Source of the DNA: Prevotella falsenii DSM 22864 = JCM 15124
GTDB taxonomy: Bacteria > Bacteroidota > Bacteroidia > Bacteroidales > Bacteroidaceae
NCBI RefSeq assembly: GCF_000613945.1
Contig: NZ_BAJY01000012.1
Coordinates: 1 to 64,000 of the forward strand
Length of the DNA: 64,000 nucleotides
Direction of reading: 5' to 3'
In this document: one piece after another, positions 1 through 64,000 of the stretch
How positions within the stretch are numbered: the stretch's first letter is position 1
Layout: every line of letters starts with the position of its first letter
Notes under the pieces: generated by a model
The model's input: only the letters and a program-made list of their open reading frames with translations
The model's database searches: none
What the model was told of the DNA's origin: nothing
Made by a program: the position numbers and the translations under genes

Positions 1-55
1 GTATATTTTTAGTAATCCCCCTGATGAAACAGTGAGAGTTTTTCTGTTTTGCCGT
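1..55 (-). repeat. Fragment of the right arm of the dispersed repeat family
   Basis: The opening bases match, in inverse orientation, the right arm of the element at 27,938-28,391. Both share CCTGATGAAACAGTGAG followed by TTTTTCTGTTT with only small differences. It marks the distal edge of LRR unit 1. Confidence 0.7.
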
Positions 56-83
56 AAAATAGCGGAAATGTTAATAACAACTA

Positions 84-130
84 AAGTATAACCCGTGGGG
101 CACGGGTTATACTTCCGTACCCCACGGAAG
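84..130 (-). terminator. Double hairpin in the 3' tail of LRR unit 1
   Basis: A perfect 14 bp stem (84-97 with 101-114, loop GGG) is followed at once by a second stem (112-118 with 124-130). It lies about 160 nt beyond the stop of the small ORF and probably ends or protects the operon transcript. The equivalent site in unit 2 has different bases but the same stems, so pairing is conserved by compensatory change. No strong U-tract follows on the minus strand, so simple intrinsic termination is not certain. Confidence 0.6.
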
Positions 131-291
131 TAGGACTTGTCGTTATCTATATCTACACCAACTACGGTAGGTTAATATTAATTAACGATTTCTCATTATT
201 AGTAGTTCCGAAAAGAACATACCCATAATAAAAGTGCCATGCCCAACCGCGTACACAGGTTGAACATGGCTGAATATAGGTTGTTGGGGGC

Positions 292-486
292 TTAAGAATT
301 GAAATCAGGTTTTCCCCAGTCTTCGTATTCAAAGGAACCTTCTTTGGCACCGATGTCGTCTTCATCACCGGGCTTGATGGAATGGTCCGGGTCGTTATCT
401 ATGCCGATACTCCATACTTCCATCAAAGCGTTGCCATCTACTTCAATCACCTCAACAAGAGGTTTTATATATGCTGTTTTTTTCAT
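292..486 (-). CDS. Small acidic peptide, paralogue 1 (64 aa)
   Basis: This short ORF starts 15 nt after the stop of the LRR gene, behind an AGGAG ribosome-binding site, so it is very likely translated from the same mRNA. The product begins MKKTAYIKP, continues with EVIEVDGNALM, and ends in an acidic, aromatic tail containing DIGAKEGSF and DWG. A paralogue with the same plan sits behind the second LRR gene. No signal peptide or membrane segment is visible. I do not recognise a characterised family. The Lys/Tyr-Pro start and acidic tail recur in small unannotated Bacteroidota proteins as far as I recall. A function tied to the LRR surface protein is inferred only from synteny. Confidence 0.75.
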   Translation of the reverse strand: MKKTAYIKPLVEVIEVDGNALMEVWSIGIDNDPDHSIKPGDEDDIGAKEGSFEYEDWGKPDFNS

Positions 487-501
487 TTGTTCGCTCCTCG
501 T

Positions 502-3500
502 TTATTTAATTATTACCTTTTTGCCGTTGTGGATGTACACACCCTTTGAAGGCTTGCTTACCTGTACACCATTCAAATTATAGTAAGGCGCATTGTCGTT
601 GTCCTTGCCAAACTCGGTAATACCGTCGATGCCCGCAGGAACATCCTCATCGTCGAACACAATGCTGAAACCCTTGGCAGGACTTGTCGGGCTGTTTTTC
701 AGACGGAAGTATGCCTTGAAGTAAGGGATTTTAACTCCATCCATGACCTTTACGAACTTACCATACTTCTTGCTGAAAGCATAGTATTGGAAGCCTGGCT
801 CATTCGTGATAGATACATCTTCTACTGCTTCAACCATGCGATTTTCAGCATTTTTGTTGTAACCAACAGCTTGAAGTTTATCTTCTTTATGCATTTGGTC
901 TTCGTCCATCTGGCAGTAAGAAGTTACATTGTCTGTTTTCTTACTACGGATAAGTGCACCAACGTATGCAGGTACATAATAGTCATCGAGGCTGTATGCA
1001 CGTACGATAGGGTTAGAAGCGGCATAAGCATAAGTGTAATCTACCGGAACGTATGGCTTAATGTCGTTGGCATCTTTTCCTGTCGGGTACTTTACATCGA
1101 ATGGGAAGCATACAGTGCCTCCGTTCTTATTGGTTATCTGTGGAATTTCGTGCGTGATGTTCAGCGTGTGATTGTCAATCTGCCATTTGTCCTTATAAGC
1201 GGCAACCTTGCTTTGCTTTACATAGATGTTCTGGTTGTCGGTAAATGGGTAATAATTTGGGGTCTTGAAACTGACAGACGCCATGTTTGGAACCGTATTG
1301 TCTACAAAATAGATGTTCTTGATCTTGTTGTTTTCTCCGCTCGTGCTTTTCTTGCTGAATGCATTGAGTCCTATTTCCTCCAGATCACCCAAGAACACTA
1401 CAGTCTCAGTTGCCTGATTGTCCTCAAAAGCATAATCGAGTACTGTAGCTACTTCATACGTATTGGTAGTTCCGTTGTACTTCTCGTTTACCTTTTCTGG
1501 AATAATGACCGAGTTTCGTGGCGTGTCGAAAGCGATGACACCCACTGTGTTTATTGATGTGGGGAAATACTCAATGCCACGGTCATAATCGGGATTTGGG
1601 GCTATAAACGAAGGATGAATATCCTTAAATCCTTTGGTCTTCATGTTGGCTATGGTTGTTGCATTGTTGGAATCCTCGAACCAACGCTTACGCACAAACA
1701 GGGTAATTTTTGTAACATCGGTGTTTAGGAAAGCCCTATCTTCCAATTTAGGAATGTCGCCTAAGAAGCTGATAGACGTCAGGTTCTTGGTGTTAGAGAA
1801 AGCGAAGTCGCCGATTTCTGTCACCGTTTTCGGAATCGTTACGTTGGTCAGCTCCACACAACTATAAAAAGCGGAGTCGATTGCAGTGATGAAAGATGGC
1901 ACCCGCGTATATCTGCTGTTGGCTTTTCCCGGAGGAAATGTCATCAGACGTGTCTTGTCCTTGCTTACGAGCATACCGTCAAGAGAGGTATATTTCTCAT
2001 TGTCCTTGTGCACATTGATGGATACCAGTTTGCTGCATGAGGTGAACGCCTGCGATGCTACGTTGGTAGTACCGGCAGGAATGTCTATTGACTCCAGTTT
2101 CTTACAACTGTGGAAGGATTCTACTCCCAGTGTTTTCAGAGACTCGGGCAGTTTGATGCCTGTAATTGCGGAGTTCTGGAAAGCATTGCGACCAATCTTC
2201 TCTAATTGGGAATTGTCGGGGAAAGTTACGTTAGCCAGCTTGCTGCATTCCGTGAATGCGCTCTCGCCAATAGTCGTCAGTGAGGCTGGCATCTTGACTT
2301 CAGTCAGTGCAGTACAGTTCTGGAAAGCTCTCGTGCCGATTGTTTCCAAGCCTGAATTTTCGATATTCAGGTTTACCAGACTCTTGCAATTCAGGAAAGC
2401 GTTATCCCCGATGCTCTTCAGTGACTTAGTATCAGCATTAACCGTTGTCAATGCAGAGCAGTCTTTAAAAGCTTCCTTTCCCAATGGGATTTTGCTGTTG
2501 GCACCGATATTGACTGTTTTGAGATTGGCGCACCCTACAAAAGCTCTGTCAGCCATTTTGTTAAGTTGTGAGTTGGCATCAAAGTTTAAGGTCTGCAGGT
2601 TTTTGCAGCCATAAGCCACTTCATAACCCATTTCTTTAACCGATGCCGGAATAGTGAGTTCCGTTACATTTTTCAAAGAGCGGAATGCAGATGAACCGAT
2701 ATAAGATACCTGTGATGTTGCATCAAAGATAATCTTGCTGTACTCTGACCCCTCAAAGGCACCGCTTTCAAGTCTCTTGACCGTATTGGGGATATGCTGA
2801 TCCACTGTCTTTCTCACATTGCAGAAAGCGTATAGCCCGATAGTTTCTACTACGGCAGGAATCGTATATTGTTCCCCCGGCTTCTGGTTGCATGGGAAAG
2901 CGTAGAGTGTCTTTTTGCCTTTGGTAAACATTACGCCATTTTCAGACTCGTATTTCGTATTTCCAGCGTTCACAGTGATTTCAGTCATCCTCTGGCAGGA
3001 AAGAAAAATATTATGTCCCAAATCTGTTGCTGACGCAGGAACATTGACCTTTAGCAATTCACTGCCATAGAAAGCACGGTCGCCGATTTTGGTAACACCC
3101 TCGGAAATCGTAACTTCCTTCAACTTTGCATACATGAAAGCTCTGTCTGCAAGCTCCACGCCTGAAGGGATTGTTATTTTTTCCAACTTTGAACGGAAAA
3201 AAGCTCTTGTTGCGATTTTCTTTACTGAGGTAGGAATATTGTAGCTGCCGTCTGTAAACTCTTTACCCTGTGGACTTGAAATCAACTCTTTCTTCTGTTT
3301 ATCGAAGAGTATGCCATTGTCTGCAGAATAGTTGGGATTCCCTGCAACCACTGTAAACGTAGCCAATTTGTCACATTCTGAATAAAATCCCTTATCTGCC
3401 GGAATGTTAGTCATCTGGGCAGGGAAATTGAGAGATGTAAGTTCCTTGCATCTATTGAATACAATTCCATTCATAGTGGTTGAACTCCCAAGATTTATGG

Positions 3501-4098
3501 AAGTCAGGTTGTTGCAATTTGTAAAGGCTCCGACCTCCAAAGTCTTTATCTCTGCTGGCACGTTGTACGAGGTAGCCGTCTTTCCTTGCGGATAAAGGAT
3601 AAGGGAGCCGTCCTTTTTACAGAGGACACCGTCAATGTCCTTCCACGTGACATTGGTGCTTGCTACCGTTATTTTATTTACCTTGGGGCTGTTTGTAATA
3701 AGATTTATGCCAAGCTTGGTTACCGACGCCGGAATATTAAAACTCACAAGGTCCGGACTTTCAGAAAATGCGCCGTTTTGAATCGACTCAATTCCTTCCG
3801 GCAGGGTCACGGATGTTACGCCTTCAATATTGAAAGCAATTGGTTCTACACCGATTACGTTGTATTCTGTGCCGTAATCGTCTGTGATTTTTTTCGGAAT
3901 CGTAATGGCACCGGTCTTGGTGGTTCCCGTCGACACGTAAACCTCACCAGGGGTAACTGTACCGGAAGCAGCAGTGGAAACCTTGGTAATCTTGTAAGAG
4001 ATGCCGCCTACATCGATGACATCACCTACATTGTACGCTCTCATTACTGATGTCATCGCCAGTAATAGGAGCAACAATAAAACTTTTGTTTGTTTCAT
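502..4098 (-). CDS. BspA-like leucine-rich-repeat surface protein, copy 1 (1198 aa)
   Basis: The protein starts with a clear signal peptide (MKQTKV, a run of leucines, cleavage near residue 21). Most of residues 80-780 are BspA/Treponema-type LRR (LRR_5) repeats with the recurring pattern AF..C..L..I.IP..V..IG..AF. The end, from about residue 1120, has NAPYYNLNGVQV and KGVYIHNGKKVIIK, which resembles Bacteroidota C-terminal sorting domains. Known relatives are cell-surface proteins that bind host matrix proteins or other bacteria, so an adhesin role is inferred. The gene heads a two-gene unit with the small acidic ORF and is intact, unlike its tandem copy. The start is fixed by the signal peptide and by the same start in copy 2. 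Confidence 0.92.
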   Translation of the reverse strand: MKQTKVLLLLLLLAMTSVMRAYNVGDVIDVGGISYKITKVSTAASGTVTPGEVYVSTGTTKTGAITIPKKITDDYGTEYNVIGVEPIAFNIEGVTSVTLPEGIESIQNGAFSESPDLVSFNIPASVTKLGINLITNSPKVNKITVASTNVTWKDIDGVLCKKDGSLILYPQGKTATSYNVPAEIKTLEVGAFTNCNNLTSINLGSSTTMNGIVFNRCKELTSLNFPAQMTNIPADKGFYSECDKLATFTVVAGNPNYSADNGILFDKQKKELISSPQGKEFTDGSYNIPTSVKKIATRAFFRSKLEKITIPSGVELADRAFMYAKLKEVTISEGVTKIGDRAFYGSELLKVNVPASATDLGHNIFLSCQRMTEITVNAGNTKYESENGVMFTKGKKTLYAFPCNQKPGEQYTIPAVVETIGLYAFCNVRKTVDQHIPNTVKRLESGAFEGSEYSKIIFDATSQVSYIGSSAFRSLKNVTELTIPASVKEMGYEVAYGCKNLQTLNFDANSQLNKMADRAFVGCANLKTVNIGANSKIPLGKEAFKDCSALTTVNADTKSLKSIGDNAFLNCKSLVNLNIENSGLETIGTRAFQNCTALTEVKMPASLTTIGESAFTECSKLANVTFPDNSQLEKIGRNAFQNSAITGIKLPESLKTLGVESFHSCKKLESIDIPAGTTNVASQAFTSCSKLVSINVHKDNEKYTSLDGMLVSKDKTRLMTFPPGKANSRYTRVPSFITAIDSAFYSCVELTNVTIPKTVTEIGDFAFSNTKNLTSISFLGDIPKLEDRAFLNTDVTKITLFVRKRWFEDSNNATTIANMKTKGFKDIHPSFIAPNPDYDRGIEYFPTSINTVGVIAFDTPRNSVIIPEKVNEKYNGTTNTYEVATVLDYAFEDNQATETVVFLGDLEEIGLNAFSKKSTSGENNKIKNIYFVDNTVPNMASVSFKTPNYYPFTDNQNIYVKQSKVAAYKDKWQIDNHTLNITHEIPQITNKNGGTVCFPFDVKYPTGKDANDIKPYVPVDYTYAYAASNPIVRAYSLDDYYVPAYVGALIRSKKTDNVTSYCQMDEDQMHKEDKLQAVGYNKNAENRMVEAVEDVSITNEPGFQYYAFSKKYGKFVKVMDGVKIPYFKAYFRLKNSPTSPAKGFSIVFDDEDVPAGIDGITEFGKDNDNAPYYNLNGVQVSKPSKGVYIHNGKKVIIK

Positions 4099-4343
4099 GT
4101 TTACATTTGATTAAAATTAAAATATCGTTTTTTATAACTTTTGAATATTCTTGGAAAAAACTTCTAAACTTATCTTCTGTTGGCAACACTTGACCAACGG
4201 ACACGATGATTTAGGGAAAGAAATTCCATTGGTTTCCTTTTTCTATCAAGGTTGCACGCAATGCCTCTCGCGCGTACGTTTAAATATTTGTATAAGAATT
4301 TAGCGACGGTGCGCCTGTGTGTTGGCAAAATATTCGAGCTAAC

Positions 4344-4351
4344 CAAATATA
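4344..4351 (-). promoter_or_regulatory. Promoter -7 box of LRR unit 1
   Basis: On the minus strand the bases read TATATTTG, matching the Bacteroidota TAnnTTTG box. The expected -33 region is only weakly matched. It implies a leader of about 240 nt before the ATG at 4098. The same box is conserved at 8992-8999 in unit 2, and the leader holds no convincing coding sequence. Confidence 0.6.
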
Positions 4352-4574
4352 ACGAGTTAAAAATTGCATAAACATCTCTGTTTCCTTGCAACTTATCCAT
4401 ACCGTTATTATATAAATCAGAATAACACATTTTTAAGTTATTTATCCTTTGCAGCACAAATCTTTTCATAAATTGGTGCAAAGATAATAAATATTTATGA
4501 TATAAACAAGAATAGTTATAAAAAAGCGTGAAACGATATATATCAACATACTAATATATAGCTTGAAAAGAAAG

Positions 4575-4690
4575 AAGTATTATAACGTTAATTCGGCATA
4601 AGAAAGCAGATTAAGTAGACTATCTCTCAGATATTTTTAGCCCCCCTAATGAAACCGTGGAGTTTTTCTGTTTTGCCGTGAAGCGGCAGA
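4575..4690 (-). repeat. Remnant of the dispersed MITE-like repeat
   Basis: The stretch AACGTTAATTCGGCATAAG matches the left terminus of the element at 27,938. It is followed by sequence matching the inverted right arm (TATCTCTCAGAT, then CTAATGAAACCGTGG). The central 22-nt array is missing. The remnant sits exactly between the two LRR units, so it may have provided homology for the duplication. Confidence 0.6.
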
Positions 4691-4705
4691 AATGTTAATA
4701 ACAAC

Positions 4706-4750
4706 TAAAGTATAAGTAGTGGGGCACTACTTATACTTTAGTGCCCCACT
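4706..4750 (-). terminator. Double hairpin in the 3' tail of LRR unit 2
   Basis: A perfect 16 bp stem (4706-4721 with 4725-4740, loop GGG) is followed by a second stem. The bases 4718-4729 are also fully complementary to 4739-4750, so an alternative pairing exists. Compared with the unit 1 site, several stem positions differ on both sides in a matched way, so the structure is kept while the sequence is not. Confidence 0.6.
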
Positions 4751-4905
4751 GAAGTAGGACTTGTCGTTATCTATATCTACACCAACCACGGCAGGTTAAT
4801 ATTAATTAACGATTTCTCATTATTAGTAGTTCCGAAAAGAACATACCCATACTGAAAGTGCCATGCCCAACCGCATACACTGGTTGAACATGGCTGAAAT
4901 AGTTA

Positions 4906-5097
4906 TTAGTTATCCCAAGAATTAAACCCCGAAAATCCCCAGTCATCGTCAAAAGAACCCTCCTTGGCACCGATGTCGTCGTCTTCGATTTCCTCTCCCG
5001 GATTAACCTGTACACTCCACCATTCGCCGTCCATAAGCGTATCACCATTCACGATAACCACTTCTGCTTTGGGCTGTATATATTCTTTTTTATTCAT
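4906..5097 (-). CDS. Small acidic peptide, paralogue 2 (63 aa)
   Basis: This paralogue of the 292-486 ORF starts 13 nt after the LRR copy 2 stop, behind a strong AAGGAG site, which is notable because Bacteroidota often lack Shine-Dalgarno sequences. It shares the K.YI.P start, the V.VNGDTLM segment, and the DIGAKEGSF plus DWG tail, but differs between, including an extra Trp pair. About a fifth of the residues are Asp or Glu. The conserved ends and variable middle could fit an interaction peptide or a processed precursor. Both are guesses, and no function is known to me. Confidence 0.75.
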   Translation of the reverse strand: MNKKEYIQPKAEVVIVNGDTLMDGEWWSVQVNPGEEIEDDDIGAKEGSFDDDWGFSGFNSWDN

Positions 5098-5110
5098 TTC
5101 GAAATCTCCT

Positions 5111-8100
5111 TTATTTGATGATTACTTTCTTTCCATTATGTATGTATACTCCCTTGGCAGGATTGTTCACTCTCATACCGTTCAGATTGTAGTAAGGCGC
5201 ACTGTCATTGGCGTCTTCTGCTACCTCGATGTTTTCAATGCCCGTTGTAGAAGGGTCGTCATCGTCGAAGCGGAACGAGAAACCTTTAGCCTGATTGTTG
5301 CTGTCCAGCTTCAAATAAGCACTGAAGTAAGGCATCGTGTTACCCGGAGCCTGCTTAATCTTCAGGAATTGTCCCTTGCTCTTGCTGAAAGCATATAAAT
5401 TGTTGTTGGCATCGCTCATTACCTGCGTTTCCTCAACAACACCCACCATCTTGTAGGTAGATGCAGAATACTTACCCGATGGGTCGTTTACGGCGTGATG
5501 GTCTTGTGCATCGGTCATCTCGCAATAAGAGGTGGCACCGGCAGCGTTAGGACTGTGCAGCAGCACTCCGAGGAAAGCAGGTACATAGCCGTTGTCGATA
5601 CGACGTGCCCTAGCATACGGATATGCAGGTGTCATGCGGCTGAAATCAACGGGCAGATAAGGGCGAACATCGCCGTTGTTGTTGTACTGCACATCGAACG
5701 GATAGCAACGAGTTGCACCGTAACTGTGGGTTGTCTGTGGAATTTCGTGCGTGATGTTCAGATTATGATTATCAATCAGCCATTTGGTCTTATAATTGTC
5801 TACCTTACTCTTCTTTACATAGATATTCTGACCGTCGGTAAATGGGTAATAATCCGGAACTTCGAAGCTGACAGATGCAAGGTTTGGAACCGTATTGTCT
5901 ACAAAATAGATGTTCTTAATCTTGTTTTCGGCAGTACTTGTCTTCTGTTTGCTGAATGCATTAAGACCGATTTCTTCCAAATCACCCAAGAACACTACTG
6001 TCTCAGTTTTCTGATTGTCCTCAAAAGCATAGTCAAGTACTGTAGCCACCTCATAGGTATTTGTCTTTCCTTTGTACTCCTCCTTTACCTCTTTTGGAAT
6101 AATAACCGAACTGCGAGGATTCTCAAAGGCGATGACACCTACTGTGTTCATTGATGTGGGGAAATACTCAATGCCACGGTCATAGTCGGGATTTGGGGCT
6201 ATAAACGAAGGATGAATATCCTTAAAGCCTTTTCCTTTCATCTTGTCAATGATTTCCTTATTGCTTGGATTCTCGAACCAAGCCTTACGCACAAACAGCG
6301 TAATTTCTTTAACATCAGTGTTGAGGAAAGTCCTGTCTGCCAATGTAGGAATGTCACCAAGGAAACTGATAGACTTCAGGTTCTTGGTGTTGGAGAAAGC
6401 AAAATCGCCAATTTGTGTTACCGTTTTCGGAATCGTTACATTGGTCAATTCTACACAACTGTAGAAAGCGGAGTCGATCGCAGTAATGAAAGACGGCAGA
6501 CGTGTATATCTACTGTTTGCCTTTCCCGGAGGGAATGTCATCAGACGGCTCTTATCCTTATTTACCAGCATGCCGTCAAGAGAGGCATAATTTGGATTGT
6601 CTTTGTGCACGTTGATGGAAGTCAGCTTGCTACATGAGGTAAACGCCTGCGATGCTACATTGGTAGTACCGGCAGGAATGTCTATTGACTCCAGTTTCTT
6701 ACAACTGTGGAAAGATTCTACTCCCAGTGTTTTCAGAGACTCGGGCAGTTTGATGCCTGTAATTGCGGAGTTCTGGAAAGCATTGCGCCCGATTTTCTCT
6801 AACTGTGAATTGTCGGGGAAAGTTACGTTAGCCAGCTTGCTACATTCCGTGAATGCGCTCTCGCCAATGGTCTTTAGTGAGGCTGGCATGGTAACGGCTG
6901 TCAATGAAGTACAGTTCTGGAAAGCTCTCGTGCCGATAGTTTCCAAGACCGAATTTTTGATGTCCAGAGTTGTCAGGTTCTTGCAATTCCGGAAGGCATT
7001 ATTCCCAATGCTCTTCAACGAGCCGGATTCGACCTTGACCGTTGTCAATGCTGTACAATCTTGGAATGTATTGTCACCCAATGCAATGGGGCTGTTAGCT
7101 TCGATATTGACCGTTGTGAGTTTTGGGCAGCTTGCAAAAGCTCTGGGAAGCATTCTTTCAAGTTTTGAGTTGGCAGCAAAGTTTACGGTCTGCAATTTTG
7201 GACAGCCATAAGCCACTTCAGTACCCATTTTTTCAACCGATGCCGGTATAGTGAGTTCCGTTACATTTCTCAAAAGGCGGAATGCAGACTCTTCAATAAG
7301 AGAAACTTGTGATGGATCATCGAAGATAATCTTGCTGTAGTGTGACTGCTCAAAGGCACCGCTCTTAAGTACCTTGACCGTTTGGGGGATATGCTGCTCC
7401 ACTGTCTTTTTTACATTGCAGAAAGCGTATAACCCGATAGTATCAACGGCAGCGGGAATCGTATAAACTTGTTCCGGTTCCTTGTTGCAAGGGAAAGAGT
7501 AGAGTGTCTTTTTACCTTTGGTAAACATTACACCATTTTCAGATTCGTATTCCGTGTTTCCATCTGCCACAGTAATTTCAGTCAAGCTCTGACAAGTAAG
7601 AAAAATGTTATGTCCCAGCTTGGTTGCTGATTTAGGAACCTTAACGGTTTGCAATTCACTACTATAGAAAGCACGCTCACCAATGGTTGTAACACCTTCA
7701 GAAATATCAACAGTCTTCAGCTTTGAATATGCAAAAGCTCTGTCTCCAATCTCCACGCCTGAAGGGATTTTCACGTTATCCAACTTTGAATAGAGAAAAG
7801 CTCTTGTCGAGATTTTCGTTACTGTGTTGGGAATGGTATAGCCGCTTGGAAAATCTTTTCCTTGTGGGCTCGAAATCAGCTCAGTCTTGTTTTTATCGAA
7901 GAGTATGCCATCTTCTGCGGAATATTTGGGATTCCCTGTTGCCACAGAAAACGAGGACAAATTATCACATTCATAATAGAAACCTTTCGTTGTCGGAATG
8001 TCAGTCATCTCGGCAGGGAAAGTGAGAGATGTAAGATTCTTACAGGTATTGAACACTATTCCCGTCATGGCGGTTGAATGTCCAAGGTTTATGGAGGTCA

Positions 8101-8691
8101 GGTTTACGCAATCGGTAAAGGCTCCGGCCTTCAAAGTCTTTATAGATGTTGGCACGGTGTACGAGCTTTCCGTCTTTCCTTGCGGATAAAGGATAAGAGA
8201 ATCATTCTTTGTACACAGGACGCCGCTAATATCTTTCCAATCAGCATTGCCGCTTGCCACCGTTATTGTCTTTACCTTGGGGCTTTTAACGATAAGTTTC
8301 TCGCCAATCTTGGTTACCGACGCCGGAATTTTAAAACTCTCAAGGTCCGGACTTTCGGCAAATGCGCTGTCGGCAATCGTCGTAATTCCTTCCTGTAACG
8401 TCACTGATTTTATCCCCGCTTTGTTGAAAGCATTTGCCCCTACGCCGGTTACATTATATTCTGTAGCGTAGTTGTCTTTGATGCTTTGGGGGATAGTAAT
8501 GTTACCGGTCTTGGTTGTTCCCGTCCATACCGATACCGTACCGGGGGTAACCGTACCTCCACACTGGCAGATGCCTTGGTAATCTTGTAAGCGATATTGT
8601 CTACTATTATGACATCGCCCACATTGTACGCCCTCATTACCGATGTCATCGTCAGTAATAGGAGCAACAATAAAACTTTTGTTTGTTTCAT
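5111..8691 (-). CDS. BspA-like LRR surface protein, copy 2, frameshifted near codon 45
   Basis: The start at 8691 encodes the same signal peptide as copy 1 (MKQTKVLL, then AYNVGDV). After ITKASASV the frame is lost at about 8555-8565. The rest of the protein (GGTVTPGTV onward) continues in another frame down to 5111. Adding one base restores 1193 aa, close to the 1198 aa of copy 1. The site is a short G run (GTGG-AGG on the minus strand) where copy 1 is one base longer. Downstream, the LRR_5 repeats and C-terminal domain are intact. It is either a real inactivation or a sequencing indel, and the many similar breaks in this window favour the second. No slippery heptamer for programmed frameshifting is visible. 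Confidence 0.85.
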
Positions 8692-8915
8692 CTTTACATT
8701 TGATTAAAATTAAAATATCGTTTTTATAACTCTTGAATACTCTTGGAATATTCTTAGAAAAATCTTCTAAACTTATCTTATCTTCTATTGGCAACACTTG
8801 GCCAACGGACACGATGATTTAGGAAAAGAAAATCAACGAAATTCCTTTTCCTATCGAGGTTGTACGCAATGCCTCGCGCGCGTACGTTTAAATATTTGTA
8901 TAAGAATTTAGCGAC

Positions 8916-8972
<57 letters not shown>

Positions 8973-8991
8973 GCAAAATATTCGAGCTAAC

Positions 8992-8999
8992 CAAATATA
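8992..8999 (-). promoter_or_regulatory. Promoter -7 box of LRR unit 2
   Basis: The minus strand reads TATATTTG, identical to the box of unit 1. The predicted transcript would start about 7 nt downstream, so the GT tract would lie in the 5' untranslated region of about 300 nt. The -33 element is weak (TTTA at 9017-9020). Confidence 0.55.
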
Positions 9000-9237
9000 A
9001 CGAGTTAAAAGTTGCATAAACATCTCTGTTTTTTTGCAACTTATCCATACCGTTATTATATAAAGCGGAACAACACATTTTTAAGTTATTTATCCTTTGC
9101 AGCACAAATCTCTTTATGAATTGGTGCAAAGATAATAAATGTTTTTGATGTAAACAAGAAAAGTTATAAAAAAGCGTAAAACGATATATATCAGCATACT
9201 AATATATAGCCTGAGAAGAAGAAAGATGTATTATAGG

Positions 9238-9837
9238 TTACGATTCTTTCAGCAATTGCTCGGCAACAGCTTCCAATTCGGCATACCATTCTTTGCCAAA
9301 ACGGCGAATAAGCGGACCTTTTAAGAATTTATAAATAGGCAAATCGAGTTCCCTACCCTTCTTCACGGCGTCTTTGCAAATGTCCCAACGATGATAATTC
9401 AGACCGACAAGATTGTTGCCAAACTCTTTTACACGAATGGGATAGAGGGCACACGAAATAGGTTTCACGAAGTTTGTCTTCCCCTCACGATACGAACGCT
9501 CCAACGCACAGAGGCAACAATCTTTGTCGTGGTAGGTAAAAACACAGTCTTTTCCGTGTACAATGCCGGTTACCAAGTCGCCTTCTCGGTCGGTATAAGC
9601 GATGCCCTGCTTGTCGATAACGGCTTGTGCAGAAGCACTGAGGTCGCTCCACACCGTATCTACGGCGTCTTCGATGGCTGCTATTTCGTCCATAGAAACA
9701 GGCGCACCTGCATCGCCTTCCACACAACAGATACCTTTACAAGCGTCGAGGTCGCAACAGAACTTCTCCGTTATAACGTCAGGTGAAACCAAAACATCGC
9801 CAACCTGCAAGATAGGCATCATCTTCTTATCGCTCAT
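9238..9837 (-). CDS. DUF3109 family cysteine-rich protein (199 aa)
   Basis: The product has the dense cysteine cluster CCDLDACKGICC near residues 27-38, further cysteines in DCVFTYHDKDCCLCAL, and PISCALYPIRV, as in the DUF3109 family. These cysteines probably bind zinc or an iron-sulfur cluster. The family has no firm function known to me. The gene ends a run on the minus strand after two uracil-DNA glycosylase genes. Its first codons (MSDKKMMPILQ) and the upstream 31 nt are almost identical to those of the neighbouring glycosylase paralogue, which records a tandem duplication event. Confidence 0.85.
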   Translation of the reverse strand: MSDKKMMPILQVGDVLVSPDVITEKFCCDLDACKGICCVEGDAGAPVSMDEIAAIEDAVDTVWSDLSASAQAVIDKQGIAYTDREGDLVTGIVHGKDCVFTYHDKDCCLCALERSYREGKTNFVKPISCALYPIRVKEFGNNLVGLNYHRWDICKDAVKKGRELDLPIYKFLKGPLIRRFGKEWYAELEAVAEQLLKES

Positions 9838-9868
9838 TTCTTTCCTTTTCTCTTTCCCAAATAGGAAT

Positions 9869-10564
9869 TTACCAATCTATTTCGTCCAATCTCTGCTGCT
9901 TTAAATAAGCGTTGCAACATGTAAATTGGTGCTTTTTAAATTTATATCTTTGCCTTGCAGCAGGGTGGTATGACTCGATTATACAATGACGTTCGGTATC
10001 TATCAGTCTTTTTTTCTTCCTTGCATCATTTCCCCAAAGCATAAATACAATGTTTTCACGGTTTTTATTTAATGCTTTAATGGCTGCGTCTGTAAAATTC
10101 TTCCATTTTAATCTCTTATGACTATTGGGTTTAGCATCACGCACAGTCAGTGTTGTATTCAGTAACAACACACCTTGTTCAGCCCAACGAGTCAAATCGC
10201 CTGATTTGGGCATAGACTTGCAAAAGTCTTCTTCTATCTCTTTATAAATTTTTCGGAGCGATAGCGGCAGCTTTATTTTTTCAGGCACAGAGAAGCTCAA
10301 GCCCATAGCTTGTCCGTTGTAGTAAGGGTCTTGTCCAAGAATAACTACCCTAACCTTATCGAATGGGCAAAGATTAAAAGCATTGAAAATAAGCTCTTTT
10401 GAAGGATAACATACTTCATTTTCATACTCGCTATTTAGTTTTTCAACGAGTTCAGCAAAGTAAGGTTCTTCAATTTCTCCCCTCAAATTTTCTTCCCATG
10501 AAGCTTCAAGAGGAACATCTGTACCATTAATCTGCAAGATAGGCATCATCTTCTTATCGTTCAT
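9869..10564 (-). CDS. Divergent uracil-DNA glycosylase paralogue with chimeric N-terminus (231 aa)
   Basis: This is a family 1 UDG relative and a tandem copy of the next gene. Kept features are the catalytic Asp in GQDP (residues 77-80), the FSV uracil-stacking strand, and the LLLN asparagine that reads uracil. Two motifs are altered: GQDPYH is GQDPYY with one residue lost after it, and the HPSPLSA minor-groove loop is HPAARQR, so the intercalating Leu is gone. The first 11 residues (MNDKKMMPILQ) copy the start of the DUF3109 protein and replace the normal UDG start. It could be a weakened UDG, a glycosylase with shifted specificity, or decaying. The reading frame is intact over 231 codons. 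Confidence 0.88.
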   Translation of the reverse strand: MNDKKMMPILQINGTDVPLEASWEENLRGEIEEPYFAELVEKLNSEYENEVCYPSKELIFNAFNLCPFDKVRVVILGQDPYYNGQAMGLSFSVPEKIKLPLSLRKIYKEIEEDFCKSMPKSGDLTRWAEQGVLLLNTTLTVRDAKPNSHKRLKWKNFTDAAIKALNKNRENIVFMLWGNDARKKKRLIDTERHCIIESYHPAARQRYKFKKHQFTCCNAYLKQQRLDEIDW

Positions 10565-10595
10565 TTCTTTCCTTTTCTCTTTCCCAAATATGGAT

Positions 10596-11258
10596 TTACC
10601 AATCTATTTCGCCCAATCCCTGCTGTGCTAAATAAGCGTTGCAACGTGAAAACTGATGCTGTCCGAACCAGCCACCTCTATTTGCCGACAGCGGAGAGGG
10701 GTGCACCGATTCGATAATACAATGGCGATTGGCATCTATCAATCGCTTTTTCGAGCGGGCAAAACCACCCCAAAGCATAAACACAACGTGTTCGCGATGG
10801 GCATTGAGTGCCTCGATAGCGGCGTCTGTGAAGTTCTGCCAGCCCAAAGTTTGATGACTGTTGGCTATATGCGCACGCACTGTCAGCGTGGCATTCAGCA
10901 GCAACACGCCTTGTTTTGCCCAACGTGTTAGGTCGCCCGATGTGGGTACGGGTTTGCCAAAGTCGTTTTGTATCTCTTTATAAATGTTTTGGAGCGATGG
11001 CGGCAGCATTATTCCTTCGGGCACAGAGAAGCTCAAACCCATAGCCTGCCCTTGCTCGTGATAAGGGTCTTGCCCAAGAATAACCACCTTAACCTTGTCG
11101 AACGGACAAAGATTAAAGGCATTGAAAACGAGCTTTCCCGGCGGAAAGCACAATCCGTTTCTATATTCGTTGCGCACACTTTCGGTGAGTCGGGCGAAGT
11201 ACGGCTTTGTAAATTCCCCCTCCAAATGTTGTTTCCAAGAAGCCTCAATATCTACCAT
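10596..11258 (-). CDS. ung: Uracil-DNA glycosylase, family 1 (220 aa)
   Basis: It removes uracil from DNA in base excision repair. All family 1 motifs are present: GQDPYH with the catalytic Asp and the Tyr that excludes thymine, GLSFSV, GVLLLNATLTV with the uracil-binding Asn, and HPSPLSA with the catalytic His and the intercalating Leu. The length is normal for the family. It lies 31 nt upstream of its divergent tandem copy and about 70 nt downstream of gpmI on the same strand. Confidence 0.96.
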   Translation of the reverse strand: MVDIEASWKQHLEGEFTKPYFARLTESVRNEYRNGLCFPPGKLVFNAFNLCPFDKVKVVILGQDPYHEQGQAMGLSFSVPEGIMLPPSLQNIYKEIQNDFGKPVPTSGDLTRWAKQGVLLLNATLTVRAHIANSHQTLGWQNFTDAAIEALNAHREHVVFMLWGGFARSKKRLIDANRHCIIESVHPSPLSANRGGWFGQHQFSRCNAYLAQQGLGEIDW

Positions 11259-11280
11259 AACATTTTCTTAGATACAATTC

Positions 11281-11310
11281 AGCCCTATCAAGCATAAGTC
11301 TGATAGGGCT
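11281..11310 (-). terminator. Inverted repeat after gpmI
   Basis: A perfect 10 bp stem (AGCCCTATCA with TGATAGGGCT) and a 10 nt loop lie between the gpmI stop and the ung start. No long U-tract follows on the minus strand, so it could be a terminator or an RNA-processing element. Confidence 0.5.
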
Positions 11311-11328
11311 AAACCATTGTTTCTATCT

Positions 11329-12848
11329 TTATTTATCTTCTATCAGACATTCGCCGGTCATCTCTTTGGGTTGTTCCAAGCCCATAATGTGGAGAATAGA
11401 AGGCGCAACGTCAGCCAATCGACCCGACTTTACACGAGCCGAATTGTTGTCGGTAACGTAAATAAATGGTACAGGGTTCAACGAGTGTGCCGTATTTGGC
11501 GAGCCGTCTTCGTTCAAAGCATTGTCGGCATTACCGTGGTCGGCAATGATGATAGCTTCGTAATCGTTCGCCTTTGCTGCTTCGATAACCTCCTTCACAC
11601 ATTTGTCTACCGCATGAACGGCTTTCGCAATGGCATTCATAACGCCTGTATGACCCACCATATCGCCATTGGCAAAGTTCACAACAATAAAGTCGTACTC
11701 TGCCGTATTGATGGCTGCAACCAACTTATCTTTCACTTCGTAGGCACTCATCTCCGGTTTCAAGTCGTAAGTAGCAACCTTTGGCGATGCCACCAATATG
11801 CGGTCTTCGCCCTCGTAAGGCTCTTCACGTCCACCATTAAAGAAGAATGTAACGTGTGCATACTTCTCTGTTTCAGCCGTATGCAACTGTTTCTTGCCTT
11901 TCATGCTTAGGTATTCGCCAAGCGTCATCGTAACATTCTCTTTTGGGAACAGAACGTGAACACCCTCGAAACTTGCATCGTATGGTGTCATACAGTAGTA
12001 TTGCAAATCCTTTATGGTGTGCATACCCTGCTCCGGCATATCCTGTTGCGTAAGAACGTAGGTAAGTTCCTTTGCCCGGTCGTTGCGGAAGTTGAAGAAA
12101 ATAACCACATCGCCCTCGCCAATGGTTCCGTTTACATTTGCATTTGTGATTGGCTTGATGAACTCGTCGGTAACTCCGTCGGCATAACTTTCCTCCATAG
12201 CTTTCACCATGTCGGTAGCTTGCTTTCCTTTTGCATCGACAAGCAGGTCGTAAGCCTCCTTTACACGTTCCCAACGCTTATCGCGATCCATTGCTAGAAG
12301 CGTCCAACGATAGATGCAATGTGCGCACCGTTGGCGTCGCATACCTTCTGTATGTCGGCAATAAAGCCGGCACCGCTCTTCGGGTCGGTATCTCGACCGT
12401 CCATAAAGCAATGTACATAAACGTCGTTCAAGCCGTATTCCTTGCCGATTTCGATTAGTTTATGAAGATGTTCCAATGAAGAATGAACGCCACCGTTAGA
12501 CGTTAAACCCATCAAGTGAACCTTCTTACCTGTCTTTTGCGCATAGCTGTAAGCGTTAATGACTTCTTTATTCTTCAGAATATCACCGCTTTGGCACGCT
12601 TTATTAATCTTTACTAAATCCTGATATACAATTCGTCCGGCACCAATATTGAGGTGCCCTACTTCCGAGTTACCCATTTGACCGTCCGGCAGACCCACAT
12701 TTTCGCCCGAAGCCTCCAGCTGTGAGTGTGAAGAAACTGCATTCAGATAGTCCAAGTAAGGTGTTGGCGTATTGTAAATAACATCTCCTTTACCATGTTT
12801 TCCGAGACCCCAACCATCGAGAATCATCAGAAGTGCTTTTTTTGCCAT
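11329..12848 (-). CDS. gpmI: 2,3-bisphosphoglycerate-independent phosphoglycerate mutase, frameshifted
   Basis: This glycolytic enzyme interconverts 3- and 2-phosphoglycerate using two Mn ions. The N-terminal part shows MILDGWG and [17 protein letters not shown] with the phosphorylated Ser. The C-terminal part shows [22 protein letters not shown] and IADHGNAD metal-binding motifs. The frame breaks at about 12,292-12,296: IASIVGRF runs into a stop while [11 protein letters not shown] continues in another frame. One added base gives GRFYAMDRD and a 506-residue protein, the normal length. A sequence error is more likely than true loss, because this step is central to glycolysis. Confidence 0.9.
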
Positions 12849-12896
12849 AATTATTTTATTCCTTAAATACCTATTTTATTGATTTTTTATCCATTG

Positions 12897-12927
12897 CAAA
12901 GGTAGCAAAAAACTTACAAAGCACAAA
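12897..12927 (-). promoter_or_regulatory. Promoter of gpmI
   Basis: On the minus strand TTTG (12,924-12,927) is followed by a 19 nt spacer and TACCTTTG (12,897-12,904). This is a full match to the Bacteroidota vegetative promoter. It lies about 50 nt before the gpmI ATG. Confidence 0.8.
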
Positions 12928-13002
12928 GAAATAAGACTTTAAAGCCTTATTAAAGCATTAAAAAAAGTGCAAACTCCCTTATACAGATTATCGCTTTCCG
13001 AT

Positions 13003-13474
13003 TTATCAATAACGCAGGCTCGGCATAAGAATTATGCCGGCATATTGTTTATTAAGATACTTAAAGAAGGAACTGTTTGAGATTTAATATGCTTATAATC
13101 AAGAAGAAGCGAAGTATCTTCGTCCTCAAATTCTTGCGGTGAACTCGCATTATTCATGAGCGAAAAGAAAACAATAAAAACGTAAATATTTTTCACAAAT
13201 ATAACTCTTATCTAACTATCTATTCGTCAGCGCATTACAAAACCTATTGTTTCGCATTCCAAAAGCGGCTGTTTTGCACGGTAAAAGCGTAGGTTTTGCG
13301 TTGCAAAACCTACGCTTTCGCAATGTCAAAACACAGTTATCGCTTTTTAACGGAATTATCATTACAAAGTTAAGCAGAAATATTCTCACGGTTTCATTAG
13401 CGAACTTGCTTAAAAACATCTGTGAGATAACCTTGTTTAACCTGTTTTCTTATATCGAACTCACGTATTGATAA
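13003..13474 (+). repeat. MITE-like dispersed repeat with a 22-nt array, copy R1
   Basis: The ends are inverted repeats: TTATCAATA at the left and TATTGATAA at the right, followed inward by related CGGCATAAGAA and TTCTTATATCG. The centre is an array of 15 nt units AAAA-N7-TTTT/C starting at 13,239, 13,261, 13,283 and 13,305 (exactly 22 nt apart). The cores are CCTATTG, GCGGCTG, GCGTAGG and CCTACGC. Both arms align with the copy at 27,938-28,391. No convincing gene is encoded; short open frames here are by-products. Confidence 0.85.
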
Positions 13475-13518
13475 TATCGAAAAAGCGATAGCTTAATATG
13501 TCTTTATCTTACTTTTGC

Positions 13519-14685
13519 TTATAATAATGTATAGAGCAAATAGCCCCAATGTGCTACCAACGCAGCAGCAAGACCACCGATGGTATGCGAAAGAATGGCT
13601 TTTGAGGTGAGTTCACGATACCCGATTGTATCGAGCATGGCAGTGTGCGTGCTGAGGAAACCGCTCCAACACATACCCATACCCGTAAACACAGCAATGG
13701 CATTACCGTCTATCCAGCCTTCAGAAAGAAAGTTTGGAACAAGGCTAAGGGCAGCTCCCACAGCACCAAGTGCCGTAATAGGGAATGCAATTTGGTGTGG
13801 GTCGGAGAAGCCGAACAATGGTTCCAACAACCAGTTCAGGTAGTTGGCTGCTTTGGGCAATACTGCTATGCCTTCGTAAGCTGCACCGGTAAACTCGCCC
13901 GTCTTGCTTGGACCGAAAGTAAGAATCATTACAAGCGTAGAGATAATAAGCACACCGGGGATAATGGCAACACCTACTTCCACTCCCGACTTACCACCGT
14001 CGAGCAATGAATTAAGTGTGCGCAAGAAGACAGACTTATCTTCTTCGTGCTGCGGACGCTCTACCTGCTTTTCAAACTTCTCTGCATCGAGTGCATTTTC
14101 GGTAAGATATTGTGGATAAGACTTCAATACAAAGTATTGCATGCAACGTGTTGAAACGATGCAACCGCAGCAAGCACCGAAGAAACCAATCAGTGGCTCA
14201 ACGAAATAGCCTTGTCCGAGCATAAACACAATTACAATAAGTCCCATACCGAACGCAGTACCGAAGTTGGTAAGCGAAATGTACTGAAACTTCTTGAAGT
14301 ATCCGCTAAAGTGCTTATCCTGCGCTAAAGTAATGATAGCAGGGTTGTCCGAAAGGAAAGTAAGTATTGCTCCGAGCGATGCAACACCGGGAAGGTGAAA
14401 CAACGGACGCATGAGCGGGCGCAGAAACTTCTCGATAAGGTCTACTACACCAAATTCTACAAGGAGCTTGCCTAACGCTCCGGTCAGTACACAGATTGCC
14501 ATTAGATAGAAGCAAGTGTTCAACAACAAATCGTGCGCTGTGTGCATAATTGTGTTGAGCATAGGTGCAACACCCATTACCCAGCCAATGCCGCCGAATA
14601 AAGCAATAATAATGAGCAGACACATAACACCTTTGGGCAATATCTGCTTCGACTTTTGGGTCGTGTTTTGTTGGTTTTGTTCCAT
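13519..14685 (-). CDS. Gate-domain (nucleoside recognition) membrane protein
   Basis: The protein has about ten hydrophobic segments beginning with GVMCLLIIIALFGGIGWV and two gate-like halves. Conserved features such as FLSDNPAIITLAQDK and FTGMGMCWSGFLSTHTAMLD place it in the nucleoside-recognition or gate-domain membrane family of Bacteroidota. Transport is presumed and the substrate is unknown. The ATG at 14,685 (MEQNQQNTTQKSK) is chosen because the in-frame sequence further upstream is not hydrophobic and does not resemble protein. A start as far up as 14,820 is possible. No close promoter match is visible upstream. Confidence 0.75.
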   Translation of the reverse strand: MEQNQQNTTQKSKQILPKGVMCLLIIIALFGGIGWVMGVAPMLNTIMHTAHDLLLNTCFYLMAICVLTGALGKLLVEFGVVDLIEKFLRPLMRPLFHLPGVASLGAILTFLSDNPAIITLAQDKHFSGYFKKFQYISLTNFGTAFGMGLIVIVFMLGQGYFVEPLIGFFGACCGCIVSTRCMQYFVLKSYPQYLTENALDAEKFEKQVERPQHEEDKSVFLRTLNSLLDGGKSGVEVGVAIIPGVLIISTLVMILTFGPSKTGEFTGAAYEGIAVLPKAANYLNWLLEPLFGFSDPHQIAFPITALGAVGAALSLVPNFLSEGWIDGNAIAVFTGMGMCWSGFLSTHTAMLDTIGYRELTSKAILSHTIGGLAAALVAHWGYLLYTLL

Positions 14686-14862
14686 TTTTTGTTTAGGAGT
14701 TGTTTCACTGGTTTTAAATTTCGGGCGTAAAATTACTACATTTTTCATAATTACCGCATTAAAAATCGGAAAATCTTTCATTCTCTTCAAACATATTCGG
14801 GAAGTTCGGTAAGAAGACACGAATATAGCGTTTCTTCAACCGTTTTTTCATTATTATTGAGT

Positions 14863-14894
14863 ATTGCCACATAAAACAAAAGTTCATATCTTTG
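14863..14894 (+). promoter_or_regulatory. Promoter upstream of the 200 bp element and OB-fold gene
   Basis: ATTG (14,863-14,866), a 20 nt spacer and TATCTTTG (14,887-14,894) form a good Bacteroidota promoter. The transcript would begin at about 14,900, the first base of the inserted element. The promoter is now about 230 nt from the gene it presumably served. Confidence 0.75.
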
Positions 14895-14897
14895 CAA

Positions 14898-15094
14898 TCA
14901 AGTAGGCGACATAATTAATTGGTACCGCACTCAGGTCTGTATTTCAGCCGGTCTGCCGGCTTGAAGAGGTTGCATAGCAGGCTACACAACTGACGAGAGA
15001 CGAAAGAATGGTGCGGAAAAGGTGTAAAGGCAGATGGCAACGCCTATGGTAAAACAAAATAAAAAAGATGTAGGCGATTAATTTCAGACATCTA
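14898..15094 (+). mobile_element. ~200 bp element with inverted termini, copy C1
   Basis: The element begins AAGTAGGCGACATAATTAAT and ends with the approximate inverse (ATTAATTTCAGACATCTATTT). It aligns end to end with 39,509-39,706, which is one base longer. Shared internal blocks include TCTGCCG, CTTGAAGA, TAGC-GGCTACAC, ACTGA-GA and GGAAAAG. TTTGCAA occurs on both sides (14,891-14,897 and 15,095-15,101), which looks like a target-site duplication. It could be a non-autonomous mobile element, or a structured RNA since a promoter points straight into it. No protein is evident. Confidence 0.65.
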
Positions 15095-15124
15095 TTTGCA
15101 AACAACTATAATCGTATAACAACA

Positions 15125-15649
15125 ATGAAAAGAATTTTATTTATCTTCGCTTTGATAGCAACCATTGCATCGGCGAACGCACAAACAAGTAGAAAAAGCA
15201 TGGAAGCGCAACCTCCAACCCTCACTTCCGACGAGCTATTGGACCAAGCTGCCCGGCTTGTAGGCAAGGAAGTATATGTAAAAGGCAAGGTTACGCATGT
15301 TTGCCATAACTCCGGAAAGAAGGTGTTTCTTGCTACCGGCGACGAGAACAAGACGATTCAGGTGTTCGCCGATGCAAATGGCAACATCGAAAAGTTCAGC
15401 ACCGACTTGATAGGAAAGCAGATTGGCGCGAAAGGAATTGTTGCAGAACACCGCATCAGCAAGGAAACCATCGACAAACAAGAGAAGGAAATAGCAGCCG
15501 AATTGGAGAAAGAGGACTGCATGAACGTAGAAAGATGCAACAACGTAATGAGCAATTACAAGAAAATGCAGGCGTGGATAGCTGCCAACAAAACCGACTA
15601 TTACCCCATTTACTTCGTGAAAGCCACATCGTACGACGTTCTGAAGTAA
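15125..15649 (+). CDS. Secreted OB-fold (tRNA_anti-like) protein (174 aa)
   Basis: A signal peptide (MKRILFIFALIATIASANA, cleavage before Q) leads to an OB-fold-like segment at about residues 40-105 with LVGKEVYVKGKVTHVCHNSGK and VFLATGDENKTIQVFA. This pattern occurs in exported tRNA_anti-like proteins of Bacteroidota. The C-terminal part is helical and has two cysteines (CMNVERCN). The molecular function is unknown. The gene stands alone, separated from its likely promoter by the inserted 200 bp element, and is followed by a strong shared terminator. Confidence 0.75.
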   Translation: MKRILFIFALIATIASANAQTSRKSMEAQPPTLTSDELLDQAARLVGKEVYVKGKVTHVCHNSGKKVFLATGDENKTIQVFADANGNIEKFSTDLIGKQIGAKGIVAEHRISKETIDKQEKEIAAELEKEDCMNVERCNNVMSNYKKMQAWIAANKTDYYPIYFVKATSYDVLK

Positions 15650-15751
15650 GCGCACAGCGCAACTTAAAAACAGTTGTTACTTAGCGGTGATAGCCTATTT
15701 AATGAGTGAAAAGAAGGGAATAAAAGAGGATAAAGCAACTTAGACTTACAA

Positions 15752-15807
15752 AAAAGCCCCATCGAAAGGTTATAGACAACCGACTGTAACCTTTCGGTGG
15801 GGCTTTT
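15752..15807. terminator. Bidirectional terminator between the OB-fold gene and nhaA
   Basis: Long inverted arms AAAGCCCCATCGAAAGGTTA and TAACCTTTCGGTGGGGCTTT form a stem of about 20 bp, with A and T runs at the outer ends. The flanking genes converge here, so it can stop transcription from both sides. Confidence 0.88.
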
Positions 15808-15820
15808 ATATGGCTGCTGT

Positions 15821-17140
15821 TTATTTCTTTTTCAATAGCCGATAGCCAACCATTCCGCCAATGATGGACGCTACGAAAATACCAACTTTCGCCTGAATGT
15901 AATTGTCGGGCGAATTGAAAGCAAGCATCGTAACAAACATTGACATCGTGAAACCGATGGAAGCGAGAAATCCCAAGCCTACAACAGTGCGCCACGTCAT
16001 AGACCGCGAACGCTTTCCGAGTCCCAGCTTCTCCGTTACCCACACGGCAAAGACAATGCCTAAAGGCTTGCCGAACAGCAAACCGGCTATCACGCCCAAC
16101 GCTACGTTGTTGGCACTTAGCACTGTAAAGTTCATATCAACGAAGGATATTCCTGCATTCGCCAGCGCAAAAATGGGCATAATAACGAACGAAACCAAGG
16201 GGTGAAGCCCATATTCGAGACGCTGAAGCGGTGGCATTGCCTGTACAGAATCGTTCTTTACCTTTGCAAGAATTTCCAATTGCTCAGGCTCGAGCGTTCT
16301 GACATCGTTCGGTTCTGCCTGTTCAAACTGCCTTGTAAGCTTTTTTATGCGGGCAATAAAGGCTGTTTCGGGAATACGAGAGTCTGCCGGAATGACCATC
16401 GCAGCAAGAACTGCGGAAATCGTAGCATGGATACCGGACGTCAGGAACGCCACCCACACGCCTCCAATGCCCAATACGCCATAGAACCAAATGTTCTTTA
16501 CGCCCAAGCGGTTGCCGATAAACATAACCAAAAGGAAGGCTAAGCCCACCGCCAAACTGCTAAACGAGATGTGAGAAGTATAGAACAGCGCGATAACAAG
16601 CACCGAACCAAGGTCATCGACAATCGCCAGCGTAGTCAGAAAAACCTTTGCCGAGATAGGTACACGGTCGCCGAGTATGTACAAAACCGCCAAGGCGAAA
16701 GCTATATCCGTTGCCATCGGAATTCCCCAGCCATGCGCTACGGGCGTTCCCCAATTGAAAAGAAGATAGGTTCCTGCGGGAAACAGCATGCCAAAGATGG
16801 CTGCAGCCACAGGCAGCGTAACTTTACGGAGTTCGCGAAGCTCACCGCCGACAAACTCTCGCTTTAGTTCCAGCCCCACCACGAAGAAGAACATCGACAT
16901 AAGACCGTCGTTAATCCAGTGCTCTACACTGAAGTTCAGCAGCGGCTGCCCATCAACGATAAAGCCAAAATGATGTTCAAGGAAGTGGGAATAGTCCTCT
17001 CTTAAAGGCGAATTTGCCAATACCAACGCCAAAACGACGAAGATTGCCAAGACAATACCGCTCGAACGCTCACGCTGCAAAAACTGCATGGCGGGAATGA
17101 TGAGGTGATTTTCGATATTCTTCTGATAGTTTTCTCTCAT
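15821..17140 (-). CDS. nhaA: Na+/H+ antiporter NhaA (439 aa)
   Basis: NhaA exports sodium in exchange for protons across the inner membrane. The protein shows the family's TM segments and the paired aspartates in LAIVDDLGSVLVIALFYT that bind the ion. FFFVVGLELKREF and GWGIPMATDIAFALAVL near the first third are also typical. Length and order of segments are normal, with a hydrophilic insert around residues 255-290 (IARIKKLTRQFEQAEPNDVR). It is transcribed alone, with a promoter-like box at 17,339. Confidence 0.95.
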   Translation of the reverse strand: MRENYQKNIENHLIIPAMQFLQRERSSGIVLAIFVVLALVLANSPLREDYSHFLEHHFGFIVDGQPLLNFSVEHWINDGLMSMFFFVVGLELKREFVGGELRELRKVTLPVAAAIFGMLFPAGTYLLFNWGTPVAHGWGIPMATDIAFALAVLYILGDRVPISAKVFLTTLAIVDDLGSVLVIALFYTSHISFSSLAVGLAFLLVMFIGNRLGVKNIWFYGVLGIGGVWVAFLTSGIHATISAVLAAMVIPADSRIPETAFIARIKKLTRQFEQAEPNDVRTLEPEQLEILAKVKNDSVQAMPPLQRLEYGLHPLVSFVIMPIFALANAGISFVDMNFTVLSANNVALGVIAGLLFGKPLGIVFAVWVTEKLGLGKRSRSMTWRTVVGLGFLASIGFTMSMFVTMLAFNSPDNYIQAKVGIFVASIIGGMVGYRLLKKK

Positions 17141-17338
17141 ATATTATATAAATGTTATCCTGTTCGTAATAAACACACGCATAGTTTTAAGCAAGTTTCT
17201 GTGTAGAAACCAAGCCTGTTATCCGTTCCGTTTGCTCAGCTTTTTCTGTACTTCAACGTACTCTCATAATGTTTCACTGCCTAAAAAATCAAGCATAAAT
17301 GCCACTAACAAGGTGGAGTTTTTCTACTTTTACAAGTA

Positions 17339-17346
17339 CAAAGATA
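17339..17346 (-). promoter_or_regulatory. Putative nhaA promoter -7 box
   Basis: The minus strand reads TATCTTTG. It lies about 200 nt upstream of the nhaA start, leaving a leader in which I see no gene. No clean -33 partner was found. Confidence 0.45.
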
Positions 17347-17489
17347 CGTTAAAAATATTACAAAAGCAGAGTAAAAGGGCTTTATCGTTTCATTTTTAAC
17401 ATTTAATCTTATTCTTTTATAGCTTTTTTCAAGTATTGGTTGCTGCCGGAATGTTTGCTATTCAATTGTTATTGTTCAGAATTAAGTTG

Positions 17490-17497
17490 TATATTTG
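17490..17497 (+). promoter_or_regulatory. Promoter -7 box of a truncated DUF389 gene
   Basis: TATATTTG lies about 18 nt before the first recognisable codon of the DUF389 fragment. TTG trinucleotides lie about 20 nt further upstream. It appears to be the surviving promoter of the broken gene. Confidence 0.5.
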
Positions 17498-17515
17498 TGC
17501 TACAAAACAACATAT

Positions 17516-17638
17516 ACGGAACAGAATAACACATCATTTTGGCAGACAGTGAAGGGTTACTTCAATGCGCTGCCCGACAAAAAAAACGAGGAAGAAACGA
17601 TAAAACAGATAAGCAGTGGCGTTGCTTTCCATAATTAA
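17516..17638 (+). pseudogene. Remnant of a DUF389 membrane protein gene
   Basis: In one frame these bases encode TEQNNTSFWQTVKGYFNALP followed by DKKNEEETIKQISSGVAFHN and a stop. This resembles the N-terminal start of DUF389 (TIGR00341-like) proteins, whose next segment would be a conserved hydrophobic stretch that is absent here. The ATG is missing: ATATACGG is found where ATATGACGG would give Met-Thr-Glu. The frame ends just where the R2 repeat begins, so the gene seems cut by that element or by a deletion next to it. Confidence 0.55.
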
Positions 17639-17639
17639 T

Positions 17640-17885
17640 AGTGGGCGTTTTTTCGGCTTAACTTTGTAAAGATAATTCTCTTAAAAAACGATAACTGCGT
17701 TTTGGCGTTGCGAAAGCGGCTGTTTTACGATGTAAAACCTACGGTTTTACCGTGCAAAACAGCCGCTTTTGGAACGCAAAACAATAGGTTTTGTAATACA
17801 CTGACGGACAGATGGTTAAGCGATAGTTGCGCTTGCGAAAAATATTTACGGTTTTATTACATTCTTTTCGTTCATTTCTCCTGCT
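17640..17885 (-). repeat. Dispersed repeat with a 22-nt array, copy R2
   Basis: The orientation is opposite to R1. Units start at 17,712, 17,734, 17,756 and 17,778, all 22 nt apart. Read on the minus strand the cores are CCTATTG, GCGGCTG, CCGTAGG and CAGCCGC, with spacers GCGTTCC and GCACGGT as in the other copies. Parts of both arms remain, including CGTAAATATTTTTCGCAAG on the minus strand. The outer termini are not clear. Confidence 0.85.
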
Positions 17886-17921
17886 CTTCCGTACTGCTTC
17901 TACCACACGCCTGCCCTATCG

Positions 17922-18122
17922 TTACTCGTCGTAACCGATGGGGCGGAACTGCTTTTGCCGCTCGCTATACACGAATCCTGCCGTTTTCAGGCGGGTTTGC
18001 AAATGCTCCGGCGTTTCGTTGAAATAGTAGCAGAGCGATGAAAGCGTATCAAATTCCTCGTCGCGCAAGAGCATGTTCACTGCACTTACAAGGATTGCGG
18101 GGTCGTTGGGTAATTTTTCCAT
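17922..18122 (-). CDS. DUF4250 domain protein (66 aa)
   Basis: The small soluble product (MEKLPNDPAILVSAVNMLLR, then LSSLCYYFNETPEHLQTRLK and a GF-Y-ERQKQF end) matches the DUF4250 family, which has no assigned role. I chose the Met at 18,122 because family members begin with LPNDP close to the start. An in-frame Met at 18,152 adds ten residues that look unrelated. It lies about 100 nt after the cdd terminator hairpin and may have its own promoter. Confidence 0.8.
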   Translation of the reverse strand: MEKLPNDPAILVSAVNMLLRDEEFDTLSSLCYYFNETPEHLQTRLKTAGFVYSERQKQFRPIGYDE

Positions 18123-18219
18123 AAGACTAAAATATGTATTCTGCATTGGCAAAACGTAGCAACAAAAAGCCTCAAAAGCCTATTTCTTGCAGCCCTGCCA
18201 ATAAGTTCTGATTATAAGA

Positions 18220-18251
18220 AATGTCCCAAATGACAATGCAAATGGGACATT
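18220..18251 (-). terminator. Hairpin after cdd
   Basis: AATGTCCCA and TGGGACATT form a 9 bp stem just after the cdd stop codon, with a 14 nt loop. A few T residues follow on the minus strand (TTCTTAT). It is a likely terminator for cdd. Confidence 0.65.
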
Positions 18252-18257
18252 ATTGGT

Positions 18258-18737
18258 TTATTTCATTGATTTTCCGACAAACTGCAAAGGCAGCAAGTCT
18301 TTAATGGTGTCGATAACATAAACACCTTCCGTACCGTAAAGCAAGATACGAACAGCCTGTTTGTAGCGGTCTTCTATTTCCAATACCACCTGTCGGCATG
18401 CTCCGCAAGGCACAATAGGCTGCTTCATCAGTCCTCCGCCATTGCGTGCAGCTATCGCCAACGCCTTTATGGGTTGGTCGGGGCGTGTGCTTTGCGCTGC
18501 AAAAACAGCCGAACGCTCGGCACAAAGTCCTGACGGATAGGCTGCATTCTCTTGGTTTGCGCCCATCACCATTTCGCCATTCTCCAACAGCAAGGCTGCT
18601 CCCACGCTGAAATGGCTGTAAGGCGAATAGCTGTTTTTGGTGGCTTCAATTGCCGTTGCTATAAGCGTTTGCTCGTCGGCAGACAGTTCTTCCAACCGGC
18701 AGACACCTATTTTAATATTTATATCAATTTGCTTCAT
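18258..18737 (-). CDS. cdd: Cytidine deaminase (159 aa)
   Basis: The enzyme converts cytidine and deoxycytidine to uridine forms for pyrimidine salvage. The zinc-site motifs CAERSAVFA (catalytic Glu and a Cys ligand) and PCGACRQVV (two Cys ligands) are both present. So is the substrate-binding YSHFSVGAALLLENG followed by NQENAAYPSGLCAER. The length is slightly above the usual homotetrameric type. It is preceded by a lipoprotein gene on the same strand with a 10 nt gap, suggesting cotranscription. Confidence 0.95.
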   Translation of the reverse strand: MKQIDINIKIGVCRLEELSADEQTLIATAIEATKNSYSPYSHFSVGAALLLENGEMVMGANQENAAYPSGLCAERSAVFAAQSTRPDQPIKALAIAARNGGGLMKQPIVPCGACRQVVLEIEDRYKQAVRILLYGTEGVYVIDTIKDLLPLQFVGKSMK

Positions 18738-18747
18738 AAGCTATTTC

Positions 18748-20216
18748 TTAGTCTTTCTTCTTTTCGGGTCTATATTCATAGCAACCTATGTCGGGCTTCT
18801 CGTCGCGTGCAAAGCCGTCGTGGTCGGTGGCACTGATGCCATTGGGCAAAGCAATACCTATATCGCGGGCTTTCGATTTCTCGGAAAGATGGAAGTCGTA
18901 AGCCTGCTTGTTGCCGTCTATCTTACAGAAATGCTTCTCTCCCGACTGCACCGTGTCGGCAGCTTCTTCCCACACCACTTCGACATACTTGGCTGCATCG
19001 AGTTCCTTTGGCTTTATGGTGCGCAGGATACTGTGGTCGAATTTGAAGTTCTGAGCGGCTTCATCGGTGAAAGCACCCATTATCACGTCTTCGGCATACC
19101 CCGTTATAAGGGTGTTGAAAACATTGAATTGTTGGAGCGTGTATTGCTTTCCGTCGTTACTGTTTCCGAACCGCAACGCTGCACCACGGTTTCCGTCGAA
19201 AGGATAGAACTGCGCAAGGGTGCAATGGCTCAACGTTATGTCGCCGCCAAAGAAGGCAGCACAGTCTTTCAACGTGTTTGTTATTTGGCTGTTGCTGATG
19301 TCTATTTTGCAGTTGGTAGCAAGCAAACCATACCCCTGACAGTTATGTACGGTGCTCCGACGGAGCGAAAGCGTAGAACGCTCGACACTCGACGAGTCGC
19401 ACACAATGCCATTGTAGGTCGAATGAATATCGGCAAACTCTATTTCGTTGTCGTAACTTGACGTATTGAAATGAATGCCTTGCCACTGTCCGCTCACACG
19501 GTCGTAGGGCAAATAGTCGAACATATAGTCCAAACGGTCGCCCCGCAGCGTAACAATCTTGTCGGCTGTTCCTGCTATTTTCAGCTGTCCGTGCACATCA
19601 ATGCCCGCCTTATTCGAGAAATAAAGGGTGGTTCCTGCGCCAATGGTAAGCGTTGCCCCCTCGTTCACCTTAATGCCTCCTTGCACCACAATGGCTTTTG
19701 GCTTTGTATGGTGGTATCGTGCTTTATCTCAATGTTATTCAAAAGTTCGGCGTCCCAACTGTAAGCCTTCAGGTTTACTTTCTGTTGCACGGTGCTTTCG
19801 AGTGTAAACACAAGGTTGTCTTCCACCAACTGCGGGTCGGTTTTGCCGTTCTTGGGCGTTGTAAGTTCCACGAAGACACGAATGCTGTCCTTGTTTCGCA
19901 CCTCAAGTCCGTTTACCTGATACCCGTTTGCCTGTCCCAAGAAGATGCCGTCTACATTCACTCGGAATCCCGTTTGGTTGCCTTGCTCCAACCGAACATT
20001 GGCAAGGCGTATGCCATTGCCCGACCGATTGTAGACCCAAAATGTCTTTGTAGGGGTTGGAACTTTCGAGAACGTAGTATCAAGGCGCACCGTATCTGTT
20101 GAAAATGCCAACAGATTGCTTTTCGACGTCGTAAAAGTATCGTCGTCGTTGCAAGCCGTTACCAATCCGACAACAGCCAACAGCAGCATATATGCAAGTA
20201 TTCTAAACTTCTCCAT
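18748..20216 (-). CDS. Right-handed beta-helix lipoprotein, frameshifted
   Basis: The start MEKFRILAYMLLLAVVG leads to a lipobox (LVTAC), so the protein is anchored in a membrane, probably the outer one. The C-terminal half has parallel beta-helix style repeats (IHFNTSSYDNEIEFADIHST, then NGIVCDSSSVERSTL). The frame breaks at about 19,690: SQKPLWCKEA in one frame against VVQGGIKVNEGATLTI in the other. One added base gives KPIVVQGGIKV and a 489-residue protein. Beta-helix folds often bind or cleave polysaccharides, but no catalytic motif is visible. Its short distance to cdd suggests one transcript. Confidence 0.75.
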
Positions 20217-20274
20217 TGGTATAATAACGCAGAAAAACACTACTTATTACATTATTATAATAAAATTACAAGCA

Positions 20275-20435
20275 AACAGGAGAGTATCTTCGTCTTCAAA
20301 TTATTACACCGAACTCACGTTATTCATAAACGAAAAGAAGATAATAAAGACGTAAATATTTTTCACAAACTCAGCTATTATCTAACTGTCTATTCGCCAG
20401 CGCATTACAAAACCTATTGCTTCGCATTCCAAAAG
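20275..20435 (+). repeat. Truncated copy of the dispersed repeat, R3
   Basis: The left arm (GAGTATCTTCGTCTTCAAAT through ACGTAAATATTTTTCACAAA) is present, followed by unit 1 (AAAACCTATTGCTTC at 20,408) and its spacer GCATTCC. The second unit breaks off after AAAAGC. The rest of the array and the right arm are lost. Confidence 0.75.
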
Positions 20436-20502
20436 CATCATTTAAATATTAAGATATTTTAATAAATAGGGGGGTAAATGTACGAATATCAAAAAAAACT
20501 AT

Positions 20503-20510
20503 TACCTTTG
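20503..20510 (+). promoter_or_regulatory. Promoter -7 box of the TonB-type receptor gene
   Basis: TACCTTTG lies 50 nt before the ATG at 20,561. The -33 region is weak (AATG). The leader between them carries no visible structure. Confidence 0.6.
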
Positions 20511-20560
20511 CAATTCAATTATAATTATAAAACAATCTGAACAATAAATAAACAGCGTCC

Positions 20561-23353
20561 ATGAAACGAAAGAAATGTTTATTCAGCTTTATACTTGCAC
20601 TATTAGCAAGCATACCAACATTAGTAAGTGCAGACATTGTTACGGGTAAAGTCGTAGACGACAAGACCGGCGAACCGCTGGCAATGGCCTCAGTACAGAT
20701 AGTTTGCAAGAGGGGTGAATCTACATATTGGAACTCTACCACTACCGATTCGTTGGGCAACTTCAGCAATCGATGCTATGCCGAAGGGCGAATGACCGTA
20801 ACGGTGAGCCTTTTAGGCTACCACAGCACAAAGAAAAGAGCCTACTGCGGAAGCGGTACAACTGCCGACACCATAAAGTTGGGAGAGTTCAGACTGAAAC
20901 CGTCGGACGTTGTACTCGACGAAGTTTTGGTGTCTGCAAAGGCGAAACGTTTCACCATACAGGGCGATACGATTGTGTTTAACCCCGCCGCATTCAAGCT
21001 AACCGAAGGTGCACGACTGAAAGAACTCATAGAGAAGCTGCCCGGAGTAACAAAAAGGGACGGTAAACTATATTGGAACAACAAACCTTTACGCCTCCAA
21101 ATGAACGGACGCGATATATTCGGGGGCAGCGGAATAGTTGCCGATTTGCCTGCCGAAGCCGTTCAGAACATTAAAAGCTACAACAAAGCAAGCGATTTTG
21201 CCAAACATTCGGGCAAGGACGACGGCAAGGAAGACCAAGTTCTGGATATTAAAATAAAGGCGAGCTTTATGGATAAATGGTATGGCGACATAAAGGCAAG
21301 GGTGCAATCGCCCAAGAACTATCAAGCTTCCATAAGTTCTTCAAAACTCAGTGATAAAAATCCGATAATGTTCCACCTCGATGCCAACAACATAAACCAA
21401 TATCAGAAGGTGGGTACAAACTGGTGGGAAAACGGAGACTTCGACTATTTCGGCAAGGCGCAGAATGCCGCCTTAGGCTATCAGCATAATTTCACTGCAC
21501 TCGAAAAGGAAACAAACTACATTGCCTTTACTTCCAACTTCAATCACAAAGACGGCTGGGGAACCGACTACGAAGCTGCGCAATACTTCTCGCCAAACAA
21601 TATTACGACGTGGAGCCTCGACCGAAAGAAACACTATAACCACGAAATAGCACCCGAAGTGCGCGCCGATTTGGTTTCGTACACCGATAAAAAGAACTTC
21701 TTGGGAGTCAATCTTACGTTCAACTACAAACTGGAACGAAACAACACCGAGACCGGTAGCGCACGCTTCGACACCGATACAAAGCCTTACGGCGACTTTC
21801 CTTTAGACTTGGCTTTGAGCGCAGGGCACGGCGACGCTGTCTATCGGCACATCATTAACAGGGAGCGGTCGTACCAACAACGCATCAACGAAGGTGGAGA
21901 AATGCAACTCTATGCCCTCTGGAGACACTTCATCGGCAAGAAAGCACAGTTGGAAATCAACACCACTCTTTCGTATGGGAATGGCAATAACCGCTTCGAC
22001 GCCCACCGCGAGTTGGAGTATATAAGCAAAGGAACAGCTTCGCCGCTCTATCAATACAGCCGTGCGCCCTACCATAACATAGAGGCAAACGGCAAGGTAA
22101 CGTTGGAATACCATATCAACGATGCCCTCTTGCTGAAAGCCTCGCAGAAGTTCAAGGCAGGAAACAATACCATTCGGCAGAGTTTTTACAGTTCTTCAAT
22201 CGCTTCAAAGATTGAAAACGACCCCGCAAGCGTGCTCGATGCGGCAAACAGCTATCGCAGTAAGCAGCACGAAACCAATACAACAAGCAGCGTAGGACTG
22301 GCCTACAAGGTGGGCAACTGGCAGTTTATTCCTAAAATAGACTTCAATTTAAACCGGGAAGAACTGAACTATCAGCGTGGACGACTGGACACCGTGGCAC
22401 ACCGCAACAGCAATACGTGGACGCCGGAAATGCTCATAAAGTGGAAAATAAATAAAAGCAACCGCTTCGATTTCGCCTTCAACTACACAACAAAACTGCC
22501 CGAACTGCTTTCAACTTTGGGCTACCGAGACGATACCGACCCATTTTGGATAGTGGAAGGCAACCCTTTCCTGCAACGCAGTCATCAGCACACAACCTCG
22601 CTAAACTATGTTGCCACACTGGGAAAGCAGCAGGCAATGTTCCTTTTCAAGGTGGGTTACACACACATTATCAACCCGATAGCAACCGTCTACGACTTCG
22701 ACTCGCAAACAGGAGTGTACCGCAGCCACAGCGAAAACGTGCGCAGCGGAAACGATTGGTTCGCAGAACTGACCTTCGACAAGAGCTTTGGCGACTACAT
22801 ACACTTCTCGAACAAGGCGGAAGCGCATTTCAAGAAGTCGTATGGCTACCTTGCTGCCTTCAACGAACATACCGCACAAGAACAAAACCAGCTGAAAATG
22901 TTCACTTTCACATCAAATCCCGAACTGTCGTATGAGAGCGATTGGCTGCAAACAAGCCTCTTCGGAGAAATTGATTTGCAACGAAACAGATACTCGTTGG
23001 CAAGCCAATACAACAACACACCTATTCGCTACGCCTACGGTTTGCGCACAACAGTGAAGTGGAAGGGCTGGGAAATAAGCAGCGAAATAAAAGACAAAGC
23101 CACAACAGGCTATCTTGCACAGGAACTGAACCGCCACCGCATACTCTGGGAGGGCTACATTCGCTACGTTTGGAAGAAGAGCAAGAGTTGGATTGGCTTA
23201 AGTTTCGACGATATTCTGAACCAAAACCGCAACTATTCTCTCGATGTAAACTCATCGAGTCGCACCGAAAAATGGAACGAAATACAGCACCACTACGTTT
23301 CTTTAACCTTCAATTACCACTTCGATGCGAAGGGAAAGAAAAATAAGGAATAG
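20561..23353 (+). CDS. TonB-dependent receptor-like outer-membrane beta-barrel protein (930 aa)
   Basis: A signal peptide (cleavage after residue ~24) is followed by a carboxypeptidase-regulatory-like domain (VTGKVVDDKTGEPLAMASVQ, residues ~26-105) and a plug-like region (DVVLDEVLVSAKAKRF). The long remainder is a predicted barrel ending in YVSLTFNYHFDAKGKKNKE. This is the architecture of the outer-membrane beta-barrel family related to SusC but without a SusD partner. It may import a ligand or act as a surface protein. It stands alone, diverging from the beta-helix lipoprotein gene, and its frame is intact. Confidence 0.85.
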   Translation: MKRKKCLFSFILALLASIPTLVSADIVTGKVVDDKTGEPLAMASVQIVCKRGESTYWNSTTTDSLGNFSNRCYAEGRMTVTVSLLGYHSTKKRAYCGSGTTADTIKLGEFRLKPSDVVLDEVLVSAKAKRFTIQGDTIVFNPAAFKLTEGARLKELIEKLPGVTKRDGKLYWNNKPLRLQMNGRDIFGGSGIVADLPAEAVQNIKSYNKASDFAKHSGKDDGKEDQVLDIKIKASFMDKWYGDIKARVQSPKNYQASISSSKLSDKNPIMFHLDANNINQYQKVGTNWWENGDFDYFGKAQNAALGYQHNFTALEKETNYIAFTSNFNHKDGWGTDYEAAQYFSPNNITTWSLDRKKHYNHEIAPEVRADLVSYTDKKNFLGVNLTFNYKLERNNTETGSARFDTDTKPYGDFPLDLALSAGHGDAVYRHIINRERSYQQRINEGGEMQLYALWRHFIGKKAQLEINTTLSYGNGNNRFDAHRELEYISKGTASPLYQYSRAPYHNIEANGKVTLEYHINDALLLKASQKFKAGNNTIRQSFYSSSIASKIENDPASVLDAANSYRSKQHETNTTSSVGLAYKVGNWQFIPKIDFNLNREELNYQRGRLDTVAHRNSNTWTPEMLIKWKINKSNRFDFAFNYTTKLPELLSTLGYRDDTDPFWIVEGNPFLQRSHQHTTSLNYVATLGKQQAMFLFKVGYTHIINPIATVYDFDSQTGVYRSHSENVRSGNDWFAELTFDKSFGDYIHFSNKAEAHFKKSYGYLAAFNEHTAQEQNQLKMFTFTSNPELSYESDWLQTSLFGEIDLQRNRYSLASQYNNTPIRYAYGLRTTVKWKGWEISSEIKDKATTGYLAQELNRHRILWEGYIRYVWKKSKSWIGLSFDDILNQNRNYSLDVNSSSRTEKWNEIQHHYVSLTFNYHFDAKGKKNKE

Positions 23354-23389
23354 TGTAATGCACAGCAAAACTGCCTTCGGCGCAATTTA

Positions 23390-23467
23390 TTTACATGTAA
23401 ATAAATTCTTCTTTACGTGTAGATAAATATTTACTTACACGTAAAGAAATATTTTTCTACGTGTAAA
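23390..23467. repeat. 22-nt array B (four near-palindromic units)
   Basis: The 12 nt units TTTACATGTAAA, TTTACGTGTAGA, CTTACACGTAAA and TCTACGTGTAAA begin at 23,390, 23,412, 23,434 and 23,456, each exactly 22 nt apart. The arms TTTAC/GTAAA are complementary and the 2-base core reads AT, GT, AC, GT, so one unit is flipped. The array lies between convergent genes just before a terminator. Confidence 0.9.
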
Positions 23468-23487
23468 GAAATGAAGAAACCTAAACA

Positions 23488-23523
23488 AAGCCCCCTCTCG
23501 AGCGTCTGCTCAAGAGGGGCTTG
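23488..23523. terminator. Terminator after the glycogen phosphorylase gene
   Basis: AAGCCCCCTCTCGAGC and GCTCAAGAGGGGCTT form a GC-rich stem with a four-base loop, one mismatch and one bulge. It lies just beyond the glgP stop and can also serve the convergent receptor gene. Confidence 0.75.
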
Positions 23524-23549
23524 CATATATTTTACGTGTCAGAAGCTGA

Positions 23550-26107
23550 TTAGTCGAGCCACTTAACGTATGAGAAGTCTTGGCGGTGTGGCAGCAAATC
23601 GTTCTTAGGATACATACGAACGGCACACTTGAAAGCACCTGCATCAGAAGCATCGAAGTCTAATCGGAAGGTGTAGAGGTTGCCGTCGGTATTTACAAGC
23701 TTGAACGGAAGCACCTTGTGAATGGTTACATCGTCGGTAGGATTGCTGTCGAGCATCACAAATTCCAAACCTACTGCATCTTGAAGACCTTGTTCGTCGA
23801 TGGTGTAAGTAAGGGTTGTTACCTTGCCTGTTACAGCATTGTGCAACGAATCGAAGTTGCTTTCTACGACATTGATGCTGTCCCAACGCTCGGCAACGGT
23901 CTCCTTCCACAGTGCAATTTCCTTTGCAAGGCGGTTGTCGTTGGCGTGCAACCGTGCAGCACGTTCTGCCTGCTTGTTGTAGAACTTAGAATAGTAGTCG
24001 TCCAACTGACGCTTCATGGTGTAATGAGGTGCGATAGTAGCGATTGAATTCTTTACTACCTTCACCCATTCTTCCGAATAGGTCTTGCCTTCGGTCTTGT
24101 TGAAGAACAACGGAGTTATCTCGTTTTCCAACAAACTGTAAATAGTTGCAGCATCGAGTTGGTCTTGATACTCTTGATTTTGGTAGGTACGCTTCTGCGG
24201 CAATGCCCAACCTGCGCCTTCGCGATAGCCTTCTACCACCAGCCGTCGAGTACTGAAAGGTTCACAACACCGTTCATCTCTGCCTTTTCGCCCGATGTTC
24301 CGCTGGCTTCCAATGGGCGTGTCGGGGTGTTCATCCAAATATCGACACCCGAAACAAGGCGGCGTGCAAGTTCCATGTCGTAGTCTTCGAGGAAGATAAT
24401 CTTACCGAGGAACTGCGGCATACGCGAAATTTCAAAGATGCGCTTAATCAATCCCTGACCTGCACCGTCGGCCGGGTGTGCCTTACCTGAGAAGAAGAAG
24501 AGCACCGGACGCTCCGGATTGTTCACAATCTTTTCCAAACGCTCCAAGTCGGTGAAGAGAAGATGCGCACGTTTGTAGGTTGCAAAACGACGGCAGAAGC
24601 CTATCATCAATGCGTTAGGGTTGATTTTCTCAAGGATAGAAACCACCTTTGCCGGGTCGCCTTGGTTGCGAAGCCATTGCTGGGTGAACTTATCGCGGAT
24701 ATATTTAATAAGTTTGTTCTTCAAAGCCATACGTGTTTCCCAGATTTCGGCATCGGGAACATCGTATATTGCATGCCAAATGCTCTCGTTGCTTTGGTCT
24801 GCCATGAAGTTCTTATCGAAGTATTTGTTGTAGACTCTGCGCCATTCGGTAGCTGCCCATGTAGGGAAATGGACACCGTTAGTAACGTAGCCTACGTGGT
24901 TCTCTTCGGGGAAATAGCCCTTCCACAGCGGTGCAAACATCTTTTGGCTTACCCAACCGTGCAAGCGAGATACACCGTTGATTTCCTGCGACGTGTTGCA
25001 AGCGAAGGTACTCATACAGAAACGTTCGCTGTGGTCGTCGGGATTGGTGCGCCCCATGCCGATAAATTCGTCCCAAGTAATGCCCAACTTTGCCGGATAA
25101 CCTGACATATACTTGCTGAAGAGCACTTCGTCGAAGTAGTCGTGCCCTGCCGGTACAGGTGTGTGAACGGTGTAAAGCGAAGAAGCGCGCACCAGTTCCA
25201 TAGCCTGATTGAAAGTCAAACCTTGTTCAACATAATCGCAAAGGCGTTGCAAGTTGCAAAGTGCAGCGTGGCCCTCGTTGCAGTGGTAGATGTCTTTCTT
25301 TATGCCGAGCTTCTTCAAAGTGAGTATGCCGCCGATACCGAGCAATATTTCCTGCTTGATGCGGTTTTCCCAATCGCCGCCATAAAGGGCGTGGGTGATA
25401 GGACGGTCGAACTCTGAATTCATTTCGTTGTCGGTATCGAGCAAGTAGAGTTTTATGCGTCCTACGTTCACTTGCCATACCAATGCGTGCACTATATAGT
25501 TGTTATAAGGTACTTCAACCCTCATTTGGTTGCCGTCAGCATCAAGTACACGCTCGATAGGAAGGGAGTTGAAAGTCTGCGCATCGTACTTTGCTATCTG
25601 CTCGCCGTCCATTGAAAGGCTCTGACGGAAGTAGCCGAAACGATATAGGAAACCCACTGCGCAGAGGTCTACATTGGAGTCTGACGCTTCTTTAAGATAG
25701 TCGCCTGCAAGCATTCCCAAACCTCCTGAATAGATTTTCAGCACTTGATTGAGTCCGAACTCCATACAGAAGTAGGCTACCGAAGGACGTTTTGCGTTAG
25801 GTTTCACGTTCATATAGTCGGTAAACATCTTATAAACGTCCTTCACACGCTTCATCAAGTCTTTGTCTTTAACAATGGCTTCCTTGCGGTCGTAGCTTAA
25901 TTGTTCGAGCAACAATACCGGATTGTGCCCTACTTTCTCGTAAAGGTCTTCGTCCAAACGAGTGAAAAGGCTGCGCGCCTCGTGTGTCCAACCATACCAA
26001 AGGTTGTGTGCTATCTCGTCGAGACAAGCCAATTCCTTTGGAAGACTTGATTTAATATTCACCTCTTTCCATTGAGGTTCATTTGAATAATCAGACTTAA
26101 TTTTCAT
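23550..26107 (-). CDS. glgP: Alpha-glucan (glycogen) phosphorylase, GT35, frameshifted
   Basis: The enzyme releases glucose 1-phosphate from glycogen using pyridoxal phosphate. The N-terminal part carries family sequences such as [36 protein letters not shown] and [15 protein letters not shown]. The frame is lost at about 24,235-24,240, right after [23 protein letters not shown] continues in another frame. One added G gives DGWWVEGYREG and 852 residues, the normal size. The gene follows the glycogen synthase gene after 26 nt, so storage and breakdown enzymes share an operon. Confidence 0.92.
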
Positions 26108-26133
26108 AATTTTATTTATTCTGTTTTTATATT

Positions 26134-27822
26134 TTATGCGTTAATCGTTGCTGTTCTATACGTTTGCTTTCGTTGTTTCGCATTTATTCTTGCGTTGCGG
26201 TTCTTTATTGCGATGTCGTAAGCAGTTTCGTAAGCGTGTATAAACTCGCTCCATAGGGCTTTCTTCGATAGCTTTTGTGCATTTGCCCTGCATTTATCGA
26301 CTGCCTTTTTGTCCATTACGGCGTACTCTTTTATCGTTTCCTTGATGCTGTCTGCCACTTCCGAATAGTTGTCGTCGGTGCGATGTATCACCTTTACACC
26401 GTCCGTTATCTCGCAATATCTGCCCTTCCGGCGGTTTGCCCATAAGCCAAAGCCTGCAAGGTCGGTTGTTATGCAAGGCACTTTAAACGCTACCGCCTCC
26501 AACGGAGTATATCCCCAAGGCTCGTAATACGATGGATAGATGCAGAGGTCGTTGCCCAACACCACATCGTAATAAGGCATATCAACGATGCCATCGCTGC
26601 CATTCAGGTAGCAAGGCACAAATATCAGCTTCACTTTGTCGGTCGGCGCATTCTTAATACCTAAGTGGCGCATCATGTTCAGCACTTTATCGCTGTCCGT
26701 ATCGTACAGTTCGTGGGTAACAAACGGCAGCTCCAATGCGGTGTCGTACACGTTGTTGGTTGCCAAACGCTCCTGCAAATCGGCACGAGGGCGTGCCACC
26801 CACCCCGGCACTTCTATGAAAGCGAGAACGTTGCGTTGCAGTTTCTCGTCGTGGTTCAGTCGGTTCATTGCATCAATAAACACGTCGATGCCTTTGTTTC
26901 TGAACTCATAACGACCACCGGTAGATACAATGAGTGTATCGTCGCCGAGTGTTGTGCCCGTGAGAGCCTCTGCTATGCGCAGCAACTGCTTGCGTGCTGC
27001 TTTGCGTTTCTTGGTGAATGCGGCTGCTTTCGGTACGAAATCGTCTTCAAAACCATTTGGTAGCACCACGTCTACAGGCTTATCCAAAAGTTCCTTACAC
27101 TCTAAAGCGGTAATCTCGCTCACCGTTGTGAAGCAGTCTACATAATGTGCGGTTTGCTTTTCAATGGAGTGTTTGCTCTCCATATTCAGCTCTTCTGCCA
27201 TCTGATCGCCATTGTAAGCCTGAAGATAGCCGTACAACGGTTTGTTGTTACCTGCTATACTGCGCCCTATTCCCGTTGCGTGGGTAGTAAAAAGTGTGGC
27301 TATCTCGGGCACATTGTGTTGCAAAACCAATGCTGCGAAGCCTGTTTGCCATTCGTTGGCGTGGAATATGACGTTCTTACAGTTGCGCAGGTAGAAACGG
27401 TAATAGCTTTCTACAACCTTCGCAGCTGCAAGAGAAAACATCGCGGAGTCGTCGTAATCGCCATAAGCATGCAGGCTGTCCACGCCATAGTGTTCCCAAA
27501 GTTCACCGTAGAAGCCATTCTTCTTGGCATAAAAAGATTGGAAATCTACCAAAAACGCTATCGGACTGCCGGGAACATTCCACCGCCCGACCTTTAAAGT
27601 CAAGCCTTCGTGGTTTGCAACTGCCACCCATTCCTTAAAAAGCTCCTTATCTTCTGTGAAATAAGGGTTCTCTGTTCCATTACAACAATCGGGACCGACA
27701 AACACAACGTGGTCTCTCATCTTGTCCTGCAATGTCTTTGCACGTGTGGAAAGTACTGTGTAGATACCACCTACCTTGTTGCATACTTCCCAACTTGCTT
27801 CAAAAATAAAATCCAGAAACAT
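26134..27822 (-). CDS. Glycogen synthase, GT3-like (562 aa)
   Basis: The sequence opens with [20 protein letters not shown], the nucleotide-sugar-binding start of eukaryote-type (GT3) glycogen synthases, which Bacteroidota use instead of the GT5 enzyme. Other support is [31 protein letters not shown] and the C-terminal [20 protein letters not shown] with the conserved donor-site acidic residue. It extends alpha-1,4-glucan chains in the cytoplasm. It is the first gene of the operon with the phosphorylase and has a promoter at 27,848-27,876. The short basic tail ([11 protein letters not shown]) is unremarkable. Confidence 0.92.
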
Positions 27823-27847
27823 CTCTTTCGCTACTTATCAATCTTTG

Positions 27848-27876
27848 CAAAGGTAAGATAAAAAACGAATAACAAA
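27848..27876 (-). promoter_or_regulatory. Promoter of the glycogen operon
   Basis: On the minus strand TTTG (27,873-27,876), a 17 nt spacer and TACCTTTG (27,848-27,855) precede the glycogen synthase ATG by about 25 nt. This leaves a very short leader. Confidence 0.7.
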
Positions 27877-27937
27877 GAACAAAACCTATTATTTTAAGAC
27901 TTTTGACCTTTAAAATATGATATAAATCACGTTTTTA

Positions 27938-28391
27938 ACGTGAATTCGGTATAAGAACTACACCGCTATATTATTCATTAAGATACTTAAAGAAAGAATT
28001 GATTATGATTTAATATGCTTATAATCAAAAAAAGGCAAAGTATCTTGGGGCTTAAATTCTTACACTGAATTTACGTTATTCATGGGTGAAAAGAAGATAA
28101 TAAAGACGTAAATATTTTTCGCAAGCATAGCTATTGCGTAACTTATTCTGCATCAACATATTACAGAACCTATTGTTTCGCATTCCAAAAGCGGCTGTTT
28201 TGCACGGTAAAAGCGTAGGTTTTGCAGCGCAAAACAGCCGCTTTCGCAATGCCAAAACGCAGTTGTTGCTTTTTAACAGAATTATCTTTACAACGTTAAA
28301 CAGAAAAACGCTCACTGTTTCATCAGGGGATTTGCTTAAAAACATCTGTAAGACTACTTGCTTAAACCTGCTCTCTTATGCCGAACTCACA
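27938..28391 (+). repeat. MITE-like dispersed repeat with a 22-nt array, copy R4
   Basis: This is the best-preserved copy, about 454 bp. Its ends are inverted repeats (GTGAATTCGGTATAAGA at the left; the right end read backwards is GTGAGTTCGGCATAAGA). GTTTTTA lies immediately outside both ends (27,931-27,937 and 28,392-28,398), a possible target duplication. Array units start at 28,165, 28,187, 28,209 and 28,231. Their cores are CCTATTG, GCGGCTG, GCGTAGG and CAGCCGC. Confidence 0.85.
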
Positions 28392-28463
28392 TGTTTTTAG
28401 CAACAAAAAAAATAAATTTTGAAAAAGAAATGACCTATTTTCTGCAACAAAAAGAAAAAGAAC

Positions 28464-28471
28464 TATCTTTG
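28464..28471 (+). promoter_or_regulatory. Promoter -7 box close to a start codon
   Basis: TATCTTTG ends only 8 nt before the ATG at 28,480. With the usual 5-8 nt distance to the start of transcription, the mRNA would have almost no leader. Confidence 0.6.
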
Positions 28472-28479
28472 CAGAAGTT

Positions 28480-28941
28480 ATGAAAACAAAGCTCATTATA
28501 TTCATATTCGCAGCCTTCGTATTGACTTCGATGGCGTTGCCGTCTATGGCTGCAACCACCCGACCGACGTGCCAAGAAGGCGTTCCTGCCGATACAACAA
28601 CGTTTAAAGGGCACATAGAGAACCAAGAATATCAAATTTGGCTCGATATAAACTTCTATAAACAAGACATTATAGTGCCGGGACAAGAGGTTTTTGGCAA
28701 AGTTGCAGGCTATCTTGGCGCAAAACGCGACACTCGAAAGTGGATTATATCCGATGTAACGATAAAAGGAAACACTGCCACACTTACAATTATCAACGAC
28801 TATGGCAGCGAAGACCTTGTGGCAACGCTTACGCGCAATGCCGACGGCACCTACACTTTAAAACAAGTAGAGGGTAGCACCATACGCATCGTAGTAAACA
28901 ACAAGTGGGTGAAACTTCCGAAAACGATGCTGTTCAAGTAA
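28480..28941 (+). CDS. Small secreted protein of unknown function (153 aa)
   Basis: The product has a signal peptide (MKTKLIIFIFAAFVLTSMAL, cleavage near residue 24) and a mature part of about 129 residues rich in beta-strand pattern. Features such as WLDINFYKQDIIVPGQEVFG, then AKRDTRKWIISDVTIKGNTA and a TLTRNADGTYTLKQVEG hairpin suggest a compact beta-barrel or sandwich. I do not recognise the family. The gene is alone between the R4 repeat and the S41 protease gene, and each has its own promoter box. The start is fixed by the signal peptide, which makes the near-leaderless arrangement credible. Confidence 0.75.
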   Translation: MKTKLIIFIFAAFVLTSMALPSMAATTRPTCQEGVPADTTTFKGHIENQEYQIWLDINFYKQDIIVPGQEVFGKVAGYLGAKRDTRKWIISDVTIKGNTATLTIINDYGSEDLVATLTRNADGTYTLKQVEGSTIRIVVNNKWVKLPKTMLFK

Positions 28942-29004
28942 CGGGCAATCTCACTGTTTAGTTATTTTAATGCCATTTTTCAATCGTATTTCAGGATAAT
29001 AGTG

Positions 29005-29012
29005 TACTTTTG
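29005..29012 (+). promoter_or_regulatory. Promoter -7 box of the S41 protease gene
   Basis: TACTTTTG fits TAnnTTTG and lies 43 nt before the ATG at 29,055. The -33 region is T-rich but not a clean TTTG. Confidence 0.55.
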
Positions 29013-29054
29013 CACTAATTCTTAAAATACAAAATCGTTTATAAATATAAAAGA

Positions 29055-30740
29055 ATGATAAAGAAACTGCTTGTTGCACTATGTGCCTTCGCATTCATAT
29101 CTCAAACAGATGCCGTGGCGCAAGGTACGCCGGACAAAAACCATAACTTCAAGGTTGCTAAGAATTTAGAAACATTTTCTGCCATCTACAAATATCTCGA
29201 CATGATGTATGTAGACACTTTGAATGCCGATGAAGTTATCGGCAATGGCATCAACGCCATGCTGCGCTCGCTCGACCCCTACACCGTTTTTTATCCGGAG
29301 GACAAGGTAAAGGAACTAAACCTGATGATTTCGGGCAAGTATGCCGGCATCGGCGCACTGATAAGATACAACCTTAAGTTAGACAACGTTGTGATAGACG
29401 AGCCTTACGAGAATATGCCTGCTGCGGAAGCCGGACTGAAAAAGGGCGATATAATACTGTCTATCAACGATTCGGCGATGCACAAAAAGACCACAAGCTA
29501 CGTCAGCGACCACTTGCGTGGCGACGTTGGCACTACTTTCCTGTTAAAGATTAAACGCCCATCGACAGGCAAAACCATGAAGTTTAAAATCACTCGAAAG
29601 TCTATTCAAATGCCTGCCGTGCCCTATTACGGATTGCAGCAGAACGGAATAGGCTACTTAAACTTGAACTCTTTCACCGTAGATTGCTCAAAAGACGTTC
29701 GCCGTGCCTTCATCGAAATGAAGAAAGAAGGTATGAAATCGCTCGTGCTCGACCTGCGAAACAATGGTGGTGGCAGCCTGCAGGAAGCCATAAACATTGT
29801 GAATATGTTTGTGCCCAAAGGACTTACACTCGTGAATACCAAAGGGAAACTGCAGCCTGCCAACCGCGAATACAAGACCACAGTCGAACCGATAGACACC
29901 CTTATGCCGATAGTTGTATTGGTGAACGGCGAAACAGCAAGTGCAAGCGAAATAACAAGCGGAAGCCTGCAAGACTTAGACCGCGCTGTAATAATGGGAA
30001 GTCGCACCTATGGCAAAGGCTTGGTGCAGGCACCAATGGACCTGCCTTACAACGGAAACCTGAAACTTACAACGGGCAAATACTACATTCCGAGCGGCCG
30101 CTGCATTCAAGCCATCAACTACAAACACAGCCGCGGGGGCTACGTGGAGCATGTTCCCGACTCGCTGACAAAAGAATTCCACACGGCAAACGGCAGAATC
30201 GTGCGCGACGGAGGCGGTATCAGCCCCGACGTAAAAGTTCTTCCGGACTCGCTTCCAAACATTGCATTCTACCTTGCAAGCTCGGGAATAGACTCAACCG
30301 AGGTGATGCTGAATTGGGAACTCGACTATATAAAGCAGCACCCAACCATTGGCGAGGCGAAAGACTTTGTTATTTCAGATGCCGACTACGAGAGTTTCAA
30401 AGCTGCTGTAATAAAGAGCGGTTTCAAATACGACCGCCAAAGCGAGAAAGCAATAAAGAACCTTGTGGACATTGCAAAGTTTGAAGGCTACTACGACGAT
30501 GCCAAACCCGAGTTTGAAGCATTGGAAAAGAAACTCCAACACAACCTTGCAAAAGAACTCGACCACCACAAGCAAACCATAAAACAGCTTGTTACTGCCG
30601 ACCTTGTGGCAGCTTACTACTACCAACGAGGCGCAGTAGCAAACAGCCTGCAGTTCGACAAGCAATGGAAAGAAGCTGTAAAGCTACTCGAAAACGCGGA
30701 AGAATACAAAAAGATATTAGCACCAAAGAAGAAAGGCTGA
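29055..30740 (+). CDS. C-terminal processing peptidase, S41 family (561 aa)
   Basis: A signal peptide of about 22 residues leads to the N-terminal helical domain (YKYLDMMYVDTLNADEVIGN), a PDZ domain at about residues 95-175 (AAEAGLKKGDIILSINDSAM), and the S41 catalytic domain. The catalytic Ser lies in GETASASEI (near residue 296) and the Lys in GSRTYGKGLVQ. This places it in the tail-specific protease family, which degrades or trims exported proteins in the periplasm. Its own C-terminal region is a helical extension found in Bacteroidota members. It is monocistronic and ends just before the two-unit 22-nt array E. Confidence 0.93.
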   Translation: MIKKLLVALCAFAFISQTDAVAQGTPDKNHNFKVAKNLETFSAIYKYLDMMYVDTLNADEVIGNGINAMLRSLDPYTVFYPEDKVKELNLMISGKYAGIGALIRYNLKLDNVVIDEPYENMPAAEAGLKKGDIILSINDSAMHKKTTSYVSDHLRGDVGTTFLLKIKRPSTGKTMKFKITRKSIQMPAVPYYGLQQNGIGYLNLNSFTVDCSKDVRRAFIEMKKEGMKSLVLDLRNNGGGSLQEAINIVNMFVPKGLTLVNTKGKLQPANREYKTTVEPIDTLMPIVVLVNGETASASEITSGSLQDLDRAVIMGSRTYGKGLVQAPMDLPYNGNLKLTTGKYYIPSGRCIQAINYKHSRGGYVEHVPDSLTKEFHTANGRIVRDGGGISPDVKVLPDSLPNIAFYLASSGIDSTEVMLNWELDYIKQHPTIGEAKDFVISDADYESFKAAVIKSGFKYDRQSEKAIKNLVDIAKFEGYYDDAKPEFEALEKKLQHNLAKELDHHKQTIKQLVTADLVAAYYYQRGAVANSLQFDKQWKEAVKLLENAEEYKKILAPKKKG

Positions 30741-30761
30741 TATGCCTATGCGCAGTGCAAC

Positions 30762-30805
30762 CTATTCTGCATGATTGGCAAAACTATTCTGCACATTTGG
30801 CATAG
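30762..30805. repeat. 22-nt array E (two clear units)
   Basis: CTATTCTGCA recurs at 30,762 and 30,784, each time followed by a segment ending TTGGCA, so the period is exactly 22 nt. A weaker TTCTGC follows at 30,812. It lies 20 nt after the S41 stop and before the R5 repeat. Confidence 0.7.
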
Positions 30806-30869
30806 CTTAGGTTCTGCGGAAACTTAGTGGGCAAACGATTTTATCTTTCTTACTCAAGGCAGGTATCGA

Positions 30870-31090
30870 AAAACAGCTTCGACTTTGTAAATATTATTCC
30901 GTTAAAAAGTGGCAACTACACTTTGACGTTGCAAAAGCGTAGGTTTTGCGCACCGAAACCTACGCTTTTACTCTTCAAAACCTACGCTTTTGAAACGCAA
31001 AACAACAGGTTTTGTAATGCACTGACAACGAGCCGCTTAATCAATAGATACACACCTGAAAAATATTTACACTGTTATTATCTGCTTTCC
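30870..31090 (-). repeat. Dispersed repeat with a 22-nt array, copy R5
   Basis: Opposite orientation to R1. Units begin at 30,933, 30,955 or 30,956, 30,977 and 30,999. On the minus strand the cores read CCTGTTG, GCGTAGG, GCGTAGG and CCTACGC. One spacer (GAAGAGT) differs from the usual GCACGGT. Arms are shortened. The bases from 31,091 to 31,284 hold nothing I can identify. Confidence 0.85.
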
Positions 31091-31284
31091 GTCTATAAAA
31101 CGAGGAATGCAAAGCCGATGGCGTAGCAGAAGAAACGATGCTTTCCATTCGGAAAAGCAAAACGATATGCTTGTTCACACTAAATTTCTACTACGCCGCA
31201 ACTCGCTCATACGGTCAGCACAGAGCCGTTACATTAAAGCAACATTACCGTTTCCGCAAGTGTTTTTTAGTATATATAGAAACT

Positions 31285-31321
31285 AAAAAGCGTGTTTACC
31301 CAATGGGCAAACACGCTTTTT
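31285..31321. terminator. Terminator after the LRR gene
   Basis: AAAAAGCGTGTTT and AAACACGCTTTTT form a perfect 13 bp stem with T runs on both strands. It follows the minus-strand LRR gene. Nearly the same hairpin occurs at 40,003-40,037. Confidence 0.9.
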
Positions 31322-31349
31322 ATATTGTCAGAGAGTCAGGAACTCTCTC

Positions 31350-34300
31350 TTATCTCACATTCACCTTAGCGGCTTTGTTGCCTACACGCACGATATAAGT
31401 GCCGGCAGCGAGAGACACACGTGTCTCGTTATCAGCCAATTTACTTTGGTAAGCCAACTTTCCGTCAATTGTATAAACAACGAGTGTGCTGTTCTTTGCA
31501 CCAAGAACGGTGATACCGCCATTTACAAGCTGTACCTTTACATCTTCGCCTGCGCCAACACCATCAACACCTGTTGGGTTCGGGTCGAAGCTTACATAGT
31601 TGGTTATCTGGTAGAGATTAGGCAAACGAGTGTTTCGCATCAAACAAACCAGATTGTTAGCAGCATCTGTTAATTTCAGTGTAGTTACACCGTTTTCAAT
31701 AGAGAACTCATCGCTTTCAAGTTCCTCGCCTTGTGGTTCGCCGTCAATCACGTCGATATGGTCGATAAACCAGCGATATTTGGTAGGCTCGTTATCAACC
31801 ATAGCCTCAGAGCTTAGGTCTACCTTACCATTCACACACTTAACATCAAGAGGGTCCTGAAGGTTATAAGAGTACTTGTTGAACAGACTCTTGCCATCAC
31901 GGTCTACAGCTATCGGCATGGTTGAAAATCTCAATCTGTTCTTCACAACGTTCAATACAGCCAGCTTAGGATTTTTAGAAATATCAACTTTCAACAGTCT
32001 GTTGTCGTTCAACCAAAGCTGTTCCAATGCAGGTGCATTGTCGAGTGAAACGCTTTCCAGCATATTCTTGCTCAAATCAAGGTTCCAAAGCCCGGTGTTT
32101 TCTATCTTAACATCTGTCAGCCTGTTACCGGAAAGGAAAGCAAGACCGAGCTTTTTAGCCTTCGACAGGTCGATACTCTTCAGCTTGTTTTCGTTCAAAG
32201 ACAAGAAGAAGAGGTTCGGGAACTTGGTCAGGTCTATCTCTGTGAGTTCGTTACCACTCAAATTCAATTCCGTAAGAGCCGTAGAAGCCGGAATATTAAC
32301 TGCCGATAAACCGGCATCAGCAAGTGCAATTGTACCTGCGTCCTTCAATCCCGAGAGGTCGGCTGCACTCATCTTGACACCTGAGACACTAAAGATAGAC
32401 AGCTTTTCGTCTGCATTTGCTACAAGAACACGTACCTTGGCACCTGCCTTTGATTTTGCTCTGAAACGCTTATAGGTAGTATCCAATGTGTATTGAGTAA
32501 CGTTTCCATCAGCATTCCATTCAAAATAAACAGACGTTCCCTTAACAGGACTTGCCAAAGAAAGCTCAACACTGTCGGTCTGAACTTCGGTAGTGAAAGA
32601 AGCCAACTCGTATTGTGGCATGCCAATTGGCTGCACGAAAGTTGTCTTGAATACTTTCTCGCCCTTGAAAGCAGGGTAAGCAGCATGGGTCATCTCGCAA
32701 TATATCTTGCCAACACTAAGATTGACAAACTTGGTAGACCCATCTTTTATGGTATAATCTGTACCTTCTTTCAGTTTCTCGCCGTTCTCTTTCTTCCATA
32801 CGTACTGCGTTGTAGCACCGTTCTTTGTAATGAACTGTTCGGAAAGGTCGATACCCGGTGAAGATGTAGAGATTTCAAGCGTATGCTGTGGAGCATAGAT
32901 GAAGTGAGCCTCATCTAATCCGAAGTCCTTAGGCATATTACCCAATGTGAAGTTGTTGCCACTCACATCTAAGTCAGTGATAGGAGCAACAGGCGGAATA
33001 GCAATCTCTACCAGTTGGTTGTTGGCAGCATTCAAACGTTCCAAAAGCTCGCTGTGGTTCAGCAACAGACGAGTGAAAGCATTGTTAGAGATATTGAGAG
33101 AACGGAGGTTGTCGGCATCAGACACATCTAATGCCGTCATCTTGTTGTTGCTAATATCGAAATAGCGAACAGCATAAAAGTCATCATACTCGAAAGTTTC
33201 CAACTGGTTGTTGCTTAAATTAATGTCGCTCAACTGGCTCTTATAGAAATAAGAAGATGGTCCTTTCAGCGTAAGTCTTGAAAGCAAGTTACCGGTAAGG
33301 TCAAGCTTTTCAAGCTTATTGTTATAGCTAAGGTCAATATTTCTCAAGCCGGCGTTCCTTAAAGAAAGAACACGCAATTGGGTTAATGCCGTAAGGTCGA
33401 TATTATCGATATTCAAATCGTTGGTCTCCAACAAGGTAACATAATAATCCTGCGGTACATAAACGACAATGTTTCCGGAGCCTTTGCGCTGTGTATCAAT
33501 GTTTGGAGCTGTAGGACGGTCTGACTTAATCGCAATAGGAGTCAGATTGCCATCACCCAAATCTACCTTTACGGTAACAGGAGCAGCATCGGTAGCACCC
33601 AAGATACCGATAGAAATCTTTACCGGAGCACCTGCAGAACCAAGACTTGACAGTTCGACAGCCTTTATATCCTTACCGAAATCTTCGGCAGTTCTGATAG
33701 CGAAATTCTCGGTACGAATAGGATAATCCTTTAATACGCTGTTAGTGAACTGAAGGAACACTTGGTCGGTAAGGGCTTTCAACAATGTAATCTTGCCATT
33801 CTCATACTTATAATATGTATCATCGAGCTCAACAGGCTTTGTCGGGTCAGCTTTCGGAACTCTATAGAGCTTTCCGTTGGTCGTTGTTCCCTGACGCAAA
33901 ACACGCTTGGTAAGGTCAATGACATCGCCCACCTTATAAGTATCGTTCAATTCCATCTCATGCTGCTCATGGTAATATTCGAACCAATTGCCGGGCAAAG
34001 GCAATGTCGCAAAGTCCATATAGTTATTGCGAACATTGACACTGTAGAGGTCTTTGTTATTGGTTACGTCGAGCGACCTGAGAAGGTTGTTGTCGCAAGA
34101 GAAAGTAAAGAGCTTTAAATTCTTGCTGACATCGAGTTTCTTGAAATTGTTACCGCCGCAGAAAAAGTAATAAAGTTCAGGGCAATGTGAAACATCAATC
34201 TCATCAAACTTCACATCAGTATTCACTGCACCAGAAGTATGAGAGACGTAAAGCTCTCTGATTTTGGGATTATTGCTGAGGTCGAGCGACTTAATACGTG

Positions 34301-35060
34301 AGTCGCTAACGTTCAATATCTGCAATTCCGGGTTCTTAGAGAGGTCTACAGAAGAAACGCCGGTCATATCAAGACTCAAACGTTGCAGATTAGGACAAGC
34401 CGTTGGGTCGGCTGTTTTCAAACTCAAAGAGTGATAAGCATCAAATGAGCGCAACGCAGGGAAGTTACGGAGCGTGAAGTTTGGCGAAACGTGCCCGCAC
34501 TGTGGCATCTCTAATACCAACAATTTGGGAAGATAGCCTATCATCAATGGCGTTGCCGCTGTGAATGGGTTATCCTGCAGATAGATAACCTGCAGGTTCT
34601 TTAAATCATCGATATTGAGAGCGTTCAAGATGTTATGCTCCAAGTTTAATATCTGAAGATTGAGCTTACTGCTGAATTTAATCTCATCAATCTCATTACC
34701 TGAAGCATTGAAATAGTCTATCTTGGTCGGGTCGCCATAAATTTTCACCCAACCTTCCTTTGATACCTGTCCGGTATAAACGGAACCCTTGATAGATTGT
34801 TCGCCGTCCAAACGAGCAACATCTACTTCAAACTCTTCCTCACCGGCACCACAATCAATGCTGACAATCTGCTTGTTCTCCGTTGCTCCGAGTACAAATG
34901 TAACACTTGGCGTAACGCCACTACCCTGCACCTTCTCATACATGTTGGTATGAAAACTAATGATGGGCTCCTCATTCTGTGCATGCGCAGCGAGAGGATT
35001 TAAAATCATCGCCATCAAAATCAGAAAGACTGACGATAGCAAATTTAACTTATTCTTCAT
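31350..35060 (-). CDS. Secreted leucine-rich-repeat protein with a sorting-type C-terminus (1236 aa)
   Basis: A signal peptide (MKNKLNLLSSVFLILMAMIL, cleavage after AHA) is followed by two blocks of LRRs of the form L..LDLS.NP.L..L.VS (about residues 100-360 and 540-740), and a third near 900-1060. These are a different LRR class from the BspA-like proteins at the window start. The end has GVDGVGAGEDVKVQLVNGGI and a YTIDGKLAY-AAGTYIVRV pattern like the type A sorting domain for type IX secretion. An adhesin or surface-scaffold role is inferred. It is the last gene of a three-gene operon, 4 nt after the protease gene. Confidence 0.88.
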   Translation of the reverse strand: MKNKLNLLSSVFLILMAMILNPLAAHAQNEEPIISFHTNMYEKVQGSGVTPSVTFVLGATENKQIVSIDCGAGEEEFEVDVARLDGEQSIKGSVYTGQVSKEGWVKIYGDPTKIDYFNASGNEIDEIKFSSKLNLQILNLEHNILNALNIDDLKNLQVIYLQDNPFTAATPLMIGYLPKLLVLEMPQCGHVSPNFTLRNFPALRSFDAYHSLSLKTADPTACPNLQRLSLDMTGVSSVDLSKNPELQILNVSDSRIKSLDLSNNPKIRELYVSHTSGAVNTDVKFDEIDVSHCPELYYFFCGGNNFKKLDVSKNLKLFTFSCDNNLLRSLDVTNNKDLYSVNVRNNYMDFATLPLPGNWFEYYHEQHEMELNDTYKVGDVIDLTKRVLRQGTTTNGKLYRVPKADPTKPVELDDTYYKYENGKITLLKALTDQVFLQFTNSVLKDYPIRTENFAIRTAEDFGKDIKAVELSSLGSAGAPVKISIGILGATDAAPVTVKVDLGDGNLTPIAIKSDRPTAPNIDTQRKGSGNIVVYVPQDYYVTLLETNDLNIDNIDLTALTQLRVLSLRNAGLRNIDLSYNNKLEKLDLTGNLLSRLTLKGPSSYFYKSQLSDINLSNNQLETFEYDDFYAVRYFDISNNKMTALDVSDADNLRSLNISNNAFTRLLLNHSELLERLNAANNQLVEIAIPPVAPITDLDVSGNNFTLGNMPKDFGLDEAHFIYAPQHTLEISTSSPGIDLSEQFITKNGATTQYVWKKENGEKLKEGTDYTIKDGSTKFVNLSVGKIYCEMTHAAYPAFKGEKVFKTTFVQPIGMPQYELASFTTEVQTDSVELSLASPVKGTSVYFEWNADGNVTQYTLDTTYKRFRAKSKAGAKVRVLVANADEKLSIFSVSGVKMSAADLSGLKDAGTIALADAGLSAVNIPASTALTELNLSGNELTEIDLTKFPNLFFLSLNENKLKSIDLSKAKKLGLAFLSGNRLTDVKIENTGLWNLDLSKNMLESVSLDNAPALEQLWLNDNRLLKVDISKNPKLAVLNVVKNRLRFSTMPIAVDRDGKSLFNKYSYNLQDPLDVKCVNGKVDLSSEAMVDNEPTKYRWFIDHIDVIDGEPQGEELESDEFSIENGVTTLKLTDAANNLVCLMRNTRLPNLYQITNYVSFDPNPTGVDGVGAGEDVKVQLVNGGITVLGAKNSTLVVYTIDGKLAYQSKLADNETRVSLAAGTYIVRVGNKAAKVNVR

Positions 35061-35064
35061 ATGT

Positions 35065-37436
35065 TTAGTAAATAATAATTCGTTGTGCTGCGCTTCCGTT
35101 CACTTGGATAAGGTAAATACCCTTCTCCCATGAGGAAGCATTGATATTGATTTCATTGCCTTGAGCCACCTGTGAGTGTACCAACTGCCCCGAGAGAGTA
35201 TAGGCACGTACATTCATCTGCTTAGCCTTTGCAAGAAAAGCATTGAACGAACGGCTACCCGTCATTGTGAGAACAGGTGTTTGCTTTTGCTCTGTTTTCA
35301 CACCTTGAATGCCATCAGTACCCTTCTCAAGCAAGACTTGTTTCAGCCCGGCATAAGCGTCAAACTTACCCGCACCCCATTGTACCGGGTCGCCGGTGTT
35401 CTTTACATAATCGTCTTTCACTGCTGTCTGCTTGATAATACGCACTACATCTTTATAAGTCAATGTGGGATCAGCTTCCAACCAAAGAGCAATAGCACCG
35501 GCTACAACAGGTGTTGCCATTGAAGTTCCGAGCGATTGGTGCCAATAGTAAGCCTTACCGCCCTGCTCCAACTTAGCTTGCAACGCTGCAGAAGTATAAC
35601 CCATATTCGGATTAGTTACACAATATGTATTGACAGAAGATATAACCGATGCGCCGGGAGCACAGATGTCCGGCAAGTTTCTACCATCAGCAAGCGTACC
35701 GAATGAAGAGAAACGTGATACTTCCCCTACAGGGAAGTCGTCGTTTTCGCCTTTTTTGTTGTAGCCATAGACATAACCGTCCAATGAAGGCCAGTGGTTA
35801 CGAACATTGTAGCTGCCAACGCTAATAACGTTATTTGCACATGCCATATCGCTGATAGAGCCATTGCGTGAACCTTTCGTCCAGCCTTCCTGAGCATAAT
35901 CGTCGAAGTAAACGAACTGAGCATCGCCATAAACATCGACACGCTGTTCTGCTTTCTTACTCTTAATAAGCAAGCCTAACTTATAATTACTATCCTTGTT
36001 GGTCGTTTGATTATCGCTTGTGAAGAACTCGGCAAGTACATAATAGCGTCCTGTTTCCGGGTCTTTAATAGACGCAGCACTAACGTATCCGTCGAAAGCC
36101 TTCGCAAAAGTCTGGTTTACAACAGCACCGTTAATGGCGTAATCGCCACCGGAAGAGTAAATAATTGGTTGCCCGTTGGTGTTTCCTGTTACAGGGATAC
36201 GCACAGCGGCTTTATTATTACGTGCACTATTGGTAACAACTATCTGTAGCTCAAACTCGTCAGCATCGTTGCTATAAGCGCAAAGCTGACCGTTGCGAAG
36301 ATTATAATAGGTTTTCTGTGCTGTCTTATATTCACCTTCAATCATTGGACGAATAAAGGTCTGAACAGTAGAATCTGCCTTATCAAACTTAGCTGTTAAG
36401 GCTACAGGATTATCAGCCTCGTTACCGGCAGCCACGCAAATGATGGCTTCTTCGCCGCAAAGAGAGAGGAAACGATTCATGACACTGGTTGGGTCATGTG
36501 CACCAAGGTTACTACCTAACGAAAGGTTTATGACACAAGGCTTGCGTTCGGGACCGGACAATTTAGAATAGTTAATGATGTCGTCGATGCCGAAAGCAAT
36601 GTACTGGTCGCGCAAATCGCCACATGAAGCCACTATCTCTGATTCGGTAGCACCTCCATAATAAAGGTTAGGCACTGTAACATTGTAAGACACATTCTGG
36701 TCATCGGTCTTTGCCGCAAGAATATTTCCTTTGTAGCCGCCTGCCATAATACCGATGTGTGCGTACCGTGGAAGTTTGTATAAGAGTCTGTAGTGAAGTC
36801 CTCGATGGCATACGTATTGTCCTGTTGCTTCATGGTGTCGAGTACCGCACGAGGATAATAGTTCTGATAGAGATAGCCCGAGCTGGTTGTGGTCGTAGAT
36901 GTAATCTTACTGATATAACCGAAACGGGTTGTTCCATCGGGCTTCAGGAAGTTGATATGGTTAGGGTCGATACCACCATCAACAAGACCTGTTACAACTC
37001 CTTTGCCGGTATAAGCCTGCGGAAGGTCTATTCCCTGGTGAATTTTATCAATGCCTATCTCCTTACGAACGATGTCCATTTTCTGATAAACAGGGCGCGA
37101 TAACTCCATACGGTGTACACACTCCAGTTCCGCAATGCGTTCCACGTCGGCTGTGGGCAGCATGACAATGGCAATGTTACCACGCACTCTGAGCACATTG
37201 ACGCCTTGCGCCGAAAGTTCGTCAAGGGCATTCTTCCCCTTAAATTCTACCATTGCCATGACATTCTGCTGAACTTCTTTCGGACGTTCAAAAGAACGGG
37301 TACGGCTATTGTATGTCGGAATCGATGTATTCCGTATCTGCAATAACATCATCTGACTTTGCAGGTCGAGCTTGGACTGACCGAAGGCTGTCCAAGCCAT
37401 GCCCAAGCATAAAATAATAAGTGCTAATTTTCTCAT
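35065..37436 (-). CDS. Subtilisin-like serine protease (S8) with a sorting-type C-terminus, frameshifted
   Basis: A signal peptide (MRKLALIILCLGMAWTAFG) is followed by a propeptide-like region and the S8 domain. Asp is in GKGVVTGLVDGGIDPNH, His in FHGTHTS, and Ser in LGTSMATPVVAGAIAL, so the triad is complete. The frame breaks at about 36,751-36,755 inside the His motif: HTSVLWQA in one frame, MAGGYKGNI in the other. One added G gives HGTHTSGIMAGGYKGN and 790 residues. The end (VRAYTLSGQLV, WEKGIYLIQVNG) resembles type IX sorting domains, so it probably acts at the cell surface. Its ATG overlaps the previous stop (ATGA), suggesting translational coupling. Confidence 0.9.
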
Positions 37437-39033
37437 TGTTTCTTGATTATGATTTTTTTACCATTAATAATATACAAACCGTTTGGCAGGTTTTCACCTT
37501 CTACGCGAGTACCGTCAAGACGATAAACGACCGTCTTTTTATTAGTAAGTTGCTGCTGAACTTCATCAATACCTGTAGGGCCGCTTAGCAGAATTTCCAA
37601 ACGGTCGCCATCTTTCAATGTTACTTCAAAGCTCGTTCCTCCGGGATAAGTCGGTGTAAGAGCTTCACCATTCAGTTTCGCAACCATCTTACTGAGGTCA
37701 TTGCCATAAGCACCGAACATAAACTTATTGTCGTCGGCAGAGAACATCAACGTATTTTCTCCACTCTGCATTGGAACTGTTGAATGGTCGGAACGATAGA
37801 AGTTGAAACCATAGTTAGCAAGACTGATGTCGTCGATGAATACAATTGCCTTCTGGTCGCGTACAATGGCAGAGGTTGTAATCTCTATCTTCATTCCTTC
37901 GGTCAGCTTAACTTCGTAAGAACCATCGTAGCCGGCAGTCATTGCATTGCCATCTACCTTAAACGTTTCTATCTTGCAGCCGCTGTTCGGCTTTATCTGA
38001 ATCATGTTATTTGCTTCGTTCAGCTCAATGGTATTGTCGCCATCTTTAATCGCTATCACCTTATTATTATAGCTGTTGCCGTGATAAACGGTGATGTTTT
38101 CGGCTTTATCGACATTCAGCGTTGCCTTTATTGTTGCGTATTTATGTGCCTTGATGTCGAAAGTAGTTGCAGCTTTCACAAGATATTCAAAGGTTCCATA
38201 AACATTTGTTACAACATCATTGACCTTGAATGCGTCCAAAGCGTAGTTCGTGTTGTCGAAAGTAAGTGCCAATTTCGTTCCTGCTTTCACGGTAAAGCCG
38301 GCATCGGTGTAATTGTTTACTTCTTTTCCATCAGCTGTTACCTTAGATAGAATGCCTTTCACTTCATCGCTTGAGAAGTTGAACTTCACCGGACAGTCTA
38401 CATCAGGATAGTTTGCCGTAACAACAACGACGCTGCCTTCTTTAGGTGTAACAAAGAACAGCCCGCCGGAACCTTGCACTTCTGCACCGTCGAGCGTTAC
38501 CTTATAAATAGGCGCATCGCCATAGTTGGCATTGCCAACAGCCAAGGTTTTCTCCACATCGGGAATCCATTTCACGGTATTATCGCCATTCTGAAGGTCT
38601 ACAACCGTGTGCGACTCGTAGCGTTCCATCTTCACTTTCGCTGCATTATCTACCTTAACGGTACACGATGCAGTACGTGCGTCTGCCAGCACGCCTGACT
38701 TTACGGTGAAAGTAAGGTTCTTGTCGTCGTCAGACAGATAGATGCTGCAAGAGGTAAGATTAGAGATTGACTGTTCAACAGCCTCGCCTTCTTTATTCGT
38801 CTTATAGATTCTTCTCAGATAAAAACCTTCCTTGGCTTCTATCTGAACAGAACCATACTGCGGGACTGTCAGTTCGTTTACACCATTGACGATGTTCTCA
38901 ACGGCTACATAATTAACTTTCACCGTAACTCTGCCGGCATCATCTACATCTAATTTAATAGGCGTATCAGCGTGGCGTTCATTGACATTAGAGCCATGAC
39001 CGCCAAGAAAAGAAAATAGTAGACTTTCTTCAT
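37433..39033 (-). CDS. Secreted repeat protein, first gene of the S8 operon, frameshifted
   Basis: The true start appears to be the ATG at 39,033. It encodes MKKVYYFLFLAVMALMSMNA, an ideal signal peptide, but this frame is lost at about 38,971-38,976. One added A gives MNANADTPIKLDVDDAGRVT and 533 residues. The mature part is built of repeats with the pattern KVNYV..EN..NG.NEL, each an approximately 80-90 residue beta-rich module. It ends YRLDGTRVEGENLPNGLYI and a GKKIIIKKQ tail, like other sorting-type C-termini here. The function is unknown; a surface or adhesive role is inferred. An alternative in-frame Met at 39,100 lacks a signal peptide. Confidence 0.82.
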
Positions 39034-39175
39034 ACATTTTAAAGTTTTTATTATTATCTAAGTTTAATTTTTGCTTTACAAGAGTTTGGTACGCTCCCAC
39101 TTAATTATTCACATAATGAAACCTACCTTACATATTGAATACTCCGCTAAGTATTGTTTTATCTGTTCAGGATTG

Positions 39176-39206
39176 CAAAGATAGACATAAAACATATACA
39201 AACAAA
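39176..39206 (-). promoter_or_regulatory. Promoter of the S8 protease operon
   Basis: On the minus strand TTTG (39,203-39,206), a 19 nt spacer and TATCTTTG (39,176-39,183) match the consensus fully. The leader to the ATG at 39,033 is about 140 nt. The bases from 39,207 to 39,508 hold no gene or repeat I can identify. Confidence 0.8.
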
Positions 39207-39508
39207 ACTTTTTCATTAATTTTATCAGCTTTTCAAAAACTTTCATTTCAAACATAAAAAAGGAAGAACAACTTTCTTACAATTTATTACCTATCATAAT
39301 ATAGGGAAAGTAGCATTAAGCAATAACAAATTGATAAGAAAGGAATTAAAAGGACTTGCTTTTTGCTTATATATATCCCAAGACGCTGTTAATAGCAATC
39401 TGACTTGCAACGATACAGGCAAGCATATCTATCTATTCGACACTGTTGCTGCACTTATAAAACTTTTAACCCCAACCAGTCATTAGGACGCATTTGCTTA
39501 GATGTGTT

Positions 39509-39706
39509 AAGTAGGTGCTCATAATTAATTGACATTGTATTTACGGCTATTTTCCGGTCAGTCTGCCGTCTTGAAGAAGGAGTGTAGCGGGCTACACGAC
39601 TGATGAAAGGCGACAGAATGACGGAAAAGAGACGTGAAGACGATGACAAAGTGAAAGCATAAAAGATAAAAGCAATATAGATACGTTTAATTTTGAACAC
39701 CTACTT
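39509..39706 (+). mobile_element. ~200 bp element with inverted termini, copy C2
   Basis: The ends are AAGTAGGTGCTCATAATTAA and the near-inverse TTTAATTTTGAACACCTACTT. The element aligns along its length with 14,898-15,094. A GTGTAG-CTACAC hairpin lies in the middle. No flanking direct repeat is visible. A degenerate third copy of the core may lie at about 39,730-39,790 (CCGGT, TGCCGGC, CGCTACG, CGATGA in the same order). Open frames crossing it do not look like protein. Confidence 0.65.
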
Positions 39707-39814
39707 ATTACCGTCATGCTCCCTTACCGGTTTCGTCCGCTTGCCGGCATCTGTGCAGCCATTATAGCCCGCTACGCCTTCGATGAACACCCCTCCCAAA
39801 CAACTATCAAAGTC

Positions 39815-39896
39815 GTAACGGAGTTACGGCATTCATCGTAACTCCGTTACGGCAATCGTCGCAACGGAGTTACTGCAATCGTCGTAACTCCGTTAC
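39815..39896. repeat. 23-nt array C (four units with alternating core)
   Basis: Units GTAACGGAGTTAC, GTAACTCCGTTAC, GCAACGGAGTTAC and GTAACTCCGTTAC begin at 39,815, 39,838, 39,861 and 39,884, exactly 23 nt apart. The arms GTAAC/GTTAC are complementary, and the 3-base core alternates GGA, TCC, GGA, TCC. The 10 nt spacers are also similar (GGCAATCGTC type). Confidence 0.93.
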
Positions 39897-40002
39897 GACA
39901 AATGCCGCTGCGTAGTATCGATAAACACAGCTGTTCTGATACTGCCAATACGATTTGGATATAAATATACGTGTTGGATATAAACCTACGCTTTTGGAAA
40001 CC

Positions 40003-40037
40003 AAAAAGCGTGTTTGCCCAACGGACAAACACGCTTT
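40003..40037 (-). terminator. Terminator after the 1234-residue secreted protein gene
   Basis: AAAGCGTGTTTG and CAAACACGCTTT form a 12 bp stem. The sequence is almost the same as the hairpin at 31,285-31,321, including much of the loop. It lies about 40 nt beyond the stop of the minus-strand gene. Confidence 0.85.
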
Positions 40038-40078
40038 CTTGGTGTATTCTGCCTGATGGTATCAGACAAAGATATATG

Positions 40079-43000
40079 TTACTTATTGCGAAGTTTGTAG
40101 GTCTTTACTTCAGTGTCGGTAGTAACCTTCAAGATAATAATGCCTTGTTGCAGGTCGGCAATGTTGATGTTTGGCTCGTAGCCGCCTTGCTTCAACAGTT
40201 GTCCTGCTGCAGAATAGATGCGGTAGTTCTTGTATGTGCCACCCATCTGAATGTTTCTGTCGGTAACGGTTGGAGCAGCCGGGCCGTCGGCATCATCTAC
40301 GTTGCCGATGCCGGTATAAATATCGGCAAGTGCTTTCACGATAACAGTTTCAGCACCGGGCACCTGAACAAGGAACGCAGCAGCATACTTCTTATTGTCT
40401 TCGCTGTAGAAGATGAACGAAGCATCGCCACCTTCCGGGTTCAGTTCGGGGGTAAGCAACTGGAAGTTCTTCTTCATCTTTGAAGGCGACAGCACAATGC
40501 TGACCTTATCGGTTGGATTGTTCTTGGTTGTAACCTTGAACACAACAGGGTCTGTTTTCTGCTTCATCTTGTATGGAACATAGAGGAACTGCTTATCGAC
40601 GGTGATTTCGGGCAAGTCGGTACGACCGAACGAAACATTGTCGATCATCCAGTTCAAAGCAGAGTAGTTGCCTCCTTCCTTGCTGTAGAAAGAGAATGCA
40701 AGGTGGAAATTGTCGTCTATGCTGATATCTTTCACCTCTGAAAGGTCTATGCGATAGTTCAACCAAGTTTCGTTTTCAATCTCAACGCCGGTCGGCTTAT
40801 ACTTATCAATGTCGAGCACTTGTTCCTTAAGAACGCCGTTCTTCTCGGTAATGATGTATGCTTGGAAGAATTCTTCGTGCTGTTCGTCCTTGCTTAAACC
40901 GTTGAAACGAAGACTGAAAGTGAGGAACTTGCTTGCAGCCTGCTTGTAAGAAAGCGTTGGCGAAACAAGCCAAGACTCGTATGGATTGTGGTCTACAACG
41001 CCTGTCTTCCAGAATGTAATGTATGCTCCTTCGCTCTGTATCTTACCATCTAAAAGGTTGTTCTCCCTTTGCTTCCAAGTCCAGAATGGACGGTCGCCAC
41101 GCATAATCAGGTTTTGCCAGCCCGGTATGCTTAGGATTTGTCTGTGGCGCATACCGTTGAAACGCTCGTTGAGCAGAGACGATGGCGCAGCATCGGCATT
41201 TGCCATCATAGCCTTGGTAATATCGTTGAAAGCTGTGCGCTGTGCGCTTTCGTTATGATAGAAAAGCACAGTGTTTACATTTACATCTGCGTCGGTTGTG
41301 TTCACGAAGCGAACGAGTGTAGGACGATGATTATCGAGCGTAAACTCGCCATCGGCATTTGCCTTGCCCTCGTTTTTCATGGGCAGCCAGTGTCCACCGC
41401 CGTCGATAGAATATTCTGCACGGAAAGAAGTGGCAGCAGTGGCAGGGGTCATCTTCACTTTGTTTAAACCGTTTATCAGAACATCGTCAAAATAGAGCAT
41501 GCCGCCCTTGTTCAGCGTAATATCGCTTGCACCGTTCCATTTGCCTTCTACCTTCCAATAGCCGAGGTCGTACTTGCCGAAGTTCTTCCATTCGGGTTCT
41601 TTTGCAAAACGTTCTTCAATGGTGTTGGCTGTAAACTTCTCAACCTTTGCACCTACTGTAGCCTCTTCGCAGATACCCTTCAAGTTGTAGCGCATGGTGT
41701 CGCCCAAGATGGTTGAAACCACAAGTGTTGCTTCGTATGTGCCTACGGTAAGCGGACGGAAGTCGATGCGGAGCTTGGGCTCGCCATAGAGCGTGCCTTT
41801 GCTCTTGTTGTACATGAAAATGTTGGTGTTGCTCTTGAAGCAGTTTACTTCTGATGAATGCTCGATAGCAATCTTTACATCGGTGATTATATCTTTTACA
41901 TCAAACTCTAAGTTCTGCGTAACCGACTTGCCGGGTTCGGCCTTCATTTCGGTAATAGGAGTCTTTCCGGACAACTTAACAGACGGTTTCTTGCCTTTCT
42001 CCATAAAGTAAGCTATCAGTACCAAGTTACTGTTATGTGTTTCGTCAGCACCTGTAAGGCTCAACTTAAACGTGTCAGCATCTTTGAAAGCACCTTTCTT
42101 TGTAGGAGTTACAATGAGTTGTGCACTTACAGACCCGTTCTTTCCTATTTCTTCAATATCGAGCTTCATCATATCACTTGCCAAAGTATATTTGTCGCCA
42201 CCACTGAAGTTTGGTTTCTGTGCTTGGTTCAAGTGCATTGTTTGTATGGCAATGTCGTATGTCTCGGTCTCTCCTACTTCACCGTAGATTGTACGTACCT
42301 GCGGGAGAATGGCAATAAGTGGCGTAGCCTTAGCTTCAGAAGCAGGCATACGGTTGGCACTGAAGTCGTCTAAACTTACTTCGCTGTTTTCTTGTACTTC
42401 AACAGCAAACTCCAACTTCGTTGCATTTTCAGGACAGATGGTGCGGAAAGTCAATGTTCCCCACGACTTCATCTTGCCAAAGAATACTTTAGGATTGTTG
42501 ATAAAAGCATCTTCGCCAGACTTCACCACTTCGTCTTTGTCGTTAAGCCAACGAAGTGCAAGGCGCAAAGGCCCTTCTTTCTTGGCACTTGAAATTGTGG
42601 TATAGTGAATTTGACATTCTATTTCATCGCCAAGAGTAACATCCTTTTTCTGCAAATCAATAACTTGTTTCAGGAAACCTTTATCGCTTCCTGTCTTAAT
42701 GCCTACACCAAAGCCGGTGTCTGAATGGTAGCTGTCGCGCTTTTCACGCTTGAAGATTTGCTCGCCTTTAACCTCCCAGTTCTTAGGCATATTCGCATCG
42801 AAGTCCCAGAAGAAACGATTTTCCAACAGTTCCTTTTCAGGTTTATCGGGCGTTTCTTCATTTGTACCTTTACCCTTCAACGTTACAGTTGCAACCTTGT
42901 TACCAATGGTTATTGTTATCGTTGCAGTCTTGTCGCCGGCAGTTTTAGGCTGGAACTTCACAAACAACTTTCCACCTGTTGCAGGGAGAGCTTCGCCTGA

Positions 43001-43783
43001 TTCGGTTCTAACAATAAAGTCATCTCTGTCCTGTCCATCTAATACGGGTATAATCTTTTCGCCCTTAAAGTTCGCAACAGTAATGGTGGTGAACTTCTCC
43101 TCTGATGCTTGGTTTACAACAACCGAACCGAAATCGAGTTCAGCAGGTTCAGTCGTGATACTGATAGGTTCTGATTTTTCTCCTGTCTCAATATTCTTAA
43201 GTTTAAAGAGCGCATAACTATCTTTATTGCCTTCCATATAAAAAGCAACAAAGCCAACTCCCTTATCCTTTACTGTCTCAGGGATTTCTGCAGAATAGTG
43301 TTCATACACCGAATTAGACGATGTAGGAACAACATCGCCAATCTTCTCGATTAATTCACCTTTCTTATTAATAAGAATAACTGAAAGTTTAGCATCGCTT
43401 TTAACAGTTCCTGTTTTCCATTCAAAATTCAATTGCTTGCCGGCAATGTCCTTTAAGCTCAATGCCGGAGAAACCAAATAAGCTTTAAAGTTTTCTGTTA
43501 GCTTTTTTATAGATAAAGGCAATATACTAAGGCTAAATTCTTGATTGGAATAAGGCGCATTCCAATAAACACCGGTTTCAACATTGGCTATACTAAACCA
43601 AGTATTTCCAATAGCCTCCTTATATTTCTCTGTTTGTGATAAAGTTTGTAGCGGTTGAGCATCGTCCAGCTTACTGAAATCAAGTACCTGCACTTGTGCA
43701 TGCACGTTACTTGTTACACCAAACAATGCAATTAACAACCAAATCCACACGGCTTTCCGTGCAATAGTTTTAAATTGCGTCAT
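40079..43783 (-). CDS. Large secreted protein with choice-of-anchor-type domains and a sorting-type C-terminus (1234 aa)
   Basis: A signal peptide (cleavage after VHA) is followed by cleaved-adhesin or anchor-J-like lectin modules. NTWFSIANVETGVYWNAPYS and ESWLVSPTLSYKQAASKFL are typical of those modules. Between them is a domain starting AELDFGSVVVNQASEEKFTT that resembles choice-of-anchor D. The end (NYRIYSAAGQLLKQGGYEPN, LQQGIIILKVTTDTEVKTYK) is a clear type A sorting-domain pattern. Such modules occur in type IX-secreted adhesins and in gingipain-like haemagglutinins. The frame is intact, and the gene stands alone between two terminators. Confidence 0.85.
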   Translation of the reverse strand: MTQFKTIARKAVWIWLLIALFGVTSNVHAQVQVLDFSKLDDAQPLQTLSQTEKYKEAIGNTWFSIANVETGVYWNAPYSNQEFSLSILPLSIKKLTENFKAYLVSPALSLKDIAGKQLNFEWKTGTVKSDAKLSVILINKKGELIEKIGDVVPTSSNSVYEHYSAEIPETVKDKGVGFVAFYMEGNKDSYALFKLKNIETGEKSEPISITTEPAELDFGSVVVNQASEEKFTTITVANFKGEKIIPVLDGQDRDDFIVRTESGEALPATGGKLFVKFQPKTAGDKTATITITIGNKVATVTLKGKGTNEETPDKPEKELLENRFFWDFDANMPKNWEVKGEQIFKREKRDSYHSDTGFGVGIKTGSDKGFLKQVIDLQKKDVTLGDEIECQIHYTTISSAKKEGPLRLALRWLNDKDEVVKSGEDAFINNPKVFFGKMKSWGTLTFRTICPENATKLEFAVEVQENSEVSLDDFSANRMPASEAKATPLIAILPQVRTIYGEVGETETYDIAIQTMHLNQAQKPNFSGGDKYTLASDMMKLDIEEIGKNGSVSAQLIVTPTKKGAFKDADTFKLSLTGADETHNSNLVLIAYFMEKGKKPSVKLSGKTPITEMKAEPGKSVTQNLEFDVKDIITDVKIAIEHSSEVNCFKSNTNIFMYNKSKGTLYGEPKLRIDFRPLTVGTYEATLVVSTILGDTMRYNLKGICEEATVGAKVEKFTANTIEERFAKEPEWKNFGKYDLGYWKVEGKWNGASDITLNKGGMLYFDDVLINGLNKVKMTPATAATSFRAEYSIDGGGHWLPMKNEGKANADGEFTLDNHRPTLVRFVNTTDADVNVNTVLFYHNESAQRTAFNDITKAMMANADAAPSSLLNERFNGMRHRQILSIPGWQNLIMRGDRPFWTWKQRENNLLDGKIQSEGAYITFWKTGVVDHNPYESWLVSPTLSYKQAASKFLTFSLRFNGLSKDEQHEEFFQAYIITEKNGVLKEQVLDIDKYKPTGVEIENETWLNYRIDLSEVKDISIDDNFHLAFSFYSKEGGNYSALNWMIDNVSFGRTDLPEITVDKQFLYVPYKMKQKTDPVVFKVTTKNNPTDKVSIVLSPSKMKKNFQLLTPELNPEGGDASFIFYSEDNKKYAAAFLVQVPGAETVIVKALADIYTGIGNVDDADGPAAPTVTDRNIQMGGTYKNYRIYSAAGQLLKQGGYEPNINIADLQQGIIILKVTTDTEVKTYKLRNK

Positions 43784-43850
43784 AATGAATTTTGTTTTTA
43801 ACTTTAATAAATACGTAAAAATCTTTCTATATTTTACTATTCTCTATATG

Positions 43851-43886
43851 AAAACGAGGATGTGTCATTTTACACACCCTCGTTTT
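43851..43886 (-). terminator. Terminator after the SusC/SusD operon
   Basis: AAAACGAGGATGTGT and ACACACCCTCGTTTT form a stem with outer A/T runs, about 70 nt beyond the SusD stop codon. Confidence 0.85.
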
Positions 43887-43953
43887 TAATATAAAGGTTA
43901 CTTTTAATTTTTGTTTATAGAAATTACAATAAACTTAATTATAGCAACTCTTA

Positions 43954-45570
43954 CTATTTCCAAGGTTTATAAGCCCTAGAAGGATCAGGATTGTTCTTAC
44001 CTTTAACAGCAGGATTATCGTTTTCTTCCAAGTTAACAATACAGAAGTTCATCCATGCAGGACGACCATTTGTATTAAATCTCCATTCTTCAAAGAAGTT
44101 TGTATCTGGATAACCACGTGTTACAGACAAGTTTGCACGCTTGACATCGAAGAATGATAGACCTTCACCCCAAAGCTCAATACGCTTTTGGAAGAGGATT
44201 TCGTCAATAGCATCTGTGCCGGTATAAGTATAGCTCTTATCACGATATGCTTTCATGAATTTCTCAAGAAGGGCGATACCAGTACCTGCAGCTATACGTT
44301 CAGCAGCTTCAGCTTCAATGAAATACATTTCTTCAACACGCATCAAAGGATAAGCAGATGCACAAGCAATTTGTGATTCTGCATAATTACCTTCATTAGG
44401 ACGGAACTTTAATGAACCGTATGTAGGAAGTTTTTTCTTAAAATCAATCTTATGCTTAGAACCATCTATATACTTATTCTTTGCCTCTAATGGTGAGCCA
44501 TCAGGAGCCTTCCACATCGTTTTACGCCAGTCTGTGTCACTAATTCTATCATAGAATGCTTTACCTATCATATTCATAGGACCATTCCCAGCATAACCGA
44601 ATGATGTTTCGTTAGAAGCAAAAGAGGTAAAGTTTATAATACCTGTCTTCACAGCAACATCTTCTGATGTGTACTGAGCACCCCACATCCATTTAGAAAT
44701 ATCATTGAAGCCTTTCTTTACGTCAGTAGCTTGTTCCTCAGACATAGGAGCTTTTCCATAAGTATCAATGGCCTTACGAGCATAGTCCTTAGCTTGTGCA
44801 TAGTCTTCATTCCACATATAAAGACGAGCCTTCAAACCATAAACAACAGCCAGATTAGGAAGCGTGTTGTTATTATTTGATGCTAAATTCACAATATACT
44901 TTTCAGCATTGTTCAAGTCTGATTCGATAAACTTAAACATTTCTTCATGTGTAGCACGAGGGTTGTTACGTGAAGCTTTTTCACTCAAAGTATCAGTAAC
45001 AATAGGAACTGTAAGATTCTTAACATTGTATCCTTGCTCGTTTGTACATGCAGGATTTATATCAGTTGGCAAGAACTCATACATACGTGCCATATCAAGA
45101 TAGTTTGCAGCACGATAAGCATATCCCAAACCGAGGTAACCTAACTGTTCTTTTGTAGCCTTTTCCGGATTAACAGCAGCAATTACCAAATTCGCAGAGA
45201 AAACATAGCTATAATAATGTGTATACACAAACTGACCTATCAGATAAGAAGGACCAAGAGCAACAGTTGCCGCCCAAGGACTAAACTGATTATAGTCGTG
45301 GTCTACTACTACATAGTCATCAGCCATAACATCACGAATACGCATAAGAGCCGGAGTTCCATACGTCCAATGATAGCGAGTATTCCAAACAGATTTACCA
45401 TATGCCGGCAACCCATTTACAAGAGAAGCTGTTGCAGTTGCGGAACGTCCAAGCATATCTTGAGTAACAGCACCATTACGTGGTTCTGCCTCATCAATAC
45501 AACTGGTCATTGCAAATAGGGTAAGACCAGTTAAAAGGACACCATATATTGATTTATTGATTTTTTTCAT
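43954..45570 (-). CDS. SusD/RagB family outer-membrane lipoprotein (538 aa)
   Basis: The start MKKINKSIYGVLLTGLTLFA leads to a lipobox (MTSC), so it is a surface lipoprotein. TPR-like helical segments (YLGLGYAYRAANYLDMARMY, NLAVVYGLKARLYMWNEDY) and the C-terminal EMYFIEAEAAERIAAGTGI segment are typical of SusD. The protein captures a nutrient at the cell surface for its SusC partner, whose stop lies 15 nt upstream. The substrate is not evident because no carbohydrate or peptide enzyme is encoded beside the pair. Confidence 0.95.
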   Translation of the reverse strand: MKKINKSIYGVLLTGLTLFAMTSCIDEAEPRNGAVTQDMLGRSATATASLVNGLPAYGKSVWNTRYHWTYGTPALMRIRDVMADDYVVVDHDYNQFSPWAATVALGPSYLIGQFVYTHYYSYVFSANLVIAAVNPEKATKEQLGYLGLGYAYRAANYLDMARMYEFLPTDINPACTNEQGYNVKNLTVPIVTDTLSEKASRNNPRATHEEMFKFIESDLNNAEKYIVNLASNNNNTLPNLAVVYGLKARLYMWNEDYAQAKDYARKAIDTYGKAPMSEEQATDVKKGFNDISKWMWGAQYTSEDVAVKTGIINFTSFASNETSFGYAGNGPMNMIGKAFYDRISDTDWRKTMWKAPDGSPLEAKNKYIDGSKHKIDFKKKLPTYGSLKFRPNEGNYAESQIACASAYPLMRVEEMYFIEAEAAERIAAGTGIALLEKFMKAYRDKSYTYTGTDAIDEILFQKRIELWGEGLSFFDVKRANLSVTRGYPDTNFFEEWRFNTNGRPAWMNFCIVNLEENDNPAVKGKNNPDPSRAYKPWK

Positions 45571-45585
45571 ATTCTTTCGTATATT

Positions 45586-48500
45586 TTAGAATGTTACTGT
45601 AATACCACCAGAAATTGTTCTAACATTAGAGTAGAGTACGTTTGAAACTCCACCATTAATAGACTGACGTGGGTCAAGACCTTTGCGCTTAGACCATAGC
45701 CACAAGTTGTCACCTACAGCATAAATACGAACCTTAGCAACACCATATTTACGTGTTAACTTTGCTGGTAAAGTATATCCAAGGTTGATATTTTGTAGAC
45801 TGAGGTAAGAAGCGGATGTCAGCCAGCGGTCAGAAGTTGATGTTGTATATTGGTCTTGACTTTGTACACGTGGGATATTAGAACCCTTGTTTTCAGGAGA
45901 CCATGCTTTCAACAAGTCAGTGTGCATAGCACTACCACGGTTATGGTTCATTGATGCAGCGTAGTTGCTATCGTATACTTGACCACCAAGTTGGTATCCG
46001 AAGTCAATAGAAAAATCGAAGCCCTTCCAAGTAAAGTTTGTACCGAAGCCACCATATACGTCAGGCAAAGATGTGCCACAGAGATGGTAAGTAGCATTTT
46101 CTGCATTATCAACCTTAACTCTCTCTTCCACGATTGGCTGACCATTCTTATCTAATTCATATTCGCCAGCAGCGTTCTTCTTGTACTTATCTTGCCAATA
46201 AAGTGCCTTACCAGTTTCAGGGTCTACACCGGCATATTTCTTCAAACGGAATGTGTACATTGGTTTACCTTCACCATAGAAGAAATTACCACTGTTGTAA
46301 CCTTGAACACCATCAACCCACATTGTCTTATTTGCATCAGCAATACGAGTAATCTTATTCTTATAAGTTGTCAAGTTCAAGTGTGCCCCCCATTTAAAGT
46401 CGCGTGTGCGGATAATATCACCGAACAACTCAACTTCAAGACCACGGTTGCTCATATCACCAATGTTATCGTAGTAACCTGTCCATCCAAAAGTAAGTGG
46501 CAATGAGAAGAATGCAAGCATATCTTTTGTAGAGCGATCGAAGTAAACGATGCTACCTGTCAAGCGTTGACGGAAGAATGAGAAGTCGAAACCAACGTTA
46601 AACATTCCTTGCTTTTCCCAAGAAATCTTTTCATTACCACGAGATCTCTTAACTGTAGCCACAGCATTGTCAGACGAAACGATAGAATATGTATTTGTGT
46701 AAAGGAACTGACCAATGTTGTCATTACCTTGTGCACCATAAGAAGCCTTGAACTTCAACTCGTCTACCCAAGGAGCGTTGAACCAAGATTCTTTAGAGAT
46801 AAGCCATGCACCACCTAACGACCAGAAATTACCCCAACGGTGATTTGGGTGGAACATAGAAGAGGCATCACGACGATAAGATACTTCTCCGAAATACTTA
46901 TTGCCATAGCTGTAATTTATACGACCAAACCAACCTTCAGTATTGTATAGGCTGCTGGCAGAGTTTGTGCTTTTTGTTACAACAGCACCAGAAAGTTCAG
47001 CATAGTCTAAATCGAACATATTACTCTTAGTACCACTCAAAGATGTAGAAGTCAAGCGATAGTACTCATGACCAATCATAAAATCGAAGTCGTGGGAACC
47101 AAATACAGGTTTCCAATTCAAAACTTGTTGATAGTTGTATGACCATGTACGACTATGACCTATCGTAACAGAGCCATTTTCGGTAGAATAAAGTCCAAAC
47201 CAAGGATTAACTGTACCTTTAGAACGTTCCTCTTTCAAATAAACGCTATTAACACTTCTGAAAGTTAAATCTTTCAAGAAACGAACATCAGCAGTAGCCA
47301 CACCATTGAAAGTATTTCCATCAGCAAAGTCAAGGTTTACGCGGTTGTCAGACAAGGCGTTTGATCCTGACATAAAAGGACGTAACAATCCAAGACCACT
47401 CTTGTTATCACCATAATCATAAGCATCAAGCCCTGATGCTTCATGGCGCATAATATTCTTGTTTGCATCACGAAGATACAAAGGATAAATAGGGGCAATA
47501 CGGGTAAAAGTAAACATATTTCCTGAATCGCTAGAAGTACCATTACCACCATTTGCAGCATGTGTTGAATAGTGAGAATAGTTCATGTTACCACCAATAC
47601 GCAACCAATCGTTGATTTGGTAATCAGCCTTCAAACGACCGGTGAAACGGCGGTAGTCAGAAGCTACTGTAATACCATCGTCCTGCAAATAGTTGATAGA
47701 GCCATAGAAAGTAGATTTATCCGTATTTCCTACTGCTGTTGCAGAATACTCTTGACGAAGAGCGTTACTGTAAATTGCATCGATCCAATTGTCCGGTTGG
47801 AGCCAATATTGCTGTCCGTCCTTACCAGTTACCATACGACCAAGAGTTGCATTAGGATTCAATTTACCATCAGTACCTATGAGTCTTTCGCCAGTTGGAT
47901 ATGTGTAAACATTGTAACCCAAGCCATAGCTATCAGAACCTGTAAGTTTCTTATTTGCCCAAATGTATGCTTTTTCAGGTGTCATACCCATACCGTCTTT
48001 TGCATCTGTTGCATAGTTGTAAAGACCCTTATAATACAATTCATAGTAAGCAGCAGGGTCATTGATATAATCATAATCAGGAATTGCACGAGACTTTGAA
48101 CCCCACTTAGCATCAACGGTAATAGTACCACGGTCAGCGCGACCTGCCTTTGTTGTAATAATAATTACACCATTAGCACCACGGGCACCATAAAGCGCAG
48201 CAGAAGCAGCATCTTTGAGGACTGTCATGCTTTCAATATCCTGTGGGTTGATAGATTTGATATCACCATCGAATGGAGAACCATCTACAACATACAAAGG
48301 AGCACCACCAGCATTGATAGAACCGATACCACGAATAAGGATACCTGATGAAGACCCCGGATCACCAGAGCTTTGTGTCATCTGCACACCTGATACTTTA
48401 TTCTTCAAAGCATCAACAGCACTTGTTACTTGTACTTTTGTAATATCGCCAGATTTCACAACAGCAGCCGAACCTGTAAATGCAGATTTCTTCTGTGTAC

Positions 48501-48822
48501 CATAAGCTACTACCACAACTTCGTCCATGGTCTTGCTGTCTGATTCGAGAACAACACGCATGTTTGGAGCAGCCTTCACTCTCTTAGGAGTCATACCTAC
48601 ATATGAAAATTCAAGCATAGCACTGGCAGGTACCCTCAACTCGAACTTACCGTCAAGGTCAGTCTGAGCACCATCAGTAGTACCGAGTACCTTAACTAAA
48701 GCTCCAATTACAGGTTGATTGTCCTCTGCCGAGATAACAACACCTGTAACATGTGTCTGTGCCATAGCCATTCCTAAACTTAGGAAAAGGCAGGCGAGAA
48801 ACATTGTTAGTCTTTTTTTCAT
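45586..48822 (-). CDS. SusC/RagA family TonB-dependent outer-membrane receptor (~1078 aa)
   Basis: A signal peptide (MKKRLTMFLACLFLSLGMAM, cleavage after AMA-Q) is followed by the carboxypeptidase-like domain (VTGVVISAEDNQPVIGALVK) and the SusC signature near MDEVVVVAYGTQKKSAFTGS. Next come the plug (GSINAGGAPLYVVDGSPFDG) and a 22-strand barrel ending in an aromatic-terminated strand (SGGITVTF). It imports a nutrient using TonB energy together with SusD. The Met at 48,822 is preferred because it begins a standard signal peptide; an upstream in-frame Met adds four residues. The WYL regulator gene upstream may control it, but this is speculative. Confidence 0.95.
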   Translation of the reverse strand: MKKRLTMFLACLFLSLGMAMAQTHVTGVVISAEDNQPVIGALVKVLGTTDGAQTDLDGKFELRVPASAMLEFSYVGMTPKRVKAAPNMRVVLESDSKTMDEVVVVAYGTQKKSAFTGSAAVVKSGDITKVQVTSAVDALKNKVSGVQMTQSSGDPGSSSGILIRGIGSINAGGAPLYVVDGSPFDGDIKSINPQDIESMTVLKDAASAALYGARGANGVIIITTKAGRADRGTITVDAKWGSKSRAIPDYDYINDPAAYYELYYKGLYNYATDAKDGMGMTPEKAYIWANKKLTGSDSYGLGYNVYTYPTGERLIGTDGKLNPNATLGRMVTGKDGQQYWLQPDNWIDAIYSNALRQEYSATAVGNTDKSTFYGSINYLQDDGITVASDYRRFTGRLKADYQINDWLRIGGNMNYSHYSTHAANGGNGTSSDSGNMFTFTRIAPIYPLYLRDANKNIMRHEASGLDAYDYGDNKSGLGLLRPFMSGSNALSDNRVNLDFADGNTFNGVATADVRFLKDLTFRSVNSVYLKEERSKGTVNPWFGLYSTENGSVTIGHSRTWSYNYQQVLNWKPVFGSHDFDFMIGHEYYRLTSTSLSGTKSNMFDLDYAELSGAVVTKSTNSASSLYNTEGWFGRINYSYGNKYFGEVSYRRDASSMFHPNHRWGNFWSLGGAWLISKESWFNAPWVDELKFKASYGAQGNDNIGQFLYTNTYSIVSSDNAVATVKRSRGNEKISWEKQGMFNVGFDFSFFRQRLTGSIVYFDRSTKDMLAFFSLPLTFGWTGYYDNIGDMSNRGLEVELFGDIIRTRDFKWGAHLNLTTYKNKITRIADANKTMWVDGVQGYNSGNFFYGEGKPMYTFRLKKYAGVDPETGKALYWQDKYKKNAAGEYELDKNGQPIVEERVKVDNAENATYHLCGTSLPDVYGGFGTNFTWKGFDFSIDFGYQLGGQVYDSNYAASMNHNRGSAMHTDLLKAWSPENKGSNIPRVQSQDQYTTSTSDRWLTSASYLSLQNINLGYTLPAKLTRKYGVAKVRIYAVGDNLWLWSKRKGLDPRQSINGGVSNVLYSNVRTISGGITVTF

Positions 48823-48943
48823 AAAATCTCTCACTTTAAAATTTAATTATTAACAGTTATTGATTCATTTTTGCTTGGGAACTCGTCCCATTTTCTCATA
48901 GCTTAGTTAAAAACGAAAGTGTTTTCATCTTTTAACGTAATTG

Positions 48944-48975
48944 CAAAGATAATATTTCGTACTTAACGAAACAAA
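48944..48975 (-). promoter_or_regulatory. Promoter of the SusC/SusD operon
   Basis: On the minus strand TTTG (48,972-48,975), a 20 nt spacer and TATCTTTG (48,944-48,951) fit the consensus. The leader is about 120 nt. From 48,976 to 49,233 I see no supported gene; a 60-codon open frame there has no family features. Confidence 0.8.
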
Positions 48976-49233
48976 TAAAATTAATGAAACGACCTCTTTT
49001 TTTACTTTTATTAACGATAAAAGGATTAAACCTTAATGAAAGGCGGCTAAAATCTCTTTGTAATGTTAGTATGCAAGGTATTAAAGCATCGTTTGTCTAT
49101 GGATACAAGCGCAAAAACGTAATTATGATAAGACGGAATGGAAAAAGATGTAAATATAACAAATAATGCAATATGCGTTTCAAAGGTGCTGACAGATACT
49201 CTTATTATAATGTAGGCATACAGAGCGAATATC

Positions 49234-50196
49234 TCATTCTTTTTCCAAATAGGACGCAAGTGTCTGCCGTATGTATTCCTTAAAAGCATCGTTTTCGAGA
49301 ATGTCAATATCGGAATACAGACCGAGAACAAAGCGACCCAGTCCTCGGAAGTCGCAAACTTCGATGTCAAGCAGCCAGTGTTTCCCATCAATAACGGAGA
49401 GATACTTTGCCCCATGCGGATATTCTTCCAAGAAAATATTATGGGCGAGTTGCCCAAGACGAAGTTTTACGTTATGATGTTCTTCGCCACTGAACATAAA
49501 AATGTCGGTAAAGACTTGCCGATGACAATGCTCGTATATCCACGGAGCGTCTATTTCTTCGATACGTTGCATACGATTAAGACGGAAAGTCTTGTTCATT
49601 TTCGACTTAATCTCGTGGCAACGCACATCTTGGTTATTGTTCATCAGGAAGAAAGGTTCGACAATACGGTCGGAAACAGAATGGCTATGCGGACTGGAAT
49701 AACCTACAAGGCGAAGCATCTTTTTGTTTTCGATGGCATGCGTAATGATTTTCACATTATTAATATATGTCTGTTGCTTTGCCGTGCTTACGCTATGCGA
49801 AAAGTTGTAGGCACGGTCGAGCTTTGCACGCAGCTGATTTACCATATCGCTGCTGTTGCCTGTCATAAGCAATACATTATATATAGTACGCACTTCGGCA
49901 TCGGTGAACTGAAGGGTTTGCGACAAAGTGGTGAAGAAAGGTGAACGACGGTCGATATGATACTTGTCGCCTTGCTTGAAAAGGATAAACCCTGCCGACT
50001 TTATAAAGTCGAGCAGATAGTATATTTGCCGACGCGAGATGTTCATCTTCTTGCTCAATTCAACGGCAGAATAGCCTACCGAATCGGCAAGCAGCAGAAT
50101 AAGCTGAAGTTCGTTTTGAAGTTTGGAATAGCGCATAGGCAAATTTTGAATGAATGTTTTATAATTTCTTTCCGCTTCATCGCATTGAGCGGACAA
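49234..50196 (-). CDS. WYL-domain transcriptional regulator (320 aa)
   Basis: An N-terminal winged-helix segment (SVGYSAVELSKKMNISRRQI, then YYLLDFIKSAGFILFKQGDK) is followed by a WYL-type ligand-binding domain. In it IITHAIENKKMLRLVGYSSP and a PFFLMNNNQDVRCHEIKSKM stretch fit the fold, and a C-terminal WCX-like part follows (WLLDIEVCDFRGLGRFVLGL). Such regulators sense nucleotides or small ligands and often control defence or stress genes. The gene lies upstream of SusC on the same strand but is separated by more than 400 nt, so a link is unproven. Confidence 0.85.
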   Translation of the reverse strand: MSAQCDEAERNYKTFIQNLPMRYSKLQNELQLILLLADSVGYSAVELSKKMNISRRQIYYLLDFIKSAGFILFKQGDKYHIDRRSPFFTTLSQTLQFTDAEVRTIYNVLLMTGNSSDMVNQLRAKLDRAYNFSHSVSTAKQQTYINNVKIITHAIENKKMLRLVGYSSPHSHSVSDRIVEPFFLMNNNQDVRCHEIKSKMNKTFRLNRMQRIEEIDAPWIYEHCHRQVFTDIFMFSGEEHHNVKLRLGQLAHNIFLEEYPHGAKYLSVIDGKHWLLDIEVCDFRGLGRFVLGLYSDIDILENDAFKEYIRQTLASYLEKE

Positions 50197-50242
50197 GGCA
50201 AAGTGTTTTCAGACGAAAAGAACTAAGAAAGCAACCGAATGA

Positions 50243-50851
50243 TTAATCTTTAAAATCGATACTCAGTTCTTCGGGCGGAAGCAGGGTGAAGGATTTACGA
50301 TGGTGGGGCGAAACGCCATACGCTTTAATGGCTGCACGGTGTTTCTTGGTGGGATAACCTTTGTTCGACATCCAGTTGTATTGCGGAAACTCTTCGGCAA
50401 TCGCCTTCATATAATCGTCGCGATAGGTTTTTGCGAGGATTGAAGCCGCAGCAATGGAAAGATATTTGCCATCGCCTTTCACGATGGTTGTGTGCGGCAC
50501 GTCGTGGTAAGGCTTAAAGCGGTTGCCGTCTACGATAATAGCTTCGGGGCGAATGCTGAGCGCATCTAACGCCCGGTGCATGGCAAGAATACTGGCATTG
50601 AGAATGTTTATCTCGTCAATCTCCTCTGCCGTAACCACTCCAACCGCCCAAGCAAGGGCATCTTTCTCTATCATAGAACGCAGCAAGTAGCGTTTTCTTT
50701 CTGAAAGCTGTTTAGAATCGTTCAGCATTTCGTTCTCGTAATCGGGCGGAAGTATAACAGCCGCAGCAAAGACACTGCCTGCCAAACAACCACGTCCTGC
50801 CTCGTCGCAACCTGCTTCCACCTTATTTATATAGTAAGCACTCTTCAACAT
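50243..50851 (-). CDS. rnhB: Ribonuclease HII (202 aa)
   Basis: The enzyme nicks RNA-DNA hybrids and removes single ribonucleotides from DNA. The acidic active site is visible: [15 protein letters not shown] with Asp-Glu, the Asp in AIIVDGNRF, and the later acidic residue in AKTYRDDYM. The AGRGxLAG signature is characteristic of HII. The length is typical. It diverges from the small membrane protein gene at 50,953 and precedes the WYL regulator on the same strand with a gap of about 45 nt. Confidence 0.95.
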
Positions 50852-50910
50852 ATTAACTTTATATAACTAAACTTTTTATCTGATTGAACATCTACTGCAC
50901 AAAGGTAGTG

Positions 50911-50918
50911 TATTTTTG
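50911..50918 (+). promoter_or_regulatory. Promoter -7 box of the small membrane protein gene
   Basis: TATTTTTG lies about 35 nt before the ATG at 50,953. A TTG lies 24 nt further upstream, somewhat too far for an ideal -33 element. Confidence 0.5.
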
Positions 50919-50952
50919 CCGGCAGAAAAAGAAAAAACAAAAAGAAATAAGT

Positions 50953-51228
50953 ATGAAAAGAGAAATAAGTATGGCAACTGCCAACAGCAACAGCGAAAGT
51001 TTGGAAATGGTTCGTAACCTCAAAGCATGGGCAACAACCCCTACAAAGTGGTTGCGGAAATATTACAGTGCAATGCTGGAAGAGGAAGTCAGCAGCCGTC
51101 AGGCTTCGCTACTGACGCAGGCACAGATAGCTTTGTTTCTATCGGTATTCGCTACAACCAATAGCTTTCTACTAAAAGCAGGGTTCGTGGCGTGGCTATT
51201 GGTGTGCGTATTGGGGTTAAAGAAATGA
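50953..51228 (+). CDS. Small membrane protein of unknown function (91 aa)
   Basis: From the ATG at 50,953 the product is MKREISMATANSNSESLEMV and so on, with one or two hydrophobic segments in the last third (IALFLSVFATTNSFLLKAGF, VAWLLVCVLGLKK). The N-terminal half is soluble and contains a WLRKYYSAMLEEEVSSRQ stretch. I do not recognise the family. A start at 50,971 (MATANSN) is an alternative. It is transcribed away from rnhB and followed by the R6 repeat. Confidence 0.7.
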   Translation: MKREISMATANSNSESLEMVRNLKAWATTPTKWLRKYYSAMLEEEVSSRQASLLTQAQIALFLSVFATTNSFLLKAGFVAWLLVCVLGLKK

Positions 51229-51261
51229 ACGAAACTACGCCTGCACACCTTTACGATTAAG

Positions 51262-51490
51262 AAAAAAGCAGACAAGAAAAACGTAAATATTTTTCACAAG
51301 CATAGCTATCGTGTAACTTATTATTTATCAACGCATTACAAAACCTATTGTTTTGCGTTCCAAAACCGTAGGTTTTGCACGGTAAAAGCGTAGGTTTTAC
51401 ATCGCAAAACCTACGCTTTTGCAACGTCAAAGCGCAGTTATCATTTTTTAAGGGAATATCCTTTACAAAATAAGGGCAGTTTAAACAAAC
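51262..51490 (+). repeat. Dispersed repeat with a 22-nt array, copy R6
   Basis: Units start at 51,340, 51,362, 51,384 and 51,406, exactly 22 nt apart. The cores are CCTATTG, CCGTAGG, GCGTAGG and CCTACGC, and the spacers are GCGTTCC, GCACGGT, ACATCGC and GCAACGTC. Shortened left and right arms are present. It lies between convergent genes (small membrane protein and sufS). Confidence 0.88.
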
Positions 51491-51527
51491 AACAATCCTT
51501 AAAATATAAATGTTCAAGAGCTATTTG

Positions 51528-52762
51528 CTAAAACATTTTGACCACTCGCTTAATGCCTGCAACAAGAGTGTCTATCTCTTCTTTTGTATTGTAGAGTGCA
51601 AACGAAGCACGAACTGTTCCTGCAATATTAAAACGTTCCATAAGCGGTTGGGCGCAATGATGACCTGTGCGCACTGCAATTCCGAGTTGGTCGAGGAGCG
51701 TTCCCAAATCCATCGGGTGTATATCGCCAACAAGGAAACTTATGGCAGCGTCGTGATTAGCTACCGCAGCAGTAGTGTCGTTGGGCACACCGAAGAAGCG
51801 AATATCGGGAATACTGCGCATCTGCTCTATGGCATAGGCAGTAAGCATTTGCTCGTGCTGATGTATGTTCTCCATTCCAAGTCCGGCAATATAGTCAAGC
51901 GCAGTTGCCAAACCGTGGGTGGCTACATAGTCGGGCGTACCCGCTTCGAACTTCAGAGGGGGACGTTCGAAGGTTGTACCGCTGAAACTTACACGCTCTA
52001 TCATTTCGCCACCACCCTGATAAGGCGGCAACTTGTCTAACCATTCTTTCTTTCCGTAAAGCACACCAATGCCCGTAGGACCATAAACCTTGTGCCCGCT
52101 GAAAGCAAAGAACTCGCAATCCAACTCCTGCACATCGACCGTAAAGTGAGGAACGCTCTGTGCGCCGTCGAGCATTATGGGAATATCGTGTGCGTGAGCG
52201 ATGCGAACGATTTCACGAACAGGATTAATCGTACCCATTACGTTGCTGACGTGGGCTACACTGACGAGTTTTGTCTTCTCGGTAATAAGGTGTTGGAAAG
52301 CCTCCATGTCGAACATACCTTCGTCGTCGATAGGGATTACTTTCAGAACAATGCCACGACGCCGGGCAAGAATTTGCAAGGCACGATATTGGAATGATGT
52401 TCTACGTTGGAAACAATTATCTCGTCGCCTTCCTGCATAAAACCTTCGCAGAAGGAAGAAGCCACAAGGTTAAGGCTCTCGGTGGTGCCACGTGTGAACA
52501 CAATCTCGGCAGTGGAACGGGCATTGATAAACTTCCGCACCGTTTCGCGCGCAGCTTCGTGCAGGTCGGTAGCTTGCTGAGAAAGCCAATGAATGCCGCG
52601 ATGCACATTTGCATTTACGTTGAGATACTCGTCGCGCATAGCGTCCAACACGCAAAGAGGTTTCTGCGTTGTTGCCGCATTGTCGAGATAAACCAACGGT
52701 TTTCCGTAAACCGTGCGTGAAAGGATTGGAAAATCGGCACGCACCTTATATATATCGTACAT
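51528..52762 (-). CDS. sufS: Cysteine desulfurase SufS, frameshifted
   Basis: SufS takes sulfur from cysteine for Fe-S cluster assembly, using PLP. Features are YLDNAATTQKP at the start, the cofactor His in SNVEHHSNIVP, the PLP-binding Lys in AFSGHKVYGPTGIGVLY, and the active Cys in RTGHHCAQPLM. The frame breaks at about 52,376-52,380: NIVPCKFLPG in one frame and QILARRRGIVLKV in the other. One added G gives NIVPWQILARRRG and about 411 residues, the normal length. The gene is last in the suf operon, 9 nt after sufD. Confidence 0.93.
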
Positions 52763-52774
52763 CATCTTTACTTT

Positions 52775-54118
52775 TCATTGGCACAGCTTGCACCCGCCAC
52801 ACTTGTCAAGTTCGCCCCGGAAGCGTTTTTCCACCAAGTGATGGAGTCGGTCGCGGAGCGGAACAAGTTCCATTTTATCGATTACTTCGTTCACGAAAGC
52901 AAACTCAAGGAGGAGTTTTGCCTCGCGTTTGTCGATGCCACGCTGCTGCATATAGAAGAGTGCGGCATCGTTCAGCTGCCCAACCGTTGAGCCATGATTG
53001 CACTGAACATCGTCTGCATAGATTTCAAGCATAGGCTGGGTGTACATGTGGGCAGTGGAAGCAGCACACAGGTTCTGGTTCACTTCGTGCGAAAGGGTCT
53101 TCTGTGCGTCTTTTGCCACATAGATAAGACCTGCGAAAGCACCCACGGCATGGTCGTCGAGCACATACTTGTAGAGTTGATTGCTCGTGCAATTGCCCAC
53201 CGCGTGGTTGATGACAGTATTGTTATCAACGTGCTGATGCTTGTCGGCAACCACGCAACCGTTCAGGAAACATTCGCTGCCTTCGCCGCTGAAAGTCAAA
53301 TCGAGCTTGTTGCGGGTTACGCCATTATGAAGTGTGATAATGTTGTGCGACACACGGCTGTTGCTTTTCTGGTCAATGTAAACATTCGAAATGCGCACAT
53401 TCTTCAAATGGGTTTCCTCCAAACAGTTCAGTTCCAACTTTGCATTGTCGCCAACGTATGCCTCGATTACCTGCGTAGCAAGGAAGTTGCGGTCGTCGGC
53501 AGAGTCGTCGCAAAAGAGCATTGAAAGCTCCGCTCCTTCTTCGAGCACGATGAGTATGCGACGATTGAGCATAAGGTCTACATCGGAACGAAGAATGTTA
53601 ATAACCTGTATGGTGCGGTCGGCTTTTACGCCTTTCGGCACATAAACGAACAAGCCGTCCTGTGCCAGCATTGTGTTGAAAGCCGTCAAGGCGTCTTTAG
53701 CTGTATCGGCGAGCTTGGCATAATGGTTGGTTATGATTTCGTCATGTGTCTTAATGGCGTTCGAGAAGCTATCGACAACAATGCCATCGTTGAGCTGCGC
53801 GTTGGGCATTTGGTCGTTGTAGAACCGGTCGTTCACAACGAAATAGAGCGAAGTGCTGAGGTTTGGAACGTCGCACTTAAACTCTTCATAAGGATTGATG
53901 GGCATTTTCAATCGCTGCAAATTCAATCCATAATCGGGTGCAAACAGCTTTGGAATATCCGTATATTTGTAGCGTTCCACCTTTTTCGTGGGAAAGCCCT
54001 GTACCTTGAAATCTTCGAAAGCCTTGTCGCGCACCTTGTTCAAGACGTCGCAGGAATGTTGCTTTATCATTCCTTGCGCCTCGTTATATAAGTCTATATA
54101 TTGTTTTTCGCTTTGCAT
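52775..54118 (-). CDS. sufD: Fe-S cluster assembly protein SufD (447 aa)
   Basis: SufD pairs with SufB and SufC to form the scaffold complex. The beta-helix core is recognisable (FVYVPKGVKADRTIQVINIL, LELNCLEETHLKNVRISNVY). The C-terminal signature NLCAASTAHMYTQPMLEIYA with DDVQCNHGSTVGQLNDAALF and YMQQRGIDKREAKLLL is standard. The last residues carry three cysteines in CGGCKLC, a feature I believe also occurs in other Bacteroidota SufD. It sits 11 nt after sufC and 9 nt before sufS, so the operon is tight. Confidence 0.95.
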   Translation of the reverse strand: MQSEKQYIDLYNEAQGMIKQHSCDVLNKVRDKAFEDFKVQGFPTKKVERYKYTDIPKLFAPDYGLNLQRLKMPINPYEEFKCDVPNLSTSLYFVVNDRFYNDQMPNAQLNDGIVVDSFSNAIKTHDEIITNHYAKLADTAKDALTAFNTMLAQDGLFVYVPKGVKADRTIQVINILRSDVDLMLNRRILIVLEEGAELSMLFCDDSADDRNFLATQVIEAYVGDNAKLELNCLEETHLKNVRISNVYIDQKSNSRVSHNIITLHNGVTRNKLDLTFSGEGSECFLNGCVVADKHQHVDNNTVINHAVGNCTSNQLYKYVLDDHAVGAFAGLIYVAKDAQKTLSHEVNQNLCAASTAHMYTQPMLEIYADDVQCNHGSTVGQLNDAALFYMQQRGIDKREAKLLLEFAFVNEVIDKMELVPLRDRLHHLVEKRFRGELDKCGGCKLCQ

Positions 54119-54129
54119 GTTCAGCCTTT

Positions 54130-54881
54130 CTATTTGTCTGCTTCCGCCTTTATCCAGTCGTAGCCACGCTTTTCTATTTCGCCGGCAAGTTCGGGTCCGC
54201 CTGTCTTTACGATGCGTCCGTTGTAAAGAATGTGTACCACGTTTGGTTTTATCATATCCAAAAGTCGGTCGTAGTGGGTGATAACGATGGTTGAAGTTTC
54301 CGAAGTGTGCATTTTGTTCACACCGTCGGCAACGATGCGCATAGCATCTACGTCGAGTCCGGAGTCGGTTTCGTCCAAGATGCTGAGCTTCGGCTGCAAC
54401 ATTGCCATCTGGAAAATTTCGTTGCGTTTCTTTTCACCACCCGAAAAGCCTTCGTTTACGGAACGATGCGAGAGTTTGAGTCTAAGCCCACGAGGTCGCG
54501 TTTCTCGCGCATCAGCTTCATGAAGTCGGCAGCTTTCAAAGGTTCCAAGCCTTGATACTTGCGCTTTGCATTCACGGCGGTCTTCATGAAATTGGTCATA
54601 CTCACGCCCGGAATTTCCACCGGATACTGGAACGAAAGGAAGATGCCTTCGTTGGCACGTTCGTCTGCGCCCATTTCCAAGAGGTCTTTACCATTGAATA
54701 TAGCCGAACCATCGGTTACGGTGTACAACGGATTGCCCGTGAGCACTGCGCTGAGGGTTGATTTTCCGGAACCATTCGGTCCCATGATGGCATGTATTTC
54801 GCCATCTTTTACGGTAAGGTCGATGCCTTTTAATATTTCTTTATCTGCAATAGTAGCGTGCAGATTTCTTACTTCTAACAT
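54130..54881 (-). CDS. sufC: Fe-S assembly ATPase SufC, frameshifted
   Basis: SufC is the ABC-type ATPase of the SufBCD scaffold. The Walker A motif [15 protein letters not shown] is in the N-terminal part, and [18 protein letters not shown] (Walker B and D-loop) in the C-terminal part. The linking LSGGE-like region is split by a frameshift at about 54,474-54,478: [10 protein letters not shown] ends in a stop. One added A gives [20 protein letters not shown], an intact signature motif, and 250 residues, the exact family size. Loss of SufC should be lethal or very harmful, so this is probably a sequence error. Confidence 0.94.
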
Positions 54882-54952
54882 ATTGTTTTTGTATTATCGT
54901 TTCTTGAATAATAAATTATCTAATGCTCCTACAAAGATATTTCCTACGAATT

Positions 54953-55267
54953 CTAAGAAGACTTCTCCCATCGCTTGTCCGAAAGTATAGTCTCTATCTT
55001 CCAACGTGCTCTTTCAAGAGCTTTTTCCTGCTCTGCAAACAGACTTGGAGGGTCGGGAACATAGAACGGACCACAGCGAAAAGCCTGCGGTGCAATCTTT
55101 ACATCGTCGGCTCTGCGGTAGGTCATAACAGTTTGCGAAGCGCAGAGCGTATCGCTTTTTACTTTCTGTTCTATGACGTATTTCTGCCACTCTTTGGGTT
55201 GCCAGTCTTGAGCATTCAAAACAGAAACAGCCAAAAACAGCCCTGCCGTCAGCATTTTTCTTTTCAT
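54953..55267 (-). CDS. Small exported protein inside the suf operon (104 aa)
   Basis: The gene lies between sufB and sufC on the same strand. It encodes a signal peptide (MKRKMLTAGLFLAVSVLNA) and a mature part of about 85 residues with AQDWQPKEWQKYVIEQKVKS and YRRADDVKIAPQAFRCGPFY. Two cysteines (CASQT, RCGPF) could form a disulfide. I do not recognise a family. An exported protein among cytosolic Fe-S assembly factors is unexpected; it may have its own promoter or have inserted later. The gap to sufB is about 170 nt and contains the 22-nt array D. Confidence 0.7.
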   Translation of the reverse strand: MKRKMLTAGLFLAVSVLNAQDWQPKEWQKYVIEQKVKSDTLCASQTVMTYRRADDVKIAPQAFRCGPFYVPDPPSLFAEQEKALERARWKIETILSDKRWEKSS

Positions 55268-55356
55268 CTGTTAGTTTCTTTTCAATGGATATTCTATATC
55301 TTTCGTATTGTTTCTTTTCTATTCTGAAAAAGCTGTTCGAGAGTCTCCTTTAAATC

Positions 55357-55436
55357 GCTCGGTATCTTTTCGAAGATTGCTCGGTATCTTTTTGCAGTTC
55401 GCTCGGTATCTTTTTAGAGTTCGCTCGGTATCTTTC
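55357..55436. repeat. 22-nt array D inside the suf operon (four direct units)
   Basis: GCTCGGTATCTTT occurs at 55,357, 55,379, 55,401 and 55,423, each exactly 22 nt apart, with variable 8-9 nt spacers (CGAAGATT, GCAGTTC, AGAGTTC). All units have the same orientation. The last ends just before the sufB stop codon at 55,440, so the array lies in the sufB to small-gene intergenic mRNA. Confidence 0.92.
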
Positions 55437-55439
55437 GTT

Positions 55440-56885
55440 TTATCCCACCGTTCCTTCCAATGTAACTGAGAGAAGTTTTTGCGCCTCAACAGCAAATTCC
55501 ATAGGAAGTTTGTTCAACACATCTTTCGCATATCCATTGACTATCAAGCCGATGGCGTCTTCCATCGGAATGCCTCGCTGGTTGCAATAGAACAGTTGGT
55601 CTTCGCTGATTTTCGATGTCGTAGCTTCGTGTTCGACGATTGCCGAATCGTTATGCACGTCCATATAAGGGAAAGTGTGCGCTCCGCAGGTTGAACCCAA
55701 GAGCAACGAGTCGCAAGAACTGTAGTTTCGCGCATTGTCGGCATTGGACGCAACACGCACCAAGCCGCGGTAAGAGTTCTGACTCTTGCCTGCCGAAATA
55801 CCTTTTGAAATGATGGTACTCTTTGTATTCTTGCCCAAATGTATCATCTTCGTGCCCGTATCGGCTTCTTGATAGTTGTTGGTAACGGCTACCGAATAGA
55901 ACTCCGCCTGCGAGTTGTCGCCACGCAAGATGCAAGATGGATATTTCCACGTAATAGCCGAACCCGTTTCTACCTGTGTCCACGAGAGTTTAGAGTTCTT
56001 GCCACGCAAGTCGCCACGCTTTGTTACGAGGTTCAGCACACCGCCTTTGCCGTTTTCATCGCCCGGATACCAGTTCTGAACCGTTGAATATTTCACTTCC
56101 GCATTTGCCAACACTACGATTTCGACAATGGCTGCATGAAGTTGGTTTTCGTCGCGCATCGGAGCCGTGCAACCTTCAAGATAACTCACATACGAATTGT
56201 CGTCGGCTATAATCAATGTGCGTTCAAACTGCCCCGTATTCATTGCATTGATGCGGAAATACGAACTTAATTCCATCGGACAGCGAACGCCCTTCGGAAT
56301 GTACACGAACGAACCATCGCTGAATACTGCCGAGTTGAGTGCAGCCGTAAAATTATCCTTGTAGGGGACAACCGTTCCTATATATTGACGCACCAATTCG
56401 GGGTGTTCCTTCACAGCTTCACCAATCGAACAAAAGATAATTCCTTTTTCAGCCAACTGCTTCTTAAACGTAGTTTTCACCGACACCGAGTCCATAATGG
56501 CATCTACTGCCACACCGCCCAACGCCAACCGTTCCTCAAGTGGAATACCAAGTTTGTCGAAAGTCTTCTCCAATTCCGGGTCAATCTCCTTGTTCTTAGG
56601 CTTCTTCGCCAATGGGTCGGCATAATAGGAAATTGCCTGATAGTCTATTTCCGGCAAGTTCAGATGCAGCCACTTTGGCATCTCCATGGTCTGCCAATGG
56701 CGAAACGCCTTTAAACGAAAATCGAGGAGCCATTCAGGTTCCCCTTTCTTTTCCGAAATAAGCCTGACGACATCTTCGTTTAAGCCCTTCGGAATTATAT
56801 CCGTATGTACATCGGTGGTGAACCCGAACTCGTATTTCTGTTCGGCAACCTTCCTTACATACTCATTGCTATTGTTTTCTGACAT
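55440..56885 (-). CDS. sufB: Fe-S cluster assembly protein SufB (481 aa)
   Basis: SufB is the scaffold subunit that carries the nascent cluster. Recognisable parts are [80 protein letters not shown], and the conserved [17 protein letters not shown] cysteine region. The length matches the family. It is the first gene of the operon (B, small exported ORF, C, D, S). I could not find a strict TAnnTTTG promoter in front of it. Confidence 0.97.
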
Positions 56886-57036
56886 TTACTTTTTACCTTT
56901 TATCAAGCGGTCGAACCAATGGAAAGCAAGTTCCAATATCTGCTTTTCATTATTCTTGCGCCACCTTTATACATTATATTATATGTAGACAAAGATTGTG
57001 CCGATATTCTTTTCCGTAACATTTGTTACCAAAATG

Positions 57037-57078
57037 CAAACCGCCTCGCTTTTCCGATGAAAATGAGAGGCGGTTTGG
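57037..57078 (-). terminator. Terminator after infB
   Basis: CAAACCGCCTC and GAGGCGGTTTG form an 11 bp perfect stem just after the infB stop codon, with a 20 nt loop that includes further A/T pairing. A TTTTGG follows on the minus strand. It ends the rimP-nusA-infB transcript. Confidence 0.8.
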
Positions 57079-57086
57079 CACATATC

Positions 57087-59966
57087 TTAGAGTTTTTGTT
57101 CTACCTCTATTTCGGTGAATGTCTCAATCATATCACCCGTTTGCAGGTCATTGTAATTAACAAGCGAAATACCGCATTCCAATCCTGTTACAACTTCCTT
57201 CACATCGTCTTTATAACGCTTCAACGCACTGATTGGTGCTGTATGGATTACGATACCATCGCGAATAACACGTCCTTTGTCCTTGCTGTGTACTTTTCCT
57301 TCGGTAACGATACAACCCGCAACAGTTCCAACCTTTGATATTTTGAATACTTGTTGCACCTCCACCTGACCGGTAACGATTTCTTTCTTCACCTTGTCAA
57401 GCATTCCGACCATCGCCGACGTTACATCGTCAATCGCATCGTAGATAACCGAATAGGTATTGATTTCCACGCCATCACGGTCTGCCAACTTACGAGCATC
57501 GGCAGAAGGGCGCACTTGGAAGCCAACAATTACAGCATCGGAAGCTGCAGCAAGCATCACGTCGTTTTCGGAAATCTGTCCAACCGCCTTGCTGATTACG
57601 TTCACATTTACCTTTTCAGTAGAAAGCTTGATGAATGAATCTGCAAGTGCTTCGATAGAACCGTCGGTATCACCCTTCACAATAATGTTCATTTCGTGGA
57701 ACTCGCCACGGGCAATACGATGAGATATATCCGACAATGTCAAACGTGTTTGTGTACGCAAGCCTTGTTCGCGCTGCAACTGCTCACGCTTGTTGGCAAT
57801 GTCGCGTGCCTCTTGTTCGGTCTCCATAACGTGGAATGTGTCGCCTGCCGTCGGTGCACCGTTCAATCCAAGAACAATAACAGGTTCAGAAGGACCTGCC
57901 TTTTCTACACGTTGGTTACGTTCGTTGAACATCGCCTTGATACGTCCCCACGACGTTCCTGCAATTATATTGTCGCCAACCTTCAATGTACCGTTAGAAA
58001 CGAGCACCGTACTTACATAGCCACGCCCCTTATCCAATGAAGATTCTATCACCGTACCTGTTGCATTGCGATTAGGATTAGCCTTCAAATCGAGCATGTC
58101 GGCTTCGAGCAAAACCTTGTCAAGCAAGTCGGCAACGCCCAAACCCTTCTTTGCACTAATCTCCTGACATTGGTACTTACCGCCCCACTCTTCTACAAGA
58201 AGGTTCATTTGCGACAAGTCTTCACGTATCTTATCAGGGTTTGCACCCGGCTTATCAATCTTGTTAATGGCAAATACCATAGGCACTCCTGCAGCCTGAG
58301 CGTGTGCAATTGCTTCTTTTGTAGTAGGCATGACAGAGTCGTCGGCAGCTATAATAATGATGGCAATATCGGTTACCTGTGTACCACGAGCACGCATAGC
58401 TGTAAACGCTTCGTGTCCCGGAGTATCGAGGAATGTTACCTTGCGCCCGCTCTTTAGAGTTACGCTGTAAGCACCGATGTGCTGTGTAATGCCACCTGCC
58501 TCACCGGCAATCACATTGGTGTTGCGGATATGGTCGAGCAACGATGTTTTACCATGGTCTACGTGTCCCATCACCGTTACGATAGGTGCGCGACTTACAA
58601 GGTCGGTTTCTTCGTCTGCCTCTTCACTGATAGCTTCTTGAACTTCTGCACTCACGTATTCGGTCTTAAAACCAAACTCGTCAGCCACCAAGTTGATGGT
58701 TTCCGCATCGAGACGCTGGTTGATTGATACCATTATACCAACTGACATCAAAGTTGAAATAACCTGCGTTACAGGCAAATTCATCATTGTAGCCAACTCT
58801 GAAACGGTAACAAACTCTGTCAGTTTCAGTGTTTTGCTTTCCTTGCGTTCTGCCTTAGCCTCGGCACTCAATCGTTCTTGAACAGCTTCGCGCTTTTCCT
58901 TACGATACTTAGCACCCTTCTTATTCTGGCTCTTGCTTGTAAGACGTGCAAGTGTTTCTTTTACCTGACGTGCTACTGCTTCATCATCAACTTCCAACGG
59001 CTTTTGATTGCGATTGCGGTTCTTCTTTCCACCGGCAGCATTCTTGGCATTTTTTTCGTTGTTATTCTTCTTTCCGCTACGTTTGCCACCTTGTTGTTGG
59101 TTTGCAGCAGCATTTATATCTACGCGTTCCTTATTTATACGAACACGTTTTTTCTTTCCTTGTCCGTTCTGTGCAGACTTGTCTTCACGTTCCTTTCTGC
59201 GCTCTTCCTTTGTTTTTTTCTTTGGGCGCGTACTTTGGTTAATACTACTAAGGTCTATTTTACCTAAGATATTCACCTTTGGCTGGTTCAGCATTTTCTT
59301 CTCGTTTGACGTTTGGAAAATGCCATTGTCTTCAGCTTCCATTTCTTTTTCGCTCTTCTTTTCTTCTTGTTCTGTTTCAACCATAGGTTCCTTCTTTGAG
59401 GTTTCCTCCTTAGGTGCCTCGGGCTTTTGAACCTCCTCGGTCTTCTTCGGACTTTTCTTTATATCGGTTGCAGCCTGCTTTTCTTCAGGCTTTTTTTGCT
59501 TTGCAGGCTCTGCTTCTACCGGTTTTTCAGCCTTTGAAGGAGCAGTTTCCACCTTTACTTCTTTCTTTGGGCTTTCGGCAACGCCCGCTTCTTTCTCGTT
59601 CTCTTTCTTTTCTTCAGGAGCAACAGATGCTTTAGCCGCAGGCTTATTCAGCTGTTCGAGGTCGATTTTCCCAAGTGTTTTGAGCTTTGGAAGTTCTTGC
59701 TTAGTAATTGTTTCCGCCTTTTGCTCGGTGGTTTTCTTTGTGCGCACTTTATCTTTTTGCTTCTTTTGGAAGATTTTAGCAGCATCGTTCTTTACTGCCT
59801 GATCGGTTTTAAATTCCTTTTCAAGTGCCTTAAATTGGTCATCGCTGAGCTTGAAGTTAGGGTCTCCCTTTACTTCGCCCAGTTCCTGTCGTTTCTCCAA
59901 GAACTCCACTGCCGTTTGGAGTCCTATATTCAGTTCTCGAATTGCTTTGTTTAATCTGATGCTCAT
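57087..59966 (-). CDS. infB: Translation initiation factor IF-2 (959 aa)
   Basis: IF-2 delivers initiator tRNA to the small ribosomal subunit and hydrolyses GTP. The GTPase motifs are [20 protein letters not shown] (G1), DTPGHEAF (G3) and [12 protein letters not shown] (G4). The first 380 residues are a long, low-complexity Lys/Glu region rich in EEKKE and PKKT runs, as in other Bacteroidota IF-2. The C-terminal domains and the end ([16 protein letters not shown]) are complete. It is the third gene of the rimP-nusA-infB operon and follows nusA after a 118 nt gap holding a 12 bp stem. Confidence 0.97.
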
Positions 59967-60019
59967 TAATATTTTCTTTCTTTTTGAATGTGGTGTTATG
60001 TCTTTGTTCTCGAACTTTA

Positions 60020-60077
60020 AAGATAGATGCTACACCCTTCTTCTTGTGATATTGCTTCTAAGCGAAGCATCTATCTT
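60020..60077 (-). other. 12 bp inverted repeat between nusA and infB
   Basis: AAGATAGATGCT (60,020-60,031) and AGCATCTATCTT (60,066-60,077) are perfectly complementary, with a 34 nt loop. The loop can form a smaller GCTTCGCTTAGAAGC hairpin. No U-tract follows, so a processing or stability element is more likely than a terminator. Confidence 0.6.
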
Positions 60078-60084
60078 CCAACAC

Positions 60085-61345
60085 CTAACTTTCAAATTCT
60101 GCTCTTAATATATTCAATACGTTATCAACAGTTTCCTCTTCGAGGTCTGCCTTCTCTATCAACATTTCACGAGGAGCATTCAATACTTGACGGGCAGTAT
60201 CGAGGCCAATAGACTTAATAGCGTCGATAACCCATTTATCTATTTCGTCAGAGAACTCGTCCAAGTAAATATCCTCTTCAGCAGTTTGCTCGTCAAGTTC
60301 ACGGAACACGTCGATGGTGTAGCCTGTCAGCATACTTGCCAACTTGATATTCATACCACTACGACCGATAGCCAAACTAACTTCTTCCGGTTGCAAGAAT
60401 ACTTCTGCCTTTTTATTCTCTTCGTCGATGGTAAGGCTACTCACCTTAGCCGGCGACAAGGCACGTTGTATAAACAATTTTGTATTTGCCGTCCAGTTAA
60501 TAACGTCGATATTCTCATTGCAAAGCTCGCGTACGATGCCGTGAACACGGCTACCGCGTACACCGACACAAGCACCGACAGTCGATACGGTCGTCGTAAC
60601 TTTCCACTGCTATCTTTGCACGTTCGCCCGGCATACGGGCAATACCTTTTATACTGATAAGTCCGTCTTCTATTTCAGGAACTTCAGCTTCAAGCAATCG
60701 TTCCAAGAATGTTGGCGCAGTACGCGAAAGAATAATCTTCGGATTATTGTTTTCGTTGTCTACACGCAGAATTACGGCACGCACTGTTTCGCCCTTGCGA
60801 TATTGGTCGCGTGGTATTTGTTCGCCTTTAGGCAAAATCAGCTCGTTATTGTCTTCGTCTACGAGCAACACTTCACGCTTCCAGACTTGGTAAACTTCGC
60901 CGGAAATAATTTGTCCAACACGGTCTTTGTATTTATTATACAATGAGTCGTGCTCCAATTCCAATACCTTTGAAGCCAATGTCTGACGAAGGTTAAGAAT
61001 GGCACGGCGGCCGAACTTGGCAAAATCTACGGGTTCCGAAACATCTTCTCCCACCTCATAGTCAGGTTCAATCTTCTGCGCATCGGTCAAGCTGATTTCC
61101 TTATTCTCGTCTTGCACCTCACCGTCTGCAACAACAACACGGTTGCGATATATCTCGAAGTCGCCTTTATCCGGATTTACAATAACATCAAAGTTTTCGT
61201 CCGAGCCGTATATCTTGGCAATGACGTTGCGGAAACTCTCTTCCAAAACGCTTACCAATGTTGTGCGGTCGATACTCTTCATATCCTTAAACTCTTTGAA
61301 GGTTTCGACCATATTCGGACGTTCTTCTTCTTTTCTTGCTGCCAT
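60085..61345 (-). CDS. nusA: Transcription termination/antitermination factor NusA, frameshifted
   Basis: NusA binds RNA polymerase and nascent RNA and controls pausing, termination and antitermination. The N-terminal domain (TLVSVLEESFRNVIAKIYGS), the S1 domain (GQIISGEVYQVWKREVLLVD) and KH domains are visible. The frame breaks at about 60,580-60,582: YDDRIDCRCLCRCTR ends in a stop, while VGACVGVRGSRVHGIVRELC continues in another frame. Restoring two bases (a Pro codon) gives RIDPVGACVGVRG and 420 residues, normal for the phylum. Because nusA is essential, a sequence error is the likely cause. The gene follows rimP by 4 nt. Confidence 0.95.
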
Positions 61346-61349
61346 AGTT

Positions 61350-61817
61350 TTACTTGAAACTAATTATATATTTTGTATATTTTACTTCATTCATATCGTA
61401 CTCGTGGTCTACGTCCATCTTCACGGGACGTTTCTTTCCTTCCACCTGTACTTTTTCATTGACCGAAACCACAAACTTTTCGCCTTCAACGCTTTTCAAG
61501 ACTCCTCTTATCTTGCGTCTGTCTTGGTCTAATACCTCCACTTCCTTTCCAATGAAGTTGATGTACTGTTGCGGAACTTTGAATGGCTGTCCCAAACCGG
61601 CCGACCCTACCTCAAGTTCGTAGTCTTCTTCATCGCGAGAGAGGCGTTCTTCAATAAATTTACTCAGCTCTACGCAATCTTCAATCCACACACCGTCGGC
61701 GTGGTCTATTTCGACTACGATTTTGGCATCGGGACTTATCTGAATATCAACAAGGAAGTATTCTTTGCCTTCCAACCATTCATCAACAAGTTTTTTAACA
61801 ACGTTTTTATCTATCAT
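61350..61817 (-). CDS. rimP: Ribosome maturation factor RimP (155 aa)
   Basis: RimP assists assembly of the 30S subunit. The pattern WLEGKEYFLVDIQISPDAKI, VEIDHADGVWIEDCVELSKF and YELEVGSAGLGQPFKVPQQY is typical, and the second domain (VSVNEKVQVEGKKRPVKMDV) is complete. The Met at 61,817 (MIDKNVVKKL) is preferred over an upstream in-frame Met at 61,850 because the family begins there. It is the first gene of the operon, with promoter and hairpin upstream. Confidence 0.92.
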   Translation of the reverse strand: MIDKNVVKKLVDEWLEGKEYFLVDIQISPDAKIVVEIDHADGVWIEDCVELSKFIEERLSRDEEDYELEVGSAGLGQPFKVPQQYINFIGKEVEVLDQDRRKIRGVLKSVEGEKFVVSVNEKVQVEGKKRPVKMDVDHEYDMNEVKYTKYIISFK

Positions 61818-61923
61818 ATACTGTTTTAGGTGGGTTCTGATTATTACCACCGAACTTTTAGAATTTTATCGTGGAACTGATTTCAATTTAAAACCATTAC
61901 CAATCCCACCTTAAAATATGAAA

Positions 61924-61951
61924 AATGAGGAACTCTAAAAAGCTCCTCATT
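61924..61951 (-). promoter_or_regulatory. Attenuator-like hairpin in the rimP-nusA-infB leader
   Basis: On the minus strand AATGAGGA (61,951-61,944) pairs with TCCTCATT (61,931-61,924) around a 12 nt loop, and a UUUUU run follows. It lies inside the predicted 5' leader, between the promoter and rimP, where a terminator hairpin could allow feedback on nusA expression. Confidence 0.55.
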
Positions 61952-61964
61952 CCACTGAACGATG

Positions 61965-61996
61965 CAAAGTTAGCAATAAATCCGCAGTCTACCAAA
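61965..61996 (-). promoter_or_regulatory. Promoter of rimP-nusA-infB
   Basis: On the minus strand TTTG (61,993-61,996), a 20 nt spacer and TAACTTTG (61,965-61,972) match the consensus. The leader to rimP would be about 140 nt. Confidence 0.8.
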
Positions 61997-62045
61997 TGTT
62001 TTATACTTTTTCTTTATATATGGCTTTATTCTTGCAAAAAACAGG

Positions 62046-62075
62046 TTGCTATTTCCAATAGATTGATTATCTTTG
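62046..62075 (+). promoter_or_regulatory. Promoter of the P-type ATPase gene
   Basis: TTG (62,046-62,048), a 19 nt spacer and TATCTTTG (62,068-62,075) lie just before the ATG at 62,096. The leader is only about 13-15 nt. The promoter diverges from that of rimP. Confidence 0.75.
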
Positions 62076-62095
62076 CACTCTATTCATTGTTTTTT

Positions 62096-64000
62096 ATGGA
62101 ATACAAACAACATTATGTAGGACTTAATGAACCGGAAGTCGAAGAAAGTAGATTAAAGTTCGGAGAAAACATTCTTACTCCCCCTGCCCAAACTCCGCTT
62201 TGGAAAAGATTTATTGTAAAGTTCAACGACCCGCTTATTATAATTCTTCTTGTCGCAGGTATATTTTCTATCGGCATATCGTTTTACGAGCATTTTGCTC
62301 TCAACGAAGGAACACAGGTATTTTTCGAACCTGTGGGCATCTTCATAGCTATTTTGCTTGCAACGGGATTGGCTTTCTTCTTCGAGGAAAAAGCCAATAA
62401 AGCTTTCTCCATACTCAACCAAGTAGACGATGACGAGCTTGTAGAAGTTATAAGAAACGGCAACACGACGAACATTACCAAGCGCGAAGTTGTTGTAGGC
62501 GATATTGTTCTGCTCAATACGGGTGCAAACATACCTGCCGACGGCGAACTTCTCAATGCCATATCGCTGAGCGTAGACGAGTCTACACTGACGGGCGAGC
62601 CCATTTGCAAAAAGAGTACAAAACCCGAAGAGTTTGACAACGATGCCACCTTCCCTACCAACCACGTTCTGCGTGGCACGAAAGTAATGGAGGGGCACGG
62701 TCTTTTCCGTGTTACACGTGTAGGCGACGCTACCGAAAACGGAAAAGTTTTCACGGCTGCACAGATAGACAACAGCGTAAAGACACCGCTCACAGAACAA
62801 CTGAACAGGCTCGGAAAACTTATAACGTGGGCAAGTTATGGCTTGGGAACTTTGATATTGGCAGGGCGTTTATTGATGTTTTTCAACGAATACCCCTTCG
62901 ATTGGGTGCATTTCATTCAGTATTTCTTAGACAGCATCATGATTTGTGTTACCCTTATCGTTGTCGCCGTGCCCGAAGGACTGCCAATGGCAGTTACATT
63001 GAGCTTGGCGTACTCGATGCGCAGAATGCTCCAAACAAACAATCTTGTAAGAAAGATGCACGCTTGCGAGACAATGGGCGCAACAACCGTGATTTGTACC
63101 GACAAAACCGGTACGCTCACGCAAAATCAAATGCGCGTTTATGCAATGCAAGCCAACCGAGAAGATGCTACACACGAAGCACTGCTGAAAGAAGGAATTG
63201 CCGTAAACTCGACGGCTTCGCTCGACCTTTCCAATCCCGAAAAGCCTGTTGCCTTGGGCAATCCTACCGAGGGGGCTTTGCTTTTATGGCTACGCGAGCA
63301 AGGGGCTGACTATCAGCAAATGCGCAACGATGTTGAAATTGTAGACGAACTCCCTTTCTCTACCGAACGAAAGTATATGGCTACACTTGTGCGCTCGGCT
63401 TCGCTGCCCAACAAAACCATACTTTACGTGAAAGGTGCAACCGACATTATCCGACAATTCTGTACCTCTTTGGCAGGCAACACGTCGTGGGACGAGATAT
63501 TTGCGCAGCTGCAGGCGTGGCAAAACAAAGCCATGCGCACCTTGGGCTTTGCCTATCTCGAACTGCCCGAAACGGTTGCAGCGGATTTAGGAACAGGCGT
63601 TATCGCCAAAATAATGAATGGCGAAACCGACATCGCCGCTGATTTCTGCTTCTTGGGCATCGTTGCCATTGCCGACCCTGTGCGAAAAGAAGTGCCTGCT
63701 GCAGTAAAAGAATGTATCGACGCAGGCATCAGTGTAAAGATTGTAACGGGCGACACACCCGGAACAGCAAAGGAAATAGGCAGGCAGGTGGGCTTATGGA
63801 CGGAAGAAGACACCGACCGCAACATTATTACAGGTCCTGAATTTGCAGCCCTTACCGACGAAGAATTGAAGCAACGTGTGCTCGACTTGAAGATTATAGC
63901 ACGCGCAAAGCCAATGGACAAAAAGCGTTTGGTGGAGACTTTGCAGTCGCTCAACCAAGTTGTAGCGGTTACAGGCGACGGCACAAACGATGCACCGGCA
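62096..64000 (+). CDS. Calcium-translocating P-type ATPase, PMCA-like (partial, 635 codons)
   Basis: The frame is open from the ATG at 62,096 to the window edge, so the C-terminal membrane segments are missing. It starts MEYKQHYVGLNEPEVEESRL. The actuator loop is DESTLTGEP, where many members have TGES. The ion site in TM4 is VVAVPEGLPMAVTLSLAYSM, with the PEGLP of PMCA-type calcium pumps. The phosphorylated Asp is in CTDKTGTLTQNQM, and the nucleotide and hinge motifs KGATD, VTGDTPGTAKEIG and VTGDGTNDAPA are present. It should export calcium or a related cation. The short leader and divergent position suggest independent expression. Confidence 0.93.
   Translation, partial: MEYKQHYVGLNEPEVEESRLKFGENILTPPAQTPLWKRFIVKFNDPLIIILLVAGIFSIGISFYEHFALNEGTQVFFEPVGIFIAILLATGLAFFFEEKANKAFSILNQVDDDELVEVIRNGNTTNITKREVVVGDIVLLNTGANIPADGELLNAISLSVDESTLTGEPICKKSTKPEEFDNDATFPTNHVLRGTKVMEGHGLFRVTRVGDATENGKVFTAAQIDNSVKTPLTEQLNRLGKLITWASYGLGTLILAGRLLMFFNEYPFDWVHFIQYFLDSIMICVTLIVVAVPEGLPMAVTLSLAYSMRRMLQTNNLVRKMHACETMGATTVICTDKTGTLTQNQMRVYAMQANREDATHEALLKEGIAVNSTASLDLSNPEKPVALGNPTEGALLLWLREQGADYQQMRNDVEIVDELPFSTERKYMATLVRSASLPNKTILYVKGATDIIRQFCTSLAGNTSWDEIFAQLQAWQNKAMRTLGFAYLELPETVAADLGTGVIAKIMNGETDIAADFCFLGIVAIADPVRKEVPAAVKECIDAGISVKIVTGDTPGTAKEIGRQVGLWTEEDTDRNIITGPEFAALTDEELKQRVLDLKIIARAKPMDKKRLVETLQSLNQVVAVTGDGTNDAPA

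Follow-up and report, generated by a model that had tools for sequence, protein, structure and literature searches.

Does the complementarity between the units of a highly repeated DNA array reflect selection for a hairpin, or can it be produced by the way in which such arrays mutate? The question is raised by an array at 28165-28245 in the 64,000-nucleotide stretch of the Prevotella falsenii DSM 22864 genome that we analysed (contig NZ_BAJY01000012.1, positions 1 to 64,000; called the window below). The array has four units laid out in 22 bp, each consisting of AAAA, a 7-bp word, TTTT and a linker, with A/T tracts every 11 bp. In this copy, read on the forward strand, unit 1 (28165..28179) is AGAA-CCTATTG-TTTC, with a word that is near-invariant in the host genome (101/105 copies), unit 2 (28187..28201) is AAAA-GCGGCTG-TTTT, and unit 3 (28209..28223) is AAAA-GCGTAGG-TTTT. 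Linker 3 (28224..28230, forward strand; GCAGCGC), which lies between inverted units and occurs in both orientations across copies, is followed by unit 4 (28231..28245, forward strand), AAAA-CAGCCGC-TTTC, whose inverted word is the complement of that of unit 2, its partner in this copy. Units 1 to 3 point one way and unit 4 the opposite way in nearly all copies of P. falsenii (the host) and of its sister species (genome G083), which makes the arrays imperfect inverted repeats.

The original prediction held that unit 4 complements unit 2 or unit 3 in every copy. Its coordinates, 28187-28245, are correct and units 2, 3 and 4 lie where it placed them, but the stem given as 15 bp proves to be 14 bp and a mismatch, units 2 and 4 being complementary at 14 of 15 positions with the outermost A opposite a C. 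All five complete window copies have a partner for unit 4. In the present copy this is unit 2, and the other four copies, with the words of units 2 to 4 in order, are those at 13239..13325 on the forward strand (GCGGCTG, GCGTAGG, CCTACGC; unit 4 pairs with unit 3), at 17706..17792 on the minus strand (GCGGCTG, CCGTAGG, CAGCCGC; pairing with unit 2), at 30927..31013 on the minus strand (GCGTAGG, GCGTAGG, CCTACGC; pairing with both) and at 51340..51426 on the forward strand (CCGTAGG, GCGTAGG, CCTACGC; exact pairing with unit 3). A further forward-strand copy, at about 20350..20435, breaks off after unit 1 and so lacks unit 4, and at 39985 a single unit remains. From the unit-4 word counts of the host genome, given below, the chance that five of five copies would pair is ~3%, and the window alone is therefore weak evidence.

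The host assembly comprises 2.80 Mb in 92 contigs, and our sample of it, the window plus 60 stretches of 20 kb (1.264 Mb), covers under half of the genome. A scan with a template of fixed letters found 125 arrays, of which 105 scored at least 50 and the 20 below 50 were left out; joining neighbouring stretches gave 108. Among the 105, linker 2 is GCACGGT in 90, unit 2 is CCGTAGG in 60, GCGGCTG in 27 and GCGTAGG in 13, unit 3 is GCGTAGG in 51, CCGTAGG in 27 and GCGGCTG in 12, and unit 4 is CCTACGG in 48, CCTACGC in 32 and CAGCCGC in 16. Unit 4 is the exact complement of unit 2 or unit 3 in 84/105 arrays where 61 are expected, and in the joined set in 86/108 against 63.2 expected, the maximum reached in 3000 permutations of unit 4 alone being 81. 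Pairing in the host thus exceeds chance, but the claim for every copy does not extend beyond the window, since 22 of the 108 arrays fail exact pairing. The excess is also seen among distinct word combinations (54/75 exact, 38.0 expected) and outside the youngest tail type (51/71, 36.7 expected); within that tail type the difference is not significant (35/37 against 32.5, p=0.07). With one mismatch allowed, a partner is present in 101/108 arrays against 90.0 expected. Units 2 and 3 carry the same word in 10/108 host arrays and in 1/96 arrays of G083, where 25.5 are expected in each species. These two units, which run in the same direction, avoid equal words, possibly because slippage eliminates identical neighbours.

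The sister species behaves differently with respect to pairing. G083, whose identity to the host is mostly 87 to 93% as judged from syntenic flanks, has 190 exact matches to linker 2 (194 in the host), and a 1.2-Mb sample of it yielded 96 arrays scoring at least 50. The 35 arrays listed use chiefly the words GCGGCTG, GCGGCTC and GCGTAGG and lack CCGTAGG, which in the host is the most frequent word of unit 2. In each of the two species the copies draw on a small common vocabulary, and the two vocabularies differ. Exact pairing is found in 40/96 arrays where 47.1 are expected, so that the excess over chance seen in the host is not repeated. The observation that the original prediction had named as telling against itself, many copies without a partner, is what we find here for exact pairing, in 56 of the 96 arrays. 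With one mismatch, 85/96 arrays are partnered against 87.7 expected; because units 2 and 3 avoid a common word, a near partner is mostly there by default. Within the window the pairing holds, but it is no rule of the repeat class.

Sites shared by the two species allow words to be compared copy by copy. Sixteen of the 96 G083 arrays have an array at the syntenic host site, 5 do not and 75 could not be placed in the host sample; two of the 16 are oppositely oriented. As these are two species rather than strains, the differences are stated without a direction of change. The words differ at 15 of the 16 sites. At G083:178871 a single word, that of unit 2, differs, and unit 4 has an exact partner in G083 but none in the host; at G083 102424 units 2 and 3 differ and the host unit 4 is again partnerless, unlike that of G083. 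At G083:263888 linker 3 is exactly inverted, and host units 3 and 4 are exact complements. Outside the array, the element shows same-site identity of 73% on the left and 79% on the right, compared with 66% and 74% between sites, and its faster divergence than the flanks fits exchange among copies. Recent transposition of the module between host and G083 was considered and set aside, since one array-free host site keeps the right end of the element and looks like a deletion. A replichore orientation bias was also rejected, the G083 arrays lying on both strands.

Among 100 Prevotella genomes the linker-2 sequence is abundant in the host and G083 only. A three-unit pattern of the frame matches in 57/99 genomes of the genus, 19 of them with ten or more matches, and the words vary from genome to genome among the matches listed; the search presupposed the frame, whose constancy is therefore partly built in. 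Of 294 genomes of the order outside the genus, 4 match a four-unit pattern, each with one or two occurrences. For four Prevotella genomes we used, among the four-unit matches listed and with one frame per array, 50 of 87 (G057), 46 of 59 (G077), 27 of 36 (G012) and 21 of 145 (G006). Exact complements in the 50 G057 arrays number 15 between units 1 and 2 (6.7 expected) and 18 between units 3 and 4 (7.6 expected), and in the 46 G077 arrays 9 (2.3 expected) and 8 (1.8 expected), although strand was not normalised in these four genomes, so that a difference between the slots of the two strands may account for part of the excess. Units 2 and 3, which together with direct words serve as internal controls for such a strand effect, are exact complements only once in each genome (5.5 expected in G057, 2.1 in G077), and no significant enrichment of identical direct words was found in the listed arrays of either. 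The complements of G077 span 11 different words. The excess in G057 is one of exact complements, which is what homogenisation of the arms would predict; G077 also has more one-mismatch pairs than expected. The 27 listed G012 arrays show no excess of adjacent complements (6 against 5.9 expected), and the 21 listed G006 arrays have one adjacent complement where 2.7 are expected and 10 direct identities where 2.5 are expected. Words and complements are thus placed non-independently in the host, G057 and G077. Both arrays that the scan found in P. nigrescens (L230 at about 26801 and L228 at about 6079) lie between annotated genes, and in both unit 4 finds no partner in unit 2 or unit 3; in the L230 array it is units 2 and 3 that complement each other exactly. 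Four other genomes (G008, G003, G025 and G045) matched the frame 0 to 3 times but a backward control pattern 16 to 31 times, perhaps arrays in which core and linker lengths are exchanged.

What process could place words and complements in this way without a fixed rule? The original prediction offered the copying of words by inversion as an alternative to selection, and this part of it fits the data better, since linker 3 occurs in both orientations, with the qualification that the orientation classes are our own and were defined from the data. Linker 3 is the sole linker between inverted units and the sole one often seen both ways round. By these classes it is forward in 55, reversed in 29, ambiguous in 6 and other in 18 of the 108 host arrays (24/108 unorientable), and forward in 50, reversed in 19, ambiguous in 8 and other in 19 of the 96 G083 arrays (27/96 unorientable), which makes it reversed in 29/84 and 19/69 oriented copies, respectively. 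Linker 1 is reversed in 1/103 host and 2/91 G083 copies, linker 2 in 0/103 and 0/95, and linker 4 in 2/107 and 0/95. The reversed-type strings GCGTTGC and GCATTGC also occur as linker 1, so that copying from linker 1 could mimic inversion. In the host a reversed linker 3 accompanies exact pairing of units 3 and 4 (17/33 against 12/51, p=0.011), but the link loses significance when only distinct combinations are counted (p=0.26) or the young tail is left out (p=0.054; 0.12 for distinct combinations), and it is not significant in G083 (p=0.38). A reversed linker 2 takes the position of linker 3 in 4/108 host and 1/96 G083 arrays, giving an inverted centre, and these arrays are no better paired than the others. 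Inversion of the whole hairpin, with unit 3, linker 3 and unit 4 moving together, was dropped because the cases are too few.

Template switching between short inverted repeats has been described, in the portions of PMC8604942 available to us, as homogenising the arms and inverting the spacers. Such quasipalindrome mutation predicts what is seen here in units 3 and 4 and linker 3; the template-switch papers (PMC8604942 and PMC8794818), in the same portions, treat yeast coding genes and RNA genes, whereas the present case is a dispersed bacterial repeat. We favour, with almost even weight for and against, the reading that polymerase template switching at imperfect inverted repeats, combined with word exchange between copies, makes the pattern. 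An imperfect inverted-repeat array would be a hotspot for switching by DNA polymerase, in which one arm templates the other and imperfect arms become exact complements; the same event could flip the spacer between the arms. Words would also be exchanged between copies, presumably by gene conversion. Together the two processes would give complementarity above chance but no rule, and to a degree that may differ between sister species. Hairpin formation itself may happen and may matter at some sites. Several results weigh against template switching. G083 and G012 show no excess of exact pairing and G006 a deficit, an exact linker flip is seen at only 1 of the 16 orthologous sites, and gene conversion among the ~200 copies could by itself carry words along with their spacers. 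The stability of the folds relative to word-shuffled arrays, described below, is also expected from hairpin selection.

Selection for a cruciform or RNA hairpin was the other explanation that the original prediction put forward, changes in unit 4 being compensatory; the array might then act, for example, as a bidirectional terminator or a transcript-stabilising stem between genes. Arrays are indeed enriched between convergent genes, at 41/121 in the host against 49/260 array-free gaps (p=0.0018) and 39/103 against 26/193 in G083 (p=3e-6), in a test that used our own ORF caller, which drops array-spanning ORFs <1200 bp, array-free gaps not being so treated. Convergent gaps may simply tolerate insertions, and the copy at 28165 sits between divergent genes. 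No array lies inside an ORF of at least 400 codons, the caller discarding shorter ORFs over arrays; without that filter 38/125 host and 45/103 G083 arrays lie within some ORF of at least 80 codons. Folds are stabler than those of word-shuffled arrays (z of -4.2 in the host, -3.7 in G083, -2.6 in G077 and -1.4 in G057), although shuffling also removes the tendency of units 2 and 3 to differ in word. The exact complements across 11 words in G077 and the orientation of units 1 to 3 against unit 4, kept in nearly all copies, would also suit a selected hairpin. Yet the missing excess of exact pairing in G083 and G012 leaves such selection unsupported, and G006, with fewer complements and more direct copies, weakens it further, in particular as a sole cause. 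Two of the 16 orthologous host copies are without any near partner. The unit 2:4 diagonal covaries without a G-U excess, and its covariation is not the strongest. RNAalifold found no common consensus fold of the arrays, which we think is due to the varying partner of unit 4, and an Rfam scan of window positions 27500-28900 gave a best score of 26.8 bits against a gathering threshold of 90. On balance we consider a hairpin under selection unlikely as the origin of the pattern.

It is also conceivable that the frame is what is selected, either as curved DNA made by phased A-tracts or as a predicted row of protein sites in which 22-bp units correspond to two helical turns, and that the words are passive. 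Two-unit matches are many only at spacings that pick up the same 22-bp arrays by way of their four-letter tracts (183 to 535 per species and spacing), other tested spacings giving at most 18 and a Markov control at most 4. In a wedge model the array is predicted to bend by 86 degrees over 87 bp, compared with 29 degrees when the letters are shuffled, 58 when the linkers are made 3 shorter and 24 when they are made 5 longer, but the model is crude. Other Prevotella have the same frame with other words, inverted or direct, and many of their units are quasi-palindromes, e.g., AAACG NNN CGTTT. This constancy is partly built into the genus search, and persistence of the frame may come just from common descent of the copies. 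A selected frame would leave the exact-complement excess and the two orientations of linker 3 unexplained, and as an account of the pattern it seems to us decidedly improbable. A simpler proposal is that vocabulary does most of the work: units 2 and 3 would draw on two or three forward words and avoid carrying the same one, unit 4 would draw on the complements, and a partner would then exist by default. This is sufficient in G083, where partners at up to one mismatch are as frequent as expected (85/96 against 87.7), it agrees with the rarity of a shared word in units 2 and 3 noted above for both species, and both word classes are present in 3 of the 5 complete window copies. It is insufficient in the host, in which the excess survives permutation of unit 4 (86 against 63.2, and 54/75 against 38.0 for distinct combinations), and G057 and G077 also lie above the expectation from slot frequencies. 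We think it very unlikely that vocabulary alone is the answer. Returning to template switching and word exchange, it is possible, though we would sooner doubt it than rely on it, that they rewrite intergenic arrays genus-wide, within a fixed A-tract frame and with a 7-bp vocabulary of each species' own, and that hairpins arise there without structural selection.

The array is embedded in larger elements. It forms part of an inner repeat module of 186 bp (28107..28292, forward strand), similar to the repeat PINSR, that starts with CGTAAATATTTTTC and ends with GAATTATCTTTACA. The bounds were taken from column conservation in 103 host copies, and both ends are aligned in 98/108 host and 91/96 G083 copies. 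These ends are imperfect inverted repeats, in the consensus TGTAAATATTTTTC and GAATTATCTTTACA. The module in turn makes up the interior of a MITE of 455 bp (27938..28392, forward strand) without a transposase, the ends of which, ACGTGAATTCGGTATAAGA and TCTTATGCCGAACTCACAT, match as inverted repeats at 16 of 19 positions. On either side stands the 7-bp direct repeat GTTTTTA (27931..27937 and 28393..28399, no strand assigned), a likely target-site duplication; judged by eye, such a duplication is present at some other copies but not at all. An outer pair of ISPg3-type ends within 420 bp and with at most 3 mismatches was found for 16/108 host arrays, this copy included, and neither end for 75/108. 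In G083 the same MITE ends bound elements of 1025 to 1027 bp that carry a reading frame of 299 aa, or of 320 aa if started at an upstream GTG, of the DDE_Tnp_1_3 type. Elements of ~1025 bp with MITE ends and the DDE transposase lie at G083 C1:366882, 402000, 603291 and 737374, and the host sample contains a copy shortened to 857 bp, in which the frame has 134 aa (joined C88 36980-37836). The ~1025-bp elements are likely to be the autonomous partner of the MITE.

The inner module is very probably PINSR, an identification made from length, copy number and host group. The parts of PMC4755523 available to us describe PINSR as an intergenic repeat of 188 bp that was judged to be non-coding. Two P. 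intermedia strains have 177 and 184 copies of it, at sites largely common to both, and it is also found in P. nigrescens; for P. intermedia OMA14 and 17, about three quarters of the repeat regions are reported to coincide. The module here has 186 bp against those 188 and 194 exact linker-2 matches against those 177 and 184 copies; it matches in the P. nigrescens FDAARGOS_1486 and F0103 records, and FDAARGOS_1486 also has an element with similar ends. The same parts of PMC4755523 describe PINSR as lacking terminal repeats, as distinct from MITEs and as restricted to one clade, leave its source and function open as of 2015, and contain no mention of internal units, words, pairing or inversion. 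In contrast, the repeat as seen here is built of four 22-bp units, its ends are imperfectly inverted, a minority of its copies sit within a MITE, and its frame recurs with other words in other Prevotella. A literature search for the word PINSR returned PMC4755523 only, some other literature searches brought up no title on the repeat, and a search of genome contigs with the repeat gave no match, near genomes possibly being left out of that collection.

Another relative to be considered was the BrickBuilt MITE of Porphyromonas gingivalis, which, according to the available text of PMC4596501, is likewise intergenic and MITE-like, with a 23-nt minisatellite between leader and tail, predicted long stem-loops and IS-type terminal repeats. 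Identity with BrickBuilt (23-nt direct repeat, TIR GAGACCTTTGCA) was rejected because the elements here have a 22-bp frame and other words and ends. BrickBuilt has 19 copies of 1 to 22.8 units, compared with ~200 copies of mostly four 22-bp units, and that text describes neither a word vocabulary nor inversion (PMC4596501). Its TIRs are closest to those of ISPg1/ISPg9, whereas the ends here are closest to MITE239/ISPg3, the MITE239 end being ACGTGAGTTCGATATAA (Table 2 of PMC4596501) and the end here ACGTGAATTCGGTATAA. ISPi1, in the available portion of PMC4755523, has the ends of ISPg3 and a 7-bp target duplication, and a 7-bp duplication is also present at this MITE copy. Newly described here are the unit anatomy, the species-specific vocabularies, the frame in other Prevotella and the inversion signature; we claim no priority for template switching.

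Other repeats are present in the window. At 39812-39903 there is a second, apparently unrelated 23-bp array in which GTAACGGAGTTAC takes turns with GTAACTCCGTTAC as the core, so that here too a core is inverted while its arms stay fixed. A direct array of 22 bp (TCGCTCGGTATCTTTT) lies at 55355-55457, and no inverted repeats were found in 55100-55700. On the minus strand, 502-4098 and 5111-8812 hold neighbouring ORFs of 1198 and 1233 aa that appear to be tandem paralogues, both with leucine-rich repeats of the BspA type (LRR_5).

Covariation between the arms of a stem is usually taken as proof of a functional structure. With ~200 copies per genome, some of them at sites shared with a sister species, these arrays are a natural test bed for distinguishing hairpin selection from hairpin-making mutation, as they offer word-by-word differences, a complementarity that depends on the species, direct copying in one of the species and a spacer that occurs both ways round. 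Our analysis also supplies an anatomy for PINSR and suggests that PINSR may be a local form of an element that is more widespread in Prevotella.
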